Below the pieces are notes generated by a model that did not search any database, was not told where the DNA came from, and saw only the letters and a program-made list of their open reading frames with translations. Positions 1 through 64,000 of a DNA stretch of 64,000 nucleotides are shown in pieces. The DNA comes from Thermoanaerobaculia bacterium (GTDB lineage: Bacteria; Acidobacteriota; Thermoanaerobaculia; Multivoradales; J023), in assembly GCA_030431255.1 (NCBI GenBank), contig JAUIJL010000012.1, forward strand, positions 124,001 through 188,000. The letters run 5' to 3'. Made by a program: the position numbers and the translations under genes. The first letter of the stretch is position 1. Each line of letters opens with the position of its first letter.

Positions 1-211
1 TGAGCACCTCCACGCCACCGACGATAAAACCCTCTTGCTCCACCGGCAGCTCGCCCCACACCGTGGAGGGGCGCTGCATCATTTGAGCGGCGGACGTCGA
101 GCACCAAGCGCCACAGGCCCCCAAAGCCGCGCCGTAAGCCCACCAGCTCGCGCCCGGTGGGACCAGCCCGGACCACCGTCCGCCACTCAACGTCGACAAG
201 AAATCTCTCAT
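1..211 (-). CDS. Possible 5' end of a minus-strand gene, truncated by window edge
   Basis: A frame open from an ATG at 211 down to base 1 (about 70 codons) has high third-position GC and an AGGA about 7 bases upstream. The part nearest the edge, ending in GELPVEQEGFIVGGVEVL, reads like real protein. The first half is less convincing: the neighbouring frame reads more naturally there (TGRELVGLRRGFGGLWRLVL). This may therefore be an N-terminus with a frameshift, or the true start may be different. I do not recognise a family. The 177 bases between it and the kinase gene at 389 hold no clear promoter or terminator. Confidence 0.3.
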   Translation of the reverse strand, partial: MRDFLSTLSGGRWSGLVPPGASWWAYGAALGACGAWCSTSAAQMMQRPSTVWGELPVEQEGFIVGGVEVL

Positions 212-388
212 GACTGAATCCTGCCCACCATCGCACGACCTATCTAATCAAGATAGAATCCCACCAACTCCCAGCCGAGGAAGTGAAGTAGGGACACGGC
301 CCGACGAGCCGATGCCCGGCCACAGCAACTTTGAGAAAAATACAAGACGACACCCAGCTCGTGGAGCGAATGAAATTCGAGCTTTATT

Positions 389-2203
389 ATGGACGAAAAA
401 TCCGAATCACAAAAACCCGAGGTAGCCCTCGACGGCTCCCACGAGCAGCCCAATTCGGATTCTTCGAGCGACGATTTGAGAGCGGCAAGCCCCGGCCCTG
501 ACGAGCCGTCGCGAGGTACGCCGGGCTCGGAGGGGCCGAGCGACCAAGACGAAACGACGGAGCGACCCAGCCCCTATGTTCCCCCAGGTGTCTCTCCAGA
601 TGCCTCACCGGGAGAGCCACGGCGCCCGCCGTCCAGAATCGGACATCAGACCTTCTCCAGCACCGAGCGTCGACCCAGGCATCCCAAGGACGAAAAGGTG
701 GATCGGGAGAAGGATCCCCTGAGTCATATCCGACCTGTCGAGCAACAGCCGACCTTACAGACCGATTTCTGGTCCAGCTCGTCTCCCAAAGCGGGCATCT
801 CCACCAGCGGTGACCTCCGCGCCGACTTCAGCCTGTGGCTGCGCCGCCGCAACGAATCCGGCTCCCTGGACGAGACCTTGCAATCGATCGCCGACGACGA
901 CTCGGACGACGACCTCGAAAGCCCTGTCCTACCCACCGCGGTAGAAGATGTCTACGAGGACCGTGGGGAAATCGGACACGGCGGCATGGGCACTGTACGC
1001 CAAGTCTTCGATCGCCGCTTGCGACGGGAGACCGCCCTCAAAATTCTCAAGGAGGAGATGGGCTCGAAGCACCGGGAGATTCGCCGTTTCGTGGAAGAGG
1101 CGCAGATCACGGGACAGCTCGACCACCCGAATATCGTGCCGATCCACGATCTGGGTCAGGATTCCAACGGCTCCCATTACTTCACCATGAAGCTGGTCCA
1201 GGGCGACGATCTGGAGACCATCATCTCCGACCTGGATGAGACCCGGCTCGACCCCGACGTGCTGGCGGATCACCTTCAAATCTTCATCAAGGTGTGCGAG
1301 GCGGTTTCCTTCGCCCACAGCCGGGGGGTCATCCATCGGGATCTCAAACCCTCGAACATCATGGTCGGTGAGTATGGTCAGGTCTACGTGATGGATTGGG
1401 GCATCGCCCGGTTGATGCCGGATTTGCCGATCGTCGAAACCGGTAGCTCCCTGAAATCGATCGTCACGGTATCCCGCAGTGAAAACAAAGATATCGACTC
1501 CCCCGGCACCATCGTCGGCACACCGCGATATATGGCCCCGGAGCAAGTGCAGGGAGATCACGAGCGGATCGATCATCGAGCCGACGTCTTCGCCCTCGGC
1601 GGCACCCTCTACCAAATCCTCACGGGCTGCGCTCCCTACACCGAGCAGAACTACTTCTCGTTGCTCGTCCAGGTCCAGAATTGCGAGGTCATGAGACCCA
1701 GCGAGCGCCCGGGTTGCAAGCACCTACCGGCGGAGCTAGAACGCATCACCCTCAAAGCGTTGGCCGCCGACCCCGAGGATCGCTACCCCACCGTGGTGGA
1801 TCTTCAAAAGGACGTCGAGCGATTCCTGCGCGGCATCTGGCATCTGCCGACGGAAACTTTTCCCGCCGGCTCGGCGATCATCACCGAAGGCGATGAGGGG
1901 GCCTCGGCTTACATCATCCGCAAGGGTCGGTGCCGGGTCGTGCGCGACATCGGCGGCGCCATCAAGGTGCTCCGGGAGATGGGCCCGGGTGACGTTTTCG
2001 GTGAGACCGCGATCTTCTCCTCCAGCCGTCGAAGCGCTACCGTGGAAGCCATCGACGACGTGGAAGTGACGGTGGTCACCTCCGAGATCCTGACCCAAGG
2101 CCTCGGCCTCAATTCCTGGATGGGTGATTTCGTCAAAGCCCTGGCGAGTCGCTTCCGGGAAGTGGACGACCGGCTCGCAGAGGCGTCGAGCGATCAAAGC
2201 TGA
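389..2203 (+). CDS. Ser/Thr protein kinase with C-terminal cyclic-nucleotide-binding domain
   Basis: This 604-aa protein has three parts. Residues 1 to about 185 are a charged, Pro/Ser-rich and probably disordered tail. A Hanks-type kinase domain runs from about 190 to 475, with glycine loop EIGHGGMGTV, lysine in TALKIL, catalytic HRDLKPSNIMV and GTPRYMAPEQ. A cNMP-binding domain occupies about 488-590 (GDEGASAYIIRKG; GPGDVFGETAIF; SRRSATVEA). The metal-binding DFG is DWG, a substitution I know from other environmental bacterial kinases, so activity is still expected. There is no transmembrane segment. The fusion suggests that a cyclic nucleotide gates phosphorylation (inference). The next gene starts 17 bases downstream, so the two are probably cotranscribed. 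The substrate is unknown. Confidence 0.93.
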   Translation: MDEKSESQKPEVALDGSHEQPNSDSSSDDLRAASPGPDEPSRGTPGSEGPSDQDETTERPSPYVPPGVSPDASPGEPRRPPSRIGHQTFSSTERRPRHPKDEKVDREKDPLSHIRPVEQQPTLQTDFWSSSSPKAGISTSGDLRADFSLWLRRRNESGSLDETLQSIADDDSDDDLESPVLPTAVEDVYEDRGEIGHGGMGTVRQVFDRRLRRETALKILKEEMGSKHREIRRFVEEAQITGQLDHPNIVPIHDLGQDSNGSHYFTMKLVQGDDLETIISDLDETRLDPDVLADHLQIFIKVCEAVSFAHSRGVIHRDLKPSNIMVGEYGQVYVMDWGIARLMPDLPIVETGSSLKSIVTVSRSENKDIDSPGTIVGTPRYMAPEQVQGDHERIDHRADVFALGGTLYQILTGCAPYTEQNYFSLLVQVQNCEVMRPSERPGCKHLPAELERITLKALAADPEDRYPTVVDLQKDVERFLRGIWHLPTETFPAGSAIITEGDEGASAYIIRKGRCRVVRDIGGAIKVLREMGPGDVFGETAIFSSSRRSATVEAIDDVEVTVVTSEILTQGLGLNSWMGDFVKALASRFREVDDRLAEASSDQS

Positions 2204-2220
2204 TCGAATCGGATCCGCCC

Positions 2221-3012
2221 ATGGAAATTAGAGACTTCGCTCACCATGTGGTGACCTGCCCCGACTTGGATCAGAAGCTGCGCTCCGAGCGCGATCTCAC
2301 GGATCTCGAGCCCGGGCCTTCCCTTCGCCTGTCGGCCCCGGGACGACCGGCCGAGCTGGCGATTCGACCCGCGCGCAAAGTCAAAATCCCTTCGATCGAA
2401 GGCATGTCCGACCCCAAGCAACGCCCGCGTATTTTGCATGCGTTGGCCAATCACGAGCTGCAAGCCGCGGAGCTCTTCGCTTGGGCCTTGCTGGCGTTCC
2501 CCGACGCTCCGACGGATTTCCGTCGCGGCCTAGCCGACATCCTCGACGACGAGCTGCGCCACACCCGCATGTACATCGCCCGGCTTCAGGCCTCCGGGGC
2601 GAGCTTCGGCGACTTTCCGGTGTCCGGCTACTTTTGGAATAAGGTGCCCCATCTCGAAACGCCGATGCATTTCATCAGCGCCATGTCCCTGACCTTCGAA
2701 AACGCCAACCTCGACCACACCGCCGACTACGCCGCGGCCGCTCGGCGGGCCGGTGACGTCAAAACCGCCCAGATCATCGAGGCCATCGGCCGTGACGAGG
2801 TGGAGCACGTGCGCTTCGGCTGGCGTTGGCTCAACTTCTGGAAGGAGGCCGACGCGGATCCGTGGGACGTCTGGTCCGAGCATTTGCATTGGCCCCTGCG
2901 ACCGATCAAGGCCAAGGGCTCGGACTTCCAAAGAGCACCGCGCCTCGATGCCGGTCTCGACCCGGCCTTCATCGATCGGCTGGCCGCCGCGCAAGACGAG
3001 GCGGAAGACTGA
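2221..3012 (+). CDS. DUF455 ferritin-like protein
   Basis: This 263-aa soluble protein belongs to the DUF455 ferritin-like family. The four-helix core carries carboxylate/His motifs typical of di-iron ferritin-like folds: NHELQAAELFAW near residue 77, LDDELRHTRMY near 110, and GRDEVEHVRFGWRWL near 190. These spaced E..H pairs would bind a di-metal centre. The biochemical role of DUF455 is not established; some members have been linked to modification of small molecules or tRNA. It lies directly between a Ser/Thr kinase gene (17-base gap) and an ATP-grasp gene starting at about its stop, which suggests one transcript and possibly one pathway with the ATP-grasp enzyme. The start is the first ATG after the kinase stop; the Shine-Dalgarno sequence is weak. 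Confidence 0.85.
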   Translation: MEIRDFAHHVVTCPDLDQKLRSERDLTDLEPGPSLRLSAPGRPAELAIRPARKVKIPSIEGMSDPKQRPRILHALANHELQAAELFAWALLAFPDAPTDFRRGLADILDDELRHTRMYIARLQASGASFGDFPVSGYFWNKVPHLETPMHFISAMSLTFENANLDHTADYAAAARRAGDVKTAQIIEAIGRDEVEHVRFGWRWLNFWKEADADPWDVWSEHLHWPLRPIKAKGSDFQRAPRLDAGLDPAFIDRLAAAQDEAED

Positions 3013-3044
3013 TTCCTTCCGCCGACAGCGCCTCCACCGGGCTC

Positions 3045-4139
3045 GTGGTGGCCAACCTGGACGCGGAGGAAAGCTGGGCCCGAATCCGACGTCCCGGATT
3101 GCCCCGCCCCAACTTGAGCCGCTCCGCTCGCCGTCGCATGTCGGCCCTGGGCTCGCTGATGCGCGTCTATTGCCGTCCAGGGAGTCGGCTCTGGCTGCCC
3201 GGTCCTGTGGACGTCGAGAGGCTCCCTACATACCCCGGAATTCACCTTCCGGATTTGGAATTCGAGCCGCCGAACAGGCTCCCGGCCGAAAGCCCAATGT
3301 GGCTGTGGGGCACCACGGAACCTTGGTCGTCGGATCCAGCGACCGTTGAAGTCGCCGCTCGGGTCAACGACCGCTGTTATTTCCTCACCCTGGCCGAGCG
3401 ACTCGGCCACAGCCTGCCGGGCGCGCGATGTTTCGATTCCGCCGCGGACTTTCATCGCTTCGTCGAGTTGGAGCCCGAGATCTCCCGGGCACCCTGGGTG
3501 TTGAAAGCCTCGCTTTCGGCCGCCGGCAGGAACCGCCTCATTCACCGGCCACAGCGCCACGACCCCAAGCATCGCCAGGAGCCGAGCGAGAAAAGCATAC
3601 GGCGCCTCTTCCACCAACACGGCAGCCTTCTATTTGAGCCCTGGCTCGACCGAGTCGAGGACTACGGCCTGCTCATGGAAGTCGGTCCGACCGGCATGAG
3701 CGACGAGCCGCGCCTGCACCGACAGCAGATCGGCCCAACCGGGGGTTTCGCCGGGATCGAGATCAGCCCGGCGCTGGGGCTCACCCAGAAACAACGCGAC
3801 GTGGTTTTGCGGACCGCCGGAGACGTCGCGGCACAGCTCGCGAAGGACGGCTATCGCGGCCCGGTGGGCATCGATTTTTGGACCTATCGCCGTGAAGACT
3901 GCGAGGTCGCCCTGCATCCCCTAGGCGAAATCAACGCTCGGATGACATTCGGCCGGGTCGCCCGCGCCTGGGTCGACGCTCTTTTCCCTTCCGAAGACCC
4001 GAGCAGCCATACCTTCAGCCTGCATTTCGGCCCACCGAGCGAGGCGTCTTCAAGGTGGGTGGAGCGTCTGCCGCTGTTGATTCCGGGCAAGGATCCAGAG
4101 GAAACGGAATCGGTCTGGCTCGAAGCACGGAGCGCCTAG
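3045..4139 (+). CDS. ATP-grasp domain protein
   Basis: This protein of about 364 aa has a C-terminal ATP-grasp signature: GPVGIDFWTYR followed by PLGEINARMTFGRVARAW. The E and N there are the usual Mg-ATP ligands, and a nucleotide-binding strand (APWVLKASLSAAGRNRL) lies earlier. ATP-grasp enzymes join a carboxylate to an amine or thiol through an acyl-phosphate; the substrate here cannot be read from sequence. The frame is open far upstream, into the DUF455 gene, but that part has shadow-like composition. I therefore place the start at GTG 3045 (VVANLDAEESWA). CTG 3009, overlapping the upstream stop, is an alternative. Proximity to the DUF455 gene implies translational coupling. Confidence 0.75.
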   Translation: MVANLDAEESWARIRRPGLPRPNLSRSARRRMSALGSLMRVYCRPGSRLWLPGPVDVERLPTYPGIHLPDLEFEPPNRLPAESPMWLWGTTEPWSSDPATVEVAARVNDRCYFLTLAERLGHSLPGARCFDSAADFHRFVELEPEISRAPWVLKASLSAAGRNRLIHRPQRHDPKHRQEPSEKSIRRLFHQHGSLLFEPWLDRVEDYGLLMEVGPTGMSDEPRLHRQQIGPTGGFAGIEISPALGLTQKQRDVVLRTAGDVAAQLAKDGYRGPVGIDFWTYRREDCEVALHPLGEINARMTFGRVARAWVDALFPSEDPSSHTFSLHFGPPSEASSRWVERLPLLIPGKDPEETESVWLEARSA

Positions 4140-4160
4140 TCGGACCGAAAGAACGGCGAG

Positions 4161-4224
4161 AAAAACCGGCTGGGAAAAAACCGGCTGGAAAAAAACCGGC
4201 TGGAAAAAACCGGCTGGAAAAAAA
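4161..4224. repeat. Four tandem A5-7 CCGGCTGG units
   Basis: Four near-identical 13-15 bp units, each a run of 5-7 A followed by CCGGCTGG, stand head to tail (CCGGCTGG at 4166, 4181, 4196 and 4210). They lie just after the ATP-grasp gene and abut the terminator hairpin of the opposing operon. On the minus strand they form successive T-tracts. Confidence 0.9.
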
Positions 4225-4252
4225 TCAGCCCGCCCCGGGAAAAGGGCGGGCT
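4217..4252 (-). terminator. Intrinsic terminator of the small minus-strand operon
   Basis: A perfect 9-bp stem AGCCCGCCC (4227-4235) / GGGCGGGCT (4244-4252) has an 8-base loop. Read on the minus strand it is followed by GA and seven T residues. It lies 83 bases after the stop of the gene at 4335-4664. The plus strand lacks a T-tract, so it is directional. Confidence 0.8.
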
Positions 4253-4334
4253 CGATTACGCAGGAGATCAGCCCGTCGCCGACCGTTGGGGGCGATCGGC
4301 GACAGGTCTCGGGACACAGAGGGTCGGGTGGAGC

Positions 4335-4664
4335 TCAGTTGAAGCTCGGAGGACCTTTCCAAGCAGTCGGCTCGTCCACCCAGGCGGCGGCACGACGCAA
4401 CAGCTCGATGGCCGGTTGAATCTCGTCGTAAAGCATGGCTTCCAACAAACCTTGAACGGCGGCCGAGCGGTTCAGGGCATCGCCGGTTTCGGGATCGTAT
4501 TGGGGGTCCGGCAGCCCCTGGGCCAATTCCCGCAAACGCCGCTCCCAACGGCTGAGCACCGCCACCGCGGTCAGCATCATGTCTCGGGCGTCCTCCAGCT
4601 CACTTTGCTCGTCGGCCGGCTCTTCGACGATCGCGTCTTCCGCAGCGTCATCCTCGACGGCCAC
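4335..4664 (-). CDS. Hypothetical protein, second gene of a two-gene operon
   Basis: This 109-aa acidic, helical, soluble protein has no recognised domain. Its first 25 residues are rich in Asp/Glu (VEDDAAEDAIVEEPADEQSE), followed by helices with a Trp/Arg-rich segment. The start is GTG at 4664, supported by a GGAG about 7 bases upstream and by a 17-base overlap with the 3' end of the preceding gene, which suggests translational coupling. Transcription ends at the hairpin at 4217-4252. The function is unknown; pairing with the gene at 4648-5058 suggests a joint role. Confidence 0.65.
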   Translation of the reverse strand: MAVEDDAAEDAIVEEPADEQSELEDARDMMLTAVAVLSRWERRLRELAQGLPDPQYDPETGDALNRSAAVQGLLEAMLYDEIQPAIELLRRAAAWVDEPTAWKGPPSFN

Positions 4665-5058
4665 GTTGCGGCTCCCCGTTCCACGGCTGCTCGGAAATCG
4701 ACTGGGTCGATTCGATGTGGGCGAGATCGGCCCATCGCCGGGCGATCTCGGCTAAATCGGGAGCCTGTTGGCTGAGCACCTCCAGGCTGAGGGGAGTCTC
4801 CCAGCAGAAACCCACAAGGCCGGGCGGGATGGTCGCGCCGGTCAAACACCGCAGGGGCTGTCGGGTCAGCCGCAGATTGAAAGGCTCGATGTCGGAGAAG
4901 GGCAGCTCATGCGCTTCGCTGAAGCTCGAGCCGCCGAACGGATCTAAGGGCGTCAAAGGCTCCAGGGTGCCCAGGGGTTCCAGGGTACCCAGGGGTTCTA
5001 GGGTGCTCAGGGCATCCGCGGTCGACTGGCTCGTCACACTACTAGTAGCTCGGGTCAT
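4648..5058 (-). CDS. Hypothetical protein with TLEPLG repeats, first gene of a two-gene operon
   Basis: This 136-aa protein starts at ATG 5058, with GAGG about 9 bases upstream. The frame is open further upstream, but without coding-like composition. Residues about 18-36 hold three tandem TLEPLG-type hexapeptides, encoded by an 18-bp direct repeat near 4965-5010. They are followed by a region with two Cys and several Trp. There is no signal peptide or transmembrane helix and no family I recognise. It is divergent from the secreted-protein gene at 5386, and the downstream gene overlaps its end. Confidence 0.65.
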   Translation of the reverse strand: MTRATSSVTSQSTADALSTLEPLGTLEPLGTLEPLTPLDPFGGSSFSEAHELPFSDIEPFNLRLTRQPLRCLTGATIPPGLVGFCWETPLSLEVLSQQAPDLAEIARRWADLAHIESTQSISEQPWNGEPQRGRRG

Positions 5059-5266
5059 GGCTTGCCTCGGGTCAAGAAAAAGATTGGACCGGGCCGGCCG
5101 TTGCCTTGCGAATTTGCCGTCCCGGTCCCAAACCCATGTGCTGAACGAAAGGTAGCGAGCTCCAGCCAAAAGAGCGAAAAAAGCGACTGAACTTCCAAGG
5201 TTGGTTCCGATTCGGTCGATCACCGACCCATGGTTGGTGTTTTTTTCGTAAATGACGATTCGTTCT

Positions 5267-5284
5267 ACCGACCACTCGGTCGGT
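5267..5284. promoter_or_regulatory. TetR-type palindromic operator ACCGACC-N4-GGTCGGT
   Basis: A perfect inverted repeat with 7-bp arms (5267-5273 and 5278-5284) and 4-bp spacer ACTC sits in the 327-bp divergent intergenic region 5059-5385, about 100 bases before the start at 5386. A TTTTCGTAA half-element lies just upstream (5243-5251). The form matches operators of TetR-family repressors. No TetR gene is in the window. Confidence 0.6.
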
Positions 5285-5385
5285 CATATGCTCAGGCACA
5301 TCGTCCTGATGCTCGGCATGCCACACGCAAGGCAGGCCGACCCCACATTTCGGGCATCTGCCCTCGTCACTGTAGGAGATTCTCA

Positions 5386-5685
5386 ATGGATCGCAAACAC
5401 GCCGCTTGGACCTCGTGGATCGTCGCCGCCTTGTTGTCAACCACCCTGCTTTTTGGTCCTGCTGCATGGGCCGCGGAACCCGGAGAAGACACCCGAGCCC
5501 AGGAAATCTCCGTAGAGATCGGAATCGATCTTCTCGATTGGCTGAAATACGCGTTGGACGCCGCATGGAGCCTTCTCGAAGGCTCCGAAGGTAACGATTC
5601 GGACTCTGAAGCTTCCATCGAAGAGCCACCGGTCGAGGACCCTCCCGTCGCCGAGGTCGGACCGGGCATGGTTCCCATCGGCTAG
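5386..5685 (+). CDS. Small secreted hypothetical protein
   Basis: This 99-aa protein has a clear signal peptide: positive start MDRKH, hydrophobic core WIVAALLSTTLLF, probable cleavage after AAWA near residue 29. The mature part has one amphipathic helix (IGIDLLDWLKYALDAAWSLLEG) and an acidic, Pro-rich tail (EEPPVEDPPVAEVGPG). The start is ATG 5386 with AGGAG about 9 bases upstream; the longer upstream frame lacks coding character. It is probably periplasmic or extracellular and probably regulated through the palindrome at 5267-5284. The function is not recognisable. Confidence 0.75.
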   Translation: MDRKHAAWTSWIVAALLSTTLLFGPAAWAAEPGEDTRAQEISVEIGIDLLDWLKYALDAAWSLLEGSEGNDSDSEASIEEPPVEDPPVAEVGPGMVPIG

Positions 5686-5748
5686 CCCGCAAAGGCAGGC
5701 ATGTGTCATGCGTCCCGTGGGGATTTGGAACAGATCTCGAATTCGTTG

Positions 5749-6864
5749 CTAGATCAATCCCTCGGGGCGCGCCCGGTGATCGGAGCAAGCTCGCCAGAAT
5801 TGCTGCTGAAATGCCTTGGAAAAATCCATGGTCATGTGGCCACGCCACTCTTCCGCCGCTGCGCGCAGCTGGGAGTCCTCGGATAGGGCGAGCACCATGC
5901 AATGGGTCTCGACCGCCATCTCTTCCGCTGCCGCCAGATCCCCTTCTTCGAGATAAAAGCACACCAGATCCAAGGAGACCGCCGCCAGCTCGAAGGCTTC
6001 CTGGCCCTGCTGGAAGCTCTTTCTCGCCCTTTGGAGCCTTCGCTCCGCCAGCCGCGTGATACCCAACCGTGCCAGCAGCAATCCCTCGACCCAGATGATC
6101 TTGGCTTTTTGGACCGATCGGTTTCGCGGCAGACGCCGCTTGACCACCGTCAGCAGCCGATAGGCCATCTCTTGGGCGGTGACGTCCACCCCGCCGCGGG
6201 TGATCACCAAGGCCATGTTGTGCAGGATGGTGGTCACGGTTCGCCGTCCGCGCGCACCTGTGCCGTCCGCCAGCTCCAATGCTCGGGCCAAATCCGCCAA
6301 GCTTTTGGGATCGCCCGATAAATACCGAGCCAGGCCACGTATCGAAAGGCAGTCGGCCACCCGCCGGTGATTGTTCGAGCTAGCGAATAGCTCGATGGCA
6401 CGGCTGACTTCCTCCAATGCCTGCGACCGTCCCTGGGCCAAACGTAGGACTCCGAGCCGGGCGTGCACCTCACCTCGGCAATCCGCGGACAAGCTATGCC
6501 TCTCGCAGAGCTCTCGGGCGAGGCGGTAGGCCGATTCCGCCTGGGTCAGCTCCCCACACACGCGACAGCAGCTACCCCAGACCGCCAGGGCGTGAACTCG
6601 CCAAGATCGACGCTCGAGCTCGGTCGAGTAGCCCTGCTCTCCGTATGGGACTCGCCTCGCCAGCTCCGGCGCGTGCTGTCCGAGCAAATAGCCCTCTTCC
6701 GGATGGTGGAAAGCGGTTTCATCACACAAATCCAGATACAAACGAAGGAAAGGCAAGGTCCAGTAGCGCTCATGGGCCAATACCTTTCCCGCGGTGAGCG
6801 GGCTGACATACCCGATCCGACGCTGAGCAAGTCTCTCGATTTCAGTGATTTCTTGTTTGTTCAC
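5749..6864 (-). CDS. TPR-like helical repeat protein
   Basis: This 371-aa soluble protein is made of helix pairs resembling degenerate tetratricopeptide repeats. Examples are VWGSCCRVCGELTQAESAYRL, LGVLRLAQGRSQALEEVSRAI and LVCFYLEEGDLAAAEEMAVE. Such proteins are usually protein-interaction scaffolds or peptide-sensing regulators; no DNA-binding or catalytic domain is visible. The start is GTG 6864 (MNKQEITEIERL), preceded by an AT-rich stretch (6865-6935) that contrasts with the GC-rich surroundings and probably holds its promoter. It is transcribed away from the leu operon and has no adjacent partner. Confidence 0.8.
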   Translation of the reverse strand: MNKQEITEIERLAQRRIGYVSPLTAGKVLAHERYWTLPFLRLYLDLCDETAFHHPEEGYLLGQHAPELARRVPYGEQGYSTELERRSWRVHALAVWGSCCRVCGELTQAESAYRLARELCERHSLSADCRGEVHARLGVLRLAQGRSQALEEVSRAIELFASSNNHRRVADCLSIRGLARYLSGDPKSLADLARALELADGTGARGRRTVTTILHNMALVITRGGVDVTAQEMAYRLLTVVKRRLPRNRSVQKAKIIWVEGLLLARLGITRLAERRLQRARKSFQQGQEAFELAAVSLDLVCFYLEEGDLAAAEEMAVETHCMVLALSEDSQLRAAAEEWRGHMTMDFSKAFQQQFWRACSDHRARPEGLI

Positions 6865-7038
6865 AACAACACTCTCTCATATTTAGAGTTTTTTTGAAAA
6901 TCTCCCTTCGATTCTCTATATTTTGAGCATCCCACTAATCTTCTCTCACTTCGAGCTCGAATCCAGCCTCCGAATCACCGCCGAGACCCAATATGAAGGC
7001 CGTGACGAATTCGTGACAGGTAAATCCCTAGATCGAGC

Positions 7039-7067
7039 TTGACGGTGAACCCAGGGGCTTCTAGAGT
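7039..7067 (+). promoter_or_regulatory. Sigma-70 promoter of the leu operon
   Basis: TTGACG (7039-7044) and TAGAGT (7062-7067) are separated by exactly 17 bp. Predicted transcription start is about 7073-7075, only a few bases before the leader ATG at 7077, so the leader peptide may be translated from a leaderless or nearly leaderless mRNA. Confidence 0.65.
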
Positions 7068-7076
7068 CCTGCCATC

Positions 7077-7253
7077 ATGATTCGCCGAAACACCCCAGCT
7101 CGAAACTTTGCATCCATCGAGCACACCGCCGTCGCTCGGGCGCAAGCTTTGCCGAGCTCTTCGTTGGACGCTTTTGCGTGCGCCGGTTGGGCGGCCTTTT
7201 TGCTACTCGTCAGCCTCCTCCTTATTGAGCCCATCGTTCCGGGGGTGACCTGA
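7077..7253 (+). CDS. leuL: Leu-rich leader peptide of the leucine operon attenuator
   Basis: A 58-codon reading frame (ATG 7077, stop TGA 7251-7253) contains LLLVSLLLI at codons 42-50. Six Leu codons fall within eight positions (TTG CTA CTC, then CTC CTC CTT; 7200-7223), including the CTA codon. It lies between a sigma-70-like promoter and an intrinsic terminator upstream of leuA, the arrangement of leader peptides in which stalling at Leu codons controls terminator formation. There is no good Shine-Dalgarno, consistent with leaderless initiation. Alternatively it is a small membrane protein, since the same segment is hydrophobic, but position and RNA pairing favour the leader role. Confidence 0.7.
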   Translation: MIRRNTPARNFASIEHTAVARAQALPSSSLDAFACAGWAAFLLLVSLLLIEPIVPGVT

Positions 7254-7312
7254 CGCATTCGATTTTTCGACGCGAGCATCACGAAACCCCCGGGTAGGCC
7301 CCGGGGGTTTTT
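7239..7312 (+). terminator. Leucine attenuator: antiterminator and intrinsic terminator
   Basis: The terminator has an 11-bp perfect stem AAACCCCCGGG (7284-7294) / CCCGGGGGTTT (7300-7310), loop TAGGC, and five T. CCGGGGGT (7239-7246), inside the end of the leader peptide, is complementary to ACCCCCGG (7286-7293) of the 5' terminator arm and would form the antiterminator. GTCA plus CC-rich sequence in the Leu codon run (7209-7220) can pair with GGGGGTGAC (7241-7249) as the protector. This gives the mutually exclusive 1:2, 2:3, 3:4 structures of classical attenuation. Confidence 0.75.
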
Positions 7313-7618
7313 GCATATCTAAGACACCGAAAGAAGACACAGAAAGGCTTGTAAATCCTCACCCAAACGCCCTCCGGCGTGACCTGAAACCGCCACGGAG
7401 TGGACCGAGACCGTCGAAGCAGCAGGCACAGCCGCCTGCTTGGCGCCTTCGGCGGTTTGGGTCCAACCCGCGGCGTCGACCCACAGCACCCTTCGAGAGC
7501 ACGGCTCTCGTGGAGCGGCCGGCCCGCTCCTTGGGTGAGGTGCGTCTACGCGGCGGGAAGGCGCCCAAAAAAAGACCCCAATCCAAGAGTCCCTGCCGAC
7601 CCTAGAAAAGGAATCGTC
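7313..7618 (+). other. Structured 5' leader between attenuator and leuA
   Basis: About 300 bases without a convincing gene. It contains two adjacent perfect hairpins shortly before leuA: CGAGAGC-ACG-GCTCTCG (7494-7510) and GGAGCGG-CCGGC-CCGCTCC (7512-7530). Neither has a T-tract. They may stabilise the mRNA or add control; no known riboswitch class is recognised. Confidence 0.45.
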
Positions 7619-9316
7619 ATGACCGCCTTTACGGACCCGCCGACGGCATCGGCACATCCCCCGAAGCACGACCGCCAGAAGACCGACAACCGTGTCCGCA
7701 TCTTCGACACCACCCTTCGCGACGGGGAGCAGTCCCCGGGTGCCAGCCTCACACGGGACGAAAAATTGACACTCGCTAGGGAGATCGCGATGTTAGGCGC
7801 GGACATCATCGAAGCGGGATTCCCGGCCGCCAGCCCGGACGACGCGGCGGCGGTCGCGGAAATCGCGAGCCGAGTCGGCACGGTTGACGGGCCGGTCGTT
7901 TGCGGGTTGGCCAGGGCTCATCGCGGCGACATCCAGACCGCCTTCGAATCCGTTCGCCATGCGGATAAACCGCGGATTCACACCTTCTTGGCCACCTCGG
8001 ATCTACACCTGGAGCACAAGCTCGGCATGAGCCGAGCCCAGGTGGTGGATCGGGTCGGTGAGATGGTCGCCTACGCCGCAAGCCTGTGTGCCGACGTGGA
8101 GTTCAGCCCGGAAGACGCGGGTCGCTCAGATTCCGATTTTCTGATCGAGGTCCTCGAGGTGGCCATCCAAGCGGGCGCCACCACCCTCAATATCCCCGAC
8201 ACCGTGGGTTATATGTTGCCCCACGAATACGGCGCCCTTTTCACCAAGCTGATCGACCAAACCCCCGGCGGGCACGGGGTGATCTGGTCGGCCCATTGTC
8301 ACGACGACCTCGGCCTGGCCACCGCCAACACCCTCGCCGCCTTACACGCCGGCGCGCGCCAAGCGGAGGTGACGGTCAACGGCATCGGCGAGCGGGCGGG
8401 CAACACCAGCTTGGAAGAGATCGTGATGGCGCTCAAGACTCGACGCTCCGCCACCGGGCTGACCACCCGGGTGAACACCCCGAGAATCACCCGGGTCAGT
8501 GGTTTGGTGAGCCATCACACCGGCATGGTGGTGCCGCCGAATAAGGCGGTGGTGGGGAGAAACGCCTTCGCCCACGAAGCCGGCATCCACCAAGACGGCA
8601 TGCTGAAGAACCAACGCACCTACGAGATCATGACCCCGGAGAGCGTGGGTCGAAATCAAAGCCGCTTGGTGCTCGGAAAGCACTCGGGCCGACACGCCCT
8701 GAAGGTGCGCCTGGAAGAGCTCGGCTTCAACCTGCCGGGCAGCTCCCTCGACGACGCCTTCCGTCGTTTCAAGGACTTGGCCGATCGCAAGAAAACCGTC
8801 ACCGATTCGGACCTCGAAGCGATTGCCCAAAACCGCGGCGAGGCCGCCCCGGACGGCTTCGAGATGGTGGATCTCCAGGTTCAATGCTCCCGGCCCGGCA
8901 CTCCCACGGCCACCGTTCGGCTGCGCACGCCCAAGGGCGAGCAACGGGTCTCCCCGGCCGTGGGCACCGGCTCCGTGGACGCGGTCTTCCGCGCCATCCA
9001 AAGCATCGTCGACGTGCCCAATGTGCTGGTGGACTTCAGCATCCAGAATTTGTCCGAAGGCATCGACGCCATCGGTCAAGTCTCGGTTCGGGTCGCCTCC
9101 CACGCCGGAGCCCGTCGCAGCTACGGCGGTTACGGCACCGACGTCGACATCCTGGTCGCCAGCGCCAAAGCCTATTTGGCCGCGGTCAATCGCCTGATCG
9201 CCGACCAACGGCCGGACCTTACGGCCCAAGCCGGGCGACGCCGACCCGAGCCCCTCGCCGCCGGTTGGTCGGCGGACGAAACCTTCGACCCCGCCTATAC
9301 CGCGGGAATCCCTTGA
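7619..9316 (+). CDS. leuA: 2-isopropylmalate synthase
   Basis: LeuA condenses acetyl-CoA with 2-oxoisovalerate, the first committed step of leucine synthesis in the cytoplasm. This 565-aa protein has the DRE-TIM metallolyase barrel: [13 protein letters not shown] near residue 30, metal-binding SAHCHDDLG, and [15 protein letters not shown] linker ([13 protein letters not shown]) follows, then a C-terminal regulatory domain from about 410 to 540 that in this family binds leucine for feedback inhibition. The start is ATG 7619 with AAGGA about 7 bases upstream; the frame extends upstream to 7400 but that part lies in the structured leader. It is the first gene of leuACDB and is expected to be controlled by the upstream attenuator. 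Confidence 0.97.
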
Positions 9317-9333
9317 CGCTGGAGATCACGAAT

Positions 9334-10752
9334 ATGGCTGAAACGCTGTTCGACAAAATATGGCGCCGCCACGAGGTGGTGGCGCCGGAGACGCCGGATT
9401 TGCCGGCGATTCTCCACATCGACCTGCACCTGATCCACGAGGTCACCTCACCCCAGGCCTTCGCCGAGCTCGATCGACGAGGCCTGAAGGTCCGACGCCC
9501 GGACCGCACCGTGGCGACCATGGACCATTCCACCCCCACGGACCCGAGCATCGACCGGGCCCGGCTCAAAATCATCGACGCCGACGCCGCGATCCAGCTC
9601 GACCAGCTGGCACGGTCGTGCGAGCAACACGGAGTGCCCATATTTCCATTGGGTCACGAAAGCCAAGGCATCGTGCACGTGATCGGCCCGGAGCTGGGGT
9701 TGACCCAACCGGGTTTCACCATCGTCTGCGGTGATAGCCACACCAGCACCCACGGAGCTTTCGGCGCCCTGGCCTTCGGCATCGGCACCAGCGAGGTGGG
9801 GCACGTCATGGCCACCCAATGCCTGTTGCAAAAGAAACCCCGGAGTCTCGAGATCCGAGTCCAAGGCGAGCTCGGGCCCGGGGTCACCGCCAAGGACCTG
9901 ATCCTCGGCATCATCGCCCAAATCGGCACCGACGGCGCCACCGGCCACGTGGTGGAGTACACCGGCCCGGCCATCCGCGGCTTGGACATGGAGGGCCGCA
10001 TGACGGTGTGCAATATGTCGATCGAAGCGGGCGCTCGGGCGGGCCTGATCGCGCCGGACGACACCACCTTCGAGTACCTGAAAGGACGGGCGTATTCACC
10101 GAGGGGTATCGCTTGGGAGCGGGCGGTGGAGCAATGGAGCACCCTGGCCGGCGATCCTGCAGCCTCCTTCGATCGGACCGTGGAGGTCGACGCCTCGGAG
10201 CTTCAGCCGATGATCACCTGGGGAACGAGCCCGGGCATGGCGATCCCGATCACCGGCCGAATTCCGACCCGAGCCGAGGTCACCGACGAGGCTCGCCCAG
10301 GATTAGAAAAGGCGACCTCTTATATGGGCTTCGAAGCCGGCCAGGCGCTGCTGGGAAAAGCAGTCGACGTCGTCTTTCTCGGCAGCTGCACCAACTCGAG
10401 GCTCTCGGATCTGCAAGCAGCCGCTCGGCTGCTGGAGGGCAAACAGGTGTCCGCGGGCACGCGCATGATGGTGGTGCCGGGCTCCCAACGGGTCAAAAAG
10501 GCGGCGGAGGCTGAGGGTTTGGATCAAATCTTCCGAGCCGCGGGTGCCGAATGGCGGGAAGCCGGCTGCTCCATGTGCTTGGCCATGAACGGCGACCGCC
10601 TCGCCCCGGGGCAATTGGCGGTTTCGACCTCCAATCGCAATTTCGAAGGACGCCAAGGGCCCGGCGGGCGCACCCTGCTCGCCAGTCCCCTGACCGCCGC
10701 CGCCAGCGCGGTGACCGGAAAGATCAGCGACCCGCGGGAGATGAGCCGATGA
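9334..10752 (+). CDS. leuC: 3-isopropylmalate dehydratase large subunit
   Basis: The 472-aa aconitase-family subunit works with LeuD to isomerise 2- to 3-isopropylmalate. Cluster and substrate motifs are present: [37 protein letters not shown] and the CSMCLAMN pair. The three Cys needed for the 4Fe-4S cluster are all present. The start is ATG 9334 ([10 protein letters not shown]), 17 bases after leuA, with GGAG upstream; the same frame runs back inside leuA but is a shadow there. Its stop overlaps the leuD start as ATGA. Confidence 0.97.
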
Positions 10753-11374
10753 GCGCGCCTACTTTCCATCGAGTGACCGCCACGATGATGCCGTTGCCCA
10801 TCGACCATGTGGATACGGACCAAATCATTCCAGCGGAATTCCTAAAGACCACCGAGCGCCAGGGCATCGGACGAGGCCTTTTTGCCGGCTGGCGACGTCT
10901 GCCGTCCGGTCAGCCCAACCCGTCTTTCGTGCTCAACGATCCCCGCTACGCCGAAGCCAAGATTCTCGTAGCCGGGGAAAACTTCGGCTGCGGCTCTTCC
11001 AGGGAGCATGCCCCGTGGGCCCTGATCGATCACGGCTTTCGAGCGGTGGTGAGCTCGGGATTCGCCGATATCTTCAGGTCCAACGCGCTCAAAAACGGCC
11101 TGCTGCCGGTGGAGATTCCCGCCGGCGAGCGGGACGCCTTGATGGCGGTCGCTCAAGAGCGGCCGAGCACCGAGATCACTATCGATCTCGAAGCTTGCAA
11201 GCTGACCGACCCCAAAGGAAAGGACTTCTCGTTCCAAGTGGATGCTTTCTCCCGTCGCTGCCTGTTGGACGGCGTCGATACCCTCGGCTACCTGCTCAAC
11301 CATCTGCCGACCATCGAAGCTTGGGAGGCCACCCGTTCCACACCCTTCGACACCCGCGCAGGAGACTCTTTCTG

Positions 11375-11375
<1 letters not shown>
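10749..11375 (+). CDS. leuD: 3-isopropylmalate dehydratase small subunit
   Basis: This 208-aa swivel-domain partner of LeuC has [14 protein letters not shown] near the N-terminus and [15 protein letters not shown] in the middle, the latter being the family's substrate-recognition motif. ATG 10749 overlaps the leuC stop by four bases, a coupling arrangement suited to a 1:1 heterodimer. The length is normal for bacterial LeuD. Confidence 0.96.
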
Positions 11376-12514
<1,139 letters not shown>

Positions 12515-12576
12515 AGCCTTAGCCGCCACTTCCGGGCGCATAAGCCTTGTAGCTGTTGTTGCCTGCCGTTCAAGAC

Positions 12577-12611
12577 GACCTCGGTCTTAAACGACCGAGG
12601 TCAATTTTTTT
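12577..12611 (+). terminator. Intrinsic terminator of the leu operon
   Basis: Perfect 10-bp stem GACCTCGGTC (12577-12586) / GACCGAGGTC (12593-12602), six-base loop, then AA and seven T. It lies 62 bases after leuB. Confidence 0.9.
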
Positions 12612-12721
12612 GACGGGTCAATTTTTTTGTCGGTTTGACTGGTTAAGCTGTCGCTGGTGGTTTATACTTGCCAGAACCTTCGTTCAAGATCACGGATGGA
12701 AATTTTCTGAGCGTAGGCACA

Positions 12722-12747
12722 TTGCGAAATTTGCATATGTTTCGCAA
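12722..12747. promoter_or_regulatory. Inverted repeat TTGCGAAA-N10-TTTCGCAA
   Basis: Perfect 8-bp arms (12722-12729 and 12740-12747) sit in the 12612-13056 intergenic stretch. This has the size of an operator for a dimeric regulator. No coding sequence is supported in this gap; it holds this repeat and the palindromes listed next. Confidence 0.45.
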
Positions 12748-12903
12748 CAAAGATCGTAATCTTCTTCTACTACTCTTTGCTCACGCCTAAATCGTCTGGG
12801 CGATGAAGATCACCGGGCCGCCCCCCTAGGCCGCTTCGTTGGTCTTCCGCAGATGTCCGCTGGTCGTTAGACAGCACAGCATAAGTGCGCCTCAGCCCCC
12901 GAA

Positions 12904-13044
12904 CGACCGGTCGGTTGAATTACTTTCTGGTACTGGTGCCGGCCCGCCATAGGTGTGGGTCGAAGTCGCTGCTCAAGCAGCATCCGTCAAGCATTCCAGC
13001 TCATCGACCGAGCTGAAACGTTCGAATTTATGTTCGGACCGAAC
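12904..13044. promoter_or_regulatory. Two palindromic operators upstream of the large secreted-protein gene
   Basis: CGACCGGTCG (12904-12913, perfect) shares the CCGACC/GGTCGG core with the palindrome at 5267-5284. GTTCGG-A-CCGAAC (13032-13044, perfect) ends 12 bases before the start codon at 13057, where a bound repressor could block transcription or the ribosome site. Both resemble TetR-family operators. Confidence 0.5.
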
Positions 13045-13056
13045 GAGGAACCCCCT

Positions 13057-16000
13057 ATGCGACCGCTACTGCTTCAACGGCCTTCGTTGGGCATCGCGCT
13101 GCTGGCCTGCAGCCTTTGCCTGCTCGCGGGAATCCCCGCATCCGCCCAAACCACTTCCCTCAGCTTTACCAATTCCAGCTCCGACATCCTGAATGTTTTG
13201 GCCTCCGAAGGCTTGGTCGCCGGCGATCAAGTGGACGAGCTCGGTCAAGTGATCGGAGGTCTCGCGCTCGATACCTCGACCTCAGCCACTTACTCCAACG
13301 ACGGTGCCGACGCGCTTCGGGCCACCCTAGAGCTGGACGGCGGACGCGATCTCTACCGCTTCGAAGGCACGTCTGAATGTGCCGGTCTAGTGGTGGTTTC
13401 CTTCAAAAATCACTCCGACAATCCCCTGCAAGTCCGGGACGCCCGCATCGTAGCGGCCACCCCGAGCTCCCAGGGGATCTACCTCGGCCAGGCCGTCACC
13501 ACCGTGACCACGCCGACCACCGAGGAGCAGCTTCTGGTGCGTGGCGCCGGCTCCGTGCAGCTGGATGTCCGCTTTGCCCTCGGCTCCGACGGCCGGGGCC
13601 GCTTGGCCACCTTCACCCGGCGGATCGAAACCCAAGTGAGCTGCGACCAGGTCACCCGCCTGGACGTCCGCGCCGGTGAGACCGCGGCCACCGTCGGCCT
13701 GTCCGACGTGGTGCCCGCCAACGGCTCCGAGCAGCTGCCTGTCCGTCGCGACGCCCACTCCCTGCTCGACGCCGAGCTGTCCAACGGCGCGGACACCCTC
13801 AAATCCGCGGGTCCCCTCGCTGCGATGACCACCGGCTCCTTCGCCAACAGCTCTGTCAAGGCCAACGGCGACGGCACCACCTCCTTCTGCACCGACGAAA
13901 CCTTCGACGGCGTCACCCTGCCCAACATCTGGGGCTTCGACTTGATCGGCGACGCCCTGGTCGGCTCCGCCGGTCTCACCGGCACCGGCCGCCTGACCCT
14001 CACCGGCACCGGCACCAGCCTCTACCACGACGCCGACAACGGCGGATACGTCTACCGCAGCGTCGGCGGCGACTTCCGCGCCGAGGTCACCCTGGTGGAC
14101 GTGCCGATCAACCAAGGCGGCGACTTCCGCAAATCCGGTCTGATGGTGCGCGAGTCCCTGGATCCCAACGCCGCCCGCGTGATGGTGCAATTGGTGGTCG
14201 ATCACCCGGTCTACAACACCACCGCCCTGCAATTCGACTTCCGCAACAAAGCCGGTGACGCCCTCGAGCTGGCCTCGACCCCGGTCGACCTCGGCCTGCC
14301 CCTGCGCATTGCCGTGGATCGCCGTGGCGACGTCTTCACCGCTTATTACTCCACGGACAACGGCAATTCCTGGATCAAACCCCTCGGCGGTGTCGGCCAG
14401 GGCCAGATCGAGATCGAGATGGGCGCCGCGTCTTTGGTGGGCATGACCGCCACCTCCTACGACAACGCCCTTCCCTTGACCGTGGAATACGACGACTTCC
14501 GTCTGTGCACGCCCAACAATGATCCGGCGCCGAATCTGCCGCCGGCCATCAGCTGCTTGGCGCCGCCGAAGCTCGACCTCTACTACTTGGTGGATTCCTC
14601 CGGCTCCATGACCGCGGCCTTCCCGGGCGCCACCTCCAAGCTGGCGGCCGTCGCCGACGCTATCGCCTCGGCCAACACGCTCCTGGGAGCCAACTTCCCG
14701 GGCAGCCGGGCCGCGTTGGTGACCTATCGCGGCGCGGTCTTCAGCGACCCGGTGTACAACGTCACCCAAGGCGCCCAGGTGGTCACCAACCTGACCACCG
14801 ATCTCACCGCGTCGTCGAACGCCATCGCCGCGATCGACCCGACCCAGATCCATCCCGACGCCAACACTCCGGCGCCGATCGCCCTGGATTTGACCACCCA
14901 AGATTTGGTCAACACCAACGCTCCGGACTTCCTTCCGGTGGTGGTGTGGTTGACCGACGGCGCGCCGAATATCGACATCGACGGCCAAGGCCCGCTCGAA
15001 TATCGCTTCACCGAGATCCTGCCGCTCAGCATCCGGGATACCAACAACGACTTCCTGCCCTTCGGTCAGGTCGCTTGGCTCGGCAACTACAACGGTGGCA
15101 TCGGCACCTACGACGGCAAGGTCTTCGCCGACACCATGTTCCAAATCGAAAATCTCAAGGACACGGTGACCGACGCGCTGATCTACCCCGTGGCGATTCG
15201 CGGTGAGGACACCTTCTACGAAGACCTGATGGCCTACGCTGCGGCCTATACCGGCACCCAGCTCTTCACGGTCGACGATACCGACGGCTTGGCCGCCGCC
15301 ATCGCCGACATTCTGACCGTGCTCGACTGCGGCGCCACCATCGGCGACTACGTCTGGAACGACGTCAACGGAGACGGCGTGCAGGACGGCTCAGAGTCGG
15401 GCATTGCCGGCGTGACCGTCGAGCTGCGGAACGATCAAGGTACGGTGGTCGCCACGGACGTGACCGATGCCAACGGCGCCTACCTCTTCGAGAACGTGGT
15501 GCCGGGCACCTACACGGTGACCGTCGATGCGTCGAGCTTGCCCGCCGGCCTCACGGTTCCGACCTACGACCTCGACGGTCTCGGCACGCCGAACGAAGCC
15601 TCGGTCACCGTGGCCGAAGGTGACGAGCGTCTCGACGTCGACTTCGGCTATCAAGCGACCGCTTCGATCGGTGATCGGGTCTGGCTCGACACCAACGGCG
15701 ACGGCGTGCAAGACGGTGACGAGACCGGTATCGCCGGCGTGACCGTCGAGCTGCGGGACGATCAAGGCACCGTGATCGCCACCGCGACCACCGGCTCCGA
15801 CGGCGAGTACCTCTTCGCCGATCTGGTGCCGGGCACCTACACGGTGACCGTGGTCGACACCACATTGCCCGCCGAGGTCGCCGGCCCCACCTACGACTTC
15901 GACGGCACGGCCACCCCGCACACCGCGTCGGTGACCGTCGCTTCCGGAGAAAGCCAGCTCGAGGTCGACTTCGGCTACGAGCCCGACGACACCGGCGGCG

Positions 16001-17334
16001 GCGGTGGTGACACCTGCGTCGAAGGCACGTACCGGGACGACTTCAACGTCGCCTCGTTCAGCAACCAAGACGGCAGCCTCGATTGGGCCGGCGATTGGGT
16101 CGAGAACGATCCGTTGGCCGCCGGCGTCGGCGACGGTCAGGTTCAGGTCCACGACGGCTTCCTGACCCTGGACGACGCGCCCGACACCGGTGCTCAGCCC
16201 AGCGCCGAGCGTTCTGCCGACCTTTCCCACGCGGACGGCGCCACCCTGAGCTTCGCCTTCGCCACCAGCTACGGCGTCGACTACAGCGACGCGGTCACGG
16301 TGGAGATCTCCAGCGACGGCGGCGCCACCTGGACCACCCTCGAGGTGATGGACGGCATCGAAGGATCCGTCACCGGTGAGCGTTCCTACGACATCAGCGC
16401 CTTCATCTCCGAGGACACTCGGGTTCGCTTCCGCGTGTCGAACAAATACGGCGGCTCCGACGAGCTGTTCTGCATCGATTGGATCGAAATCGTCACCACC
16501 TGCGACGTCGCCTGTGATGGTGCTGTCCAGGCCCGGGACAACTTCGACAACGACAGCTTCAGCAACCAGGACGGCGCCACCGATTGGGCCGGAGATTGGG
16601 TCGAATTCGATCCCACCGTCGCCGGCGTCGCCGGTGGCCAGGTCCAAGTCCACGACGGCTTCCTGACCCTCAACGACGCCCCGGACACCGGTTACAGCCC
16701 CAGCGCCGAGCGCTCGATCGACCTTTCCGGCAAATCCAACGTCACCATGAGCTTCGCCTTCGCCACCAGCGGTGGCGTCGATTACAACGACAAGGTCAAA
16801 GTGGAGATCTCCAGCGATGGTGGAGCCACCTGGACAGTGCTCGAAGTAATCTACGGCATCGAAGGCGCGGTCCAAGGCGAGCGGACCTACGACATCAGCG
16901 AGTTTGCCTCCGCCGATACCCGCATCCGATTCCGAGTAGCGAGGAATTACGGCGGCCACAACGAGCTGTTCTGCATCGATTGGGTCGAGATCGTCGCCGA
17001 CTGTGACGACGACGGCAACGGTGGTGGCGGCAGCCACCCCGGTGACCACTACGAGGGTGAGCTGACCTGCGACGACGACAGCAACTTCCAACCGGACGGC
17101 TCCTACTATTGGAGCGAGTCCGGTGTGCACGAGGGCTGGCTCGAAGGTGAAGGTCGAGATTTCGACCTCTACCTCTATCGCTGGAACGGCTACCGCTGGA
17201 GCAAAGTGGCTCAATCCATCAGCGAAACCTCCTCCGAGCACATCCGCTACGAAGGTTATTCCGGTTACTACACCTGGGAAGTCCGCTCCTATCTCGGCCA
17301 CGGGGCCTACGATCTGTGGATCTCCCATCCCTAA
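13057..17334 (+). CDS. Large secreted modular protein with vWA, SdrD-type and duplicated jelly-roll modules
   Basis: This 1425-aa protein is predicted extracellular. The order is: signal peptide (cleaved after IPASA near residue 28); an N-terminal beta domain to about 270; a concanavalin/DUF1349-like beta-sandwich at about 277-484; a vWA domain from about 504 with MIDAS DSSGS; two SdrD-B/CnaB-like repeats at about 760-973 (IGDYVWNDVNGDGVQDG, IGDRVWLDTNGDGVQDG); two near-identical 155-residue jelly-roll modules at about 991-1148 and 1158-1317; and a C-terminal PPC-like beta domain. The DxNGDGxxDG loops suggest Ca2+ binding. The start is ATG 13057 with GAGG upstream; an ATG at 13030 is possible but would extend the signal peptide. 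It is probably an adhesin or surface-layer protein. No sortase signal is visible. Confidence 0.88.
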   Translation: MRPLLLQRPSLGIALLACSLCLLAGIPASAQTTSLSFTNSSSDILNVLASEGLVAGDQVDELGQVIGGLALDTSTSATYSNDGADALRATLELDGGRDLYRFEGTSECAGLVVVSFKNHSDNPLQVRDARIVAATPSSQGIYLGQAVTTVTTPTTEEQLLVRGAGSVQLDVRFALGSDGRGRLATFTRRIETQVSCDQVTRLDVRAGETAATVGLSDVVPANGSEQLPVRRDAHSLLDAELSNGADTLKSAGPLAAMTTGSFANSSVKANGDGTTSFCTDETFDGVTLPNIWGFDLIGDALVGSAGLTGTGRLTLTGTGTSLYHDADNGGYVYRSVGGDFRAEVTLVDVPINQGGDFRKSGLMVRESLDPNAARVMVQLVVDHPVYNTTALQFDFRNKAGDALELASTPVDLGLPLRIAVDRRGDVFTAYYSTDNGNSWIKPLGGVGQGQIEIEMGAASLVGMTATSYDNALPLTVEYDDFRLCTPNNDPAPNLPPAISCLAPPKLDLYYLVDSSGSMTAAFPGATSKLAAVADAIASANTLLGANFPGSRAALVTYRGAVFSDPVYNVTQGAQVVTNLTTDLTASSNAIAAIDPTQIHPDANTPAPIALDLTTQDLVNTNAPDFLPVVVWLTDGAPNIDIDGQGPLEYRFTEILPLSIRDTNNDFLPFGQVAWLGNYNGGIGTYDGKVFADTMFQIENLKDTVTDALIYPVAIRGEDTFYEDLMAYAAAYTGTQLFTVDDTDGLAAAIADILTVLDCGATIGDYVWNDVNGDGVQDGSESGIAGVTVELRNDQGTVVATDVTDANGAYLFENVVPGTYTVTVDASSLPAGLTVPTYDLDGLGTPNEASVTVAEGDERLDVDFGYQATASIGDRVWLDTNGDGVQDGDETGIAGVTVELRDDQGTVIATATTGSDGEYLFADLVPGTYTVTVVDTTLPAEVAGPTYDFDGTATPHTASVTVASGESQLEVDFGYEPDDTGGGGGDTCVEGTYRDDFNVASFSNQDGSLDWAGDWVENDPLAAGVGDGQVQVHDGFLTLDDAPDTGAQPSAERSADLSHADGATLSFAFATSYGVDYSDAVTVEISSDGGATWTTLEVMDGIEGSVTGERSYDISAFISEDTRVRFRVSNKYGGSDELFCIDWIEIVTTCDVACDGAVQARDNFDNDSFSNQDGATDWAGDWVEFDPTVAGVAGGQVQVHDGFLTLNDAPDTGYSPSAERSIDLSGKSNVTMSFAFATSGGVDYNDKVKVEISSDGGATWTVLEVIYGIEGAVQGERTYDISEFASADTRIRFRVARNYGGHNELFCIDWVEIVADCDDDGNGGGGSHPGDHYEGELTCDDDSNFQPDGSYYWSESGVHEGWLEGEGRDFDLYLYRWNGYRWSKVAQSISETSSEHIRYEGYSGYYTWEVRSYLGHGAYDLWISHP
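15334..17007 (+). repeat. Internal duplications: SdrD-type pair and jelly-roll pair
   Basis: The first pair (15334 and 15661 onward, 327-bp period) encodes the SdrD-B-like modules. The second (about 16030-16500 and 16531-17007, about 500-bp period) encodes the jelly-roll modules. Long nucleotide stretches are conserved within each pair, for example around TCCACGACGGCTTCCTGACC, implying recent duplication or gene conversion. Confidence 0.85.
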
Positions 17335-17380
17335 GCTGATCAGACTCGTCTGAATCGACTGCCTGCGAGGGCATGTCTTC

Positions 17381-17410
17381 AACCCGCCACGGAAACGTGG
17401 CGGGTTTTTT
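17381..17410 (+). terminator. Intrinsic terminator after the large secreted-protein gene
   Basis: Perfect 11-bp stem AACCCGCCACG / CGTGGCGGGTT with a GAAA tetraloop and a T-tract to 17410, 46 bases after the stop codon. Confidence 0.93.
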
Positions 17411-17426
17411 CATACCGTGAAATATA

Positions 17427-17481
17427 TTGAACGAGCGTTCAAGGGCAGCTATACTTAGAGCCATTTTGAACGATCACTCAA
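17427..17481 (+). promoter_or_regulatory. Promoter flanked by two TTGAACG-N2-CGTTCAA operators
   Basis: The -35 TTGAAC (17427-17432) and -10 TATACT (17450-17455) are 17 bp apart. A perfect palindrome TTGAACG-AG-CGTTCAA (17427-17442) covers the -35. An imperfect copy TTGAACG-AT-CACTCAA (17466-17481) lies just past the predicted start site, with centres 39 bp apart. This is a typical layout for repression by a TetR-family dimer. It controls the gene at 17522. Confidence 0.75.
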
Positions 17482-17521
17482 ATCGATGGCTCAACCTCAG
17501 CCCAACAGCGGAGAGAATCCC

Positions 17522-18193
17522 ATGAAGCAACACGTATCTTCCCTAACCGGACCCAAGCCGACCCGCTGGTTGGCGTTTGGGTTATTGATTTCGGTCTCGG
17601 CGATTACCGGCTGGAGTCTGGGTGCGGCGGAGGCTCCGGAGGATCCGGGGGCTCAGTCAACCGCCGATACCGGAGCGGTGGCCGAGCCTGCGAAGGTCGA
17701 TCTGGAGAGCGGTCGAGCGGCCAATCTCTCTCCCGACGCCTTGGCCGACGGCCCCCTCGCTCCGTACATTCCCTTTCTCGGCACCTGGGAAATTAGCCAT
17801 CAGTGGAAGGACGGCACGCCGATTTGGTCGTTGAATGAATTTGAGATCGGCCCCGGGGGCAATTTCGTCATCGCCCGCACCTTCACCCGTGACGGGGACG
17901 GCCAGGTTTACGAGCGCTACCACACCTATTTCTCCCACGACGAGGAGAAGGGCATGGTGAGCCACGGCTTCACCTATGACGGCACGGTATCGATCGTGGA
18001 AGGTATCGAGAGCTTTGAGGGCGAGACCGGGCCGGGGTTCACGTCCTATTGGAGCCCCGGATCGGCTCAGATCAAGCAAACCGTCGAGATGTTGGATGCG
18101 GACAGCTATCGCTGGCGAGTTTGGACTCGCACCGAGGATTCCCAACCGTGGGCCGAGATCATGGACGGTGTGTGGAAGCGAAAAGACGGTTGA
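17522..18193 (+). CDS. Secreted DUF1579-like beta-barrel protein
   Basis: This 223-aa protein has a signal sequence (LAFGLLISVSAITGWSLG) and an Ala/Pro/Asp-rich linker. A lipocalin-like beta domain beginning IPFLGTWEISHQW and ending EIMDGVWKRK resembles DUF1579-type proteins, which are thought to bind small hydrophobic molecules; the ligand is unknown. The start is ATG 17522 with GGAGAG upstream; an in-frame ATG at 17486 lies within the presumed 5' UTR. The paired TetR-like operators at its promoter suggest induction by a small molecule (inference). Confidence 0.8.
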   Translation: MKQHVSSLTGPKPTRWLAFGLLISVSAITGWSLGAAEAPEDPGAQSTADTGAVAEPAKVDLESGRAANLSPDALADGPLAPYIPFLGTWEISHQWKDGTPIWSLNEFEIGPGGNFVIARTFTRDGDGQVYERYHTYFSHDEEKGMVSHGFTYDGTVSIVEGIESFEGETGPGFTSYWSPGSAQIKQTVEMLDADSYRWRVWTRTEDSQPWAEIMDGVWKRKDG

Positions 18194-18232
18194 GCCGGGC
18201 TCGCGAAAGCAGTGCTAGCCCTCCTCAGGCAC

Positions 18233-19033
18233 TTACTTGAACTGGGGTTTACGCTTCTCCACCCAGGCGTCGTAGGACTCCCGAAAGTTGGGATCTTCCA
18301 TGCAGGCCGCTTGGATCTCCACCTCGGCGGCCATGGCCGATTCCAAGTCCATGGATGCTTCTCGCTGAATCATCTTTTTGGTGACCTCGAGACCGAAGGA
18401 AGGTCCGCGGGCCAGCCTCTCGGCCATCTCCGTGGCTTTAGCCAACACCTCCTCTTTGACCACCACCCGATTGTAGAGACCCCAACGCTCGGCGGTCTCG
18501 GCGTCTAGGAAGTCACCGGTCATGAGCAGCTCCGCGGCGCGGCCATGGCCGACGATCCTAGGCAAGAGCCAGCTGGCTCCCATATCCGCTCCCGACAGAC
18601 CGACTTTAGTGAAGAGAAAAGCGATTTTCGCGTCCTCCGAGGCGATCCTCAGGTCGCACGCGCTGGCGATGACGGAACCGGCACCCGCCACCAAGCCGTT
18701 CAACGCACCGACGATGGGTCGTCGGCAGCGCAGCATGGAGAGAATGAGCGCGCCGGTCCGGCGAGTGAAATCCAACAAGCCTTGGTAGTCGCGACCGAAC
18801 AGCTCACCGATGATGTCTTCGACGTCGCCGCCGGAGCAAAACGCTTTGCCCGCTCCGGTCAGCACCACGGCTCGCACGCCCTCCGCCGTGTCAAGGTGAT
18901 CAAACGCCAGCTTCAGCTCGTCGTAAACCTCAAAGGTCAACGCGTTGTAGCGATCCGGTCGATTGAGGGTCACAGTCGCCACACCGGTCGAGGCGTCTAC
19001 GTCATACGAAAAGCTCTTGGGCTTAAAGGTCAC
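18233..19033 (-). CDS. Enoyl-CoA hydratase/isomerase family protein
   Basis: This 266-aa crotonase-fold protein would act on an acyl-CoA. Oxyanion-hole and active-site motifs are present: GAGKAFCSGGD near residue 62, LVAGAGSVIASACDLRIAS near 113, and VGLSGADMGASWLLPRIVG near 148. The usual second catalytic Glu in the last motif appears as Asp (GADMG), known from ring-opening or other specialised members, so the exact substrate is uncertain. No beta-oxidation partner is adjacent. The start is ATG 19033. It faces the lipocalin-like gene tail-to-tail, with no obvious shared terminator. Confidence 0.9.
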   Translation of the reverse strand: MTFKPKSFSYDVDASTGVATVTLNRPDRYNALTFEVYDELKLAFDHLDTAEGVRAVVLTGAGKAFCSGGDVEDIIGELFGRDYQGLLDFTRRTGALILSMLRCRRPIVGALNGLVAGAGSVIASACDLRIASEDAKIAFLFTKVGLSGADMGASWLLPRIVGHGRAAELLMTGDFLDAETAERWGLYNRVVVKEEVLAKATEMAERLARGPSFGLEVTKKMIQREASMDLESAMAAEVEIQAACMEDPNFRESYDAWVEKRKPQFK

Positions 19034-19295
19034 GGTTTTCTCCTCAGGTGAACGTCGATCCCACGAAAGGCGGCGCGGTTATGGATTGCGGTGACGAGGC
19101 AGCGGGCTCGACGGGGCCTGAATTCTACGGCAATCCGGTCGGCAATCAGGATTTGGCGGTCAGGTCGCGCAAGTTTTCGGTGAAGGAGGTCCCTTTAGAC
19201 CGTGGTAGGATTTCGAGCAGGCTCTGCCGAGAAATCGAGCCCATGGTGGTTATTGTCGTTTCTTCTTCGCCGTCAGCCTCTGAGATTTTCGATTT

Positions 19296-21020
19296 ATGTT
19301 AACGATTTGGCTTCTCTCCGGCGCCTTGCTCGCCGCTCTCACTTTCGGCCTGTGGCAGGCCCTGGCCCGCCTCAAGCTCCGGCAAGAGCTGGCCAAGAGA
19401 TCGAGGCGAGCCCAAGAAGAAATGCGCAAGATCCGAAGCAAGCTCGACGGGCAAGACGAAGAGCTCAAGGAGCTGCGCATCGCCAAAGAGATGCTCGAGC
19501 GAGCCCTCGACGTCAGCGAATCGTCGGCGCGGGCCAAGCACGAGTTCTTGGCCAATATGAGCCATGAGATTCGCACCCCATTGAACGGTGTTTTGGGTAT
19601 GTCCGAGGTGTTGCTGTCGGGCAACCTCGACCCGCAAGAGCAGCGCGACATCGTGCGCGCCATGCAGACCAGCGGCCAATCCCTGCTGCACATCATCGAC
19701 GACATCCTCGCTCTCTCGAAGCTCGAAGCCGGTCGCGTGGAGCTGGAAAAACGGACGGTCGATCTTCACGCTCTGGTGGAGGACATCCTGGAGTCTTTTG
19801 CCCGCGATGCCTACGCCAAAAACATAGCGCTCAGCGCGTCTACGACCCACGCGCCCCACCGGGTCCGCATCGACAGCTTGAGACTGCGACAGATTCTGGC
19901 GAATTTGATCGGCAATGCCCTGAAATTCACCCAAAAAGGCGAGGTCATGGTGCGTGCCCGTCGCTTGGGAAACCACGGCCTCGCTTTCGAGGTTCGGGAC
20001 ACCGGCATCGGTATTCCCAAAGAGAAACAAGAGGAGCTCTTCGACGCGTTCACCCAAGCCGATCTTTCCACTTCGCGCCAATTCGGCGGCACCGGTCTGG
20101 GCTTGGCCATCTGCCAACGATTGGTTCAGCTGATGGACGGCTCGATTCGGGTCGAAAGCGAGCCCGGCGGAGGCTCAGCGTTTCATTTTTCGGTGCAGGT
20201 GGAGAGCGACCAAGAAGAGAGCGTGCCGAATTCCCGGGTCGTCGGCCGCCAGGTGGTGCTGATCGACCCGAGCCCGTGGCAGCGACGCAATCTGGCCTCG
20301 CTCCTGGAGAGCCAAGGATTGATCGTCGAGGCGTTCGAGTCGGGAGCGGAAGCCTTCGGCTCTTCCGGCGACTTCCTGTTGGTCTCTCGGCACGCCGAGG
20401 ATCCCGCCCGAGTGGTCCGCGAGCTGGGCGGCGGGGCCGCTTGTTTCCTCATGGCGTCGATCGCGGATCCCGTCGGACGCCAAAACGCCTCGGATCTCGG
20501 CTTCGACGGAATCCTTTCCCTGCCGGTGCACAAGAGCCGGCTGATGGCGACCCTTGAGCAACCTCTCGGTGGCGCGACGGAACCGGTTCTCGAGGAAATG
20601 GACGAGCTGCTGGCCCTGCGCCTGCCGTTGCGCATCCTGGTGGCGGAAGACAACGCGGTCAATCAGCTGGTGGCGGAGGAGCTGCTTCGGGTGCTCGGCT
20701 ACCGCCCCGACATGGCGGATACCGGCCAGGAGGTGCTGCGCCGACTCGAGACCGCCGACTACGACGTGATCTTCATGGACTTGGTCATGCCCGACATGGA
20801 CGGCTTGGAAACCACTCGCCGGATCCGATCCACGTTACCGCCCGCTCGCCAACCCAAAATCGTCGCCTTGACCGCCAGCGTGATGTCCGAGCAGCGCGAC
20901 TCCTGCCGCGAGGCCGGCATGGACGAGTTTCTGCCCAAGCCGATGCAGCTCGAAGCGACTCGACATATGTTGGAGCAGGTCGCCCGCCACCTTCGCCAAG
21001 CCGAGGGCAGCGCCGCTTGA
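19296..21020 (+). CDS. Hybrid sensor histidine kinase with receiver
   Basis: This 574-aa protein has an N-terminal membrane helix (IWLLSGALLAALTFGLW) and a coiled coil at about 25-80. HisKA is centred on H90 (NMSHEIRTPLNG), and HATPase_c has DTGIGIPKE and GGTGLGLAICQRL. A degenerate receiver-like segment at about 305-420 lacks the phospho-Asp context. A full receiver at about 440-565 has LVAEDNAVNQ, phospho-Asp D495 in MDLVMPDMDG, and LPKPM. With no periplasmic domain, it probably senses through the membrane helix or a partner. The frame begins at ATG 19296, about 260 bases after the divergent hydratase start. Confidence 0.93.
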   Translation: MLTIWLLSGALLAALTFGLWQALARLKLRQELAKRSRRAQEEMRKIRSKLDGQDEELKELRIAKEMLERALDVSESSARAKHEFLANMSHEIRTPLNGVLGMSEVLLSGNLDPQEQRDIVRAMQTSGQSLLHIIDDILALSKLEAGRVELEKRTVDLHALVEDILESFARDAYAKNIALSASTTHAPHRVRIDSLRLRQILANLIGNALKFTQKGEVMVRARRLGNHGLAFEVRDTGIGIPKEKQEELFDAFTQADLSTSRQFGGTGLGLAICQRLVQLMDGSIRVESEPGGGSAFHFSVQVESDQEESVPNSRVVGRQVVLIDPSPWQRRNLASLLESQGLIVEAFESGAEAFGSSGDFLLVSRHAEDPARVVRELGGGAACFLMASIADPVGRQNASDLGFDGILSLPVHKSRLMATLEQPLGGATEPVLEEMDELLALRLPLRILVAEDNAVNQLVAEELLRVLGYRPDMADTGQEVLRRLETADYDVIFMDLVMPDMDGLETTRRIRSTLPPARQPKIVALTASVMSEQRDSCREAGMDEFLPKPMQLEATRHMLEQVARHLRQAEGSAA

Positions 21021-21036
21021 TTCCCGCAGCGACGAG

Positions 21037-21450
21037 CTAGCCGGGGACCACCGCCAAGGCCTGGATCTCGACCTTGGCCGCCGGCTCGAGCAGCGCGCTG
21101 ACCTCGACCAGAGCCATGGCCGGAAAATGTCGACCCATCAGATCCCGATAGGCGGCGCCGACTTCTTTCAGCTGCTGCACGTATTCCGATTTGTCGACCA
21201 CGTAGAGGGTTAGCGATGCGACGTGCTCGGCCCCACCGCCCGCTTCCCGCACGACGTCGAGCACATTGGCTAGGGCCTGGGCGAATTGACGATGAAATTC
21301 ATCCGAGACGATTTGCTGGGAGCTATTCCAGGCAATCTGGCCGGCTACCGCGAGAAAACGCCCGCCTACCGGGCCCAACATACCGTTGGAATAACCCCTG
21401 GGAGCGCCGAGGCTTTCGGGATTGATGGGCTGCAGGGTCACGGAGCTCAT
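21037..21450 (-). CDS. RidA family protein
   Basis: The 137-aa Rid-fold protein contains LGPVGGRFLAVAGQIAWN near the N-terminus, FAQALANVLDVVREAGG in the middle and FPAMALVEVSALLEPAAKVEIQALAV at the end. Canonical RidA hydrolyses reactive enamine/imine intermediates using a C-terminal Arg before its last Glu. That Arg is not evident here, so it may belong to a Rid subfamily of other function. ATG 21450 overlaps the stop of the upstream SDR gene (ATGA), so they are cotranscribed and translationally coupled. Confidence 0.88.
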   Translation of the reverse strand: MSSVTLQPINPESLGAPRGYSNGMLGPVGGRFLAVAGQIAWNSSQQIVSDEFHRQFAQALANVLDVVREAGGGAEHVASLTLYVVDKSEYVQQLKEVGAAYRDLMGRHFPAMALVEVSALLEPAAKVEIQALAVVPG

Positions 21451-22235
21451 GCCTGGAATCCCCCGCCGTCGAGCACCAGGGACTGACCGTTGACCCCCGC
21501 GCTCAAAGGCATGCACAGGTGCAGCACTTGAGCCGCCACTTCCTCGGAGGTGAAAATCCGTCCCTGCGGGCTCATGTTTTCCAGCACGGCCCGCGCCTCT
21601 TTCTCCGCCATTCCAGTCTTACCGGTGATCGTGCCCACGGTTTGGTCGGACATCTCCGTGTCGACGTAACCCGGGCACACGGCATTGACCGTCACCCCCT
21701 TCTTCGCCACCTCGGTGGCGACGGCGCGGGTGAATCCCACCACCGCATGTTTCGACGCCACATAGGTGGAAATGTACGGAGCGCCGGCCTTGCCCGCCAC
21801 CGAAGCCACATTGACGATCCGCCCCCAGCCTTCGGAAACCATGTCGCCGATCGCCGCCCGGGAGCATAGAAAGACACCCGTCACGTTGACGGCGAAAATC
21901 CGATTCCACTGCTCCAAGGTTTCCCTGGCCAATGGCGCGGACGCCGCGATTCCCGCATTGTTGACCAGGATGTCCACCTTACCCATAAGACGCTTGGCTT
22001 CGTCGTAGAGGGCCTGGACCTGATCGGGCTGGGCCACATCGCATGCCACCGCAAAGGCTTGGTGCCCCTGCTCCCGAAGCTCGGTGGCTACCGCTTCTAT
22101 TTGATCCTTGCTGCGGGCAGAAACCGTCACCGCGGCACCGGCCTCGACCAGACTGCGCGCCACCGCCGCCCCAATTCCTCGTCCACCTCCGGTCACCAAT
22201 GCACTGCGCCCTTCGAGGGGCCTAGCTTGAGACAT
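21447..22235 (-). CDS. SDR family oxidoreductase
   Basis: This 262-aa short-chain dehydrogenase binds NAD(P) through VTGGGRGIGAAVA and has NNAG (NNAGIAASAPLARE) and the catalytic S..Y..K set ending in YVASKHAVVGFTRA. CPGYVDTEM follows. It resembles 3-hydroxybutyrate dehydrogenase/3-oxoacyl reductases; the substrate is not determinable. The start is ATG 22235. With the overlapping RidA gene it forms a two-gene operon. The 267 bases to the divergent response regulator at 22503 show no gene. Confidence 0.92.
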   Translation of the reverse strand: MSQARPLEGRSALVTGGGRGIGAAVARSLVEAGAAVTVSARSKDQIEAVATELREQGHQAFAVACDVAQPDQVQALYDEAKRLMGKVDILVNNAGIAASAPLARETLEQWNRIFAVNVTGVFLCSRAAIGDMVSEGWGRIVNVASVAGKAGAPYISTYVASKHAVVGFTRAVATEVAKKGVTVNAVCPGYVDTEMSDQTVGTITGKTGMAEKEARAVLENMSPQGRIFTSEEVAAQVLHLCMPLSAGVNGQSLVLDGGGFQA

Positions 22236-22502
22236 GAATGCTCGTCCTTTCTCTGAAAAATTGCGCTCTCGCGGCCCTATCTGCTCGGGTTCTGAGCACC
22301 CTCACGGTACGAATCCGCGTGATCCCTATCAGACCCTTGCCCGGTGCCGAGCTTATCCCGATTCTGGAGCCGGCCCGTCACGGACCTCGCTGGAAGGATG
22401 AGACACCAGAGGCGGGCGCTGAAAACGGTCTCGGTCAGGGGCCGGTGAATACCTGCACTGGGATCGTTGACGCGGATCCTGGAGATCTTGTAGGTTCTTT
22501 CT

Positions 22503-23243
22503 ATGGCGCCCCATTCAGAATCGACTCGAATCCTGATTGTCGACGACGATAAGGGCATGGTCTCTACCCTCAGCGACATCCTCAGCGCATGCGGCTACAA
22601 GATCTCCGTAGCCGGCTCGGGCCATGAAGCCATCCACCAAGCCCATACGGCCACACCCCACGCGGTGCTCATGGACATTCGCATGCCGGGTCTGAACGGT
22701 GTGGACACGTTTCGTGAGATGAAACGGCTCGCTCCAGACTGCTACGTGATCTTCATGACCGCCTACGCCACCTCCGAGCTGGTGGAAGAAGCCCGCAGGG
22801 AAGGGGCGGTGGAAGTATTGCCGAAGCCGATCGACATGGAGCTGACCCTCGATCTCCTCTCGGAAATCGTCTCCCGAATTCCGCTCTTGGTGCTCGACCA
22901 AGAGGACGAGCCGCCCATCGAGCTCGAGACCGACGAAACTCTCACGACGGCCAAATTAGACGTCCAGCGAGTCCCGTCGATTGAGAAAGCGGTGCTGTGT
23001 TTCGAAAAGGAACCGTGGCGGGTCGTGTTGCTCGATCTCGAGATCGCCAAAACGGTCGCTTCCGAGCTGAGGATTCTTCACGAGCTCAATCCGAACGTGC
23101 TGATCGTCGCCATCGGGGATATTCCCAAACCCCAGCTCGCTAAGAGCCGCAGCATGATCAGCGCATACCTACCGAAGGATTTCGAAACCGCGGATCTGGT
23201 GGACATGATTCGCCTAGTGGTCGAGCGCCGAGCCGCTCACTGA
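22503..23243 (+). CDS. Response regulator with a second, degenerate receiver-like half
   Basis: This 246-aa protein has an N-terminal receiver (residues 5-125) with acidic pocket LIVDDD, phospho-Asp in AVLMDIRMPGLNG and Lys in VLPKPI. The second half (about 150-240) has the alternating pattern of another receiver: VVLLDLEIAKTV where the Asp would sit and YLPKDFETADLVDMI where the Lys would sit, but no clear acidic pair. No DNA-binding or enzymatic output is present, so it probably signals by protein contact. It is a lone gene with no adjacent histidine kinase. Confidence 0.88.
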   Translation: MAPHSESTRILIVDDDKGMVSTLSDILSACGYKISVAGSGHEAIHQAHTATPHAVLMDIRMPGLNGVDTFREMKRLAPDCYVIFMTAYATSELVEEARREGAVEVLPKPIDMELTLDLLSEIVSRIPLLVLDQEDEPPIELETDETLTTAKLDVQRVPSIEKAVLCFEKEPWRVVLLDLEIAKTVASELRILHELNPNVLIVAIGDIPKPQLAKSRSMISAYLPKDFETADLVDMIRLVVERRAAH

Positions 23244-23332
23244 CTCGAGATCCTCCCGCCGAGCACCCACAACTCTTGCCAGGATCGCTCAGACCGCACG
23301 GTTGGCTCGCCCTGCGTGAGCCGGCTGGAATA

Positions 23333-23418
23333 TTACGAAAAACGTTTCATTCCAAGTTTCGAATTTAACCTTTACCCTCCATTACGAAAAATATTGCAAT
23401 AATAAACGATTTTCGTAA
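23333..23418. promoter_or_regulatory. TTACGAAAA repeats forming an operator region
   Basis: TTACGAAAA occurs at 23333 (followed by AC) and 23382-23390, and its inverse TTTTCGTAA at 23410-23418. The last two make a perfect 9-bp inverted repeat with a 19-bp spacer. The stretch is AT-rich and lies about 140 bases before the protease gene. It fills most of the 316-base gap between 23243 and 23560. Confidence 0.5.
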
Positions 23419-23559
23419 CGGAGATCATAAGGTGAAGGCCCTATGCTCTTATCATTGAATGATTTGAGAATGGTTTGAAAAGGTTGAGAGCCATTCAGCT
23501 CTCCCAACTCCCGGGTTTCGATCTCGTGGTCCATCGTTAAGATTCACGGAGAAGGAATA

Positions 23560-25773
23560 ATGCATAAGTTTTCCGTCATTTGGATCTCCCTGCCGCTGCT
23601 CGCTCTCGGCTCCCACACCATGAGCTCCCCCGAAACCAGAGTCTCCTCGGCCCCTGCAGTGGACGCCGCTACCACCCCCTCAAGTCATGCGGCGCCGGCC
23701 GCGGCCGAGTCTTGGATCGTTCAGGATCGGCAAAAGAGCATGGAAGAGCTGAAATCATCGATCCAGGCCGTCGGTGGGCAGATCACCCACAAGCTCTCCG
23801 TGATCCACGCGGTCACCGCGGAGCTCAATGCCGCTCAAATCGCCGCGCTGCGGGAAACGGCCCCCACCCTGCGTGTCTACAGCAACCGCTCGGTGAGCTC
23901 ATCCAGCACCCTGCCCACGCTCTCCGACGACTTCGACGGTTTTGAAGGCTATGCAGGCGACGACGGCAATCAACCCTGGGCCGGTCCGTGGATCGAGGAC
24001 GACAACGACGACCCGCATTCGGGCGACATCAGCATCACCCACAACCCAGCCGGCAACAAATGCACCGACGGCTCCAGCTGCCTACAAATCCGCACCTCCC
24101 ACGCCACCGCCTCGATCTATCGCCGACTCGATCTCTCCGGCAGTGTGGCCGCGACCCTGACCTACGATTTCACCAGCCGGCTCAGGGCCGAGAATGAAGC
24201 TCACCTGGAAATCTCAGACGACGGCGGCGCGAGCTATCACCTGCTTCGCGTTTTCGACGCCGACGGCAGCCGCAGCGGCCACCACTGCATCGATATTTCA
24301 GACTTCCTGTCGGCGCAGACCCAGCTTCGAATTCGGGTCGAGAGCCACCAAGGGCATCAGAGGATCTGGTTCGACAACATCCAGGTCCACTACACGGCCC
24401 AAGCCATGCCGGGCTCCAATCAATACCCCGCCCAAACCCAAGCCGATGTCTTGCATCAACAAGGGCTGACCGGCGCCGGGGTGACCGTGGCCATGATCGA
24501 CACCGGCCTGTGGAGCTTCCCTAGCCTCAATTTGGACACCCAAGGCCAACGGAAAGTCATCGCCCGTTACAACGCGATCACCGATGAGGACGGCGAAGCC
24601 GCCGACTTGAGCGGCCACGGCAGCCACATCGCCAGCCTGATCGGCAGCAGCGAGCCCGCCGACACCCCGGGAACCTACAACGGTGTAGCCCCGAACGCTT
24701 CCTTGGTGGCGGTCAAGGCCTTCACCGCCATGGGCGAGGGCAGCTACGCCGATGTGATCCGCGGCATCGACTGGCTCATCGAGCATAAAAGCGAGCTCGG
24801 CGTCCGAGTGCTGAACCTATCCTTCAGTGCCGAGCCTCTCTCCTACTATTGGGACGACCCCCTGAACCAAGCGGTCATGCAGGCCTGGGCTGAAGGTATC
24901 GTGGTCATTTCTTCCGCCGGCAATACGGGACCGACTCCCATGAGCATCGGCGTTCCGGGCAACGTGCCGTACGTGATCACCGTCGGCGCCATGAGCGACA
25001 ATCAAACCGCGGATCCCACCGACGACTATCTTTCCGACTTCTCCGCCACCGGTCCGACCCTCGAGGCCTTCGTAAAACCCGAGGTGGTGGCCCCCGGTCA
25101 TCGGATCCTCGGTGTCATGCCGCCGGATTCCTATCTTCCCAATCTGCGTCCCGAGCTGGCGGACGGCGCCTTCTTCTCGGGCTCCGGCACGTCTCAAGCG
25201 GCAGCCATCACCACCGGCGTGGCGGCCCTGCTGCTCGAGGCAGCGCCGTGGCTGACCCCCGACGAGCTCAAATGTCGCTTGATGGCCGGCGCCCAAGCCG
25301 CTGTGGACGCCCAAGGAGATCTGGCCTACAACCCGTTGCAACAAGGCGCCGGTTTGGTCAACGCCGTCGGCTCCCTCAACAGCAACGAGCTGACCTGCGC
25401 CAACGTCGGTCTCGACATCCAGCTCGATATCGCCGGTGTCGAGCACTACGGTGGGCCGGTCCGCTGGGACGCCGAGGAAGACAGCTTCTATGTGGAAGGC
25501 CTGGGCTACAACTGGGACGGCCTGCTCGAGAGTGGCGGTTACGCCTGGACCGGCTTGAATCCATGGGTCGACGTCAACCCATGGCTAGATGTCGACATCA
25601 ACCCATGGATCAACCTAAACCCCTGGATCGACGTCAATCCCTGGCTAGACGTCGATGTGAACCCATGGATCGGCAGCAGCTGGTGGAGCGATGGCATTCC
25701 CTGGGAGAGCCAACCTCATCAATGGGACAGCCTAACGGAAACGGTCACGATCGGTCTTGTCCTAAGCGATTGA
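23560..25773 (+). CDS. Secreted subtilisin-like serine protease (S8) with jelly-roll and NPW-repeat tail
   Basis: This 737-aa protein has a short signal peptide and an I9-like propeptide (SWIVQDRQKSMEEL to about 120). A jelly-roll module at about 125-285 ends in IRVESHQGHQRIWFDNIQV. The peptidase S8 domain has the full triad: D314 in AMIDTGLW, H353 in GHGSH, S545 in GSGTSQAAA. The C-terminal tail holds six NPW motifs (about 667-705) and ends in a Trp-rich segment. The start is ATG 23560 with GGAGAAGGA upstream. A sensor kinase gene follows 28 bases after its stop. Placing a carbohydrate- or protein-binding jelly-roll between propeptide and catalytic domain is unusual. Confidence 0.93.
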   Translation: MHKFSVIWISLPLLALGSHTMSSPETRVSSAPAVDAATTPSSHAAPAAAESWIVQDRQKSMEELKSSIQAVGGQITHKLSVIHAVTAELNAAQIAALRETAPTLRVYSNRSVSSSSTLPTLSDDFDGFEGYAGDDGNQPWAGPWIEDDNDDPHSGDISITHNPAGNKCTDGSSCLQIRTSHATASIYRRLDLSGSVAATLTYDFTSRLRAENEAHLEISDDGGASYHLLRVFDADGSRSGHHCIDISDFLSAQTQLRIRVESHQGHQRIWFDNIQVHYTAQAMPGSNQYPAQTQADVLHQQGLTGAGVTVAMIDTGLWSFPSLNLDTQGQRKVIARYNAITDEDGEAADLSGHGSHIASLIGSSEPADTPGTYNGVAPNASLVAVKAFTAMGEGSYADVIRGIDWLIEHKSELGVRVLNLSFSAEPLSYYWDDPLNQAVMQAWAEGIVVISSAGNTGPTPMSIGVPGNVPYVITVGAMSDNQTADPTDDYLSDFSATGPTLEAFVKPEVVAPGHRILGVMPPDSYLPNLRPELADGAFFSGSGTSQAAAITTGVAALLLEAAPWLTPDELKCRLMAGAQAAVDAQGDLAYNPLQQGAGLVNAVGSLNSNELTCANVGLDIQLDIAGVEHYGGPVRWDAEEDSFYVEGLGYNWDGLLESGGYAWTGLNPWVDVNPWLDVDINPWINLNPWIDVNPWLDVDVNPWIGSSWWSDGIPWESQPHQWDSLTETVTIGLVLSD
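25558..25680 (+). repeat. 60-bp tandem duplication encoding NPW motifs
   Basis: Bases 25561-25620 and 25621-25680 are clearly homologous copies. They encode alternating NPW(V/I/L)DVNPWLDVD(I/V)NPWI segments at the protease C-terminus. Confidence 0.88.
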
Positions 25774-25801
25774 AGGAAGCCCGCCGGCATCTGAGGCTGG
25801 T

Positions 25802-28800
25802 ATGCTCTACCTCAGGATGCCTGCGGGACTGCCGACACTCAAGAAAGCCATAAGCCGGAGATCCGTTGAGACTCTCCGGCTTTGCGCATTTGCTTTCCTC
25901 GCCACGTCCTTGCTCCATTCGTCAGGCTCTCTGGCTGCCCCCTGGAGCAGCGCTTCCTTCGAACAGCTCAGCAATGAGCAAGGCCTTTCCCAACCCACGG
26001 TCAGCTGCTTGCTCCAAGACTCCCTCGGGTACCTGTGGATAGGCACCCAGAACGGACTGAATCGATACGACGGCTACGGAGTAGAGGTCTTCTTCCAGGA
26101 ATCGGGAAAGCTCAGCCACGACTGGATCACCTCGCTGACGGAGGACTCCTCCGGCGACTTTTGGATCGGTAGCGAAGGTGGAATCGCAAGATGGGACCGG
26201 GACTCGGGCGAGATCTCGTTTTTCCGCCACGACCCCGCAAGCGCGACGAGTCTCTCCAGCGATCGAGTTCGATTCCTCAGCTTCGATCGTGACGGCATTC
26301 TTTGGGTAGGCACGGATGATTCGGGGTTGAATCGACTCGACCCCTCAAGCGGCCGAATCACTCAATTCCGACACGACCCTTCGGACTCGGGCAGCCTCGG
26401 CAACGATCACCTGCGAGCAGTCCTAGAAGACCGCGAGGGCCGTCTTTGGATAGGTACCTTGGCAGGGTTGAACCGGTTCGACCGGGAAACAGGCTCGTTC
26501 TTCCGGGTGCTGCTGAGGTCCGATGGCGACCCTGATCTGCCTCCCTTCGAGGTGAGGGCTCTTTTCCAGGATCGCCGGGGGGACCTTTGGATAGGCACCC
26601 AGCTGGGACTGATTCGCTACCGGCCCAACACCGGGGAAACTGAAACGTTTCGACATTCATCGAATCCCGGATCCCTAAGCCACGACATGGTCCGAGCCGT
26701 CTTCGAGGATAGCGAAGGCAGGCTTTGGATAGGCACAGCCGGTGGGCTGAACCTTCGACCAGAGCCGGGCGGCTCGTTTGTGGGATTCGATTCGGACTCG
26801 AGCAACCCTGACAGCATCGGCTCCGACCAGGTTTCCACCATCCTGGAAGATCGTAGTGGCAACCTCTGGTTCGGCACACTGACCGGCGGAGCATTCAAAT
26901 GGAATCCCCGAAGCTTATCCTTTGAGCACCTTAAGGAAGGTCAGCGCAACGAGGATAACCAGCGCAATCTTATTCTTGCCATCAGCGAAGACCGCGATCG
27001 GCACCTCTGGACCGGATCCTGGGGAGGAGGTTTGATCGAGCAAAACCGACAAACCGGCGAGAGAATCCACTATGTTCACAATCCAAAAGATCCGTCTAGC
27101 CTGAGCGAGGATCGGGTCATGGCCCTGCTCCACGATAGCCGAGAGCGCTTGTGGGTCGGAACCATGGCCAAAGGACTGAATCTCCTGGAGCCTGATGGCC
27201 GGCGGTTCCGCCACTTCCGACACGACCCAAACGTGCTCGACTCGCTGAGCTCGGACAGTATTACGAGTCTGGCCGAAGACGCGAAGTCCCAGCTCTGGAT
27301 CGGAACCTTCGGCAGCGGCATCAATAAGCTTCTCGGGGATAGCCGTTTCGAACGATTTACCAGCTCCGGCTTCGAGGGCCTTGCTTTGAGCAGCGATCGG
27401 GTATTTGCCCTAGCACCGGACGCCCACGGCCGCGTATGGATCGCTACCGACGGCGGTGGGCTCAATTTGCTCGACCCCGAGAAGAATCGTGTCTATCAGT
27501 GGCGCCACAACGACACCATCGCTTCTAGCTTGAGCAGTGACGAGCTCTACTCCCTTCACATCGACGAAGCGGGGCGTCTTTGGATTGGGTCGAAAAACCA
27601 TGGCCTCGATCTCCTTGAATCCTTGGACCTGTCTAACTCTACGGCCACGTTTCGACAGTTCAACCTGACCGACCGAGCTACCAGTAACACCATTTGGGGA
27701 ATTGAATCCGATACGAAAGGTCGCATCTGGCTCAGCACCAGCAACGGCTTGGTACGGCTTGAGCCGGAGAGCGGGTCCGTTCGTCGCTACGACACCAGCC
27801 ATGGATTGCAAAGCATGGAATTCAACCTCGGCGCCCACTTCCGCAGCCCCGCGGGTGAGCTCTTCTTCGGTGGCGTCAACGGGCTCAACGCTTTCTTCCC
27901 AGAACAGGTCCGCGACAACACGGTCCCGCCACCGGTGGTGCTGACCGACTTTCACGTGCTCAACCAACCCGTGGACGTGGGGCAACCGCTGACCGCCGTC
28001 CAAGAGCTCAAGCTTGAGCACGACGACCACTTTCTCGCCTTCGAATTTGCAGCCCTAGACTTCACTGCGCCAGAGAAGAATCGCTACCGTTACCAGCTCG
28101 AAGGTTTCGAGGATCGCTGGGTCGACCTTAATACCGATCGAACCGTCTCGTTCACCAGCCTGAATCCCGGAAAATTCGTATTGAGGGTCCAGGGCTCCAA
28201 CAGCGACGGCGTGTGGAGCGAGCCGGGGGCGAGCCTCGCCTTGACCGTCGCACCACCGCTTTGGCGAACCTGGTGGTTCCGAAGCCTGCTCCTCCTCTTT
28301 GCCGCCGCCACAGCCACCTTGGCCCACCAGCTCCGAATCCGCCGCATCCGATACAACAACGAGCGCTTGCACGAGCTGGTCAAAGAGCGCACCCGAGATC
28401 TGGAGCAAGCCCAGGAACGACTGGTGCGCAAAGAAAAGCTGGCGGTCCTCGGTGAGCTTTCCGGCAGCGTGGCCCACGAGCTGCGCAACCCCTTAGGCAT
28501 CATCAAGAACTCCGTGTTCTTCTTGCGTTTGACCCAAAAGATGGTGGACGACAAAGCCAAGGAGCATCTGGCTTTGATCGAGCGCGAAATCAAACGCTCG
28601 GATCGAATCATCGGTGAGCTGCTGGACTACGCCAAGGAGCCGACGGCTCAAACCGAGCGGACCTCGGTACGCGCGCTGATCGACGCCGGTCTCGAAACCG
28701 TTGATATCCCCGAATCCATCGAGCTGGTCGTGAATTTGGAGGAGGATGGGCGCGAGCCCAAAGACGTGGAGGTCGATCCCGGCCAAATCGAGCGGGTATT

Positions 28801-29098
28801 GAACAATCTGTTGTCGAATGCCGCCCAGGCCATGCCCGAAGGGGGCACCTTGACCGTCGACTGCAAGACCCTCGATACCGAGGCCCGGATTCGAGTCCGA
28901 GACACCGGCGTGGGCATCGAGGACGAAGATCTCGACAAAGTCTTCGAGCCGCTGTTTACACGTAAAATCTATGGAATAGGATTGGGACTCCCACTTTCAC
29001 TGCGCTACGTGCGAATGAATGGAGGCCGCCTCGAATGCGAGAGCCGAGTAGGAGAAGGCACCACATTCCATCTATTTCTACCCTTGGCGACCGATTGA
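25802..29098 (+). CDS. Sensor histidine kinase with two periplasmic beta-propellers
   Basis: This 1098-aa protein has an N-terminal signal segment (LCAFAFLATSLLHSSGSLAA). About 14 Reg_prop blades follow, each with an LWIGT-like motif, enough for two seven-bladed propellers (residues about 50-700). A Y_Y_Y domain (about 720-820), a membrane helix (WFRSLLLLFAAATATLA) and a coiled coil lead to HisKA (GSVAHELRNPLGII) and HATPase_c (NNLLSNAAQAM; DTGVGIEDED; GLGLPLSLRYV). This resembles the Bacteroidetes HTCS sensors for polysaccharides but lacks their receiver and AraC domains. The start is ATG 25802 with GAGG upstream; ATG 25817 is possible. It lies 28 bases after the protease, so the ligand may be a product of extracellular degradation (inference). 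Confidence 0.92.
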   Translation: MLYLRMPAGLPTLKKAISRRSVETLRLCAFAFLATSLLHSSGSLAAPWSSASFEQLSNEQGLSQPTVSCLLQDSLGYLWIGTQNGLNRYDGYGVEVFFQESGKLSHDWITSLTEDSSGDFWIGSEGGIARWDRDSGEISFFRHDPASATSLSSDRVRFLSFDRDGILWVGTDDSGLNRLDPSSGRITQFRHDPSDSGSLGNDHLRAVLEDREGRLWIGTLAGLNRFDRETGSFFRVLLRSDGDPDLPPFEVRALFQDRRGDLWIGTQLGLIRYRPNTGETETFRHSSNPGSLSHDMVRAVFEDSEGRLWIGTAGGLNLRPEPGGSFVGFDSDSSNPDSIGSDQVSTILEDRSGNLWFGTLTGGAFKWNPRSLSFEHLKEGQRNEDNQRNLILAISEDRDRHLWTGSWGGGLIEQNRQTGERIHYVHNPKDPSSLSEDRVMALLHDSRERLWVGTMAKGLNLLEPDGRRFRHFRHDPNVLDSLSSDSITSLAEDAKSQLWIGTFGSGINKLLGDSRFERFTSSGFEGLALSSDRVFALAPDAHGRVWIATDGGGLNLLDPEKNRVYQWRHNDTIASSLSSDELYSLHIDEAGRLWIGSKNHGLDLLESLDLSNSTATFRQFNLTDRATSNTIWGIESDTKGRIWLSTSNGLVRLEPESGSVRRYDTSHGLQSMEFNLGAHFRSPAGELFFGGVNGLNAFFPEQVRDNTVPPPVVLTDFHVLNQPVDVGQPLTAVQELKLEHDDHFLAFEFAALDFTAPEKNRYRYQLEGFEDRWVDLNTDRTVSFTSLNPGKFVLRVQGSNSDGVWSEPGASLALTVAPPLWRTWWFRSLLLLFAAATATLAHQLRIRRIRYNNERLHELVKERTRDLEQAQERLVRKEKLAVLGELSGSVAHELRNPLGIIKNSVFFLRLTQKMVDDKAKEHLALIEREIKRSDRIIGELLDYAKEPTAQTERTSVRALIDAGLETVDIPESIELVVNLEEDGREPKDVEVDPGQIERVLNNLLSNAAQAMPEGGTLTVDCKTLDTEARIRVRDTGVGIEDEDLDKVFEPLFTRKIYGIGLGLPLSLRYVRMNGGRLECESRVGEGTTFHLFLPLATD
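25852..25882 (+). other. Stem-loop in the first codons of the sensor kinase
   Basis: A perfect 9-bp inverted repeat AAGCCGGAG (25852-25860) / CTCCGGCTT (25874-25882) with a 13-base loop. It looks like a terminator stem without a full T-tract and sits inside the early coding region, 80 bases after the protease stop. It could reduce read-through or translation of the kinase relative to the protease. Confidence 0.4.
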
Positions 29099-29116
29099 AG
29101 CTCCGGAGGGACCCTC

Positions 29117-29821
29117 GTGGCTGACGCCAATCACGTCAATTTGCTCCGGCAGGGGCGGGAGGTTTGGAACGTATGGCGTAGCGAAAATCCCGCCGTCCGC
29201 CCGAACCTCGTAGAAGCCGACCTCGCAGGTCTGGATCTCGCGGGTGCTCTGCTGACCCGCGCGAACCTGTGGAATGCCAACCTAAAGGGCACGATTCTGA
29301 GCCGCGCTGATCTCAAAAGCGCTTTCCTACGCAATGTGGATCTCGAAGGCGCCCGTCTGGACGGTGCGATCTTGCGCGGCATCAAAGCCGTCGGAGTCAA
29401 TTTGGTGCACGCGCAGCTTTCGGAAGCGGATCTAACCGGGGCCGATCTCAAAGGCGTCGTCTTGGAAGGAAGCTTGCTCGCCCGGGCTTCCCTGCGTGGC
29501 GCCAACCTTTCCGACTCGAATATGCAAAAAACCAGTCTGGTTCGAGCCAATCTGAGGGGAGCGGTGCTGGAAAACGCCGATCTCACCCGGGCTAGATTGG
29601 TAGGCGCCGATCTCTGGGGCGCTCGCTTAACAAAGGCCAATCTCCAGCGGGCCGACCTGCGGGGAGCCTATTTGCGCAACGCGAAATTAGAAGGGGCCAA
29701 AATCCTCGGCGCGAATTTGAAGGGCGCCACCTTAACCGGCGCTATCCTCGACGGCATCGACCGCACCCAGCTCGTGCTGGTGGGCCTACGCGACGCTTAC
29801 CTCGACGAAGATTTTGCCTGA
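29117..29821 (+). CDS. Pentapeptide-repeat protein
   Basis: This 234-aa protein consists almost entirely of A(D/N)LxG/x pentapeptides from about residue 30 to 225 (for example ADLAGLDLAGALLTRANLWN), predicting a right-handed quadrilateral beta-helix. There is no signal peptide. Some family members mimic DNA and protect gyrase, but most have no known role. The start is GTG 29117 with a GGAGGG Shine-Dalgarno, 18 bases after the sensor kinase, so it is likely the third gene of a protease-kinase-pentapeptide transcript. It ends 9 bases before the convergent phosphatase gene. Confidence 0.92.
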   Translation: MADANHVNLLRQGREVWNVWRSENPAVRPNLVEADLAGLDLAGALLTRANLWNANLKGTILSRADLKSAFLRNVDLEGARLDGAILRGIKAVGVNLVHAQLSEADLTGADLKGVVLEGSLLARASLRGANLSDSNMQKTSLVRANLRGAVLENADLTRARLVGADLWGARLTKANLQRADLRGAYLRNAKLEGAKILGANLKGATLTGAILDGIDRTQLVLVGLRDAYLDEDFA

Positions 29822-29830
29822 CCCTAATCC

Positions 29831-31462
29831 TCAGCGCCGCCGCAAAAGGATCACGGTTTGGTCGTCTCCTTGAGCTCGCCCTTGGGCCCAGGTGAGCATG
29901 GTTTCGTCGATTTCTTGCAGGATTTCTTGCAAGCAGCGATCTGGTGCCCGGGCTAGGAGCTCGATCAAGCGGCCCAGTCCAAATTCTTCCTCGTCTTTGG
30001 AAGATTCGCATTCCGTGATGCCGTCGCTGTAGATGCAGACCAGATCACCGGGTTCGAGCCTGAGGTCCGCTGATCCGTAGACACTCTCCGGCAACAGTCC
30101 GAGAGGTAATCCCTTGGATGAAAGGTGCGCGACCTCTCCATCTCGACGGATCAACACCCCGGGGTTGTGGCCCGCGTTGACGTAGGCCAAATCTCCGGAG
30201 TCGGTGTCCAGGAAAGCCAGCAGCATGGTGATGAATTTGTTGGTGCTGGACGACTCATAGATGTGGCGATTCAGCCGTTCGATGAGAGCAGGGCCGATTT
30301 CCATGCGATCCAGCAGCACCCGTAGCGCGGAATGTACTGTGGACACCAAGAGCGCGGCCGGCATGCCTTTGCCGGTGACGTCACCCACCACCAAGACCCA
30401 GCGCCCATCCCCTACTTTTTGGAAATCGAAGTAGTCACCACCCACTTGCTGGGCGGGTCGATTCCAGCCGATGACGTCGAATCCAGGAATCTCGGGCATG
30501 GACTTGGGCAGGATCTGTTGTTGGATCTCCGCCGCCAGCTCCATTTCTCGCTCCAAGCGTTCCTTTTCCAGGGCGAGCATGTGCAACTTGGCGTTTTCGA
30601 GCGCTATCGCGGCTTGGTTGGCGAATAAGGATAGTGTCCGCCGATCCTTGGCGGCAAACGGCCCGACCCCGACTCGGCTTTCTTTGTCACCGACCACCAA
30701 CAGACCCTTCGGGCTGCCTTCGATCTCGACCCAAACCGCGAGCAGGTATCTGGCCCCGGGCAGCAAGTCTTCGGGCAAGGCGCCTTCACCGGCCACCAAG
30801 CTTTCGAGGTCCAATTGTCCGTCTGAAAATTCGGTCATGGCCGAGCCACCGAGACGGCTGGTCAGGCGGTAGGTGCCGTCTTCAATGAGGTAGAGCGCGG
30901 CTCTTCGCGCGTCGAGCAGCAGGGCTGCCCGCAGCAAGACTTCCTCGCCCAGCTTCTTGAGGTCTAGGGTCGAAGCGATGGCTAGACCCACCTCGTAGAG
31001 CGCTTCGAGCTCGACCCCTCGGAACATGGCCTCGAAGCTCTGCTCCTGGATCTGACGTTTCAGCTGACTGATTTTGGCTCCCGCCAGGAGCAATAAAACC
31101 GCGGATTCGTCTTCGACCCGGGCATCGTGCAGCAGCGCCAAACCCGGCAGCTCCAAACAGCGCCATTGCGCCAGCTCAGGCTGCTTTGGGCGCCCGTCTT
31201 CGACGTCCAAAGCATCGAATTGTTGGGGGAAATTGGTGGTGCCGACACAGATCCAACGCTCGAAGCTACCGCCGCCGGCCGCGGATTGGCGGTAAATTGC
31301 GGCACCGGCCGAGCAATTCTTTTCGCTCCAAGCTTTGAGCTGGTCTTCCAGATCGCGTTGATCGTCGGCTTGACGTCGTGTCTGGGTGAAGAGATCTCGC
31401 CACGCCGAGAGCTGGACTTTTGAGGAGGCACCGGAAGACGCCCAGGGGGTGTCAGTGGACAT
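29831..31462 (-). CDS. GAF-domain SpoIIE/RsbU-type PP2C phosphatase
   Basis: This 543-aa protein has an N-terminal region, a GAF domain at about 155-300 (ALYEVGLAIASTLDLKKLGEE), a coiled coil (EKERLEREMELAAEIQQ) and a C-terminal PP2C-type phosphatase at about 320-540. Metal-binding motifs there are DYFDFQ, VVGDVTGKGMPAALL and IYSDGITEC. In partner-switching systems this enzyme dephosphorylates the STAS antagonist. It is the last gene of an RsbW-like, STAS, phosphatase operon, 15 bases after the STAS gene, which makes that the likely substrate. The GAF domain probably receives the input signal. Confidence 0.93.
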   Translation of the reverse strand: MSTDTPWASSGASSKVQLSAWRDLFTQTRRQADDQRDLEDQLKAWSEKNCSAGAAIYRQSAAGGGSFERWICVGTTNFPQQFDALDVEDGRPKQPELAQWRCLELPGLALLHDARVEDESAVLLLLAGAKISQLKRQIQEQSFEAMFRGVELEALYEVGLAIASTLDLKKLGEEVLLRAALLLDARRAALYLIEDGTYRLTSRLGGSAMTEFSDGQLDLESLVAGEGALPEDLLPGARYLLAVWVEIEGSPKGLLVVGDKESRVGVGPFAAKDRRTLSLFANQAAIALENAKLHMLALEKERLEREMELAAEIQQQILPKSMPEIPGFDVIGWNRPAQQVGGDYFDFQKVGDGRWVLVVGDVTGKGMPAALLVSTVHSALRVLLDRMEIGPALIERLNRHIYESSSTNKFITMLLAFLDTDSGDLAYVNAGHNPGVLIRRDGEVAHLSSKGLPLGLLPESVYGSADLRLEPGDLVCIYSDGITECESSKDEEEFGLGRLIELLARAPDRCLQEILQEIDETMLTWAQGRAQGDDQTVILLRRR

Positions 31463-31477
31463 CAGCGTTCAGCAGCT

Positions 31478-31828
31478 TTACTGCAACCCCTCGATGGCGG
31501 ATTCTTCGTCGGCATAGATTCCGGCGTATTGAGCCAAACCCATAATGTTGAAGGTCTTCTCAATGGTCGGGGTGAGGCTGCAGAAGGCCAGCTTGCCGTC
31601 GATGTCCATCATCTTCTCGATGATCTCGATCAGAATGGAAATTCCGATGGAGTTGACGATCTTGGTTTTGGCGAGGTTCAGCAACAGCTTCTTATTCCCG
31701 CCATCGATCAAACGATAAGCAACCTGGGCGATTTCCTCTCCGCCCTGGTTGTTGATGTAGCCATCGGTGTAAATCACTGCCAGACCGTCTCGCTGGTCGT
31801 CGACAGTCAGCTTGAGACTCTCAGTCAT
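31478..31828 (-). CDS. STAS-domain anti-sigma factor antagonist
   Basis: This 116-aa protein of the SpoIIAA/RsbV type has a single STAS domain. The phosphorylation loop reads IVNSIGISIL, with S60 at the position of the regulatory Ser in SpoIIAA; the preceding Asp of the usual D-S-S/T-G motif is Asn here. When unphosphorylated, such proteins bind the kinase and release its target. The start is ATG 31828 with GGAG upstream, 15 bases after the RsbW-like gene. Confidence 0.92.
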   Translation of the reverse strand: MTESLKLTVDDQRDGLAVIYTDGYINNQGGEEIAQVAYRLIDGGNKKLLLNLAKTKIVNSIGISILIEIIEKMMDIDGKLAFCSLTPTIEKTFNIMGLAQYAGIYADEESAIEGLQ

Positions 31829-31843
31829 CGATTGCTCCAGACA

Positions 31844-32269
31844 TCACCGCAGCTTCTTCATGGTGACGGTCGTGCCCTCTTCGTCCGAACGGATGTCCAC
31901 TTCGTCCATCAGCCCGTGAATGATCATTAAGCCGTATCCGCGTTTTTGCGGCAAGGCGGACGCCGAGCCTTTCTTGGTCGCCACCTTTTCCGGCGAGAAG
32001 CCGATTCCGTGGTCGCGGATCATGATTTCCAGACCCTGGGGATCTTTTTCCTCACCGAGAACCTGCAACAAGATCTGCACCTCGCGGTCGTCAGAGTCGC
32101 TGTGCTCGAAGGCGTTGATGCACGCCTCGACGACAGCCATCTGAACCTCGTCGATTTTATCTCGACTCATGCCGATATGCTCTCCCAAAGCTCCCGCCGT
32201 TTTACTGGCGGTCAGCTCCATATTGGGAATCATGGGCAGGGTCAAGGTAATTTGCTGCATGGCATTCAT
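31844..32269 (-). CDS. RsbW-like serine kinase / anti-sigma regulatory factor
   Basis: This 141-aa HATPase_c protein has N-box EACINAFEHSD, G1 IRDHGIGFSPEK and G2 RGYGLMIIHGLMDEVD. These kinases phosphorylate a STAS antagonist and bind a target, classically a sigma factor; here no sigma gene is adjacent, so the target is unknown. The start could be ATG 32269 or 32260. It sits 67 bases after the 52-aa membrane peptide gene and is probably transcribed from the sigma-54 promoter at 32529-32543. Confidence 0.92.
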   Translation of the reverse strand: MNAMQQITLTLPMIPNMELTASKTAGALGEHIGMSRDKIDEVQMAVVEACINAFEHSDSDDREVQILLQVLGEEKDPQGLEIMIRDHGIGFSPEKVATKKGSASALPQKRGYGLMIIHGLMDEVDIRSDEEGTTVTMKKLR

Positions 32270-32336
32270 GGTCCAGTCACCCGACGGCTAAACGTCACTC
32301 TCTCATCGGCATGAGATTCCTTCAGCTCGAAGCTTC

Positions 32337-32495
32337 TTAGAAGGTGAGATAGACCTGGAGCAGGTAAATCACGACAGGGTGAATGCGGTTCTGGAGCAAT
32401 AACCAAGCAAAGCTGGACAAAGTTCCGGCGGACAGCAGTAAGTGGGCAGGTACCCGGGGAAGAGCTTCCACACGATTACGGGCGGAGTCTAACAT
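32337..32495 (-). CDS. 52-aa putative membrane peptide leading the partner-switching operon
   Basis: ATG 32495 is preceded by a near-perfect Shine-Dalgarno GAGGAGG (32501-32507) at 5-base spacing and lies about 22 bases after the predicted sigma-54 start site. The stop TAA is at 32337-32339. The peptide has a positive, helical N-terminus (LDSARNRVEALPRV) followed by hydrophobic stretches HLLLSAGTLSSFAWLLL and VVIYLLQVYL, predicting one or two short membrane segments. I do not recognise a family. Position as first gene upstream of the RsbW/STAS/RsbU-like genes suggests a membrane sensor or anchor for the module (inference). Confidence 0.65.
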   Translation of the reverse strand: MLDSARNRVEALPRVPAHLLLSAGTLSSFAWLLLQNRIHPVVIYLLQVYLTF

Positions 32496-32528
32496 GACAG
32501 CCTCCTCAAAGTTACACGGAGGGACATC

Positions 32529-32543
32529 GCAAACCCTCTGCCA
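32529..32543 (-). promoter_or_regulatory. Sigma-54 promoter (-24/-12)
   Basis: The minus strand reads TGGCAGAGGGTTTGC, matching TGGCAC-N5-TTGC. GG (32541-32542) and GC (32529-32530) have exactly the required spacing. Predicted start is about 32517, leaving a 22-base leader with a strong ribosome site for the 52-aa peptide. Confidence 0.75.
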
Positions 32544-32648
32544 ACTTTCATCACCAAGCCGCCAAGAAATCCGTAAACTACTGATTACAAATCATTTACG
32601 AATTTTACAAAGATATTGCTCAGGACCTGAGCTGCCCTTCGAGAGCCA

Positions 32649-32770
32649 TGCCGCATGCGGCAAAATGCCGCACCAGGCTTCTGATCTCATCGTTCCAGCC
32701 CGATAACCCTTGATTTCTCGACCTGGATCTAAAGTGCGACATTTTGCCGCACATGCGACACAATGTCGCA
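32649..32770. promoter_or_regulatory. Three 17-bp enhancer-like sites TGCGRCA-N3-TGYCGCA
   Basis: Sites lie at 32656-32672 (TGCGGCA-AAA-TGCCGCA), 32735-32751 (TGCGACA-TTT-TGCCGCA) and 32754-32770 (TGCGACA-CAA-TGTCGCA). An extra half-site lies at 32649-32655. They are 110-230 bp upstream of the sigma-54 promoter and directly downstream of the gene for a Fis-type AAA+ regulator, as expected of its upstream activating sequences. Centres are 79 and 19 bp apart. Together with the promoter and peptide gene they account for the gap 32270-32821. Confidence 0.8.
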
Positions 32771-32821
32771 CCTCGGATAGCCGGGACGACGGACCCGCCG
32801 GATCACAGACTGGAAGCTCGG

Positions 32822-34306
32822 TCAGAAGCCCTTGCGTTGCAGGGTTCGCCGGTCAACCCCCAACAAGCGGGCCGCGGCAGTCTTATTGCCTCCGGTGAGC
32901 TTCATCACCCGCTCGATATGCCTTTTCTCGTTGGAGACCAGATCGAGGGGATCCTGTCCGCCTTCGGACGCCCCGCCGATCAGGCTAAGAATCAAAGGCT
33001 CGTCGATGGAGCCGTCGGAGAGAGAAACCGCCCCTTCGACCAGATTCTGCAGCTCGCGGACGTTGCCCGGAAACTCGTGAGCCATGAGGAGCGCGAGAGC
33101 TTCCGGGGCAATCCGCGGCGGATTGATCGCCTCTCGACGACAGAAATCCTCCACGAATTGGCGCACCATCAACGCGATGTCCTGGCGGCGCTCACGCAAA
33201 GGAGGTAGCTCGATGTCCACACCTTTGAGGCGGTAGTAAAGATCCTCGCGAAAATCACCGTCCTCGATCCGTTGCTCCACGTGTCGGTGGGTCGCGGCCA
33301 CGACGCGCACATCCACCGGAATGGCATGTTGCCCACCCACATGGGTGACCTCTTTCTCCTGAAGCGCTCGGAGGAGCTTGGCTTGCAACGCCAAATCCAT
33401 GTCGCCGATTTCGTCCAGGAAGAGCGTGCCGCCGTCCGCCAGCTCGAACTTACCGCGACGTGCCTGGACCCCTGTGGCGACGCCACCTTCGATACCGAAA
33501 AGCTCGCTTTCCAGCAGGGACTCGGGCATGGCCGCGCAGTTGATGGCCACCAATGCGCCTCGACGGCCGGACAGGGAGTGGATCAGCTTGGCGATCAACT
33601 CCTTGCCGGTACCACTTTCTCCGCGGACGAGGATGTTGACGCTACGGGGCGCTACCCGCTCCACCACCTCCAAGACCCGACGCATGGGTGGAGCATGGGC
33701 GATGATCCGATGGTCGGTGAGCTCGTCGACCAAACGGCCTTTGAGGGCCTTGTTCTCCTCCTCCAGCCGCTCGCGCTGGGTCATCAGATCCTCGAATTGT
33801 CGAGCGCTGTCGAGCGCGACCCCCGCCAAGGCCGCGACCGAATTCAAAAATCGTCGATCCTCTTTGGAAAACCCTTGATCACCGTCGGCGTCCGAGCTGC
33901 GGGATTCTTTGTCGAGCAGGGCCAGGTAGCCGAGAAAAACACCGCGATAGGCTAGGGGTGTGGCCAAGAGATCGTGAAAAAGGCGCCCGCCGAGCTCCCC
34001 GGATTGACGGGAGATCGCCTCACCGCCGGAGAGCAGATCCGTCCACAGGGGATCCGATAAAAGAGTCGTGCCCTGGGGACGCTCGGTCCACCCCACCGAG
34101 GCCAAGGCCCTGGGGCCTCCAAAGGGGTCCCGGGTCACGGCCACCGCCGCCGCCGGATCCAACACCGTACAGACGAGCTGCAAGACTTCCTCGACCAGCT
34201 CCGCCTCCGGACGATCGGCGTGCAGGGCCAGGGCCAGATCGTAGAGGGTCTCCAATTGGAGAATGCGCCTTTTCTCGGCTAGATCGGCGGTACGAGGTAT
34301 CATCAC
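32822..34306 (-). CDS. GAF-AAA+-Fis type sigma-54-interacting regulator with altered GAFTGA loop
   Basis: This 494-aa protein has an N-terminal GAF-like sensor (about 15-175), a coiled coil with QRERLEEENKALKG, and an AAA+ domain with Walker A GESGTGKE, Walker B GGTLFLDEIGD and sensor ERRQDIALMVRQF. A C-terminal Fis helix-turn-helix (GGNKTAAARLLGVDRRTLQRKG) follows. The sigma-54-contacting GAFTGA loop reads GVATGV (GIEGGVATGVQARRG). Related regulators lacking GAFTGA may not drive sigma-54 in the usual way, yet a sigma-54 promoter and matching inverted repeats lie just downstream of this gene. It is the likely controller of the peptide/RsbW/STAS/RsbU operon. The start is ATG 34306. Confidence 0.92.
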   Translation of the reverse strand: MMIPRTADLAEKRRILQLETLYDLALALHADRPEAELVEEVLQLVCTVLDPAAAVAVTRDPFGGPRALASVGWTERPQGTTLLSDPLWTDLLSGGEAISRQSGELGGRLFHDLLATPLAYRGVFLGYLALLDKESRSSDADGDQGFSKEDRRFLNSVAALAGVALDSARQFEDLMTQRERLEEENKALKGRLVDELTDHRIIAHAPPMRRVLEVVERVAPRSVNILVRGESGTGKELIAKLIHSLSGRRGALVAINCAAMPESLLESELFGIEGGVATGVQARRGKFELADGGTLFLDEIGDMDLALQAKLLRALQEKEVTHVGGQHAIPVDVRVVAATHRHVEQRIEDGDFREDLYYRLKGVDIELPPLRERRQDIALMVRQFVEDFCRREAINPPRIAPEALALLMAHEFPGNVRELQNLVEGAVSLSDGSIDEPLILSLIGGASEGGQDPLDLVSNEKRHIERVMKLTGGNKTAAARLLGVDRRTLQRKGF

Positions 34307-34344
34307 TAGGACATTCTAACGGCGATCTTTGACGGTCCACCATC

Positions 34345-35826
34345 ATGAGCCAAACGAAACCCCACATCTTGGTTGTCGACGACAACCCAAATAATCGAGA
34401 TTTGATCAGCAGGCGCCTGGAGCGCTCCGGCTATCGGGTCTCCGTGGCCGAGGACGGAAGCCAAGCTCTCGACAAATTGGAGCGCGAGGATCCGGACTTG
34501 GTAGTGCTCGACGTCATGATGCCGGGAATCTCCGGCACCGAGGTCTTGCGCTTGGTACGCAAGCAAAAAACTCAGCTTCAGCTGCCGATCATTATGGCCA
34601 CCGCCAAGGATCAGAGTGAGGACATCGTCCACGCCTTGGATTTGGGCGCCAACGACTACGTCACCAAACCGATCGATTTCCCGGTCTTGCTGGCCAGAAT
34701 CCACTCTCACATCAAGGCCCGTCAAACCGCGCGAGCCGCGTCCACGGGGCGTCAACGCCTGAGCCTAGGGGAGCTCAAACCGGGTTTGGTGCTGGACGAG
34801 AAATATCGCCTGGAGGAAGAGATCGGCTCCGGGAACTTCGGCACGGTTTTCCGGGCCACACACCTGTCTTTTCAAGAACCCGTAGCGCTCAAGGTGTTGA
34901 AGACCGCGGTGGACGACACCGACGAGGAGGATTTGCTCCGCTTCCGCCAAGAGGGCGCCTCGGCCATGCGGTTACAGCACCCCCACGCCGTCTCCGTGAT
35001 GGATTTTTCCGTCGCCCACGGCCTCGCGGTTTTGGTGATGGAGCTGCTCTCCGGCCAATCCCTCGATCAGTTGCTGAAAGTGCAGACTCGCCTCGCCCCC
35101 AACCGAGCGCTGGAGATTATCCTGCCGATTTGTGAGGTGCTCTCGGAGGCGGACAATCTCGGCATCGTGCACCGGGACATCAAACCCGCGAACATCTTCC
35201 TGCACCAAACCCGCCGTGGGGAAACGGTCAAGGTGCTCGATTTCGGCATCGCTAAAATCGTCGGCGACGCGGCCGGCGAGCGCCACTTGACCCTGGACGA
35301 AGGCATTCTCGGCACCCCGGCCTATATGTCGCCCGAGAGACTGCACGGCCACGCCTATGACGGCAAGTCGGACGTCTACTCCCTCGGCGTGATGCTCTAC
35401 CAGATGCTGGCCGGTAGCCTACCGTTTAATGTACCCAGCAACGATGCCATGGCGATCGCCGTACAACACCTGACCGCGGCTCCCATCATGCTCAGGGAGC
35501 ACCTGCCGGCCGTACCGGTGGTGTTGGAAGCGGTGGTCATGTCGACGTTGAAGAAAGATCCCGGAGAACGCCCCTCCGCCGGGGATCTCGCGGCCGGATT
35601 GATCGAGGCCATCGAGTCGAGCGGTATTCACCTGCGCCCCGATGTCATCGAAACCGCCCCACCCCCTTCCGCGGGGATCCACGACGCCACCCAGCGGATG
35701 GATCAACGTAGCACCTCACGGCTGAGCTTCGATTTCAGCGATCTGCTGGACCCACCACCGTGCCGGGTCGAGCATCCACCCCTGCCGACCTTCGCCCCCG
35801 CCCGTCTTGGAGAGCCCTGGGCCTAG
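34345..35826 (+). CDS. Receiver domain fused to a Ser/Thr protein kinase
   Basis: This 493-aa cytoplasmic protein has a complete receiver at 5-125 (VVDDNPNN, phospho-Asp D56 in LDVMMPG, VTKPID). A Hanks-type kinase at about 153-420 has EIGSGNFGTVF, ALKVLK, HRDIKPANIF, DFGIAK and GTPAYMSPE. The tail is short and Pro-rich. The fusion would let a histidine kinase control Ser/Thr phosphorylation. ATG 34345 is only 38 bases from the divergent AAA+ regulator, so the two share a promoter region. Its end is 6 bases from the convergent cyclase-like gene. No membrane segment is present. Confidence 0.92.
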   Translation: MSQTKPHILVVDDNPNNRDLISRRLERSGYRVSVAEDGSQALDKLEREDPDLVVLDVMMPGISGTEVLRLVRKQKTQLQLPIIMATAKDQSEDIVHALDLGANDYVTKPIDFPVLLARIHSHIKARQTARAASTGRQRLSLGELKPGLVLDEKYRLEEEIGSGNFGTVFRATHLSFQEPVALKVLKTAVDDTDEEDLLRFRQEGASAMRLQHPHAVSVMDFSVAHGLAVLVMELLSGQSLDQLLKVQTRLAPNRALEIILPICEVLSEADNLGIVHRDIKPANIFLHQTRRGETVKVLDFGIAKIVGDAAGERHLTLDEGILGTPAYMSPERLHGHAYDGKSDVYSLGVMLYQMLAGSLPFNVPSNDAMAIAVQHLTAAPIMLREHLPAVPVVLEAVVMSTLKKDPGERPSAGDLAAGLIEAIESSGIHLRPDVIETAPPPSAGIHDATQRMDQRSTSRLSFDFSDLLDPPPCRVEHPPLPTFAPARLGEPWA

Positions 35827-35832
35827 ACCGGC

Positions 35833-37287
35833 CTAGCTTTCGAGCTGATAGCAGGGCCCCTCAGCGGCGTCGGAAGGCGCCTCCGCTCCGCTCACACGCC
35901 CGTCCAAACGAGCCCATACACCCGGTGAAACCAGGATTTTGGATGGCCCCGGGCTGAGAATCCGTTGTCGCAAGCGCTCCGCGGCTGCGACCGGTGGTCC
36001 CCAGATTCCCAATCGGCAACCCCTGCGGCCGAGCACTCCGACCACCGCCGGACCGAAGGCGATGCCAAAACGCAATCCGAGACCGCCATCGATCTCTCTA
36101 GCGTGATGCAGCATCTGCTGGGCACAAGACGCGGCAGCCATGGCCGGATCCGAGGCGCCGGAAAAATCGCCCGCGGCGGCAAGGACTCTGTGGCTGTCGA
36201 TGGATACCAATTGCAGCTTGTGGTTGTCGGAGAAATCCTCGAACGACACCAAGAGCCGCTGCACCGCAGCTAGGGCGGAAAGCGAGTCGGAGCTAGCTTG
36301 GGCGAGCTGAGCGAAATCCGAGGTATCCCACGACAGCACGGTCACCTCAGGGTAGGCCTTGGGCGGTAAGCGCCGACTGCTACGGAGCTCTTCGAGCATC
36401 GGCTGGGGCAACCAGGAACGCATCAGATACTCCGTCCGACGCCGCTCTTGCTCCAGGTGAGCTCGCAAGGTCTCCACTTTGGTCTCGGCCCGCAGCCGGA
36501 AAAGAATCGCATCGAGGCGATGTTTCAGCTCCTCGGTGCGAAAAGGCTGAGAAAGCACCTCATGGGCGCCTTCTTCCAGGCCGGCCGCGGCCTCCGACAC
36601 CAAATCGATGGGGCTGAGGATCAAGAATCCCAAATCCTTGCCCTTCGGATGCCGCTTCAGAACCTGCCAGAGCGGTTGACCTTGGTGCTCCAAGCCGATG
36701 TCGACCAAGGCCAAGTCGTACGTCTGCGAAGCGATCGCCTCCAAGCCCTCTTGGGGATTCCTCGCCAGGGTGAACGAATAACCGAGCCGGCTCAACCGGC
36801 CGGAGAGCATCTCCAGATGCAAGGGCGTGTCGTCGACCACCAACAGATGACCGCCGGTGGGGCTGACGGATCCGGAAGGGGTCTCGTCTGCCGAGGCTTT
36901 GGGCTCGGCGGATTTCTTGGCCGCTTCTTCCAAGAGCTTCTGAACTTTCGCCAACAGCCGAGGCCAGTCGATGGGTTTGGTGTCGTAATCGTCGCAGCCC
37001 GCCTCGAGCGCCTTTTCCGCGTCACCCGACATGGCGTGGGCCGATAGACCGATAATCGGAACCGCCTGGGTTTTCGGATCCCCTTTGATCAGGCGGGTCG
37101 CCTCGTAGCCGTCTAGAATCGGCAACCCGATATCCATCAGGATCAGATCCGGTACCACCCGCGCGGCGGTTTCCACACCGGCCGCGCCGTCTGCCGCCGA
37201 GACGACCTCGAATCCTCGGCGTTTCAGCCGCCGAGAGATCAAGTCCCGGTTCATCTCGTTGTCTTCCACTAAGAGAATTGTCTGCAT
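35833..37287 (-). CDS. Double-receiver protein with a degenerate class III cyclase-like domain
   Basis: The 484-aa order is receiver 1 (1-120; LVEDNEMNRD, MDIGLPILDG, TKPIDW), receiver 2 (about 145-265; VVDDTPLH, VDIGLEHQG), a short coiled coil, then a region about 305-470 resembling adenylate/guanylate cyclases. The last has VTVLSWDTSDFAQLAQ, LRFGIAFGPAVVGVLG and GIWGPPVAAAERLRQRI. An Asp remains at the first metal site, but the Asn of the usual VNLASR motif is Ala and only the Arg is kept, so catalysis is doubtful. It may instead be a pseudo-cyclase or nucleotide sensor. ATG 37287 has AGGAAG upstream. It is the last gene of the sensory cluster starting at 45394. Confidence 0.82.
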   Translation of the reverse strand: MQTILLVEDNEMNRDLISRRLKRRGFEVVSAADGAAGVETAARVVPDLILMDIGLPILDGYEATRLIKGDPKTQAVPIIGLSAHAMSGDAEKALEAGCDDYDTKPIDWPRLLAKVQKLLEEAAKKSAEPKASADETPSGSVSPTGGHLLVVDDTPLHLEMLSGRLSRLGYSFTLARNPQEGLEAIASQTYDLALVDIGLEHQGQPLWQVLKRHPKGKDLGFLILSPIDLVSEAAAGLEEGAHEVLSQPFRTEELKHRLDAILFRLRAETKVETLRAHLEQERRRTEYLMRSWLPQPMLEELRSSRRLPPKAYPEVTVLSWDTSDFAQLAQASSDSLSALAAVQRLLVSFEDFSDNHKLQLVSIDSHRVLAAAGDFSGASDPAMAAASCAQQMLHHAREIDGGLGLRFGIAFGPAVVGVLGRRGCRLGIWGPPVAAAERLRQRILSPGPSKILVSPGVWARLDGRVSGAEAPSDAAEGPCYQLES

Positions 37288-37339
37288 CTCTCACTTCCTG
37301 TGGCGAGGTTCTGATCGATCGTGCGACGCGAAGAGCCGA

Positions 37340-38332
37340 TTAGGGCTCCGTTTGGTCCAGAAGGGTTTCTGCCACCGGCTCCGGATCCGGTAACGCCATG
37401 ATATACGGCAACGGTAAGCGGCTCGGTTTCGCTGGGAGCGTCGGCTCGGCGAGCTCAAAGTCCAAAGCCGGGATCAGGGCCCGTTCGGCATCGGCCGAAG
37501 GGGAGGGCATGAGCGAAAGCTCGGTGCCTCGCACTGCCTCCAAACCCTCAAAACCCAATTGGCCCAACATCGATCTGCCGCCGCCCTGATCGATTCGCCC
37601 GAGGACCGCCACCAGATTTCGCCTCGAAGACTCGTCCACCGCCCCGGAGCGGACCGAGATCAGGGGCAGTGAAATCGGGCTCCCGCGATAAACCACCCTG
37701 AGCTTTGAGCCCAGATTGTCCTGCAAGAGCGGCGAGTGCTCGGCCACCAAAGCGGCTGCCGCTTGGCCGAAGAGCACGTCGGTGACCGCCTCGGAATCGT
37801 CGACCACTTGGCGTAGGGCAGAGAAATAGGTTTCGGGGTCGAGCTCGCTGTTGAAGTCGGAAGCCGCCAAATGACCGAGACTCGAAGCGGTGCGCACCAC
37901 GGTCAGCTCTTGACCCCGCAAATCCGCGAGACGCTGGACCGACGAAGCAGTCGGCACCACCACGACCCGACGATAACTGCCCACGCCATTGAGCATAAAG
38001 CGACCCACGGGCTCCAGCTCAATGGGAGAGCCGCCGAGGAACGACACCTCGCTCAACACCAAGACCACGTTCGGTGTGTCGCGCAGAAAGGCCTGCAGAT
38101 CTTCCTGCTTTCTGAAAATCTCCACCTGCAGATCCACACCCCCCAAGGCCCCCTCCAAGCGCTGGGTCAGCTGGTCTAAACCGATGGCCAGACGGGCGGC
38201 GCTTTCCGCTCGATGAGACGGCAAATGCACCGCAAAGCTGTCCGCGGAGATGGCGGACGTCCCACCAAAAACCGACCACATCAGAAGCGCGAAGACCCTC
38301 AAGGCGTGCGAAGGACGGATGGCAGAAATCAT
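37340..38332 (-). CDS. Periplasmic PhnD-like substrate-binding protein
   Basis: This 330-aa protein has an N-terminal signal sequence (LRVFALLMWSVFGGTSAISA). Its type II periplasmic-binding fold is similar to PhnD/phosphate-phosphonate binders: FRKQEDLQAFLRDTP, VVVVPTASSVQRLADLRGQELTVV, VLFGQAAAALVAEHSPLL. There is no ABC permease or ATPase nearby, so it more likely senses than transports. ATG 38332 overlaps the stop of the TPR gene (ATGA). Comparable stand-alone proteins partner with membrane kinases; here the nearest is the CHASE8 hybrid kinase at 43067. Confidence 0.8.
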   Translation of the reverse strand: MISAIRPSHALRVFALLMWSVFGGTSAISADSFAVHLPSHRAESAARLAIGLDQLTQRLEGALGGVDLQVEIFRKQEDLQAFLRDTPNVVLVLSEVSFLGGSPIELEPVGRFMLNGVGSYRRVVVVPTASSVQRLADLRGQELTVVRTASSLGHLAASDFNSELDPETYFSALRQVVDDSEAVTDVLFGQAAAALVAEHSPLLQDNLGSKLRVVYRGSPISLPLISVRSGAVDESSRRNLVAVLGRIDQGGGRSMLGQLGFEGLEAVRGTELSLMPSPSADAERALIPALDFELAEPTLPAKPSRLPLPYIMALPDPEPVAETLLDQTEP

Positions 38333-40785
38333 CGGTAGAGCTCCCGGAGTCGATCGACCCAAACCTGAGCTTCTGAGCGTCTGGCACCGCCCTCGCGAAG
38401 ATAGGCTTCATAGAGCTCCAGGGCGGCTTGGGGATCCTTTTTTTCGTCGTGCAGCAGGATCGCCAAATTGAGGGTCGCCTCACTGAAACCCGACCGGGCC
38501 GAGCGAAAGCTTTCTTCCGCTTCGGCGAGATTGCCGATCCGACTCCAAGCGATGCCCAAATTATTCAGAGCCACCTTCGACCACTCTGCGGACGGCGCTC
38601 GGCTCAGAGCCTGCTGGAGGGACGCTTGGGCTCCGCGGGCGTCGTTCCGCGCCAAAAGTGCCGAGCCCTCGATGAAGGACGCTAGGGCCGATTGGGCAAT
38701 GTCGGCGCTGGGGTCGCCTAAAACCGAACGCGCTCTCGCCAGGGCCCGGCCAGGATTCTTGCTCAGCTGAGCGGCCCCGTCATCCAGCCAGGCCGAGCGC
38801 AACAAAGCAGCGGCGTAATCGCAGATGTCTTGGGTGGTGGCACCCTGGACCACCCATGCCTTGCCCGACATTCTGCCGACGGGCCCGGCTGCCGGAGCCT
38901 CACAGCTCTCCATGGCCGACTGCAATCGATCGATCGCGCGGCCCGTGGCGCTGGGTGAGCGGGCCCCCAGCTCTAGGCTCGCCAACGCGATTTGTAGCAG
39001 CGGGCCGTCGACATCGGTGTGCTCAGCCTGCTCCAGCCGAGACCGCGCTCCAGCCTCCTGCCCGACCGCCCAGGCCAAGATGCCTTTCAGACCGTCGACC
39101 TCGGGGGAAGGCGCCAGGCCGTCCAGCTGGGCCAGGGCGTCGGCAAGCTCGCCGCGTCCGGCCAAAACCGCAGCCGCGACGCCAGGGCCGGCCTCCCCTA
39201 CCGCACCGAAATCACCGCGGCCGAGATCACCGCGGTCGACCTCGCCGTGGCCGAGCTGCCATGACGCCAACCCTAGGGCGGTGTCGATCCAGGCCCGTTG
39301 ATCCACGGGCAGCTGCGGATTGGAGGAAAGGGCGGCGAGCTCGCGGCGGGCGTCGCCCCAGCGACCCGCCTGCAAGTGCATCAGCGCCAAATTTCGGCGA
39401 ATGGGCCAGAGGCTCGGGCGCTCCCCGTGGGCGTCTTTGATCGACTGCAGGACTCGAAATTGAGCTTCAGCATCCCCCCGTGCCTCCTCGACCGCCAGCA
39501 CCTCCAACTGGGTGGACAATTCTTCGGGGCGCAGCTCCAGGCTTCGATGCAACGCCTCCCGGGCCTCCTCATGCCTCCCACGTCGACGTAGCACGGAGCC
39601 GAATTCCTTCAACACCTCCGGATCCGACGGTGCCTCCGCCAGGACCTGACGAAAGACCTGCTCGGCATCGGCTACCCTGCCCAGATCCGTGTAGCAGCGG
39701 GCCAACCCCTCCATGGCGCGCATGCGCTCGTCCGCCTGCAGCTTGCGCAATCCCTTCTCGAACCAATCTACGGCCTGCTCGCATTGGCCTTGCCGATGCC
39801 GGATTTCCCCAAGCTGCACATAGGCGAGCGACAAGCCTTCGTCCAAACCCACTGCTCGCTCGTAGGCCTGGGCTGCCCGATCCCACTGCTCCAGCTGAAC
39901 ATAGGCGAAACCAAGGTTCAGCTGAGCGTCCGCCAGGGTCGGATCCACCTGAGAGGCGATCTGATAGGCCTCGACCGCCTGACCCCACTCCTCCAATTGG
40001 GAATAGGCGGCGCCGAGATTCGAATAGGCCACGGCATGGATCGAATCGATGCTCTGGCCTTTCACCAGGGCGTCGCTGAGGGGTTTCAGGGCTTGCTCGT
40101 AGGCTTTCTTCGCATCGGGATAACGTCCCAGCTCGACCCACACCGCGCCCAGGTTATAAAGCGCTCGGGTCTGACCCGGGTCTAGATCAGCAGCCTTCTC
40201 AAAGGCGACGACCGCCTCCTTCAGGCGCCCCAGACGATGCAATTGGTTGCCCAAAGCGAATTGAATGCGAGCGGATTTGGGCTCGAGACGCTCCGCCTTC
40301 CGGAGCGCCGCCAGGGCTTGCTCGTGCGCTTCCAACCGAGCCAGACCGCCGGCTTGGACTTGCAGGAGGTCGGCGGCCTCGCCGTTCGCCTCGATCGCCG
40401 CCGTGATGTGCGCCACCGCGGCCGACGGATCGTCCAAACGCAGGCACACCACCGCGGCGTTGTAGAGCAAGTCGCGATTACCGGGGCTGACACCGATTCC
40501 GGCCTCAAAGACCTCTTTGGCACCGGCCATATCCCCATTGCGGGCCAGGGTAGCCCCCAGGTCCAAATAGACCTGCACCGTTTCAGGCCCCAGCCTTCGG
40601 GCTTCCTTGAACACCTCGATTGCTTCGTCGAAACGATCTTGGCGCAGGTGGCGATTGCCTTCTTCCAGAAGCCGACGCACCACCTCGGGAATATCTTGGG
40701 CAGAGCCGGGCGGCGGACCCGCCCAAGACAAGCACAACACCAACATCCACAACACGTGTCGAGCCGCTCGGATCGTCAATTTCAT
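38329..40785 (-). CDS. Secreted TPR-repeat protein
   Basis: This 818-aa protein has a signal peptide (HVLWMLVLCLSWAGPPPGSAQ) and at least twelve tetratricopeptide repeats, the first dozen regular (for example AEANGDMAGAKEVFEAGIGVSPGNRDLLYNAAV-type units at 34-residue intervals) and the later ones degenerate. A long insertion around 520-640 includes a low-complexity DRGDLGRGDFG stretch. It is probably a periplasmic scaffold. ATG 40785 lies 23 bases after the TonB receptor stop, and the PhnD-like gene overlaps its end, so the three are one transcription unit. Confidence 0.9.
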   Translation of the reverse strand: MKLTIRAARHVLWMLVLCLSWAGPPPGSAQDIPEVVRRLLEEGNRHLRQDRFDEAIEVFKEARRLGPETVQVYLDLGATLARNGDMAGAKEVFEAGIGVSPGNRDLLYNAAVVCLRLDDPSAAVAHITAAIEANGEAADLLQVQAGGLARLEAHEQALAALRKAERLEPKSARIQFALGNQLHRLGRLKEAVVAFEKAADLDPGQTRALYNLGAVWVELGRYPDAKKAYEQALKPLSDALVKGQSIDSIHAVAYSNLGAAYSQLEEWGQAVEAYQIASQVDPTLADAQLNLGFAYVQLEQWDRAAQAYERAVGLDEGLSLAYVQLGEIRHRQGQCEQAVDWFEKGLRKLQADERMRAMEGLARCYTDLGRVADAEQVFRQVLAEAPSDPEVLKEFGSVLRRRGRHEEAREALHRSLELRPEELSTQLEVLAVEEARGDAEAQFRVLQSIKDAHGERPSLWPIRRNLALMHLQAGRWGDARRELAALSSNPQLPVDQRAWIDTALGLASWQLGHGEVDRGDLGRGDFGAVGEAGPGVAAAVLAGRGELADALAQLDGLAPSPEVDGLKGILAWAVGQEAGARSRLEQAEHTDVDGPLLQIALASLELGARSPSATGRAIDRLQSAMESCEAPAAGPVGRMSGKAWVVQGATTQDICDYAAALLRSAWLDDGAAQLSKNPGRALARARSVLGDPSADIAQSALASFIEGSALLARNDARGAQASLQQALSRAPSAEWSKVALNNLGIAWSRIGNLAEAEESFRSARSGFSEATLNLAILLHDEKKDPQAALELYEAYLREGGARRSEAQVWVDRLRELYR

Positions 40786-40808
40786 CTTCCGACTGCAGGG
40801 CCGTCGCT

Positions 40809-42908
40809 TCAGTAGCGCAGCTCCACTGCTCCAAAAAAGGTCGTACCGGGGCGAGCCATGTCGATCGGCAAGAACGTCTCGACGATCTCCTCGTCGAGCA
40901 GATTCTTACCGTAGATCGAGAACCTCAAAGCCTCACCGGCATTTCCCCAACGCCAAGGCGCATCCCAGCTCAGCCTGAGATCCACCATCGTATAACCATC
41001 CAAGGTCACCGGACCGGTTCCGGCGAAATTCCAGGCGCTCGGGCCCAGCACGTCGTCTCTCCATTGCACCTCAAGGGCCCCTCGAAAACCCCGGAAAGGG
41101 CCGAAATAGGCACCGAGATTCACCTTGGTCTCCGGAGAATAGAGGAATTCGATGGTTTTGCCACTGGAATCCACCAAATTGCCGTCTTGCTCGTTGTCCT
41201 GATAGGCGACATTGAAGAAACCCGTAAACCGCTCGGAAGGTCGCCACCGAAGCTCCAGCTCGGCGCCGCGAATGGTCGCCGTATCGGGATGGTTCTCGGA
41301 AGTCACCACCGTCGGTCCTTGCCCGCGGATGAACGCCAGCACGATGAAATCTTCCACTTCCGATTGATAGAGGTCCAATTTGGCGGAGAGCGCATCGCTG
41401 ATCCGCCGCTCGAAACCTAGATCGAAGGTGCTGATCTTCTCCGGCTGGAGATCTGGGTTGGGGCCGAAGACGGAATTCGGGAAGGTCGCAAACGGAGTCC
41501 GAATGCTGAAGAACCAAGCGTCGTTATAGAGCTCGTTGAAATTGGGAAAGCGGAAGGCCTGCGACCAGCCGGAGCGCAACACCCATTGATCGTCGGGATT
41601 GAATACCACCGACACCCGGGGAGACACCTCGTTTTCGAAGAGGTCGTTCGAGCCGTCGAATCGGGCTCCCACGGTCAACGTCACGCGATCGTCCGCCAGG
41701 GAGATCTGATCCTGCACATAGGCGGCGATCTTGGTGTATTCGAGCACCACCCGCGAATCTTCACCGGGAGTCAGCAGCTGCTCTTGATGGTCACCGGTGT
41801 CCACCCGCCGGGCTTCCACACCGAGCAGAATGTCGTGAGAAGGAAGGGTTCGGATGTTGAGCCGGAAATCCCCGATACCCTGAAAACCGTGGTCCCGGGT
41901 CTCACTGAACGTCGGATTCTGGGGCTGAGCGTGACAGGCGGAGCATTGGGAGCCCTTGCGTTGGGCGTAGGAAAGATCGGCATCGAAGACAATGCCCGGC
42001 CGAATTTCATGGCTCGCCTTGAAAGCGAAGATATCGACCGTCTGCTCCACCGTTTCGACGCTCTCGAAGACGGCTCCCGGGATGAAACCCAAGGGAATCG
42101 AGAATCCGTCGGCTTCGTCCTCGTGACGATAGTAGGACACCTCGAAATTCTTGTAGGAACCCTTGAGGTAGACGTCGCTGCCCTTAACCTCCGCGCCGCT
42201 CTCGAACCAAAAAGCCACCGGCAGCTGCCCTTGTTGCGCACGGGCCGAAATCAAGAAGTCGCCGTCACCGACGCTCTTGCCGTAGACGGCTCCGATGCTC
42301 CGGCTTTCCAGGTCGCCGCCGAAGACTTCCACCTCGGCCCCCTGCAAATCCTCACCGGAAAGGGTCACGATGTTGATCACACCCCAATAGGCGTTTTCAC
42401 CGTAGAGGCTCGACCCGGGCCCGCGCACCACTTCGATGCGTTTGATGTTCTGCAACATGAAGAAATCGAAACCGGGATGCTGCGGAAAACCGCCCTTATT
42501 CCAAGAGTTGTAGGGCACGCCGTCGATCAACAACAACACACGGCTGGTGAACGGATTCTGGCCGAAGCTGCGCATGTCGATGGTCTGCACCATGGGATTC
42601 CACCGCACGTTGACGCCACCGACCAAGCGCAAGAGCTCGGGAATCGTCCGGGCTCCGGATTCCTGGATTTGCTTGGCGCTGATCACAGTCACCGCGCCCG
42701 GCGCCTTGGACAGCGGAATCTCGGTTTTGGTGGCGGCCTGAATGGTGAATTCCTCCTCACCGAAAAGCGTGACACCACCGATACCGCTTTGGCTGTTGTT
42801 GGCCCAAGCCGAGGCCATCGGCACAAGCCAAGCCAACACAAAGCCGACGAATATTTGCCGCGGAAAAGACGGGCAAAGCTTGGAGGAAGCTTGAGGATGG
42901 GCTTTCAT
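40809..42908 (-). CDS. TonB-dependent outer-membrane receptor
   Basis: This 699-aa protein has a signal peptide (FVGFVLAWLVPMASAWA) and a plug domain with KAPGAVTVISAKQIQESGARTI-type sequence, LLLIDGVPYNSWNKG and VVRGPGSSLYGENAYWGVINI. The beta-barrel ends in an aromatic C-terminus (FFGAVELRY). An extracellular-loop-like region contains CSACH (C322 to H326), a CxxCH haem-binding-type motif rare in such barrels. The start is ATG 42908 with AGGA upstream; an upstream extension to 43001 is rejected because the signal peptide begins at MKAHPQ. The substrate is unknown. Energy would come from a TonB such as that at 50360. Confidence 0.94.
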   Translation of the reverse strand: MKAHPQASSKLCPSFPRQIFVGFVLAWLVPMASAWANNSQSGIGGVTLFGEEEFTIQAATKTEIPLSKAPGAVTVISAKQIQESGARTIPELLRLVGGVNVRWNPMVQTIDMRSFGQNPFTSRVLLLIDGVPYNSWNKGGFPQHPGFDFFMLQNIKRIEVVRGPGSSLYGENAYWGVINIVTLSGEDLQGAEVEVFGGDLESRSIGAVYGKSVGDGDFLISARAQQGQLPVAFWFESGAEVKGSDVYLKGSYKNFEVSYYRHEDEADGFSIPLGFIPGAVFESVETVEQTVDIFAFKASHEIRPGIVFDADLSYAQRKGSQCSACHAQPQNPTFSETRDHGFQGIGDFRLNIRTLPSHDILLGVEARRVDTGDHQEQLLTPGEDSRVVLEYTKIAAYVQDQISLADDRVTLTVGARFDGSNDLFENEVSPRVSVVFNPDDQWVLRSGWSQAFRFPNFNELYNDAWFFSIRTPFATFPNSVFGPNPDLQPEKISTFDLGFERRISDALSAKLDLYQSEVEDFIVLAFIRGQGPTVVTSENHPDTATIRGAELELRWRPSERFTGFFNVAYQDNEQDGNLVDSSGKTIEFLYSPETKVNLGAYFGPFRGFRGALEVQWRDDVLGPSAWNFAGTGPVTLDGYTMVDLRLSWDAPWRWGNAGEALRFSIYGKNLLDEEIVETFLPIDMARPGTTFFGAVELRY

Positions 42909-42972
42909 TCCTGGTCTCCGAAAAACAGGTCTCCAAAAAGATCGCGAGCTCACCGACAGCCAGACTCGTATC

Positions 42973-43036
42973 CAGTCAGACTCGCACACAGTCACAATCA
43001 CACACGGTCACAATCACACACGGTCACACTCGCACA
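42973..43036. repeat. Four 16-bp tandem repeats upstream of the TonB receptor gene
   Basis: Units start at 42973, 42989, 43005 and 43021; the middle two read CAGTCACAATCACACA and CGGTCACAATCACACA. They fill the 158-bp gap between the hybrid kinase stop and the receptor start and could bind a regulator or vary by slippage. Confidence 0.8.
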
Positions 43037-43066
43037 ATCACTACAGAGCCAACGAATCTGATTCCC

Positions 43067-45394
43067 TCATCTTCTCAGGCTCAACCGGGCCAACGATTGG
43101 ATTTCTTCTTTGAGCTCGGGCAGCGAATAAGCGCTCTTCTGCAGCACTCTCTCGACCCCACCGTTGAGGCGAGACCTTTCTTCGGGACCTAGATCCATGG
43201 CGGTCAGCACCACCACCGGGATCTCACGCCAACTGGTGTTCTTGCGCAAATGGCCCAAGAAGGTGAAGCCGTCCATCTGCGGCATAATCAGATCCAGGAG
43301 AATCAGGGCAGGTTGCTGCTCGCCGACTTTGCGCAAACCGGCGACTCCGTTTTCCGCCTCCTCGACCCGCCAGCCCTGCTCCTCCAGGACCTTCCTGAGC
43401 ATCTCCCGTTGCCGCTCGTCGTCTTCGAGGATCAAACCCAGGGGATTCTCTCCGTCACCTCGATGCTTAGCCAAGAGCGCCGCCAGCTTGCCGCGATCGA
43501 TAGGCTTGCTGAGGTACTCCGCTCCCATGGCGATACCTTTTTCCCGCTCGTCGGAGACGCTGATCATGATCACCGGGATTTGCGCCAGCTCGGGATCCTC
43601 CTGAATCACCGACAACACCTCCCAGCCGTCCATGGCCGGCATCTGTACGTCGAGGGTGATCAGATCGGGTTTGTGCTCTCTCGCCAGTGACAGCCCTAGC
43701 TCACCGCTGGCCGCGGTGATGACGCTGAACCCTTGGCTTTGCAGCAGGTCCCGCAGCAGCTCGTGGATGGTGACGTCGTCGTCGATCACCAAGGCCCTGC
43801 GTTGGAGCTCGAAGCTACCGCTGATGCGCCCGGAGCGCCGGCGGGAGACCCGTTGCCATTCCCCCGTGTCGATACGGCCGGAATCCGTGGTCTGCTGAGC
43901 CTTCTCCACTCGCCGCGGCAACCAAACGGTGAAGACGGAACCCTTGCCCAGCTCGCTCTCGGCATCGATCCAGCCTCCCATCAGCTCACAGAATCGCTTG
44001 CACAAGGCAAGACCCAACCCCGTGCCGCCGTAATTTCTGGCGGTCGATGCATCGGCCTGGGAGAACGGTTTGAACAGGCGCTGCATTTGGTCCTCGGTCA
44101 TGCCGATGCCCGAATCCCGGACTCGAAAAACCACCCACTCGGCGCCGAATTCCACCGAGGTCTCCACCTCCAGGGTGACCTTGCCGCGCTCGGTGAATTT
44201 GGCGGCGTTGGAGAGCAGATTGAAGAGGATCTGACGGGTCTTGGTGAGGTCCGCTTCCACGACCCCGACCTCCGGTGAGCATCGCACCTCGAGCTGGTTG
44301 CTCTTTCGCTCCACCAGCGGCGCTACCGTGGATGCCACATCCGACACCAGGTGGGGTACGTCGAAGCTCTCCACAAAGAGCTCCATCTTGCCCGCTTCGA
44401 CCTTGGAAAGGTCCAGAATGCTGTTGATCAAACCGAGGAGATGCTTGCCCGCCGATTTGATTTTGTTGAGGTCCGGCAAGAAGTCATTGAGGCCCATTTC
44501 CTGAGCATCGTCCTCCAAGATCTCGCTGTAGCCGATGATCGCCGTCAATGGTGTCCGCAGCTCATGGCTCATGCTGGCCAAGAAAACACTCTTGGATCGA
44601 TTGGCCTGCTCCGCCAGATCGCGGGCGTCCCGCAGCTCCGCATCGCGCTTCTGGATTTGGGCCAGCATCTCGTTGAAGCTGTCGGTGAGGCTGCCGATCT
44701 CATCGTCACCACGGCGCTCCGCCCGCAGGGAATAGTCTTTGCGCACGGAAACTGCCCGAGCCACTTTCGCCAGCCGTAGCACCGGCACGGAAACCGACCG
44801 CTGAAGATAGGACGCCACCATCAGCGCGATCCATGACACCCCGAGCAACACCGCCACCAAGATCTTGGAATAGTCGGTCAGGCGCTGTCGGATCTCGTCC
44901 AAGTTGGCACGAATGACGAACGAGCCCACTTCCCGGCTGCGGAAAAAGAGCGACCGATGCACCTCGAGCACCTCAGCGCCGGTCTCGTCGGAAAGAAAGC
45001 GGTGGCCGTCGCCCCCGACCTCGGCGGGACGCTCCGAGGGCCACGTGCGACCGTCGCGGACGAACTCCGCCACCTTATTCTGCTCGTCGTCGTAGACCGC
45101 GGCGGTAATGACGTTGGGCTGCATCTCCAAGCCGGCCAAGATCTGATTCGCCAGCTCGTGATCATTGAAGACCAGCGCGTTGGTGACCGTAGCCTTTAAC
45201 GTATCCGCCAAAGTTCCTTGATCCTGAACCAGCTTTCCCCGAAACGAGTTATAGCTGTAGACAAAGAAGGCGGCAGAGGCCAAGAGGAGGGCCAACACGG
45301 AGGTGATCGTCATGATCACCATCAAGCGGCGCTTAATCGACAAGCGTTGCAAGTCGAAGAGGGACAATTTCACTCTCCTTCGAAAACGAGTCAC
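43067..45394 (-). CDS. CHASE8-HAMP hybrid sensor histidine kinase with two receivers
   Basis: This 775-aa inner-membrane protein has a first helix (MVIMTITSVLALLLASAAFFVYSY), a CHASE8-type periplasmic domain (about 40-170; TVTNALVFNDHELANQIL, ITAAVYDD), a second helix (ILVAVLLGVSWIALMVASYL) and HAMP. HisKA (ASMSHELRTPLTAIIGYSE), HATPase_c (DSGIGMTEDQ; GGTGLGLALCKRF) and two C-terminal receivers (LDVQMPAMDGWE; LDLIMPQMDGFT) follow. CHASE8 is the input domain of YfiN-type proteins, which are controlled by small periplasmic partners. The start may be GTG 45394 or 45373. First gene of the minus-strand cluster to 35833. Confidence 0.93.
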   Translation of the reverse strand: MTRFRRRVKLSLFDLQRLSIKRRLMVIMTITSVLALLLASAAFFVYSYNSFRGKLVQDQGTLADTLKATVTNALVFNDHELANQILAGLEMQPNVITAAVYDDEQNKVAEFVRDGRTWPSERPAEVGGDGHRFLSDETGAEVLEVHRSLFFRSREVGSFVIRANLDEIRQRLTDYSKILVAVLLGVSWIALMVASYLQRSVSVPVLRLAKVARAVSVRKDYSLRAERRGDDEIGSLTDSFNEMLAQIQKRDAELRDARDLAEQANRSKSVFLASMSHELRTPLTAIIGYSEILEDDAQEMGLNDFLPDLNKIKSAGKHLLGLINSILDLSKVEAGKMELFVESFDVPHLVSDVASTVAPLVERKSNQLEVRCSPEVGVVEADLTKTRQILFNLLSNAAKFTERGKVTLEVETSVEFGAEWVVFRVRDSGIGMTEDQMQRLFKPFSQADASTARNYGGTGLGLALCKRFCELMGGWIDAESELGKGSVFTVWLPRRVEKAQQTTDSGRIDTGEWQRVSRRRSGRISGSFELQRRALVIDDDVTIHELLRDLLQSQGFSVITAASGELGLSLAREHKPDLITLDVQMPAMDGWEVLSVIQEDPELAQIPVIMISVSDEREKGIAMGAEYLSKPIDRGKLAALLAKHRGDGENPLGLILEDDERQREMLRKVLEEQGWRVEEAENGVAGLRKVGEQQPALILLDLIMPQMDGFTFLGHLRKNTSWREIPVVVLTAMDLGPEERSRLNGGVERVLQKSAYSLPELKEEIQSLARLSLRR

Positions 45395-45950
45395 TACCCA
45401 CTACCTGGGCTGGATGCGCGATTTGCTAGCCACATCTTATGGCATCGGCACCGTCAACGACGAACCTCACCGAGGCCCCACTACTCCTCCATGGCGTACA
45501 AAACGATGAAATCACATAGTTTTTCTGCGCGATTCCACGAATTGGGGCAGAGTTGCCACGGTAGACCGAAGTGTCTTCTCCTCCAACCAGGGAGCAAGTA
45601 ACCAGCCAAACTGCTTAATTTTCCCATGGAGCGCTGAGCGCCGGGCGGGTCGCGCCGACTCCGCCATCGGCTCTACCTATAGAGCGCAGTAGGAACGAAA
45701 ACCCCGCCACCCGCTCAGTGATTTTTTGAAGCAGGCCGTTTCACGGTCCGGAAACGACCTCACCGCGAGTCGGCGCGGGTCGGCGTGGGTGCTCCGTGCG
45801 TCGCGGTAGGTTGTTGTCCCTGTAGGTTGTTGTCCTTGTAGGTTACAGTAGGAGCACAGAATCTGCCCGAGCCCACGGGCTCCCCCATCTCCTTCAAGGT
45901 CACGTCTCCCCTCCTCTTCATCCATTTCATTCTTGCTAAGAGCCCAATCC
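45395..45950. other. Intergenic gap with 16-bp tandem repeat
   Basis: A 556-base divergent region without a convincing gene. It contains GTAGGTTGTTGTCC(C/T)T in two direct copies (45806-45821 and 45822-45837) and a third, partial copy beginning GTAGGTTACAG (45838-45853). A stretch just upstream (45770-45792) repeats GTCGGCG. Promoters for the kinase (minus) and helicase (plus) must lie here; none is clear. Confidence 0.6.
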
Positions 45951-48557
45951 GTGTCAGATCAAACCAGCCCACCGAGCTCCGAAGACGTCCAGAAGCCCAA
46001 TCTCGTCCAAAGAATCCCCAAGGGTGGAGTGAGCGATCCCGACGAGATCCTCGACATTTTCTTGGGATGGGTGTCCGACCAGGGCATGGAGCTATACCCC
46101 GCCCAAGAGGAAGCCTTGCTCGAGATCATGGCGGGGCGCCATGTCATCCTGAACACACCCACCGGCTCGGGCAAGTCGATGGTCGCCCTGGGCATGCATT
46201 TCAAGGCCCTCTGCGAGGGCAAGACCTGCTTCTACACCAGCCCTATCAAAGCCCTGGCCAGTGAAAAATTCTTCGACCTTTGCGATGTGTTGGGCCCCGA
46301 AAACGTCGGCATGCAAACCGGCGACGCTTCCATCAATCCGGACGGCTCGATCATTTGCGCGACCGCCGAGGTGCTCTCCAACCGCGCCCTGAGGCAGGGC
46401 TCCAATTGCGGTGCCGACTATGTGGTGATGGACGAGTTCCACTACTACGGCGACCGCGATCGGGGGGTCGCCTGGCAGGTTCCCTTGATCTCCTTGCCCG
46501 GCTCCACCTTCCTGTTGATGTCGGCGACCCTGGGAAATACCGCCCCTATTTCCGAACGCATCGAGCGATTCACCGGCCGGTCCGTGGCTTCCGTGGTCTC
46601 CGACACCCGCCCCGTGCCCCTCGATTGGGAATACCGCGAGACACCCCTGCACGAAACCGTGCAATACCTGCTCGACGAGGGCAAATATCCGATCTACATC
46701 GTCAACTTCACCCAGCGGGAATGCGCCGAGCTCGCCCAAAGCTTGACCAGTGTGCAGCTCTGCACCAAACGGGAGCGAAAGGCGATTCAGGAAGCGATCG
46801 GGGATTTCCGGTACGACACACCCTACGGACGGGATATCCGCCGCTTCCTCTCCTTCGGGGTCGGTATTCACCACGCCGGGCTTTTGCCCAAATACCGATT
46901 ATTGGTGGAGCAACTGGCCCAGCAGGGCCTGCTGAAGGTCATTTGTGGCACCGACACCCTGGGGGTCGGGGTCAACATTCCGATCCGCACGGTGATCTTC
47001 ACCAAGCTCTCCAAATACGACGGCACCAAAGTCTCGATGCTCAAAGTGCGCGACTTCAAGCAGATCAGCGGACGGGCCGGTCGTAAGGGCTTCGACGACC
47101 AAGGCAGTGTGGTTTGCCAAGCGCCGGAGCATGTGATCGAGAGCAAACGCGCCGCGTTGAAAGCGGCCGGCAATCCCAAGAAACGCAAGAAGGTAACCAA
47201 GAAGAAGCCGCCGCCGGGTTTCGTCTCCTGGGATCGCAAGACCTTCCGCTCGCTGATCGAACGCCCTCCCGAAACCTTGAGATCCCGGTTCAAGATCACC
47301 CAGGGCATGATCATCAACCTGCTCCAATACGACGAGGAGATGGACATCCCGGAGCGGGACAACTTCGATTCGTTGCGAGAGCTGATCCACCGCAGCCATG
47401 AAGACGACGCCCACAAACGTCGCCACCTACAGCGCGCGGCGATGATCGTGCGCTCCCTGCACCGAGCGGATATTTTGAAGGTGCAAAAGGACTCCACTTC
47501 GGATTATTACTGGGTGGTGGTCAACGAAGAGCTGCAATGGGACTTCAGCTTATTCCAGGCCCTCGCCTTGTATATGGTGGAAGCGATCGACATTCTGGAT
47601 CCCCAAGACCCGGAGTACGCCCTGGACGTGGTGACCCTCACCGAGGCCATCCTGGAGGATCCTCGGGTCATCCTCTACCGCCAAGAGGACAAGGTGAAAA
47701 CGGAAGCCATCGGCCGGATGAAAGCCGAGGGCCTCGGTTATGACGAGCGCATGGACAAGCTCGACAAGCTGACCTACCCGAAGCCCAGCCTGGAGCTGAT
47801 CGAAGGCACCTTCGAGGCCTTTCGGCAGGCCCACCCCTGGGTTCGCGGCGAGGATATCCGGCCGAAATCCATCGGTCGGGACATGTATGAGGGTTATTAC
47901 ACCTTCAACCGCTACGTGAAGCACTACGGCCTCCAGCGGTCCGAGGGTGTGCTGCTGAGGTATCTCTCCCAGCTCTATAAAACCCTGGCCCAAACCGTGC
48001 CCGAGCGCTGCAAGACGGAAGAGGTCTACGAGATCGTCGGATTCTTCCGCACCATGTTGGAGCACGTGGACTCGTCCCTGATCATGGAATGGGAGAACAT
48101 GCTGCACCCCGAGCTGCAGATGGACCAAGAGGCCCAGGATGCGGCACGCCGAGAGCTGCGTGCCTACGAGCTCTTCCACGACCCCAAGGCCTTCTCCGCC
48201 CGTGTTCGCGCGGAGCTCCATCTCTTAATCTCGGAGCTGGCGGAAGCCGACTACGAAGCCGCGGTATCGGCGGTGTGGATGGGCCCCGAAGGCAGCGACC
48301 ACCACTGGACGGAAGGTCGTTTCCAGGAAGCACTGCGCCCCTTCTTGGAAACATACGGCGAGCTGGTCTTCAACCAAGAATCCCGCCGCAGCCGACACAC
48401 TCGCTTGGAAACCGACGGCCATCGGAGGTGGAAATTCACCCAGATTTTGGTGGATCCCGAGGACCACAACGAATGGTATCTGGCCGGAGAGATCGACCTC
48501 TCCACCGACGAGGCCTTGGAAGGACAGCTGCTGCGGCTCCGATATTTGGGAACCTGA
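45951..48557 (+). CDS. Ski2-like DEAD/DEAH-box RNA helicase
   Basis: This 868-aa superfamily 2 helicase has Walker A TPTGSGKS, motif Ia YTSPIKALASEKF, motif II as DEFH (DEFHYYGDRDRG), motif III SATLG, motif V TDTLGVGVNIP and motif VI QISGRAGRKGFD, then a long C-terminal accessory region from about 430. It resembles Ski2/Mtr4-type enzymes of bacteria, which probably unwind RNA for decay. The start is GTG 45951 (MSDQTSPPSSED); an upstream TTG at 45933 is less likely. It is followed by a GNAT gene, possibly cotranscribed. Confidence 0.93.
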   Translation: MSDQTSPPSSEDVQKPNLVQRIPKGGVSDPDEILDIFLGWVSDQGMELYPAQEEALLEIMAGRHVILNTPTGSGKSMVALGMHFKALCEGKTCFYTSPIKALASEKFFDLCDVLGPENVGMQTGDASINPDGSIICATAEVLSNRALRQGSNCGADYVVMDEFHYYGDRDRGVAWQVPLISLPGSTFLLMSATLGNTAPISERIERFTGRSVASVVSDTRPVPLDWEYRETPLHETVQYLLDEGKYPIYIVNFTQRECAELAQSLTSVQLCTKRERKAIQEAIGDFRYDTPYGRDIRRFLSFGVGIHHAGLLPKYRLLVEQLAQQGLLKVICGTDTLGVGVNIPIRTVIFTKLSKYDGTKVSMLKVRDFKQISGRAGRKGFDDQGSVVCQAPEHVIESKRAALKAAGNPKKRKKVTKKKPPPGFVSWDRKTFRSLIERPPETLRSRFKITQGMIINLLQYDEEMDIPERDNFDSLRELIHRSHEDDAHKRRHLQRAAMIVRSLHRADILKVQKDSTSDYYWVVVNEELQWDFSLFQALALYMVEAIDILDPQDPEYALDVVTLTEAILEDPRVILYRQEDKVKTEAIGRMKAEGLGYDERMDKLDKLTYPKPSLELIEGTFEAFRQAHPWVRGEDIRPKSIGRDMYEGYYTFNRYVKHYGLQRSEGVLLRYLSQLYKTLAQTVPERCKTEEVYEIVGFFRTMLEHVDSSLIMEWENMLHPELQMDQEAQDAARRELRAYELFHDPKAFSARVRAELHLLISELAEADYEAAVSAVWMGPEGSDHHWTEGRFQEALRPFLETYGELVFNQESRRSRHTRLETDGHRRWKFTQILVDPEDHNEWYLAGEIDLSTDEALEGQLLRLRYLGT

Positions 48558-48635
48558 ACGGTTATTTGGGCACCTAAGCGGCTAGGTTATGAAGAAACCC
48601 AAGGGTTATTTCGGAGCTTGAGAGGAAGCCCGACA

Positions 48636-49469
48636 TTGAGCACATCCGGCCCCTACAGCCTGAGGTTTTATTCCACAGTGGGCGAGCTGCGCCCGATCGC
48701 GACCCCTTTGTTGAAACGCCGAGAAGCGGAGAACCATTTTTTCCTCGGCACCATGGGAGAGGCGTCCGACGATCAACCGGCCACGGGTCTGACCGTGCAC
48801 CGAGACGGCGAGCTGATCGCCTGTGGTCTGGTGCCACCCAAGTGGAATTTGATGCTCTCCGAATGTGGCCCGGAGGCTAGCCGCCAAGTCGCCCGGCAGC
48901 TCGCTCAACGCCGAGTCGCCCTCAGAGGAATCCTCGCTTCAGAGCAAGATGGGGACACCTTCGTCAAAGCGTGGCACGAGCTCACGGACACACCCACGAC
49001 CTTTTCCATGCCCATGGGAGTCTACGAGCTGACCCATGTGGTGCCGCCCGCACGACGAGCGAGCGGAGAAATGCGGTTGGCCACCCACGAGCACATCGAG
49101 TTGGTGACGGAGTGGGTGGATGCCTTCGGCAAACGGGTCAGCTCGCCCTACGACGATGCCCGTCGGGTGGCCGAGGAGAATCTCAAAGCCGAGCAGCTTT
49201 ACCTCTGGCACGATCCGGAACCGGTTTCCATGGCGGCTTTCAAAGGCAGGACTCCGTCCGGGGTCCGCATTCTCCTGGTGTACACGCCGGACACCTTGCG
49301 CAGCCACGGCTATGCCTCCAGCTGCGTGGCCGATCTCAGCACCGAGCTGCTCAGCCGTGGCATGACCAAGCTCTTCCTCAACACCCAAATGAACAACCCC
49401 ACCTCCAACTCGATCTACCAGCGGATCGGCTATCGCATGGTGTCCCTAGCGGTGGAGCACCGCTTTTGA
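48636..49469 (+). CDS. GNAT family N-acetyltransferase
   Basis: This 277-aa protein has a poorly conserved N-terminal half and a C-terminal GNAT fold with the acetyl-CoA-binding region VYTPDTLRSHGYASSCVADLS and FLNTQMNNPTSNSIYQRIGY. The substrate is unknown. The start is TTG 48636, chosen for the strong GAGAGGAAG 8 bases upstream; a TTG at 48618 lacks such a site. It lies 78 bases after the helicase and is probably in the same transcript. Confidence 0.88.
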   Translation: MSTSGPYSLRFYSTVGELRPIATPLLKRREAENHFFLGTMGEASDDQPATGLTVHRDGELIACGLVPPKWNLMLSECGPEASRQVARQLAQRRVALRGILASEQDGDTFVKAWHELTDTPTTFSMPMGVYELTHVVPPARRASGEMRLATHEHIELVTEWVDAFGKRVSSPYDDARRVAEENLKAEQLYLWHDPEPVSMAAFKGRTPSGVRILLVYTPDTLRSHGYASSCVADLSTELLSRGMTKLFLNTQMNNPTSNSIYQRIGYRMVSLAVEHRF

Positions 49470-49494
49470 GCCGGACGCAGGGCCGAAACGGGGT

Positions 49495-49977
49495 TTAGGG
49501 GTCGTCGACTGGAGCAGGCGGAACGGCCAGGAAGAGGGCTTCGAGGGCTACCGCCCTTCGCCCCTCACCATCGTCGCCGGCGGGGCGCAACATCAAGAAA
49601 CCTCGGACCCGGAGCAGAAGATTTCCTTTTCGTCGAGTCGCGCTTTCGATCTTGGCCGTCAATCGGATTTGCGAGCCGGTGGAGACGGGCTGGATGAAGC
49701 GCACTTTGTCGAGGCCGAAGTTCACCAACATCTCGGCTTCGTCCATGACGAAGATCTCGGTCAGAAGCTTCGGAACCAAGGAAAGCAGAAGATAGCCATG
49801 GGCGATGGTCGAGCCGATGGGCGTCTCGGCGGCGCGCTCGGCGTCGAGGTGAATCCATTGGTGGTCTTCGGTGGCGTCGGCAAAACCGTTGATCCGCTCC
49901 TGGTCCACGGTCATCCATGCGCTCGCGCCGAGGTCGATACCCTCGGTGCCCTCCAGATCCTCAAACGAATAATTCAA
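49495..49977 (-). CDS. MaoC-like acyl-CoA hydratase (hot-dog fold)
   Basis: This 160-aa protein has the hydratase 2 motif: D..HQWIHLDAERA followed by GSTIAHGYLLLSL, giving the Asp and His of the catalytic pair. Such enzymes hydrate (R)-enoyl-CoA or act in related acyl-CoA chemistry. The start is TTG 49977, strongly supported by AGGAGAAGG just upstream. It is convergent with the GNAT gene; no partner gene is adjacent. Confidence 0.92.
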   Translation of the reverse strand: MNYSFEDLEGTEGIDLGASAWMTVDQERINGFADATEDHQWIHLDAERAAETPIGSTIAHGYLLLSLVPKLLTEIFVMDEAEMLVNFGLDKVRFIQPVSTGSQIRLTAKIESATRRKGNLLLRVRGFLMLRPAGDDGEGRRAVALEALFLAVPPAPVDDP

Positions 49978-50170
49978 GTCCTTCTCCTGAAGCTCTTCAG
50001 ATAGCTGCGGTTGAGCGGTTCGTCGGGCTATGCCTCAAACGCAGGACCCTAGCATTTCCGATCCGGGTCGACCAACGGCGTCACTAAAAGCGCGCTCCCA
50101 CGGGAACCGACTTCCCAGCGATCGGGTCCAAATCAGAGAGCATCGAGCGACTCAGGGCGCCCACCGTCGC

Positions 50171-50195
50171 TTCGACCGAAACCGCTTCGGTCGAA
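50171..50195. other. Hairpin TTCGACCGAA-N5-TTCGGTCGAA
   Basis: A perfect 10-bp inverted repeat in the 382-base divergent gap between the hydratase and TonB genes (49978-50359), within a run of CGACCGAAACCGC-like units. It could be an operator or an mRNA stem. No gene is supported in this gap. Confidence 0.45.
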
Positions 50196-50359
50196 ACCGC
50201 CTCGACCGAGCTGTATCGACCCACCGTGCCGTACGACTCTCTTTCGTACCCACGGCTCGGATCGATGCAACTCAGAACAGGCGGTCGTCGGAAACCCATC
50301 GGCACTCGAACGGATGACTCGCGCTGAGCATCCGCGCCCAGAGACCTGAGGAGCCTGTC

Positions 50360-51082
50360 ATGTCGGAGAAGAAGCGTCCCGCCCCCGCCCAGAAAGCTGC
50401 GAAAAACCCGGCTAAAGAGACCGCCGTCTATCAATGGTTCGAGCAAGAGGATCGAGAAGATCAACGGAGCTTCCGAGCTTCTCTGGTGGCCGCCCTCGTG
50501 GTCCACCTCTTGATTCTCTTCGCCACCATCCCGACCCTAGCGTCCAAAGACATCGAAAAACCGCCGGCCAAGAAATACATCAAGCTGGCTCCGATCGTGA
50601 AGATGAAGAAGAAACCCCTGGAGCCTCGCGAGATTCCCGAGCCCCGGGAAAGGAAGGTGCCGATGCCGGACCCCGACCCTGAGGAACCTGAGATCTATGT
50701 GGCAGACGAGGTGGTCGAGCCGGTGATGGAGCTGGCCCCGGATGTCTTCCTCGCCATCCCCAAGGACCCGCCCATGGAGCCCGAGCCCACCGGACCGATC
50801 CGTGTGTCGGGGGATTTCAGAGCGCCGAATAAAATTCACACGGTAACGCCGCTCTACACGGAAATCGCCAGGAAAGCCCGCATCGAAGGGGTGGTGATTC
50901 TCGAGACCATCATCGACAAAAGCGGTCGGGTTCGAGACACCACGGTGCTCAAAGGCCTGCCGTTCGGCCTCACGGAAAATGCGGTCAAAGCCGTCCAACA
51001 ATGGCGATTCGAGCAACCCGTGATGAACGGCAAACCCGTGGACATCATTTTCGTGTTGACGGTTCGCTTCGAGCTCAACTGA
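50360..51082 (+). CDS. TonB family energy-transducing protein
   Basis: This 240-aa protein has a cytoplasmic lead of about 45 residues, one membrane helix (SLVAALVVHLLILFATIPTL), a Pro/Glu-rich periplasmic linker (EIPEPRERKVPMPDPDPEEPE), and a C-terminal TonB domain (YTEIARKARIEGVVILETII; VKAVQQWRFEQPVMNGKPV). It couples the proton-motive force to outer-membrane receptors. The start is ATG 50360 with GAGGAG upstream. ExbB/ExbD are not in the window. It could serve the receptor encoded at 40809. Confidence 0.93.
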   Translation: MSEKKRPAPAQKAAKNPAKETAVYQWFEQEDREDQRSFRASLVAALVVHLLILFATIPTLASKDIEKPPAKKYIKLAPIVKMKKKPLEPREIPEPRERKVPMPDPDPEEPEIYVADEVVEPVMELAPDVFLAIPKDPPMEPEPTGPIRVSGDFRAPNKIHTVTPLYTEIARKARIEGVVILETIIDKSGRVRDTTVLKGLPFGLTENAVKAVQQWRFEQPVMNGKPVDIIFVLTVRFELN

Positions 51083-51152
51083 CGCACCAGCACACACCGG
51101 CAATCACTGGATGACCTCGCCAGCGCTCGTCCAGCCGAAGCAGATCTGGTTT

Positions 51153-51225
51153 AGGGGGGGGCGGGGCTCGTCCCCGCCCGGGAGCCCGACCCAGGCACGG
51201 TCGGGGGCAAGCCCCGACCCTACGT
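51153..51225. repeat. REP-like double palindrome
   Basis: Two GC-rich hairpins, GGGCGGGG-N5-CCCCGCCC (51159-51179) and GGTCGGGG-N5-CCCCGACC (51199-51219), stand 20 bp apart in the TonB/rhomboid intergenic region. They resemble repetitive extragenic palindromes common in large bacterial genomes and may also act as a convergent-gene terminator. Confidence 0.65.
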
Positions 51226-51293
51226 CCGGAAGGGTTCTCTGCGAGTAAATCCGGCGTAGGGGCCGAGGACAATCTCTTTGTGGCTCGGTTTCC

Positions 51294-52166
51294 TCAGCCC
51301 TGTTTGGCGGCGTTGTAAATCGGCAAGCCGTGGATCACCGAAGCGATGATCGCTAGGAGCGAGACGACGAGCAGAATTCCACCGATGATCGGATGGATCG
51401 CGCCTTCACCCTCTAGGGGTTTGAGGGCCTTGGCCACTAAATAACCGCCCAAGAAGCCGAAGATGTGCGCCCAATTGTCGATGCCCGGCATGAGCAGGCC
51501 GAAGATCAAAATGGAAATCGCGAAGGATCTCACGTTCTGCTGGATCAGCCAGTCTTTGTGAGCCCGGCCGTAAGCCAACATCGCCCCCAAAAGGCCGCAA
51601 AGCGACGCCGAAGCTCCGACCGTATTGCCGGCCCCCTGTAAGAAACCGGGCAAGGGAAAGAGCGCCATCACCGCCGTGCCCAAAAATCCGACCGCGCCGG
51701 CCAGGACGTAAATAATCACCAATCGACCGGTGCCGAAGAGCGTGCCCACCTCGTCGGACATGCGCCTCAACCAATAGAGATTGAAGCCGATGTGCAGCAG
51801 GCCTCCGTGCAACCACGTGGCGGAAAACACCGTCCACCAACGGCCGTAACCAAAGATGGGTGCGGCCCCGCTCGATCCCAATAGAAACGTCTCCAAGCCG
51901 CCGGGGGAGAGCAAAGAGAAAATGCCGGAGCTTTGGGCCAAAGCCTGGGGATTTAAGAAGATCGCGACCGCGTACATGCCGATGCAGCCGTAGGTGACGA
52001 CCGTCGCGAAGCTCAGATTCCGGGTTATTCCCTGGACCGCCGGGCCGAAACCCCAAAGCCCGGGCCGCGACCGGCCACAACCGAAACACTTTTCATCTTG
52101 GACGCCGACCAATCGCCCACAGGTGGGACAAACGACGGATCCTTGGGTTTGACGTTTGAAAAACAT
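51294..52166 (-). CDS. Rhomboid family intramembrane serine protease with N-terminal zinc ribbon
   Basis: This 290-aa protein begins with a zinc ribbon (CPTCGRLVG...CFGCG; four Cys), then about six membrane helices. Rhomboid motifs are HGGLLHIGFNLYWLRRM, catalytic Ser in GASASLCGLLGA, and His in WAHIFGFLGGYL. It would cleave transmembrane substrates in the inner membrane. The start is ATG 52166; a TTG two codons earlier is closer to the AGGA and is possible. The Cys-rich ribbon may bind a partner or metal. Confidence 0.93.
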   Translation of the reverse strand: MFFKRQTQGSVVCPTCGRLVGVQDEKCFGCGRSRPGLWGFGPAVQGITRNLSFATVVTYGCIGMYAVAIFLNPQALAQSSGIFSLLSPGGLETFLLGSSGAAPIFGYGRWWTVFSATWLHGGLLHIGFNLYWLRRMSDEVGTLFGTGRLVIIYVLAGAVGFLGTAVMALFPLPGFLQGAGNTVGASASLCGLLGAMLAYGRAHKDWLIQQNVRSFAISILIFGLLMPGIDNWAHIFGFLGGYLVAKALKPLEGEGAIHPIIGGILLVVSLLAIIASVIHGLPIYNAAKQG

Positions 52167-52346
52167 GATCAATTTTCCTGGTCAGAGGGTTCCTTGGACC
52201 TCTCCGCTGGGCAAAGATAACAGAGCCGACACTGCGAGAGACTTTTCCGTCATAGAATTGGCGAATCGATCACACAACTAGAGTGAGCATCCACCGCGCT
52301 CTTCTGTCGAGCCAGTTATGAATCCAAGCCTTCCGGGGGCCCCCAC

Positions 52347-55300
52347 TTGATCGGCTCCCAGCTCATCAACCGATATGAAATCGTCGCCGAGCTCGGCAAA
52401 GGCGGCATGGGAGTGGTCTACCTAGCCAAAGACCCGGTGCTCGACCGACGGGTCGCGGTCAAGATGCTGCCCGCCGGTTATATGAGCAAGGATACCGAAG
52501 ACCGGCTCCGTCGAGAGGCCCGTCTGGTGGCTCGAATGGACCATCCGTCCATCACGCCGGTCTTCGATTTGGGCACCCATCAGGGCTCGCTCTTCGTCGT
52601 CATGCCCGTCTTACGCGGTGAGACCCTCCGGCATTTGATCGACGTCGGCCGCTTATCCCTCGGGGACGTGCTGACCATCGCCACCCAAGTGGCCGATGCC
52701 CTGGACTACAGCCACGCCAAAGGGGTCATTCACCGGGACATCAAACCGGAAAACGTCATGGTCGGCCGCGAGCGTGGACAATTGCGCGCCCGGGTGATGG
52801 ATTTTGGTTTGGCCCGGGATCCCCTCGCCCACCGCAGCATCACCCAAAGCGGTGGCATCATCGGCACCTTGACCTACATGAGCCCGGAACAAATCCAGGC
52901 CAAACCCATCGACCACCGCTCCGACCTCTACTCCCTGGGCGCGGTGCTCTATGAATGCCTATCGGGGCACTCCCCGTTCACCGGTCCGGTGCACCAGCTG
53001 ATCGTCGACATCGCCCGCGACACCCCCATTCCCCTGAGCGCGCGGATCGAGGTCGATCCCGAGCTGCAAGCTTTGGTCGAGCGATGCCTGGCCAAAGATC
53101 CCCCCATCCGACCGAGGACCGGCCGCGAGATCGTCCAGGTGCTCGAGCGTTGCGCCGCGCGCATGGAGGAAAGCCAGCTGACCCGCGCCGTGGCCGCGCC
53201 GGATCGCTCGGCGCCCAAACGCTGGTCGTCGTCCACACCCCTGGTGGGAAGAAAGTCGGAGATCAAGCTGATCGAGCGCTGCCTCACCGCCACCCGCGAA
53301 GGTGAGCGGCAGATGATCATCTTCGAAGGTGACATGGGCATGGGCAAGAGCCGGCTGCTGCGGGAGGTGGGACGGCTGGCGGCGGGCCGCGGCATCCGCT
53401 GCCTCCGGGGCCGGGTCGCGGATCGCCGCAACGCGCCGGTTTTTCAAGCCTTCTTCGAATGCCTCCAGGAGTACTACCGCACCAAGGAATCCTCTGGACG
53501 CACCTCGGGCATGGCGGATTTCTCCGACCTGGCGGCGGATTTGCTGACCCACGTGCCGATCTTCCGAGAAGTCGACGAGCTGCGGGTCCATCTCAACGAT
53601 TCCTCACCGGTCGCCCTGCCCAAGGCCGGAGATTCGTCCTTTGTCTTCGAGCTGCTGGCGCGCATGGTGTCGCGCATCTCCGGTGGCCATCCCCTGGTGC
53701 TGCTCTTCGAGAACCTGCACCTGGGGGACGACACCATCGAAGCGTTGGACTACATCATGAACCGCCTGCGGCCGACACCGACCCTCTTCGTCGGCACCCT
53801 ACGCCCCACCGAGGTCGAGCGGGGTCATCCCGTGCAAGCTCTGCTGCGAGGTTTGGCCAGCGATCCCAAGGTCTACCGGGTCCCCGTCGGTCCCCTCTCC
53901 CGCGACGACCTCACCAAGCTGCTGCGCGACCAGCTGGCGGAGGGCGAGCTCACCACCGAGCTGGTGCAACATTTGCTCGACACCAGCGAAGGCAACCCCC
54001 TCTTCGCCCTCGAGCTGGTGAAATCCCTCCGAGATTCCGACGAAATTCATCTCGACGCCAGTGGCAATTGGGTGCTCGACCAACGGGTCGGCCTGAGCAG
54101 CAGCAACCTGCCGACCACGGTCAAGGAAGTGGTGGAAAAGCAGCTGGAGGGGCTATCCCCCGCCGTGCTCAGAATCTTGCAGGTCGCGGCGGTGATCGGC
54201 CGTAGCTTCGACTTCGAGGATCTCGAAATGATGCTCGAAGGTCACCAAGATTCAGATCTCGAGAGCGTTATCGACGACTTGGTCGAGCAGAGCATTCTGG
54301 CCGAGGATCGCCGCTCGCGCAGCGACCGGTTGGCGTTCACCAGCGGCCTGGTGCGCGACGTCCTCTACCTACAGGTGCCCCGGCGAAAACGCCGACGCCT
54401 ACACCGTCGGCTCGCGCGGTGGTTGGAGAAACGCCATCACGGCAAGGTCGAGCGGGTCCAGGCTGAGCTGGTGCACCATTGCGCCGAAGGCAACCTGGGC
54501 GCGGAAACCGTTCGCTACGGGCTCGATTTGGCCGAAAGGGAGATCTTCAGCCACCGTTACGAGGAGGCCGCGCGGGCCGCTTCCACCGCCTTGGAATTCG
54601 TCGACGACGACGAAATCGACGATCCGGCCCTGGTCCGAGGCCGTTTGCTCTTGTTGCTCGCCAAGGCCGAGCGCTCCCTCGGTCGCTTCGAAAGGGCTTT
54701 GGACCACGGCAATGAAGCCTTGGAGGTGCTCGAGGTCCGCGATACGGAGGCGGCCGCGGTAGCCCTACATTTGCTGGCGGAAACCGCCTGGCAGGCGAGG
54801 CGGATCGAAACCGCCCGACGCTGGGTCGACCGTGGGGTCGAGGCCGCCCGGGAGGCTCAGGCGGAAGGGGTGCTACGAGATCTCCTGGTGCTCGGCGCCA
54901 CCCTCGCCAACCTCAGGGGCGAGCACGACCGCGCCCGCGCCCACATCCGAGAAGCGGAAGTGGTCAAGACTCAAATTGAGGAGTCGGTCGACAACGAGAT
55001 CAACCCCCTGCTCACCTCCGGGCTGTTCGGCTCGGAGTCCGGGGTGATCGAAAATCCGCTCAAACGCAGCTGGACCGGCGGCGAGCTGCGCATTGCATTC
55101 CCCGGCAGGCTGGACACCCTGGATCCGGTGGCCGCGACGCTTTCGGAGGGCGTTGAGATCATCCCCCACGTCTTCGAAACCCTGACGCGCATGGAAGACG
55201 GGGCGATCACCACACCTTGGCTGGCCGAGCGTTTCGAGACCGAGGACTCGGGAAGGACGTTCGAGGTCATTCTCAGGGAAGCCCGCTTCCACGACGGTCG

Positions 55301-56528
55301 CCCCCTGACCTGCGCCGACGTCAAAGCGTCCTTCGAACGCATGCTGCGCCTGCCCAGGCCCGAGATTCACTACCTCTTTCTACCGATCGCCGGCGCCCAA
55401 GAGCTACGCGCCGGTGAGACGACCCATCTGCAGGGTATCCGCATCGTGTCGGACCGCAAGATGGTGATCGAGCTGAAGAGCCCGATGCCGCTCTTCCCGT
55501 CTCTCACCAGCCATCCTCTGACCGCCGTCTTGCCCGAGGGCATTGAGGTCTTGAACGCTTCGTGGCGGGCCGGCTGCGTGGGCACCGGCCCCTTCCGGGT
55601 CTTGCGGTTTACTCCAGGAGAACGCATTCTGTTGGAGCGGAATCCCGACTATTGGCGACCCGGATTTCCGTGTGCCGAGCGCTGGACCTGCAAATTCGGA
55701 GTGCCACCCCTACGGCATCTCGAGGAGTTCCGGGCGGGCAAGCTCACCTTGGCCTCGGACCTCCGACCCAGCGATGCCGAAGCCCTGCGCCGAGATCCCA
55801 AATTGGCCGCCGGATACCGAGAATCCCCGCGACTGGCCACCTATTTCTTGGTGTTCAACTCCGTTCAGGGACCCATGTCGGATCTCCAGGCGAGGAGAGG
55901 ATTCGCCCAGGCCCTCAACACAGCCCCAGCGGTCGCCGAAGCAGGCCGCCTGGCCTTGCCGGCAAGGGGTTTGATTCCCCCCGGCCTCTTGGGCGCCGGT
56001 CGGGACGTACTTCGCTATCCGCGAGGCGAGCCACCGAAGTCACGCCTGCGCTTGAGGGCGGCTCTCCACCCTGCTTTCGGCGGTCAATACTCGGCCTTTT
56101 GGCAGCAAATACGCATGGCAGCGGAACAAGCCAACGCCGACATCGATGCGATCGTTTTGGAGCCGCACCTGATCTTGGATCGCGCCCGGGAAGGAGCGGC
56201 CGACCTCGTCGCGTTTCGCTGGGTCGCGGACTATCCCGACACCGAAGGATTCGTCGGCAATCTTCTGCATTCCGACGAAGGGAGCTTGGCGGGTATTTGC
56301 GGTCATCCCACCATCGATCAATTGATCGAAAGGGGACGCCAGGAGACCGATCCGGGTCTGCGTCATGTGATCTATCGGGAGATCGAGGAGATACTGATCG
56401 AAGATGCGTTGATCCTGCCCCTCTTTCACGAGCAGATCTACCGCTTCTGCCACCCCGCCCTGCGGGGCTTCCGTTTCGGGACCAGCACCCCGGAGGTCCA
56501 CTACGACGAGCTCTTCCTCGATCGATGA
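52347..56528 (+). CDS. Ser/Thr kinase - AAA ATPase - helical - solute-binding (SBP_bac_5) fusion protein
   Basis: This 1393-aa protein lacks a signal peptide and any clear membrane helix. Residues about 1-270 are a Hanks kinase (ELGKGGMGVVYLA, VAVKML, HRDIKPENVMV, DFGLAR, GTLTYMSPEQI). About 305-650 is a STAND/AAA_16-type ATPase (Walker A GDMGMGKSR; FVGTLRPTE). About 650-900 is a helical repeat region. About 905-1390 is similar to family 5 solute-binding proteins of peptide ABC transporters (FHDGRPLTCADVKASFERML; GTGPFRVLRF; RRGFAQALN). A periplasmic-type ligand-binding domain in the cytoplasm on a STAND kinase is rare. It may sense peptides or other solutes. Start TTG 52347 is uncertain because no strong Shine-Dalgarno is seen. 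Confidence 0.9.
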   Translation: MIGSQLINRYEIVAELGKGGMGVVYLAKDPVLDRRVAVKMLPAGYMSKDTEDRLRREARLVARMDHPSITPVFDLGTHQGSLFVVMPVLRGETLRHLIDVGRLSLGDVLTIATQVADALDYSHAKGVIHRDIKPENVMVGRERGQLRARVMDFGLARDPLAHRSITQSGGIIGTLTYMSPEQIQAKPIDHRSDLYSLGAVLYECLSGHSPFTGPVHQLIVDIARDTPIPLSARIEVDPELQALVERCLAKDPPIRPRTGREIVQVLERCAARMEESQLTRAVAAPDRSAPKRWSSSTPLVGRKSEIKLIERCLTATREGERQMIIFEGDMGMGKSRLLREVGRLAAGRGIRCLRGRVADRRNAPVFQAFFECLQEYYRTKESSGRTSGMADFSDLAADLLTHVPIFREVDELRVHLNDSSPVALPKAGDSSFVFELLARMVSRISGGHPLVLLFENLHLGDDTIEALDYIMNRLRPTPTLFVGTLRPTEVERGHPVQALLRGLASDPKVYRVPVGPLSRDDLTKLLRDQLAEGELTTELVQHLLDTSEGNPLFALELVKSLRDSDEIHLDASGNWVLDQRVGLSSSNLPTTVKEVVEKQLEGLSPAVLRILQVAAVIGRSFDFEDLEMMLEGHQDSDLESVIDDLVEQSILAEDRRSRSDRLAFTSGLVRDVLYLQVPRRKRRRLHRRLARWLEKRHHGKVERVQAELVHHCAEGNLGAETVRYGLDLAEREIFSHRYEEAARAASTALEFVDDDEIDDPALVRGRLLLLLAKAERSLGRFERALDHGNEALEVLEVRDTEAAAVALHLLAETAWQARRIETARRWVDRGVEAAREAQAEGVLRDLLVLGATLANLRGEHDRARAHIREAEVVKTQIEESVDNEINPLLTSGLFGSESGVIENPLKRSWTGGELRIAFPGRLDTLDPVAATLSEGVEIIPHVFETLTRMEDGAITTPWLAERFETEDSGRTFEVILREARFHDGRPLTCADVKASFERMLRLPRPEIHYLFLPIAGAQELRAGETTHLQGIRIVSDRKMVIELKSPMPLFPSLTSHPLTAVLPEGIEVLNASWRAGCVGTGPFRVLRFTPGERILLERNPDYWRPGFPCAERWTCKFGVPPLRHLEEFRAGKLTLASDLRPSDAEALRRDPKLAAGYRESPRLATYFLVFNSVQGPMSDLQARRGFAQALNTAPAVAEAGRLALPARGLIPPGLLGAGRDVLRYPRGEPPKSRLRLRAALHPAFGGQYSAFWQQIRMAAEQANADIDAIVLEPHLILDRAREGAADLVAFRWVADYPDTEGFVGNLLHSDEGSLAGICGHPTIDQLIERGRQETDPGLRHVIYREIEEILIEDALILPLFHEQIYRFCHPALRGFRFGTSTPEVHYDELFLDR

Positions 56529-56549
56529 CCCCCCACCCGAGGCCGAGCT

Positions 56550-57038
56550 TCAGCGTCGACGCGGTGTGCGGGTCGCCTTGAGAGTCACGGGCACGAGAAA
56601 GAAGAGGCCGAACACACAGGCCGAGTAGAAGGGCACGAAGGGGGCAACAGCGTGGGCCGAAGACGGGGCCATGGCCCGCAGCAGAAAGAGAAGGCTTAGG
56701 GGACCGACCCCGTAGACACCGAACAACCTCTTGCCGAATAGCCCTCCGGGCAAGGTCGAGCGCCGGAGCATGTAGACATTTCCCGTGGTCCAACCCAGAA
56801 CCGCGGCCACGCTATAGAGACGATACAAATCGAGATCGAGCCATCCCGCCAGCGGTAGCAGACCGGCAAACGCCAGAAATACGATCACCCAAGCCGCCGA
56901 GAAGAAGCTCGCCAACCAGATCTCGTAGCGCAGCTTGAGCTTCGAAGGGGCTCCCGGCCCGGGGGTGAGCCCCTTCGTTGAGACCTCGTCCGACGGGAGC
57001 TCGTGCTCGGAGCCCTCATGCTTCGGGACCTCGGTCAT
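56550..57038 (-). CDS. Hypothetical integral membrane protein
   Basis: This 162-aa protein has a soluble acidic N-terminus of about 30 residues and four predicted membrane helices (FFSAAWVIVFLAFAGLL, YSVAAVLGWTTGNVYML, VGPLSLLFLLRAM, VFGLFFLVPVTL). No family is recognised. The stop faces the fusion-kinase gene tail-to-tail, 21 bases apart. It lies 21 bases after gcvH on the same strand, so it may be cotranscribed with gcvT-gcvH. Confidence 0.75.
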   Translation of the reverse strand: MTEVPKHEGSEHELPSDEVSTKGLTPGPGAPSKLKLRYEIWLASFFSAAWVIVFLAFAGLLPLAGWLDLDLYRLYSVAAVLGWTTGNVYMLRRSTLPGGLFGKRLFGVYGVGPLSLLFLLRAMAPSSAHAVAPFVPFYSACVFGLFFLVPVTLKATRTPRRR

Positions 57039-57059
57039 CGAAGATCCCGAAGCCAGGGA

Positions 57060-57443
57060 TCAGCTGTCACCGGACGCGAAGTCCGCATATTTTTCCGCGC
57101 TCATCAAATCGCTCAGATCGGTCCCTGAAGCCATCCGAATCTTGCAGATCCAACCCCTTTTATGGGGATCTTCGTTGATCAGCTCCGGGGAGTCGTCGAG
57201 CTCCGAGTTCACCTCGATGATCTCTCCGCTCAATGGTGTGTAAATCTCGGCCACCGCTTTCACCGACTCGATGGTGCCGATCTCATCACCCTTCTCGAAA
57301 GTATCGCCGACATTCGGAAGCTCGACAAACACAACCTCTCCAAGCTCTTCTTGGGCGAATTTGGTAATGCCAAGGGTGCACACGTCCTCGTCGACATGGA
57401 GCCATTCGTGCTCTTCGGAATAAAGATAACTTTCGGGATACAT
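57060..57443 (-). CDS. gcvH: Glycine cleavage system H protein
   Basis: This 127-aa lipoyl carrier moves the aminomethyl group between the P, T and L proteins in glycine cleavage. The lipoylated Lys is in IGTIESVKAVAEIY, and SEEHEWLHV and YTPLSGEIIEVN are typical. The start is ATG 57443 (MYPESYLYS) with AGGA and GAGGAA upstream; an earlier in-frame ATG would add 9 residues. It lies 113 bases after gcvT. gcvP and the dihydrolipoyl dehydrogenase gene are not in the window. Confidence 0.96.
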   Translation of the reverse strand: MYPESYLYSEEHEWLHVDEDVCTLGITKFAQEELGEVVFVELPNVGDTFEKGDEIGTIESVKAVAEIYTPLSGEIIEVNSELDDSPELINEDPHKRGWICKIRMASGTDLSDLMSAEKYADFASGDS

Positions 57444-57556
57444 CCTAGTTCCTCGTTGGTTGCTGACCATCTCTCAGAACCTCGGCCCGACCGGCCGTGG
57501 CCCGTCAACGTCAAATCTCGTCAAGGTCAAATCTATGGTGAGTCTGTGCGGCCTGG

Positions 57557-58660
57557 TCACGAACGCTTGTAGAAGGGCATCTCCACCACTTCCGCGTCCA
57601 AGACCCGCTTTCGGACCTCGATCTGCAGCTCGGTGCCCACCTCCGACAGCTCGGTGGGCACATAGGCCGTGCCGATGGCTTTCTGTAGGGTCGGCCCGAA
57701 GGTACCGCTACACACCTCGCCCACGGCCTCGCCGTCGCGCAAGATCCGGTGTCCTTGGCGAGCAATGCCCTTGGACTTGACCTCGAAACCCACCAATTTG
57801 CGGTCCACCCCTTCGGCCTTCTGCCGTGCCAGCACCTCACTCCCCAAGAAGTCCCCCTTCTTGAGCTTCACCGTCCAACCGAGACCGGCTTCATAAGCGG
57901 TCGTCGTGCGGTTGATCTCGTGGCCGTAAAGAGCCATTCCGGCCTCCAGCCGCAGGGTGTCGCGGGCACCGAGGCCCGCCGGCAAAAGACCGTCGGCGGC
58001 GCCCACCTCGATCAGCTTGCGCCAAACCGTCGGGGCGTCCTCGGGAGCCAGGTAGAGCTCGAAACCCAGCTCACCGGTATATCCGGTGCGGGAGATCAAG
58101 CAATCGGCGCCCGCGACTTTTTGATCTTGCAGGAACCAATAGTAGGCCAAGCCGTCGAGCTCGGCATCGGTCACACGGGCCAGAATTTCGGGAGCTTTGG
58201 GGCCTTGCAGCGCGATCAACGCATATCGATCGGAGTGGTTCTCGATCTCACAACCCGGATGGGGTTGGGACACGATGTGCTCGAAGTCGTCGTCGATATT
58301 GGAAGCGTTGACCACCAAGAGGAAATCGTCTTCGGCGAGGCGATAGACCAAAAGATCGTCGATGTAGCCGGCCTCGGCGGTCAACAAACCACTGTAATGG
58401 GCTTGGCCGATCTTCAGCCGCGAAACGTTGTTGGGGGTCAAACCCTGAAGGAAATCCAGGGCCCCTTCACCGCGGACACGAATCTCACCCATGTGAGAGA
58501 CGTCGAAGAGACCGGCCGCCGTTCGCACGGCCCGATGCTCGTCGATTTCGGAACCATATTTGACCGGCATCAGCCAGCCGGCGAAGTCCACCATTTTGGC
58601 CTTGGCTTCTACGTGGACGTCGTAGAGCGGCGTTTTCTTCGCGCCGGTAGCTTCCGACAT
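57557..58660 (-). CDS. gcvT: Glycine cleavage system aminomethyltransferase (T protein)
   Basis: This 367-aa folate-dependent protein receives the aminomethyl group from GcvH and makes 5,10-methylene-tetrahydrofolate. Motifs include YDVHVEAKAKMVDFAGWLMPV, GLFDVSHMGEI, FLQGLTPNNV, GYTGELGFELYL and LGARDTLRLEAGMALYGHEI. The start is ATG 58660 (MSEATGAKKTPLYDV), with GGAG about 10 bases upstream; the longer frame to 58792 is not supported. It is the first gene of gcvT-gcvH, divergent from the ECF sigma factor at 58825. Confidence 0.96.
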   Translation of the reverse strand: MSEATGAKKTPLYDVHVEAKAKMVDFAGWLMPVKYGSEIDEHRAVRTAAGLFDVSHMGEIRVRGEGALDFLQGLTPNNVSRLKIGQAHYSGLLTAEAGYIDDLLVYRLAEDDFLLVVNASNIDDDFEHIVSQPHPGCEIENHSDRYALIALQGPKAPEILARVTDAELDGLAYYWFLQDQKVAGADCLISRTGYTGELGFELYLAPEDAPTVWRKLIEVGAADGLLPAGLGARDTLRLEAGMALYGHEINRTTTAYEAGLGWTVKLKKGDFLGSEVLARQKAEGVDRKLVGFEVKSKGIARQGHRILRDGEAVGEVCSGTFGPTLQKAIGTAYVPTELSEVGTELQIEVRKRVLDAEVVEMPFYKRS

Positions 58661-58824
58661 ATCTTGCTGTCTCCGGTTCGGACCCGGGGGTCGTTGGTGT
58701 GTGAATCGGCGTTGACGCGCGGACCTTATCACGGGCCGCGGGCCGCGGCTGAACCAGGAAAAACGTGACCGTTCGGTGACCCTCGCGAGCATCGGCGGTA
58801 GGATGGGGCCAGGAGGTATGCCGA

Positions 58825-59679
58825 GTGACGGTCGACGTTTCGAATCCAGATTCCAGCCATAACGCGGTGGATTGGACCGCCCTCAACGCCGAGGACGCCC
58901 TGCCCAAATTGCTCGACGCCCACGGCCCGCGGATCTACCGTTTAGCGACCAAGCTCTGCGGCAACCCCACGGAGGCCGAGGACTTGGTGCAGGACGTCTT
59001 CCTGCAAGCTTTCCGCAAATGGCATCAATTCCAGGGACAATCGAGCCCGTCCACCTGGCTCTACACCATTGCCGCTCGCGCCTGTACCCGCCGCAAACGT
59101 CGACGTTCCGGCGAGCCGGCCGAGCTGACGCCCCTGTCGGAGCTCGATTCCCTCTCGCGGTCCCCCATGGAAGGACCGGTGCTCGATCTGGCTCCCGCCA
59201 CGGTGAATCCCCTCGATCAACAGATCCAACGGCAAGCCAAGGAGGCGGTAGAAGAGGCGCTGGGCCGACTACCTTTGGGTTATCGCATCGCGCTCGTGCT
59301 GAAGGACATCGTCGAGCTCTCGACGCCGCAGATCGCCGGCATCCTCGGTCTCAAGCCGGCGACGGTCAAAACCCGCGTTCATCGGGCCAGATTGCTGGTC
59401 CGCGACCACATGCTCCACCACAGCGATCTGCCACAGAAAGAAGTGCCACCCACCGTCTACAGCAAACGGATTTGCATGGACCTGCTGAAGGCCAAGCAGG
59501 AGGCCCTCGACCGGGGCGTGCCTTTTCCCGTGCGCAACGAGGAAGTGTGCACCCGATGCGAAGCCTTCTTCGACGGTCTCGATTTCACCCACGGAGTCTG
59601 CCGAGCGCTCGGCGAAGGTGAGCTTCCGCCGAGCCTACGGCAGGAGCTGGAATCCCTCTTCGCATCTCCCCAGGACTGA
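58825..59679 (+). CDS. ECF-type sigma factor with Cys-containing C-terminal extension
   Basis: This 284-aa protein has region 2 (YRLATKLCGNPTEAEDLVQDVFLQAFRKW), a long linker and region 4 (EEALGRLPLGYRIALVLKDIVELSTPQIAGILGLKPATVKTRVHRAR), followed by about 85 extra residues. The extension carries ICMDLLKAKQEALD and VCTRCEAFF...VCRAL, four Cys that could form a zinc site similar to anti-sigma domains. The start is GTG 58825, 8 bases after a perfect AGGAGG; an ATG at 58818 is out of frame. No separate anti-sigma gene is adjacent, so the tail may regulate in cis. Confidence 0.9.
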   Translation: MTVDVSNPDSSHNAVDWTALNAEDALPKLLDAHGPRIYRLATKLCGNPTEAEDLVQDVFLQAFRKWHQFQGQSSPSTWLYTIAARACTRRKRRRSGEPAELTPLSELDSLSRSPMEGPVLDLAPATVNPLDQQIQRQAKEAVEEALGRLPLGYRIALVLKDIVELSTPQIAGILGLKPATVKTRVHRARLLVRDHMLHHSDLPQKEVPPTVYSKRICMDLLKAKQEALDRGVPFPVRNEEVCTRCEAFFDGLDFTHGVCRALGEGELPPSLRQELESLFASPQD

Positions 59680-59680
59680 G

Positions 59681-59706
59681 GGGGTCTAGCAGGGCTGCTA
59701 GAACCC
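59681..59706. terminator. Hairpin between convergent genes
   Basis: TCTAGCAG (59685-59692) / CTGCTAGA (59695-59702) forms a perfect stem with G-rich and C-rich flanks that extend it (GGG/CCC). It sits between the ECF sigma stop and the lipoprotein gene stop. There is no T-tract, so it would be a weak bidirectional terminator. Confidence 0.35.
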
Positions 59707-61857
59707 TTCCGGTTTGCCTTGAATCGGACCGCGCACCAGGGAGAGATAAGTGCGCTCGATGTTGCCGCTGACATCGGCTCGGACCAAGGCTTCGGCTTGC
59801 AGGTCGCCGATCCACAGCTTTCCGTCGGGCATGACCCGCAAGGTCGTCGGGTGCTGCAGGCTCTGGCAATCCACATGGACCTCCGGTACTGCGCAAGCCT
59901 CGTCGCAGTTGAATCTCCAAACCCGGCGATTCAAGGCGTCGGCAACGTAAAGGCGACGACGCCATTTGTCGTATTCGACGGCCGTCGGCCAGCCCAAGCC
60001 GTCCACCAACCATTGAGCGATACCCGTGCCCAAGTCCACGCGGTACACGGTGCCTTTGCCGTCGACGGCGAAAAGCGCATTCTCCCCCGATTGATGGACC
60101 AAGAGGGCCACCCGCTCAGAGTGCTCCAACACGGCGGCCGCGAACGGCTCGGGGCGCCTCCCCCCTCGCTCGGTCAGGTCCACTTGCCAAATGACGTTCG
60201 AATCTTGCTCGACCAAGAATCCTCGGCGACCGGGCACGTCCGCCGTCATGCTGACGAAACGCCGCTCACTGCGGAGCTGCCGCGTGTCCACCACTTCGAT
60301 CCGCTCGTCGTGCAGACGCACGACCCGGAATAGGGTGGTGTAGGAGCCGTTGCGAGATCGTCGACGACGGTTGGCCGAAATATACTCACCGTCCTCGTAA
60401 GCGAGGCCGATGCCGCCCTGGGGATCTAGCTCAGGCGGCAGACAAGAAAAGAATCTAGGATGGCCACCTCGCTCCGGCACCCGATAAAGCCGCCGAGAAC
60501 GATCGAGAAATAGGATCTCCCCATGGTCCGTGGTCGCCAAACCCAACGGACGAATTCCGTCCTCCCGCCGAAGACGCGTCCGGGAATCGGGATCCAGGGC
60601 GCCCGTCGCGTTCATCAGCGCCGCGATCATGCTGTAGGCGTTGTAATGAAATACTTTCGCATGATCTGGAATCAGGCTCTTCGGCACCCGCATAATCCAA
60701 TAAGGGGTGTCGTTATAGGCTTGTAGACGGCGCTTGATCTTGAATAGGTGGTGCTCGCCCCGGAATTGAATCACCGGCTGTTGGGTGACCGGGTCGAAAA
60801 CCCACCGTGCGGCGTCGCTGTCCTCAAAAATCCGCAGCCGATCGTCCCGATGGACCGAGGAGAGGGGCTCTTCCGTGACCCGATGGCTGTGCAGGTTCTG
60901 GTGATGGCCGGCGGTTTGTACCGTGAAAGACTTTTGGGTGGCGTTGGCACCGCAATAGTCACCGCCGTATTCTCGATAGGCCTTCCGACTGGCGAGCACG
61001 CTCAAACCCATGGGATAGAAAACCCCGGTGGCCCAATCTCCTTCGGAGGTGACGGACACCACCAAGGGCATCTCGCGACGAATCCCTTGGTTGTCCTCCC
61101 GGTAGAGCTTCAACCGATTGCGCTCCAACGACTCGACGAATTGCTTGGCGTGAATGGCCGGTGAGGCGGGATTCAGCAACATCACCAGGTCGGCGGGAAA
61201 GTCGAAGCTGGTGGCGTGCTCGGCACCGGGCGCGAACAACGAGCCGATCAGAGCCTGGCTGAGGGTTCGCTCGACCACCAAACCACCGAAAGAATGGCCG
61301 ATCAGCACTACCCTGGAGCGGGAATTGTGCTTGGCCGCCGACAGCAAACGGTAAACCGTGCTGGTCGCCGTGATGCCGGCCACACGATTGGCCGCTTGGC
61401 GGCGATTAAAGAAGCTCATCACATTCCACGGACCCTTCAACAGCTTGCCCCGCCAAGCGATGTAGATCCCGATCACCGGCTGTGGGTACTCTTCCTCGGG
61501 CCGAGACTCGGCGATCATGCTGAGCAGCTGCTGTTGGCCACGAACATTTCCGCCGTGGATTTCGTTGGCGGTCGAGGCGTCGTGATTCCAGCCGTGAACG
61601 AAGATATTGACCAACGCTCCTTTGGGGTGGTGGGCCGCGGATTCCAACACATCGAGCGCCAGCTCCAGCTGGCGCGGTGACCACAGCTCACCCTGGTCGT
61701 CGATCTCCACGAAAATCTGGGTGAAATCGTCGTATTTCACCACGTTCAAGGGCCTGTGCAGCTGGTGGGGCACACAAGAGCCCAGGCTCAGACTCGCGGC
61801 TAGCACCACCAACACGACCACGAGCCGGAGGCCGTCTGTCTCAAAGCAATCGCTCAT
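59698..61857 (-). CDS. Lipoprotein with alpha/beta-hydrolase and beta-propeller domains
   Basis: This 719-aa protein begins with a lipoprotein signal (VVVLVVLAASLSLGSC; likely acylated Cys at about residue 26). An alpha/beta-hydrolase domain at about 70-330 has VNIFVHGWNHDAS and nucleophile elbow GHSFGG, resembling DUF900-type hydrolases. From about 430 a series of beta-strand repeats such as ALFAVDGKGTVYRVDLG and RRLYVADALNRRVWRFN suggests an NHL/SMP-30-like propeller. ATG 61857 overlaps the stop of the DUF4917 gene (ATGA), so both proteins are made from one mRNA. It is probably envelope-located. The substrate is unknown. Confidence 0.82.
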   Translation of the reverse strand: MSDCFETDGLRLVVVLVVLAASLSLGSCVPHQLHRPLNVVKYDDFTQIFVEIDDQGELWSPRQLELALDVLESAAHHPKGALVNIFVHGWNHDASTANEIHGGNVRGQQQLLSMIAESRPEEEYPQPVIGIYIAWRGKLLKGPWNVMSFFNRRQAANRVAGITATSTVYRLLSAAKHNSRSRVVLIGHSFGGLVVERTLSQALIGSLFAPGAEHATSFDFPADLVMLLNPASPAIHAKQFVESLERNRLKLYREDNQGIRREMPLVVSVTSEGDWATGVFYPMGLSVLASRKAYREYGGDYCGANATQKSFTVQTAGHHQNLHSHRVTEEPLSSVHRDDRLRIFEDSDAARWVFDPVTQQPVIQFRGEHHLFKIKRRLQAYNDTPYWIMRVPKSLIPDHAKVFHYNAYSMIAALMNATGALDPDSRTRLRREDGIRPLGLATTDHGEILFLDRSRRLYRVPERGGHPRFFSCLPPELDPQGGIGLAYEDGEYISANRRRRSRNGSYTTLFRVVRLHDERIEVVDTRQLRSERRFVSMTADVPGRRGFLVEQDSNVIWQVDLTERGGRRPEPFAAAVLEHSERVALLVHQSGENALFAVDGKGTVYRVDLGTGIAQWLVDGLGWPTAVEYDKWRRRLYVADALNRRVWRFNCDEACAVPEVHVDCQSLQHPTTLRVMPDGKLWIGDLQAEALVRADVSGNIERTYLSLVRGPIQGKPEGF

Positions 61858-62891
61858 CCCCAAACCTTCGCTGAGCAGCTGTCGAAGAGCTGAACCGAGA
61901 GATCTGCCGGCCCCGGCTCACGCAATGCGGCAGCTGTTTCTTCCAATCGCTTGCCGATGGTCTGCATTTGCAAATTCCCGGACGACCCGGCATCTCCATA
62001 GACGCTCAAATACACCCGCCGTAGGCGAGGATTGCCCGCCAGAGCATTGAAAATATGCTGATCCGACTCACCGAGACTGAGGCCGAAAACCACCAAGTCT
62101 CCCTCGATCGAGCGTAGCTTGTTGAAGCAGAAGCTCAGATAGTCGTTGCTGTCGATAGCCTGCCGCTTTTGCTCCGGTCGTCCCGCCGCCACGAATAGGG
62201 GCTCTCCTCCTTGGTCGAAGACGCCGTTGATCTGCTGCACCAACGGACGATTGGTCCCGCGGACCAGCTTGCGGGTTTCGCCTTCGCGGGTATACAGATG
62301 CAGCGCCCCGTGGAGATACATCAAATTGACATTCACCGTGGGATCGAATCTGCCGAAATCGTTCGGATCCTCCCTTCTGAAACCGTCTTGAAACCGGTAC
62401 GAGCCCGACTCCGATTTCGGATTGTTCTTCATCACGATCCAATAGAGCAGCAAATCGTAATTGGTGGTGAAGACCGTTCGAAAACGGCCGAGAAAATCCA
62501 CCGCGCTACGGCTCCGTCCCTCGCGAGAGTCATCGATTTGAGACGGGCTGCGCAGATGATCCAAGGCGATGGCTCGCACCATGGCCCGGCGGGTGGCGGT
62601 GTGCGCCTTCTCGAGCTCGGAGGGCGTTCCTCCCCCCAGACGCTCTCCCACCCAAAGGCTGTCTTCGAGGATCTGCATGACCTGCTCGACATTGGCCGTA
62701 TTGAGCCGGTCCATCAGCTCGACCGACACCTTGGGTAGACGGCCCGAGAGATTTTTCTTCAACGCCCGATAGCTGTAACCGGGATGACAGGCGACGGAGA
62801 AACCGTTACCGACCAAAAGGCACGGCTCCATGCCGGCGCCGGCGGTATCCAGCTCTTCCAGCACCTGCTCGAATCTCAAGGCTCCTGCCAT
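61854..62891 (-). CDS. SIR2-like domain protein, DUF4917 family
   Basis: This 345-aa protein has features of the SIR2-like fold: N-terminal nucleotide-binding CLLVGNGFSVAC, central FTTNYDLLLYW, LHGALHLY, and VVFGLSLGESDQHIF near the end. DUF4917 and AbiH-like relatives are often found in defence settings, where SIR2-like domains degrade NAD+, though many members are uncharacterised. The start is ATG 62891 with GAGGAGGAG upstream. It is coupled to the lipoprotein hydrolase gene and lies between two ECF sigma genes, with its start 198 bases from the divergent ECF start. No transposase or other defence gene is nearby, so a defence role is only possible. Confidence 0.8.
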   Translation of the reverse strand: MAGALRFEQVLEELDTAGAGMEPCLLVGNGFSVACHPGYSYRALKKNLSGRLPKVSVELMDRLNTANVEQVMQILEDSLWVGERLGGGTPSELEKAHTATRRAMVRAIALDHLRSPSQIDDSREGRSRSAVDFLGRFRTVFTTNYDLLLYWIVMKNNPKSESGSYRFQDGFRREDPNDFGRFDPTVNVNLMYLHGALHLYTREGETRKLVRGTNRPLVQQINGVFDQGGEPLFVAAGRPEQKRQAIDSNDYLSFCFNKLRSIEGDLVVFGLSLGESDQHIFNALAGNPRLRRVYLSVYGDAGSSGNLQMQTIGKRLEETAAALREPGPADLSVQLFDSCSAKVWG

Positions 62892-63088
62892 CGGCTCCTC
62901 CTCGATGCCGGTGCCGGGATCTCGAAACGAAGGACCCCGAGAGACGCGGCGCCAACGGGCTTCGTGTGTCCAACACCCGTGTGACCATGGGACAATTCTT
63001 CAGTTTGCTTGATCAACATCCCGCGCGGATCAAAAAATTTCCGACTCGGGAGAACTTTTTTCCGCAAGCTTTCGTCTACGGGAACGAG

Positions 63089-63712
63089 ATGGCCAACGTC
63101 ACCACCCACCCCGACCTGCACCTCGCCCGCCGGGCCGCCAAAGCGGATCCCGCGGCCTGGGACGAAATCATCGCCCGCTACGGGGAGCGCATCTACAACC
63201 TCGCCTACCGCTTCACCGGCAACAACGGCGAGGCCGAGGAGCTGACCCAGGACATCTTCCTCAAGCTCTATTCCAATCTGAGCCGCTACCGGGGCGATGT
63301 TCCCCTGGTGGCCTGGTCTCTGAGGCTTTCGCGCAATTTATGCATCGATCACTTTCGACACCATCGTTTACGCCAGCAATCGGAAGTGGTTTCTGAAGAG
63401 GTCTTGCAGCATCTACCCAATACCGACGACCCCCATCAACATTCTTGGCTGCGTGAGCGGCGTCGATTGGTCCACCGTACCCTCGCTCAGATGCCCGAGG
63501 ACCAAGCCACCGTGGTGCTGCTTCGGGACCTCCAGGGTATGTCTTACGACGAGGTCTCCGTCTTTCTCGACCTGCCCGTGGGCACCGTCAAATCAAGACT
63601 CAATCGCGCTCGCCGGGAGCTGATCCAACGGCTCAAAGAGCACCTGCGCGCCGCGGAGCCCGCATCGAAAGAAGCGCCGGGCGATGAGCCGCTAAGGGAG
63701 TCGTCATGCTGA
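63089..63712 (+). CDS. ECF-type RNA polymerase sigma factor
   Basis: This 207-aa protein has region 2 (YGERIYNLAYRFTGNNGEAEELTQDIFLKLY) and region 4 (LAQMPEDQATVVLLRDLQGMSYDEVSVFLDLPVGTVKSRLNRARREL). It would recruit RNA polymerase to stress or envelope promoters. The frame is open to GTG 62966, but the part before ATG 63089 (MANVTTHPDL) lacks sigma-like sequence. The next gene overlaps its end by 7 bases. Confidence 0.93.
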   Translation: MANVTTHPDLHLARRAAKADPAAWDEIIARYGERIYNLAYRFTGNNGEAEELTQDIFLKLYSNLSRYRGDVPLVAWSLRLSRNLCIDHFRHHRLRQQSEVVSEEVLQHLPNTDDPHQHSWLRERRRLVHRTLAQMPEDQATVVLLRDLQGMSYDEVSVFLDLPVGTVKSRLNRARRELIQRLKEHLRAAEPASKEAPGDEPLRESSC

Positions 63713-64000
63713 ACAAAGATCCACACCGAGCCCAGGAGCAGCCACGTTGCTTCCACCTGCGGGATGGCTGCGATCTACGGGATGCCTGCTCCGATTGCAT
63801 GCTCTTGGCCCAATCCCTCTATGCGGCGCGCCTGGAAACCCCACCCATGGGCGATCACTTGATCCAGCGCTTGCGCGCGGTCGCAGGCACCCAACCTCTC
63901 GACTTCGAGCAGGACCCCATGGAGCTGTCCTCGGAGGACGACCTGGAGTCGACGGTCCACGAGCTGCTGAGCGACACCTTCGAGCAAAGCCATCGAACCC
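63706..64000 (+). CDS. Cys-rich protein downstream of ECF sigma, truncated by window end
   Basis: ATG 63706, with AAGGGAG about 5 bases upstream, opens a frame that runs to the window end (about 98 codons). The N-terminus has four Cys in CFHLRDGCDLRDACSDC, which could bind zinc; the rest seen is acidic and helical (EDDLESTVHELLSD). Overlap with the sigma gene by 7 bases and its place right after it suggest an anti-sigma factor, but no classical ZAS or membrane helix is seen in the available part. Confidence 0.65.
   Translation, partial: MLNKDPHRAQEQPRCFHLRDGCDLRDACSDCMLLAQSLYAARLETPPMGDHLIQRLRAVAGTQPLDFEQDPMELSSEDDLESTVHELLSDTFEQSHRT

Follow-up and report, generated by a model that had tools for sequence, protein, structure and literature searches.

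In a 64,000-nucleotide stretch of DNA from a Thermoanaerobaculia bacterium, hereafter the window, the leuA gene stands at the head of a leu operon and is preceded by the elements collected in Table 1. The initial annotation had placed a sigma-70-like promoter, a 58-codon leader peptide, an antiterminator strand and an 11-bp terminator in this order upstream of leuA, and all of these were recovered at positions that were exact or off by one or two bases, except that the terminator, although present, folds as 12 bp. Its guess that the host belongs to the Acidobacteriota was likewise right, the class being Thermoanaerobaculia. The leader ATG is located 9 nt downstream of the -10 box, and a Shine-Dalgarno sequence looked for upstream of this ATG was not found. 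Six leucine codons in eight positions had been claimed for the leader and are indeed read at 7200-7223 (L L L V S L L L), followed by an Ile ATT codon. Furthermore, the stretch TCCGGGGGT pairs end to end with ACCCCCGGG by eight Watson-Crick pairs and one G-U pair, and as the latter stretch doubles as part of the 5' arm of the terminator, the two pairings share one strand; TCCGGGGGT itself is found 13-5 nt upstream of the leader stop codon (7251-7253). Downstream of the leu operon, positions 12955-17334 of the window encode a 1459-aa protein, which as judged by its translation appears to be secreted and to contain a von Willebrand A-like part as well as SdrD-B-like parts that are repeated.

Table 1. 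Features of the leu locus, in window coordinates.
Feature	Position	Strand	Basis
Sigma-70-like promoter: TTGACG (7039-7044), 17 nt spacer, TAGAGT (7062-7067)	7039-7067	+	sequence
Predicted transcription start, A7074 to A7077; 5' UTR of 0-3 nt	7074-7077	+	promoter spacing, no Shine-Dalgarno
Leader peptide ORF, 58 codons, C-terminal end FLLLVSLLLIEPIVPGVT*	7077-7253	+	translation; end conserved in relatives
Putative control codons TTG CTA CTC GTC AGC CTC CTC CTT ATT (six Leu, one Val, one Ser, one Ile)	7200-7226	+	
Possible segment 1 (protector strand), partner 7241-7255; structure not conserved	7208-7221	+	folding
Segment 2, antiterminator strand TCCGGGGGT, within codons for V-P-G-V of the leader	7238-7246	+	9 bp with 7286-7294
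Intrinsic terminator, 12 bp stem 7283-7294/7300-7311, loop 7295-7299, U tract to 7312	7283-7311	+	folding, covariation
Segment 3, ACCCCCGGG (within terminator stem)	7286-7294	+	
Segment 4 (within terminator stem)	7300-7308	+	
leuA, 2-isopropylmalate synthase, first controlled gene	7619-9316	+	NCBIfam TIGR00973 leuA_bact, 678 bits
leuC, 3-isopropylmalate dehydratase large subunit	9352-10752	+	TIGR00170
leuD and leuB ORFs	after leuC, to about 12514	+	inferred from translations

In general scans of the region, neither the promoter nor the terminator pattern by itself rises far above background, and it is therefore the combination of elements, together with its conservation, that carries the claim. 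A scan for the whole layout, defined as a terminator with a stop codon 9-75 nt upstream, an LIV run within the last 26 codons and complementarity of the stop region to the terminator arm, gave one match in the window (both strands), whereas 768 kb of dinucleotide-shuffled strands gave no match at all.

Conservation was followed with a covariance model (R1) made from six seeds taken from the leaders of relatives, with which 149 genomes of the class were searched, the matches then being read. Two genomes (G007 and G015), in which the antiterminator is found 17-21 nt upstream of the leader stop, were left out of this model, as they had been misplaced in the MAFFT alignment of the first eight seeds, and a second model (R2) was not used because it would mostly match plain C-rich terminators. 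Other families of the order also have the layout upstream of leuA, with a differing sequence, for instance SLVLLLVLIRDISPGAT* in G020, TLLLGLVLIQLIEPGST* in G005 and LGSLVLMVICNPGAT* in G006. In G001, which belongs to the same genus as the present genome, a leader is missing from leuA itself, and the attenuator is found one gene earlier, in front of ilvE (LLGLLLLIGNIPGAS*). Across many families of the class the layout occurs upstream of leuA, ilvE, ilvD and ilvB. A strong leuA match was obtained in 18 genera of the class, and every one of them has the layout at the head of a leu/ilv operon in at least one genome; among these are one genus (that of G136) in which it was read by eye and four with an imperfect 2:3 pairing. 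Four relatives, L154, L155, L157 and L158, have a 2:3 pairing that is weak or broken by a mismatch. That the count of genera is modest is due to most genera of the class being without a strong leuA match, and these are presumably auxotrophs. The leaders of relatives keep the C-terminal LIV run and the PG-x-T/S end, and in most attenuators the leader is 34-70 codons long. Conservation of the Leu codons and of the 2:3 pairing in relatives had been put forward as a check of the claim, and with all 18 genera and the covarying pairs described below the claim survived it. Among 40 ilvD upstream regions from Acidobacteriota outside the class, clear layouts were found in only five (L200, L201, L209, L218 and L239) and were absent from most, so not all members of the phylum have the attenuator at this gene.

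Some further arrangements were met in the course of these searches. The present genome has tandem BCAA attenuators before ilvD-ilvE-ilvB (L142:5431-5539 and L142:4854-4962, minus strand, contig C38), the second of which has no clear promoter, so that the two may act in series. Such a pair is also found in G001 (L143) and probably in G005, where L247 is located at one contig end and L144 at another. In the closed genome G047 (OX638294.1) the leader before ilvE (L032, about position 261) has a poor BCAA run (ARLLLPIPVPVLAG), whereas close relatives keep LLLLVLVLVLV, and control in G047 is possibly decaying. In Polyangiaceae (Myxococcota), a Val/Leu-rich leader and a terminator before ilvB (L045, about 2508; L047, about 2402) suggest similar attenuation there.

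The composition of the leaders follows the genes behind them. Val, Ile and Leu abound in the leaders of ilvD and ilvB, and across the wider family the putative control codons are Leu, Ile or Val according to the gene that would be controlled. In G005 a leader MLTGTLMTPMMITTTPTSTGAI* with antiterminator and terminator (L145:1600-1730) is found before thrA, encoding aspartokinase-homoserine dehydrogenase, which is followed by asd and thrB as assigned by inspection; a Thr leader was not found before thrA of the present genome (L287), and the Thr case is that of G005 only. In eight genomes of one family (f14; L300-L307) a WWWY, WWWC or YWWY leader precedes a trpB-like gene, and these leaders have a segment 2 (CGGAGGGC) and a terminator arm (GCCCTCCG) of their own, and in most cases GGRVA-type ends. 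Codons matched to the pathway in this manner (BCAA, Thr, Trp) are hard to explain except as control codons. It should also be mentioned that the thrA matches (L290-L299 and others) contain one in-frame TGA in many genomes of genus g7 and in G001-G003, and that this TGA within the aspartokinase-homoserine dehydrogenase match is perhaps a gene boundary.

The two competing helices also change in concert. When segments were swapped among 41 attenuators, the pairing of segment 2 was better with the terminator arm of its own locus than with foreign arms in 37 cases, with a mean score of 20.9 for the own arm and 17.2 for other arms. In one alignment (A3) three pairs of the 2:3 helix are changed on both sides, and its covariation score of 0.150, compared to 0.110 in shuffled alignments, was reached by 1 of 500 shuffles and was lower on every slide. 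The 3:4 helix of relatives is 100% paired in all cells and has four covarying pairs. At the last base of segment 2 the change is three-way, GGGGGC-GCCCCC-GGGGGC being exchanged for GGGGGU-ACCCCC-GGGGGU, and the same geometry is kept by unrelated cores such as GGGCCGT-ACGGCCC in G003, GCGGGGTG in G140 and GGATGATG-CATCATCC in L209 and L218. Furthermore, CUU makes up 31% of the Leu codons in leaders and 5% of those in downstream genes, and AUU correspondingly 46% and 11% of the Ile codons, figures that, like the covariation statistics, are inflated by the relatedness of the sequences. By analogy this enrichment would fit the use of rare codons for control known from Salmonella leu, where such codons raise sensitivity (PMC1183508); an alternative reason for CUU would be its weaker pairing with the G-run, i.e. 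avoidance of 1:2 pairing.

These observations also bear on the notion that the ORF arose by chance or is translated into a small hydrophobic (membrane) protein, with the hairpin serving as an ordinary constitutive terminator of an upstream transcript. The LIV-rich stretch does resemble a transmembrane segment and terminator-like matches are, as noted, near background in the region, but such an explanation is made highly improbable by the covariation of the coding strand with the terminator arm, by the replacement of the LIV run with WWW or Thr/Met/Ile before trpB and thrA in the same class, by the rare-codon bias of the leaders, and by the position of the ORF, which is always directly upstream of cognate operons and mostly has its own promoter.

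The promoter lies 8-12 nt upstream of the leader ATG in 23 of the 45 leaders scanned and 17 nt upstream of it in three more, and in the remaining ones, which are mainly those of genus g7 and of distant cases, the 5' UTR is longer or unclear. Such spacing supports leaderless, or nearly leaderless, translation of the leader, and the initial annotation, to which the arrangement appeared leaderless, agrees with what is predicted from the spacing both here and in those 23 leaders. Leaderless genes have been estimated at 9.7-19.4% in three Acidobacteria (PMC3160421).

Folding of the nascent RNA as a function of ribosome position had also been proposed as a check, and was carried out. With the A site of the ribosome at any of the Leu codons or up to Ile 7224, all nine 2:3 pairs form, and this state is at -26.4 to -27.0 kcal/mol when the RNA is folded to the end of segment 3; with the ribosome at codon 7230 four of the pairs are left, and from codon 7233 onward there are none. 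A stall at the Leu codons would hence leave the 2:3 helix formed, and later positions would abolish it. Once segment 4 has been synthesized, the 3:4 state is at -34.7 and the 2:3 state at -31.2 kcal/mol, and the two are thus close, as needed for a kinetic switch. The distance from leader stop to terminator is 24-47 nt in 41 of 41 attenuators, and a ribosome at the stop would therefore cover segment 2 but not the terminator.

The locus had been described as a complete classical attenuator, and whereas leader, antiterminator and terminator bear this out, it goes too far for the protector, since the 1:2 hairpin can form but no selection for it is seen. In a classical four-segment attenuator this hairpin (7208-7221 with 7241-7255) would sequester segment 2 when translation is complete or absent, and it does appear in the minimum-energy folds computed for 7075-7320 and for 7200-7258 (-16.7 kcal/mol). 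Its energy is however that of synonymous recodings (z -0.10), 29 leaders have a mean z of +0.41 and hence slightly less structure than expected from such recoding, and a terminating ribosome would cover segment 2, at 13-5 nt before the stop, without any 1:2 hairpin. We accordingly find the four-segment arrangement doubtful, and a conserved protector hairpin is not supported by the synonymous recoding. As the stability of 1:2 is no greater than recoding gives, the best model is one of two competing hairpins in which the ribosome itself is the blocker, and because the antiterminator strand sits in the last codons of the leader, it is probably masked directly by the terminating ribosome.

In this two-hairpin model RNA polymerase would start at about 7074-7077, and the leader would be translated by a ribosome from a 5' end that is probably leaderless. 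A shortage of charged leucyl-tRNA would stall this ribosome at 7200-7226, so that segment 2 stays accessible and can pair with segment 3 while segment 4 has yet to be synthesized, and this pairing would block the terminator and allow leuA to be transcribed. When leucine is plentiful, the ribosome would reach the last codons or the stop and mask segment 2, such that 3:4 would pair and transcription end at about 7312. The elements, their conservation, covariation and codon bias, and the position-dependent folding are what the sequences show, and we infer the leucine dependence, the coupling of transcription and translation, the 5' end and the blocking by the ribosome rather than by a conserved 1:2 hairpin. 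The attenuation reading of leader, antiterminator and terminator is thus supported by comparative evidence in relatives, and the locus is very probably a ribosome-mediated (leader-peptide) transcription attenuator of the leuABCD operon.

It could be argued that the leader works mainly on translation, by ribosome delivery or reinitiation at leuA, or by way of Rho, instead of through an intrinsic terminator, since actinobacterial leuA leaders are without classical terminators (PMC1262725) and since short distances between leader and gene have been proposed to aid reinitiation (PMC4833913). The strong intrinsic terminator is however present with its U tract and covaries, and the about 365 nt from leader stop to leuA are too far for simple reinitiation, and we therefore give this explanation very little credence. 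Control of the terminator by a metabolite riboswitch, a T-box or an RNA-binding protein site is more improbable still. Nothing specific speaks for it, as the well-folding stretch 7357-7541 is downstream of the terminator, and conservation is seen in codons and in simple complementarity but not in an aptamer; an Rfam search likewise gave no match at gathering score and, at relaxed thresholds, chance-level weak matches only, and no T-box or riboswitch fold was matched. The stretch 7357-7541 between terminator and leuA is a separate matter. Its folding is strong (z -4.0 for 7340-7620), it is closed by a perfect 10-bp stem (7357-7366/7531-7540), and it is found once in its own genome and was not found in the other genomes of the family; a repeated mobile element was considered and rejected, no second copy above chance being present in genome or family.

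Most known cases of ribosome-mediated attenuation are from Proteobacteria, Actinobacteria and some Firmicutes. The initial annotation held leucine attenuation in the Acidobacteriota to be undescribed, and in the literature searched nothing was found that joins Acidobacteria or Acidobacteriota with leader-peptide attenuation of leuA, although an earlier prediction in a broad survey is possible. Lopatovskaya et al. reportedly presented a broad survey of attenuation in 2010. Acidobacterial attenuators have been predicted without functions by Naville and Gautheret (PMC2965389). Systems of this kind are known, and what is new, to the extent that this could be checked, is the phylum and the breadth. 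We put at about even the chances that Acidobacteriota, class-wide in the Thermoanaerobaculia and patchily across the phylum, keep BCAA, Thr and Trp genes under leaderless attenuators that have no protector hairpin, that carry the antiterminator in the last leader codons (often Pro-Gly-x-Thr) and in which the terminating ribosome is the switch. Attenuation thus appears as a standing control of Leu, Val and Ile synthesis, with Trp and Thr members, in a class of a largely uncultured phylum, and the leaderless, coding-embedded layout offers a clean test of the minimum of RNA segments with which an attenuator can do.

The leu attenuator of enterobacteria has a leader peptide of about 28 aa, a ribosome-binding site and a protector hairpin. 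This system (leuL; Rfam Leu_leader) shares with the present one consecutive Leu codons including rare ones, an antiterminator and an intrinsic terminator, all before leuA, but the leader described here has 58 aa, is apparently leaderless, has no conserved protector and no Rfam match. In Corynebacterium glutamicum, ilvBNC is preceded by a leaderless leader ORF with control codons CUU/GUA and by an antiterminator competing with an intrinsic terminator, and the antiterminator strand (nt 36-38) appears to be inside the leader coding region (PMC11857589); a leaderless leader is likewise found at ilvB of C. diphtheriae (PMC5784534). The coding-embedded antiterminator strand and, as predicted from spacing, probably the leaderless leader would thus be features in common with C. 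glutamicum ilvBNC, which however belongs to a different phylum, has about 15 codons as opposed to mostly 34-70 here, and has a proposed anti-antiterminator hairpin H1 of which no conserved counterpart is seen in the Thermoanaerobaculia attenuators. The actinobacterial LEU element upstream of leuA works otherwise, since it is a pseudoknot with its base stem over the leuA Shine-Dalgarno box and no classical terminator (PMC1262725), whereas the present attenuator has an intrinsic one. Leader-peptide attenuators of Firmicutes, namely those of S. aureus ilv and Listeria ilv (PMC5794164, PMC5864092) and that of Bacillus hisS (PMC2965389), are further instances of attenuation outside Proteobacteria and Actinobacteria, and they too are from a different phylum.
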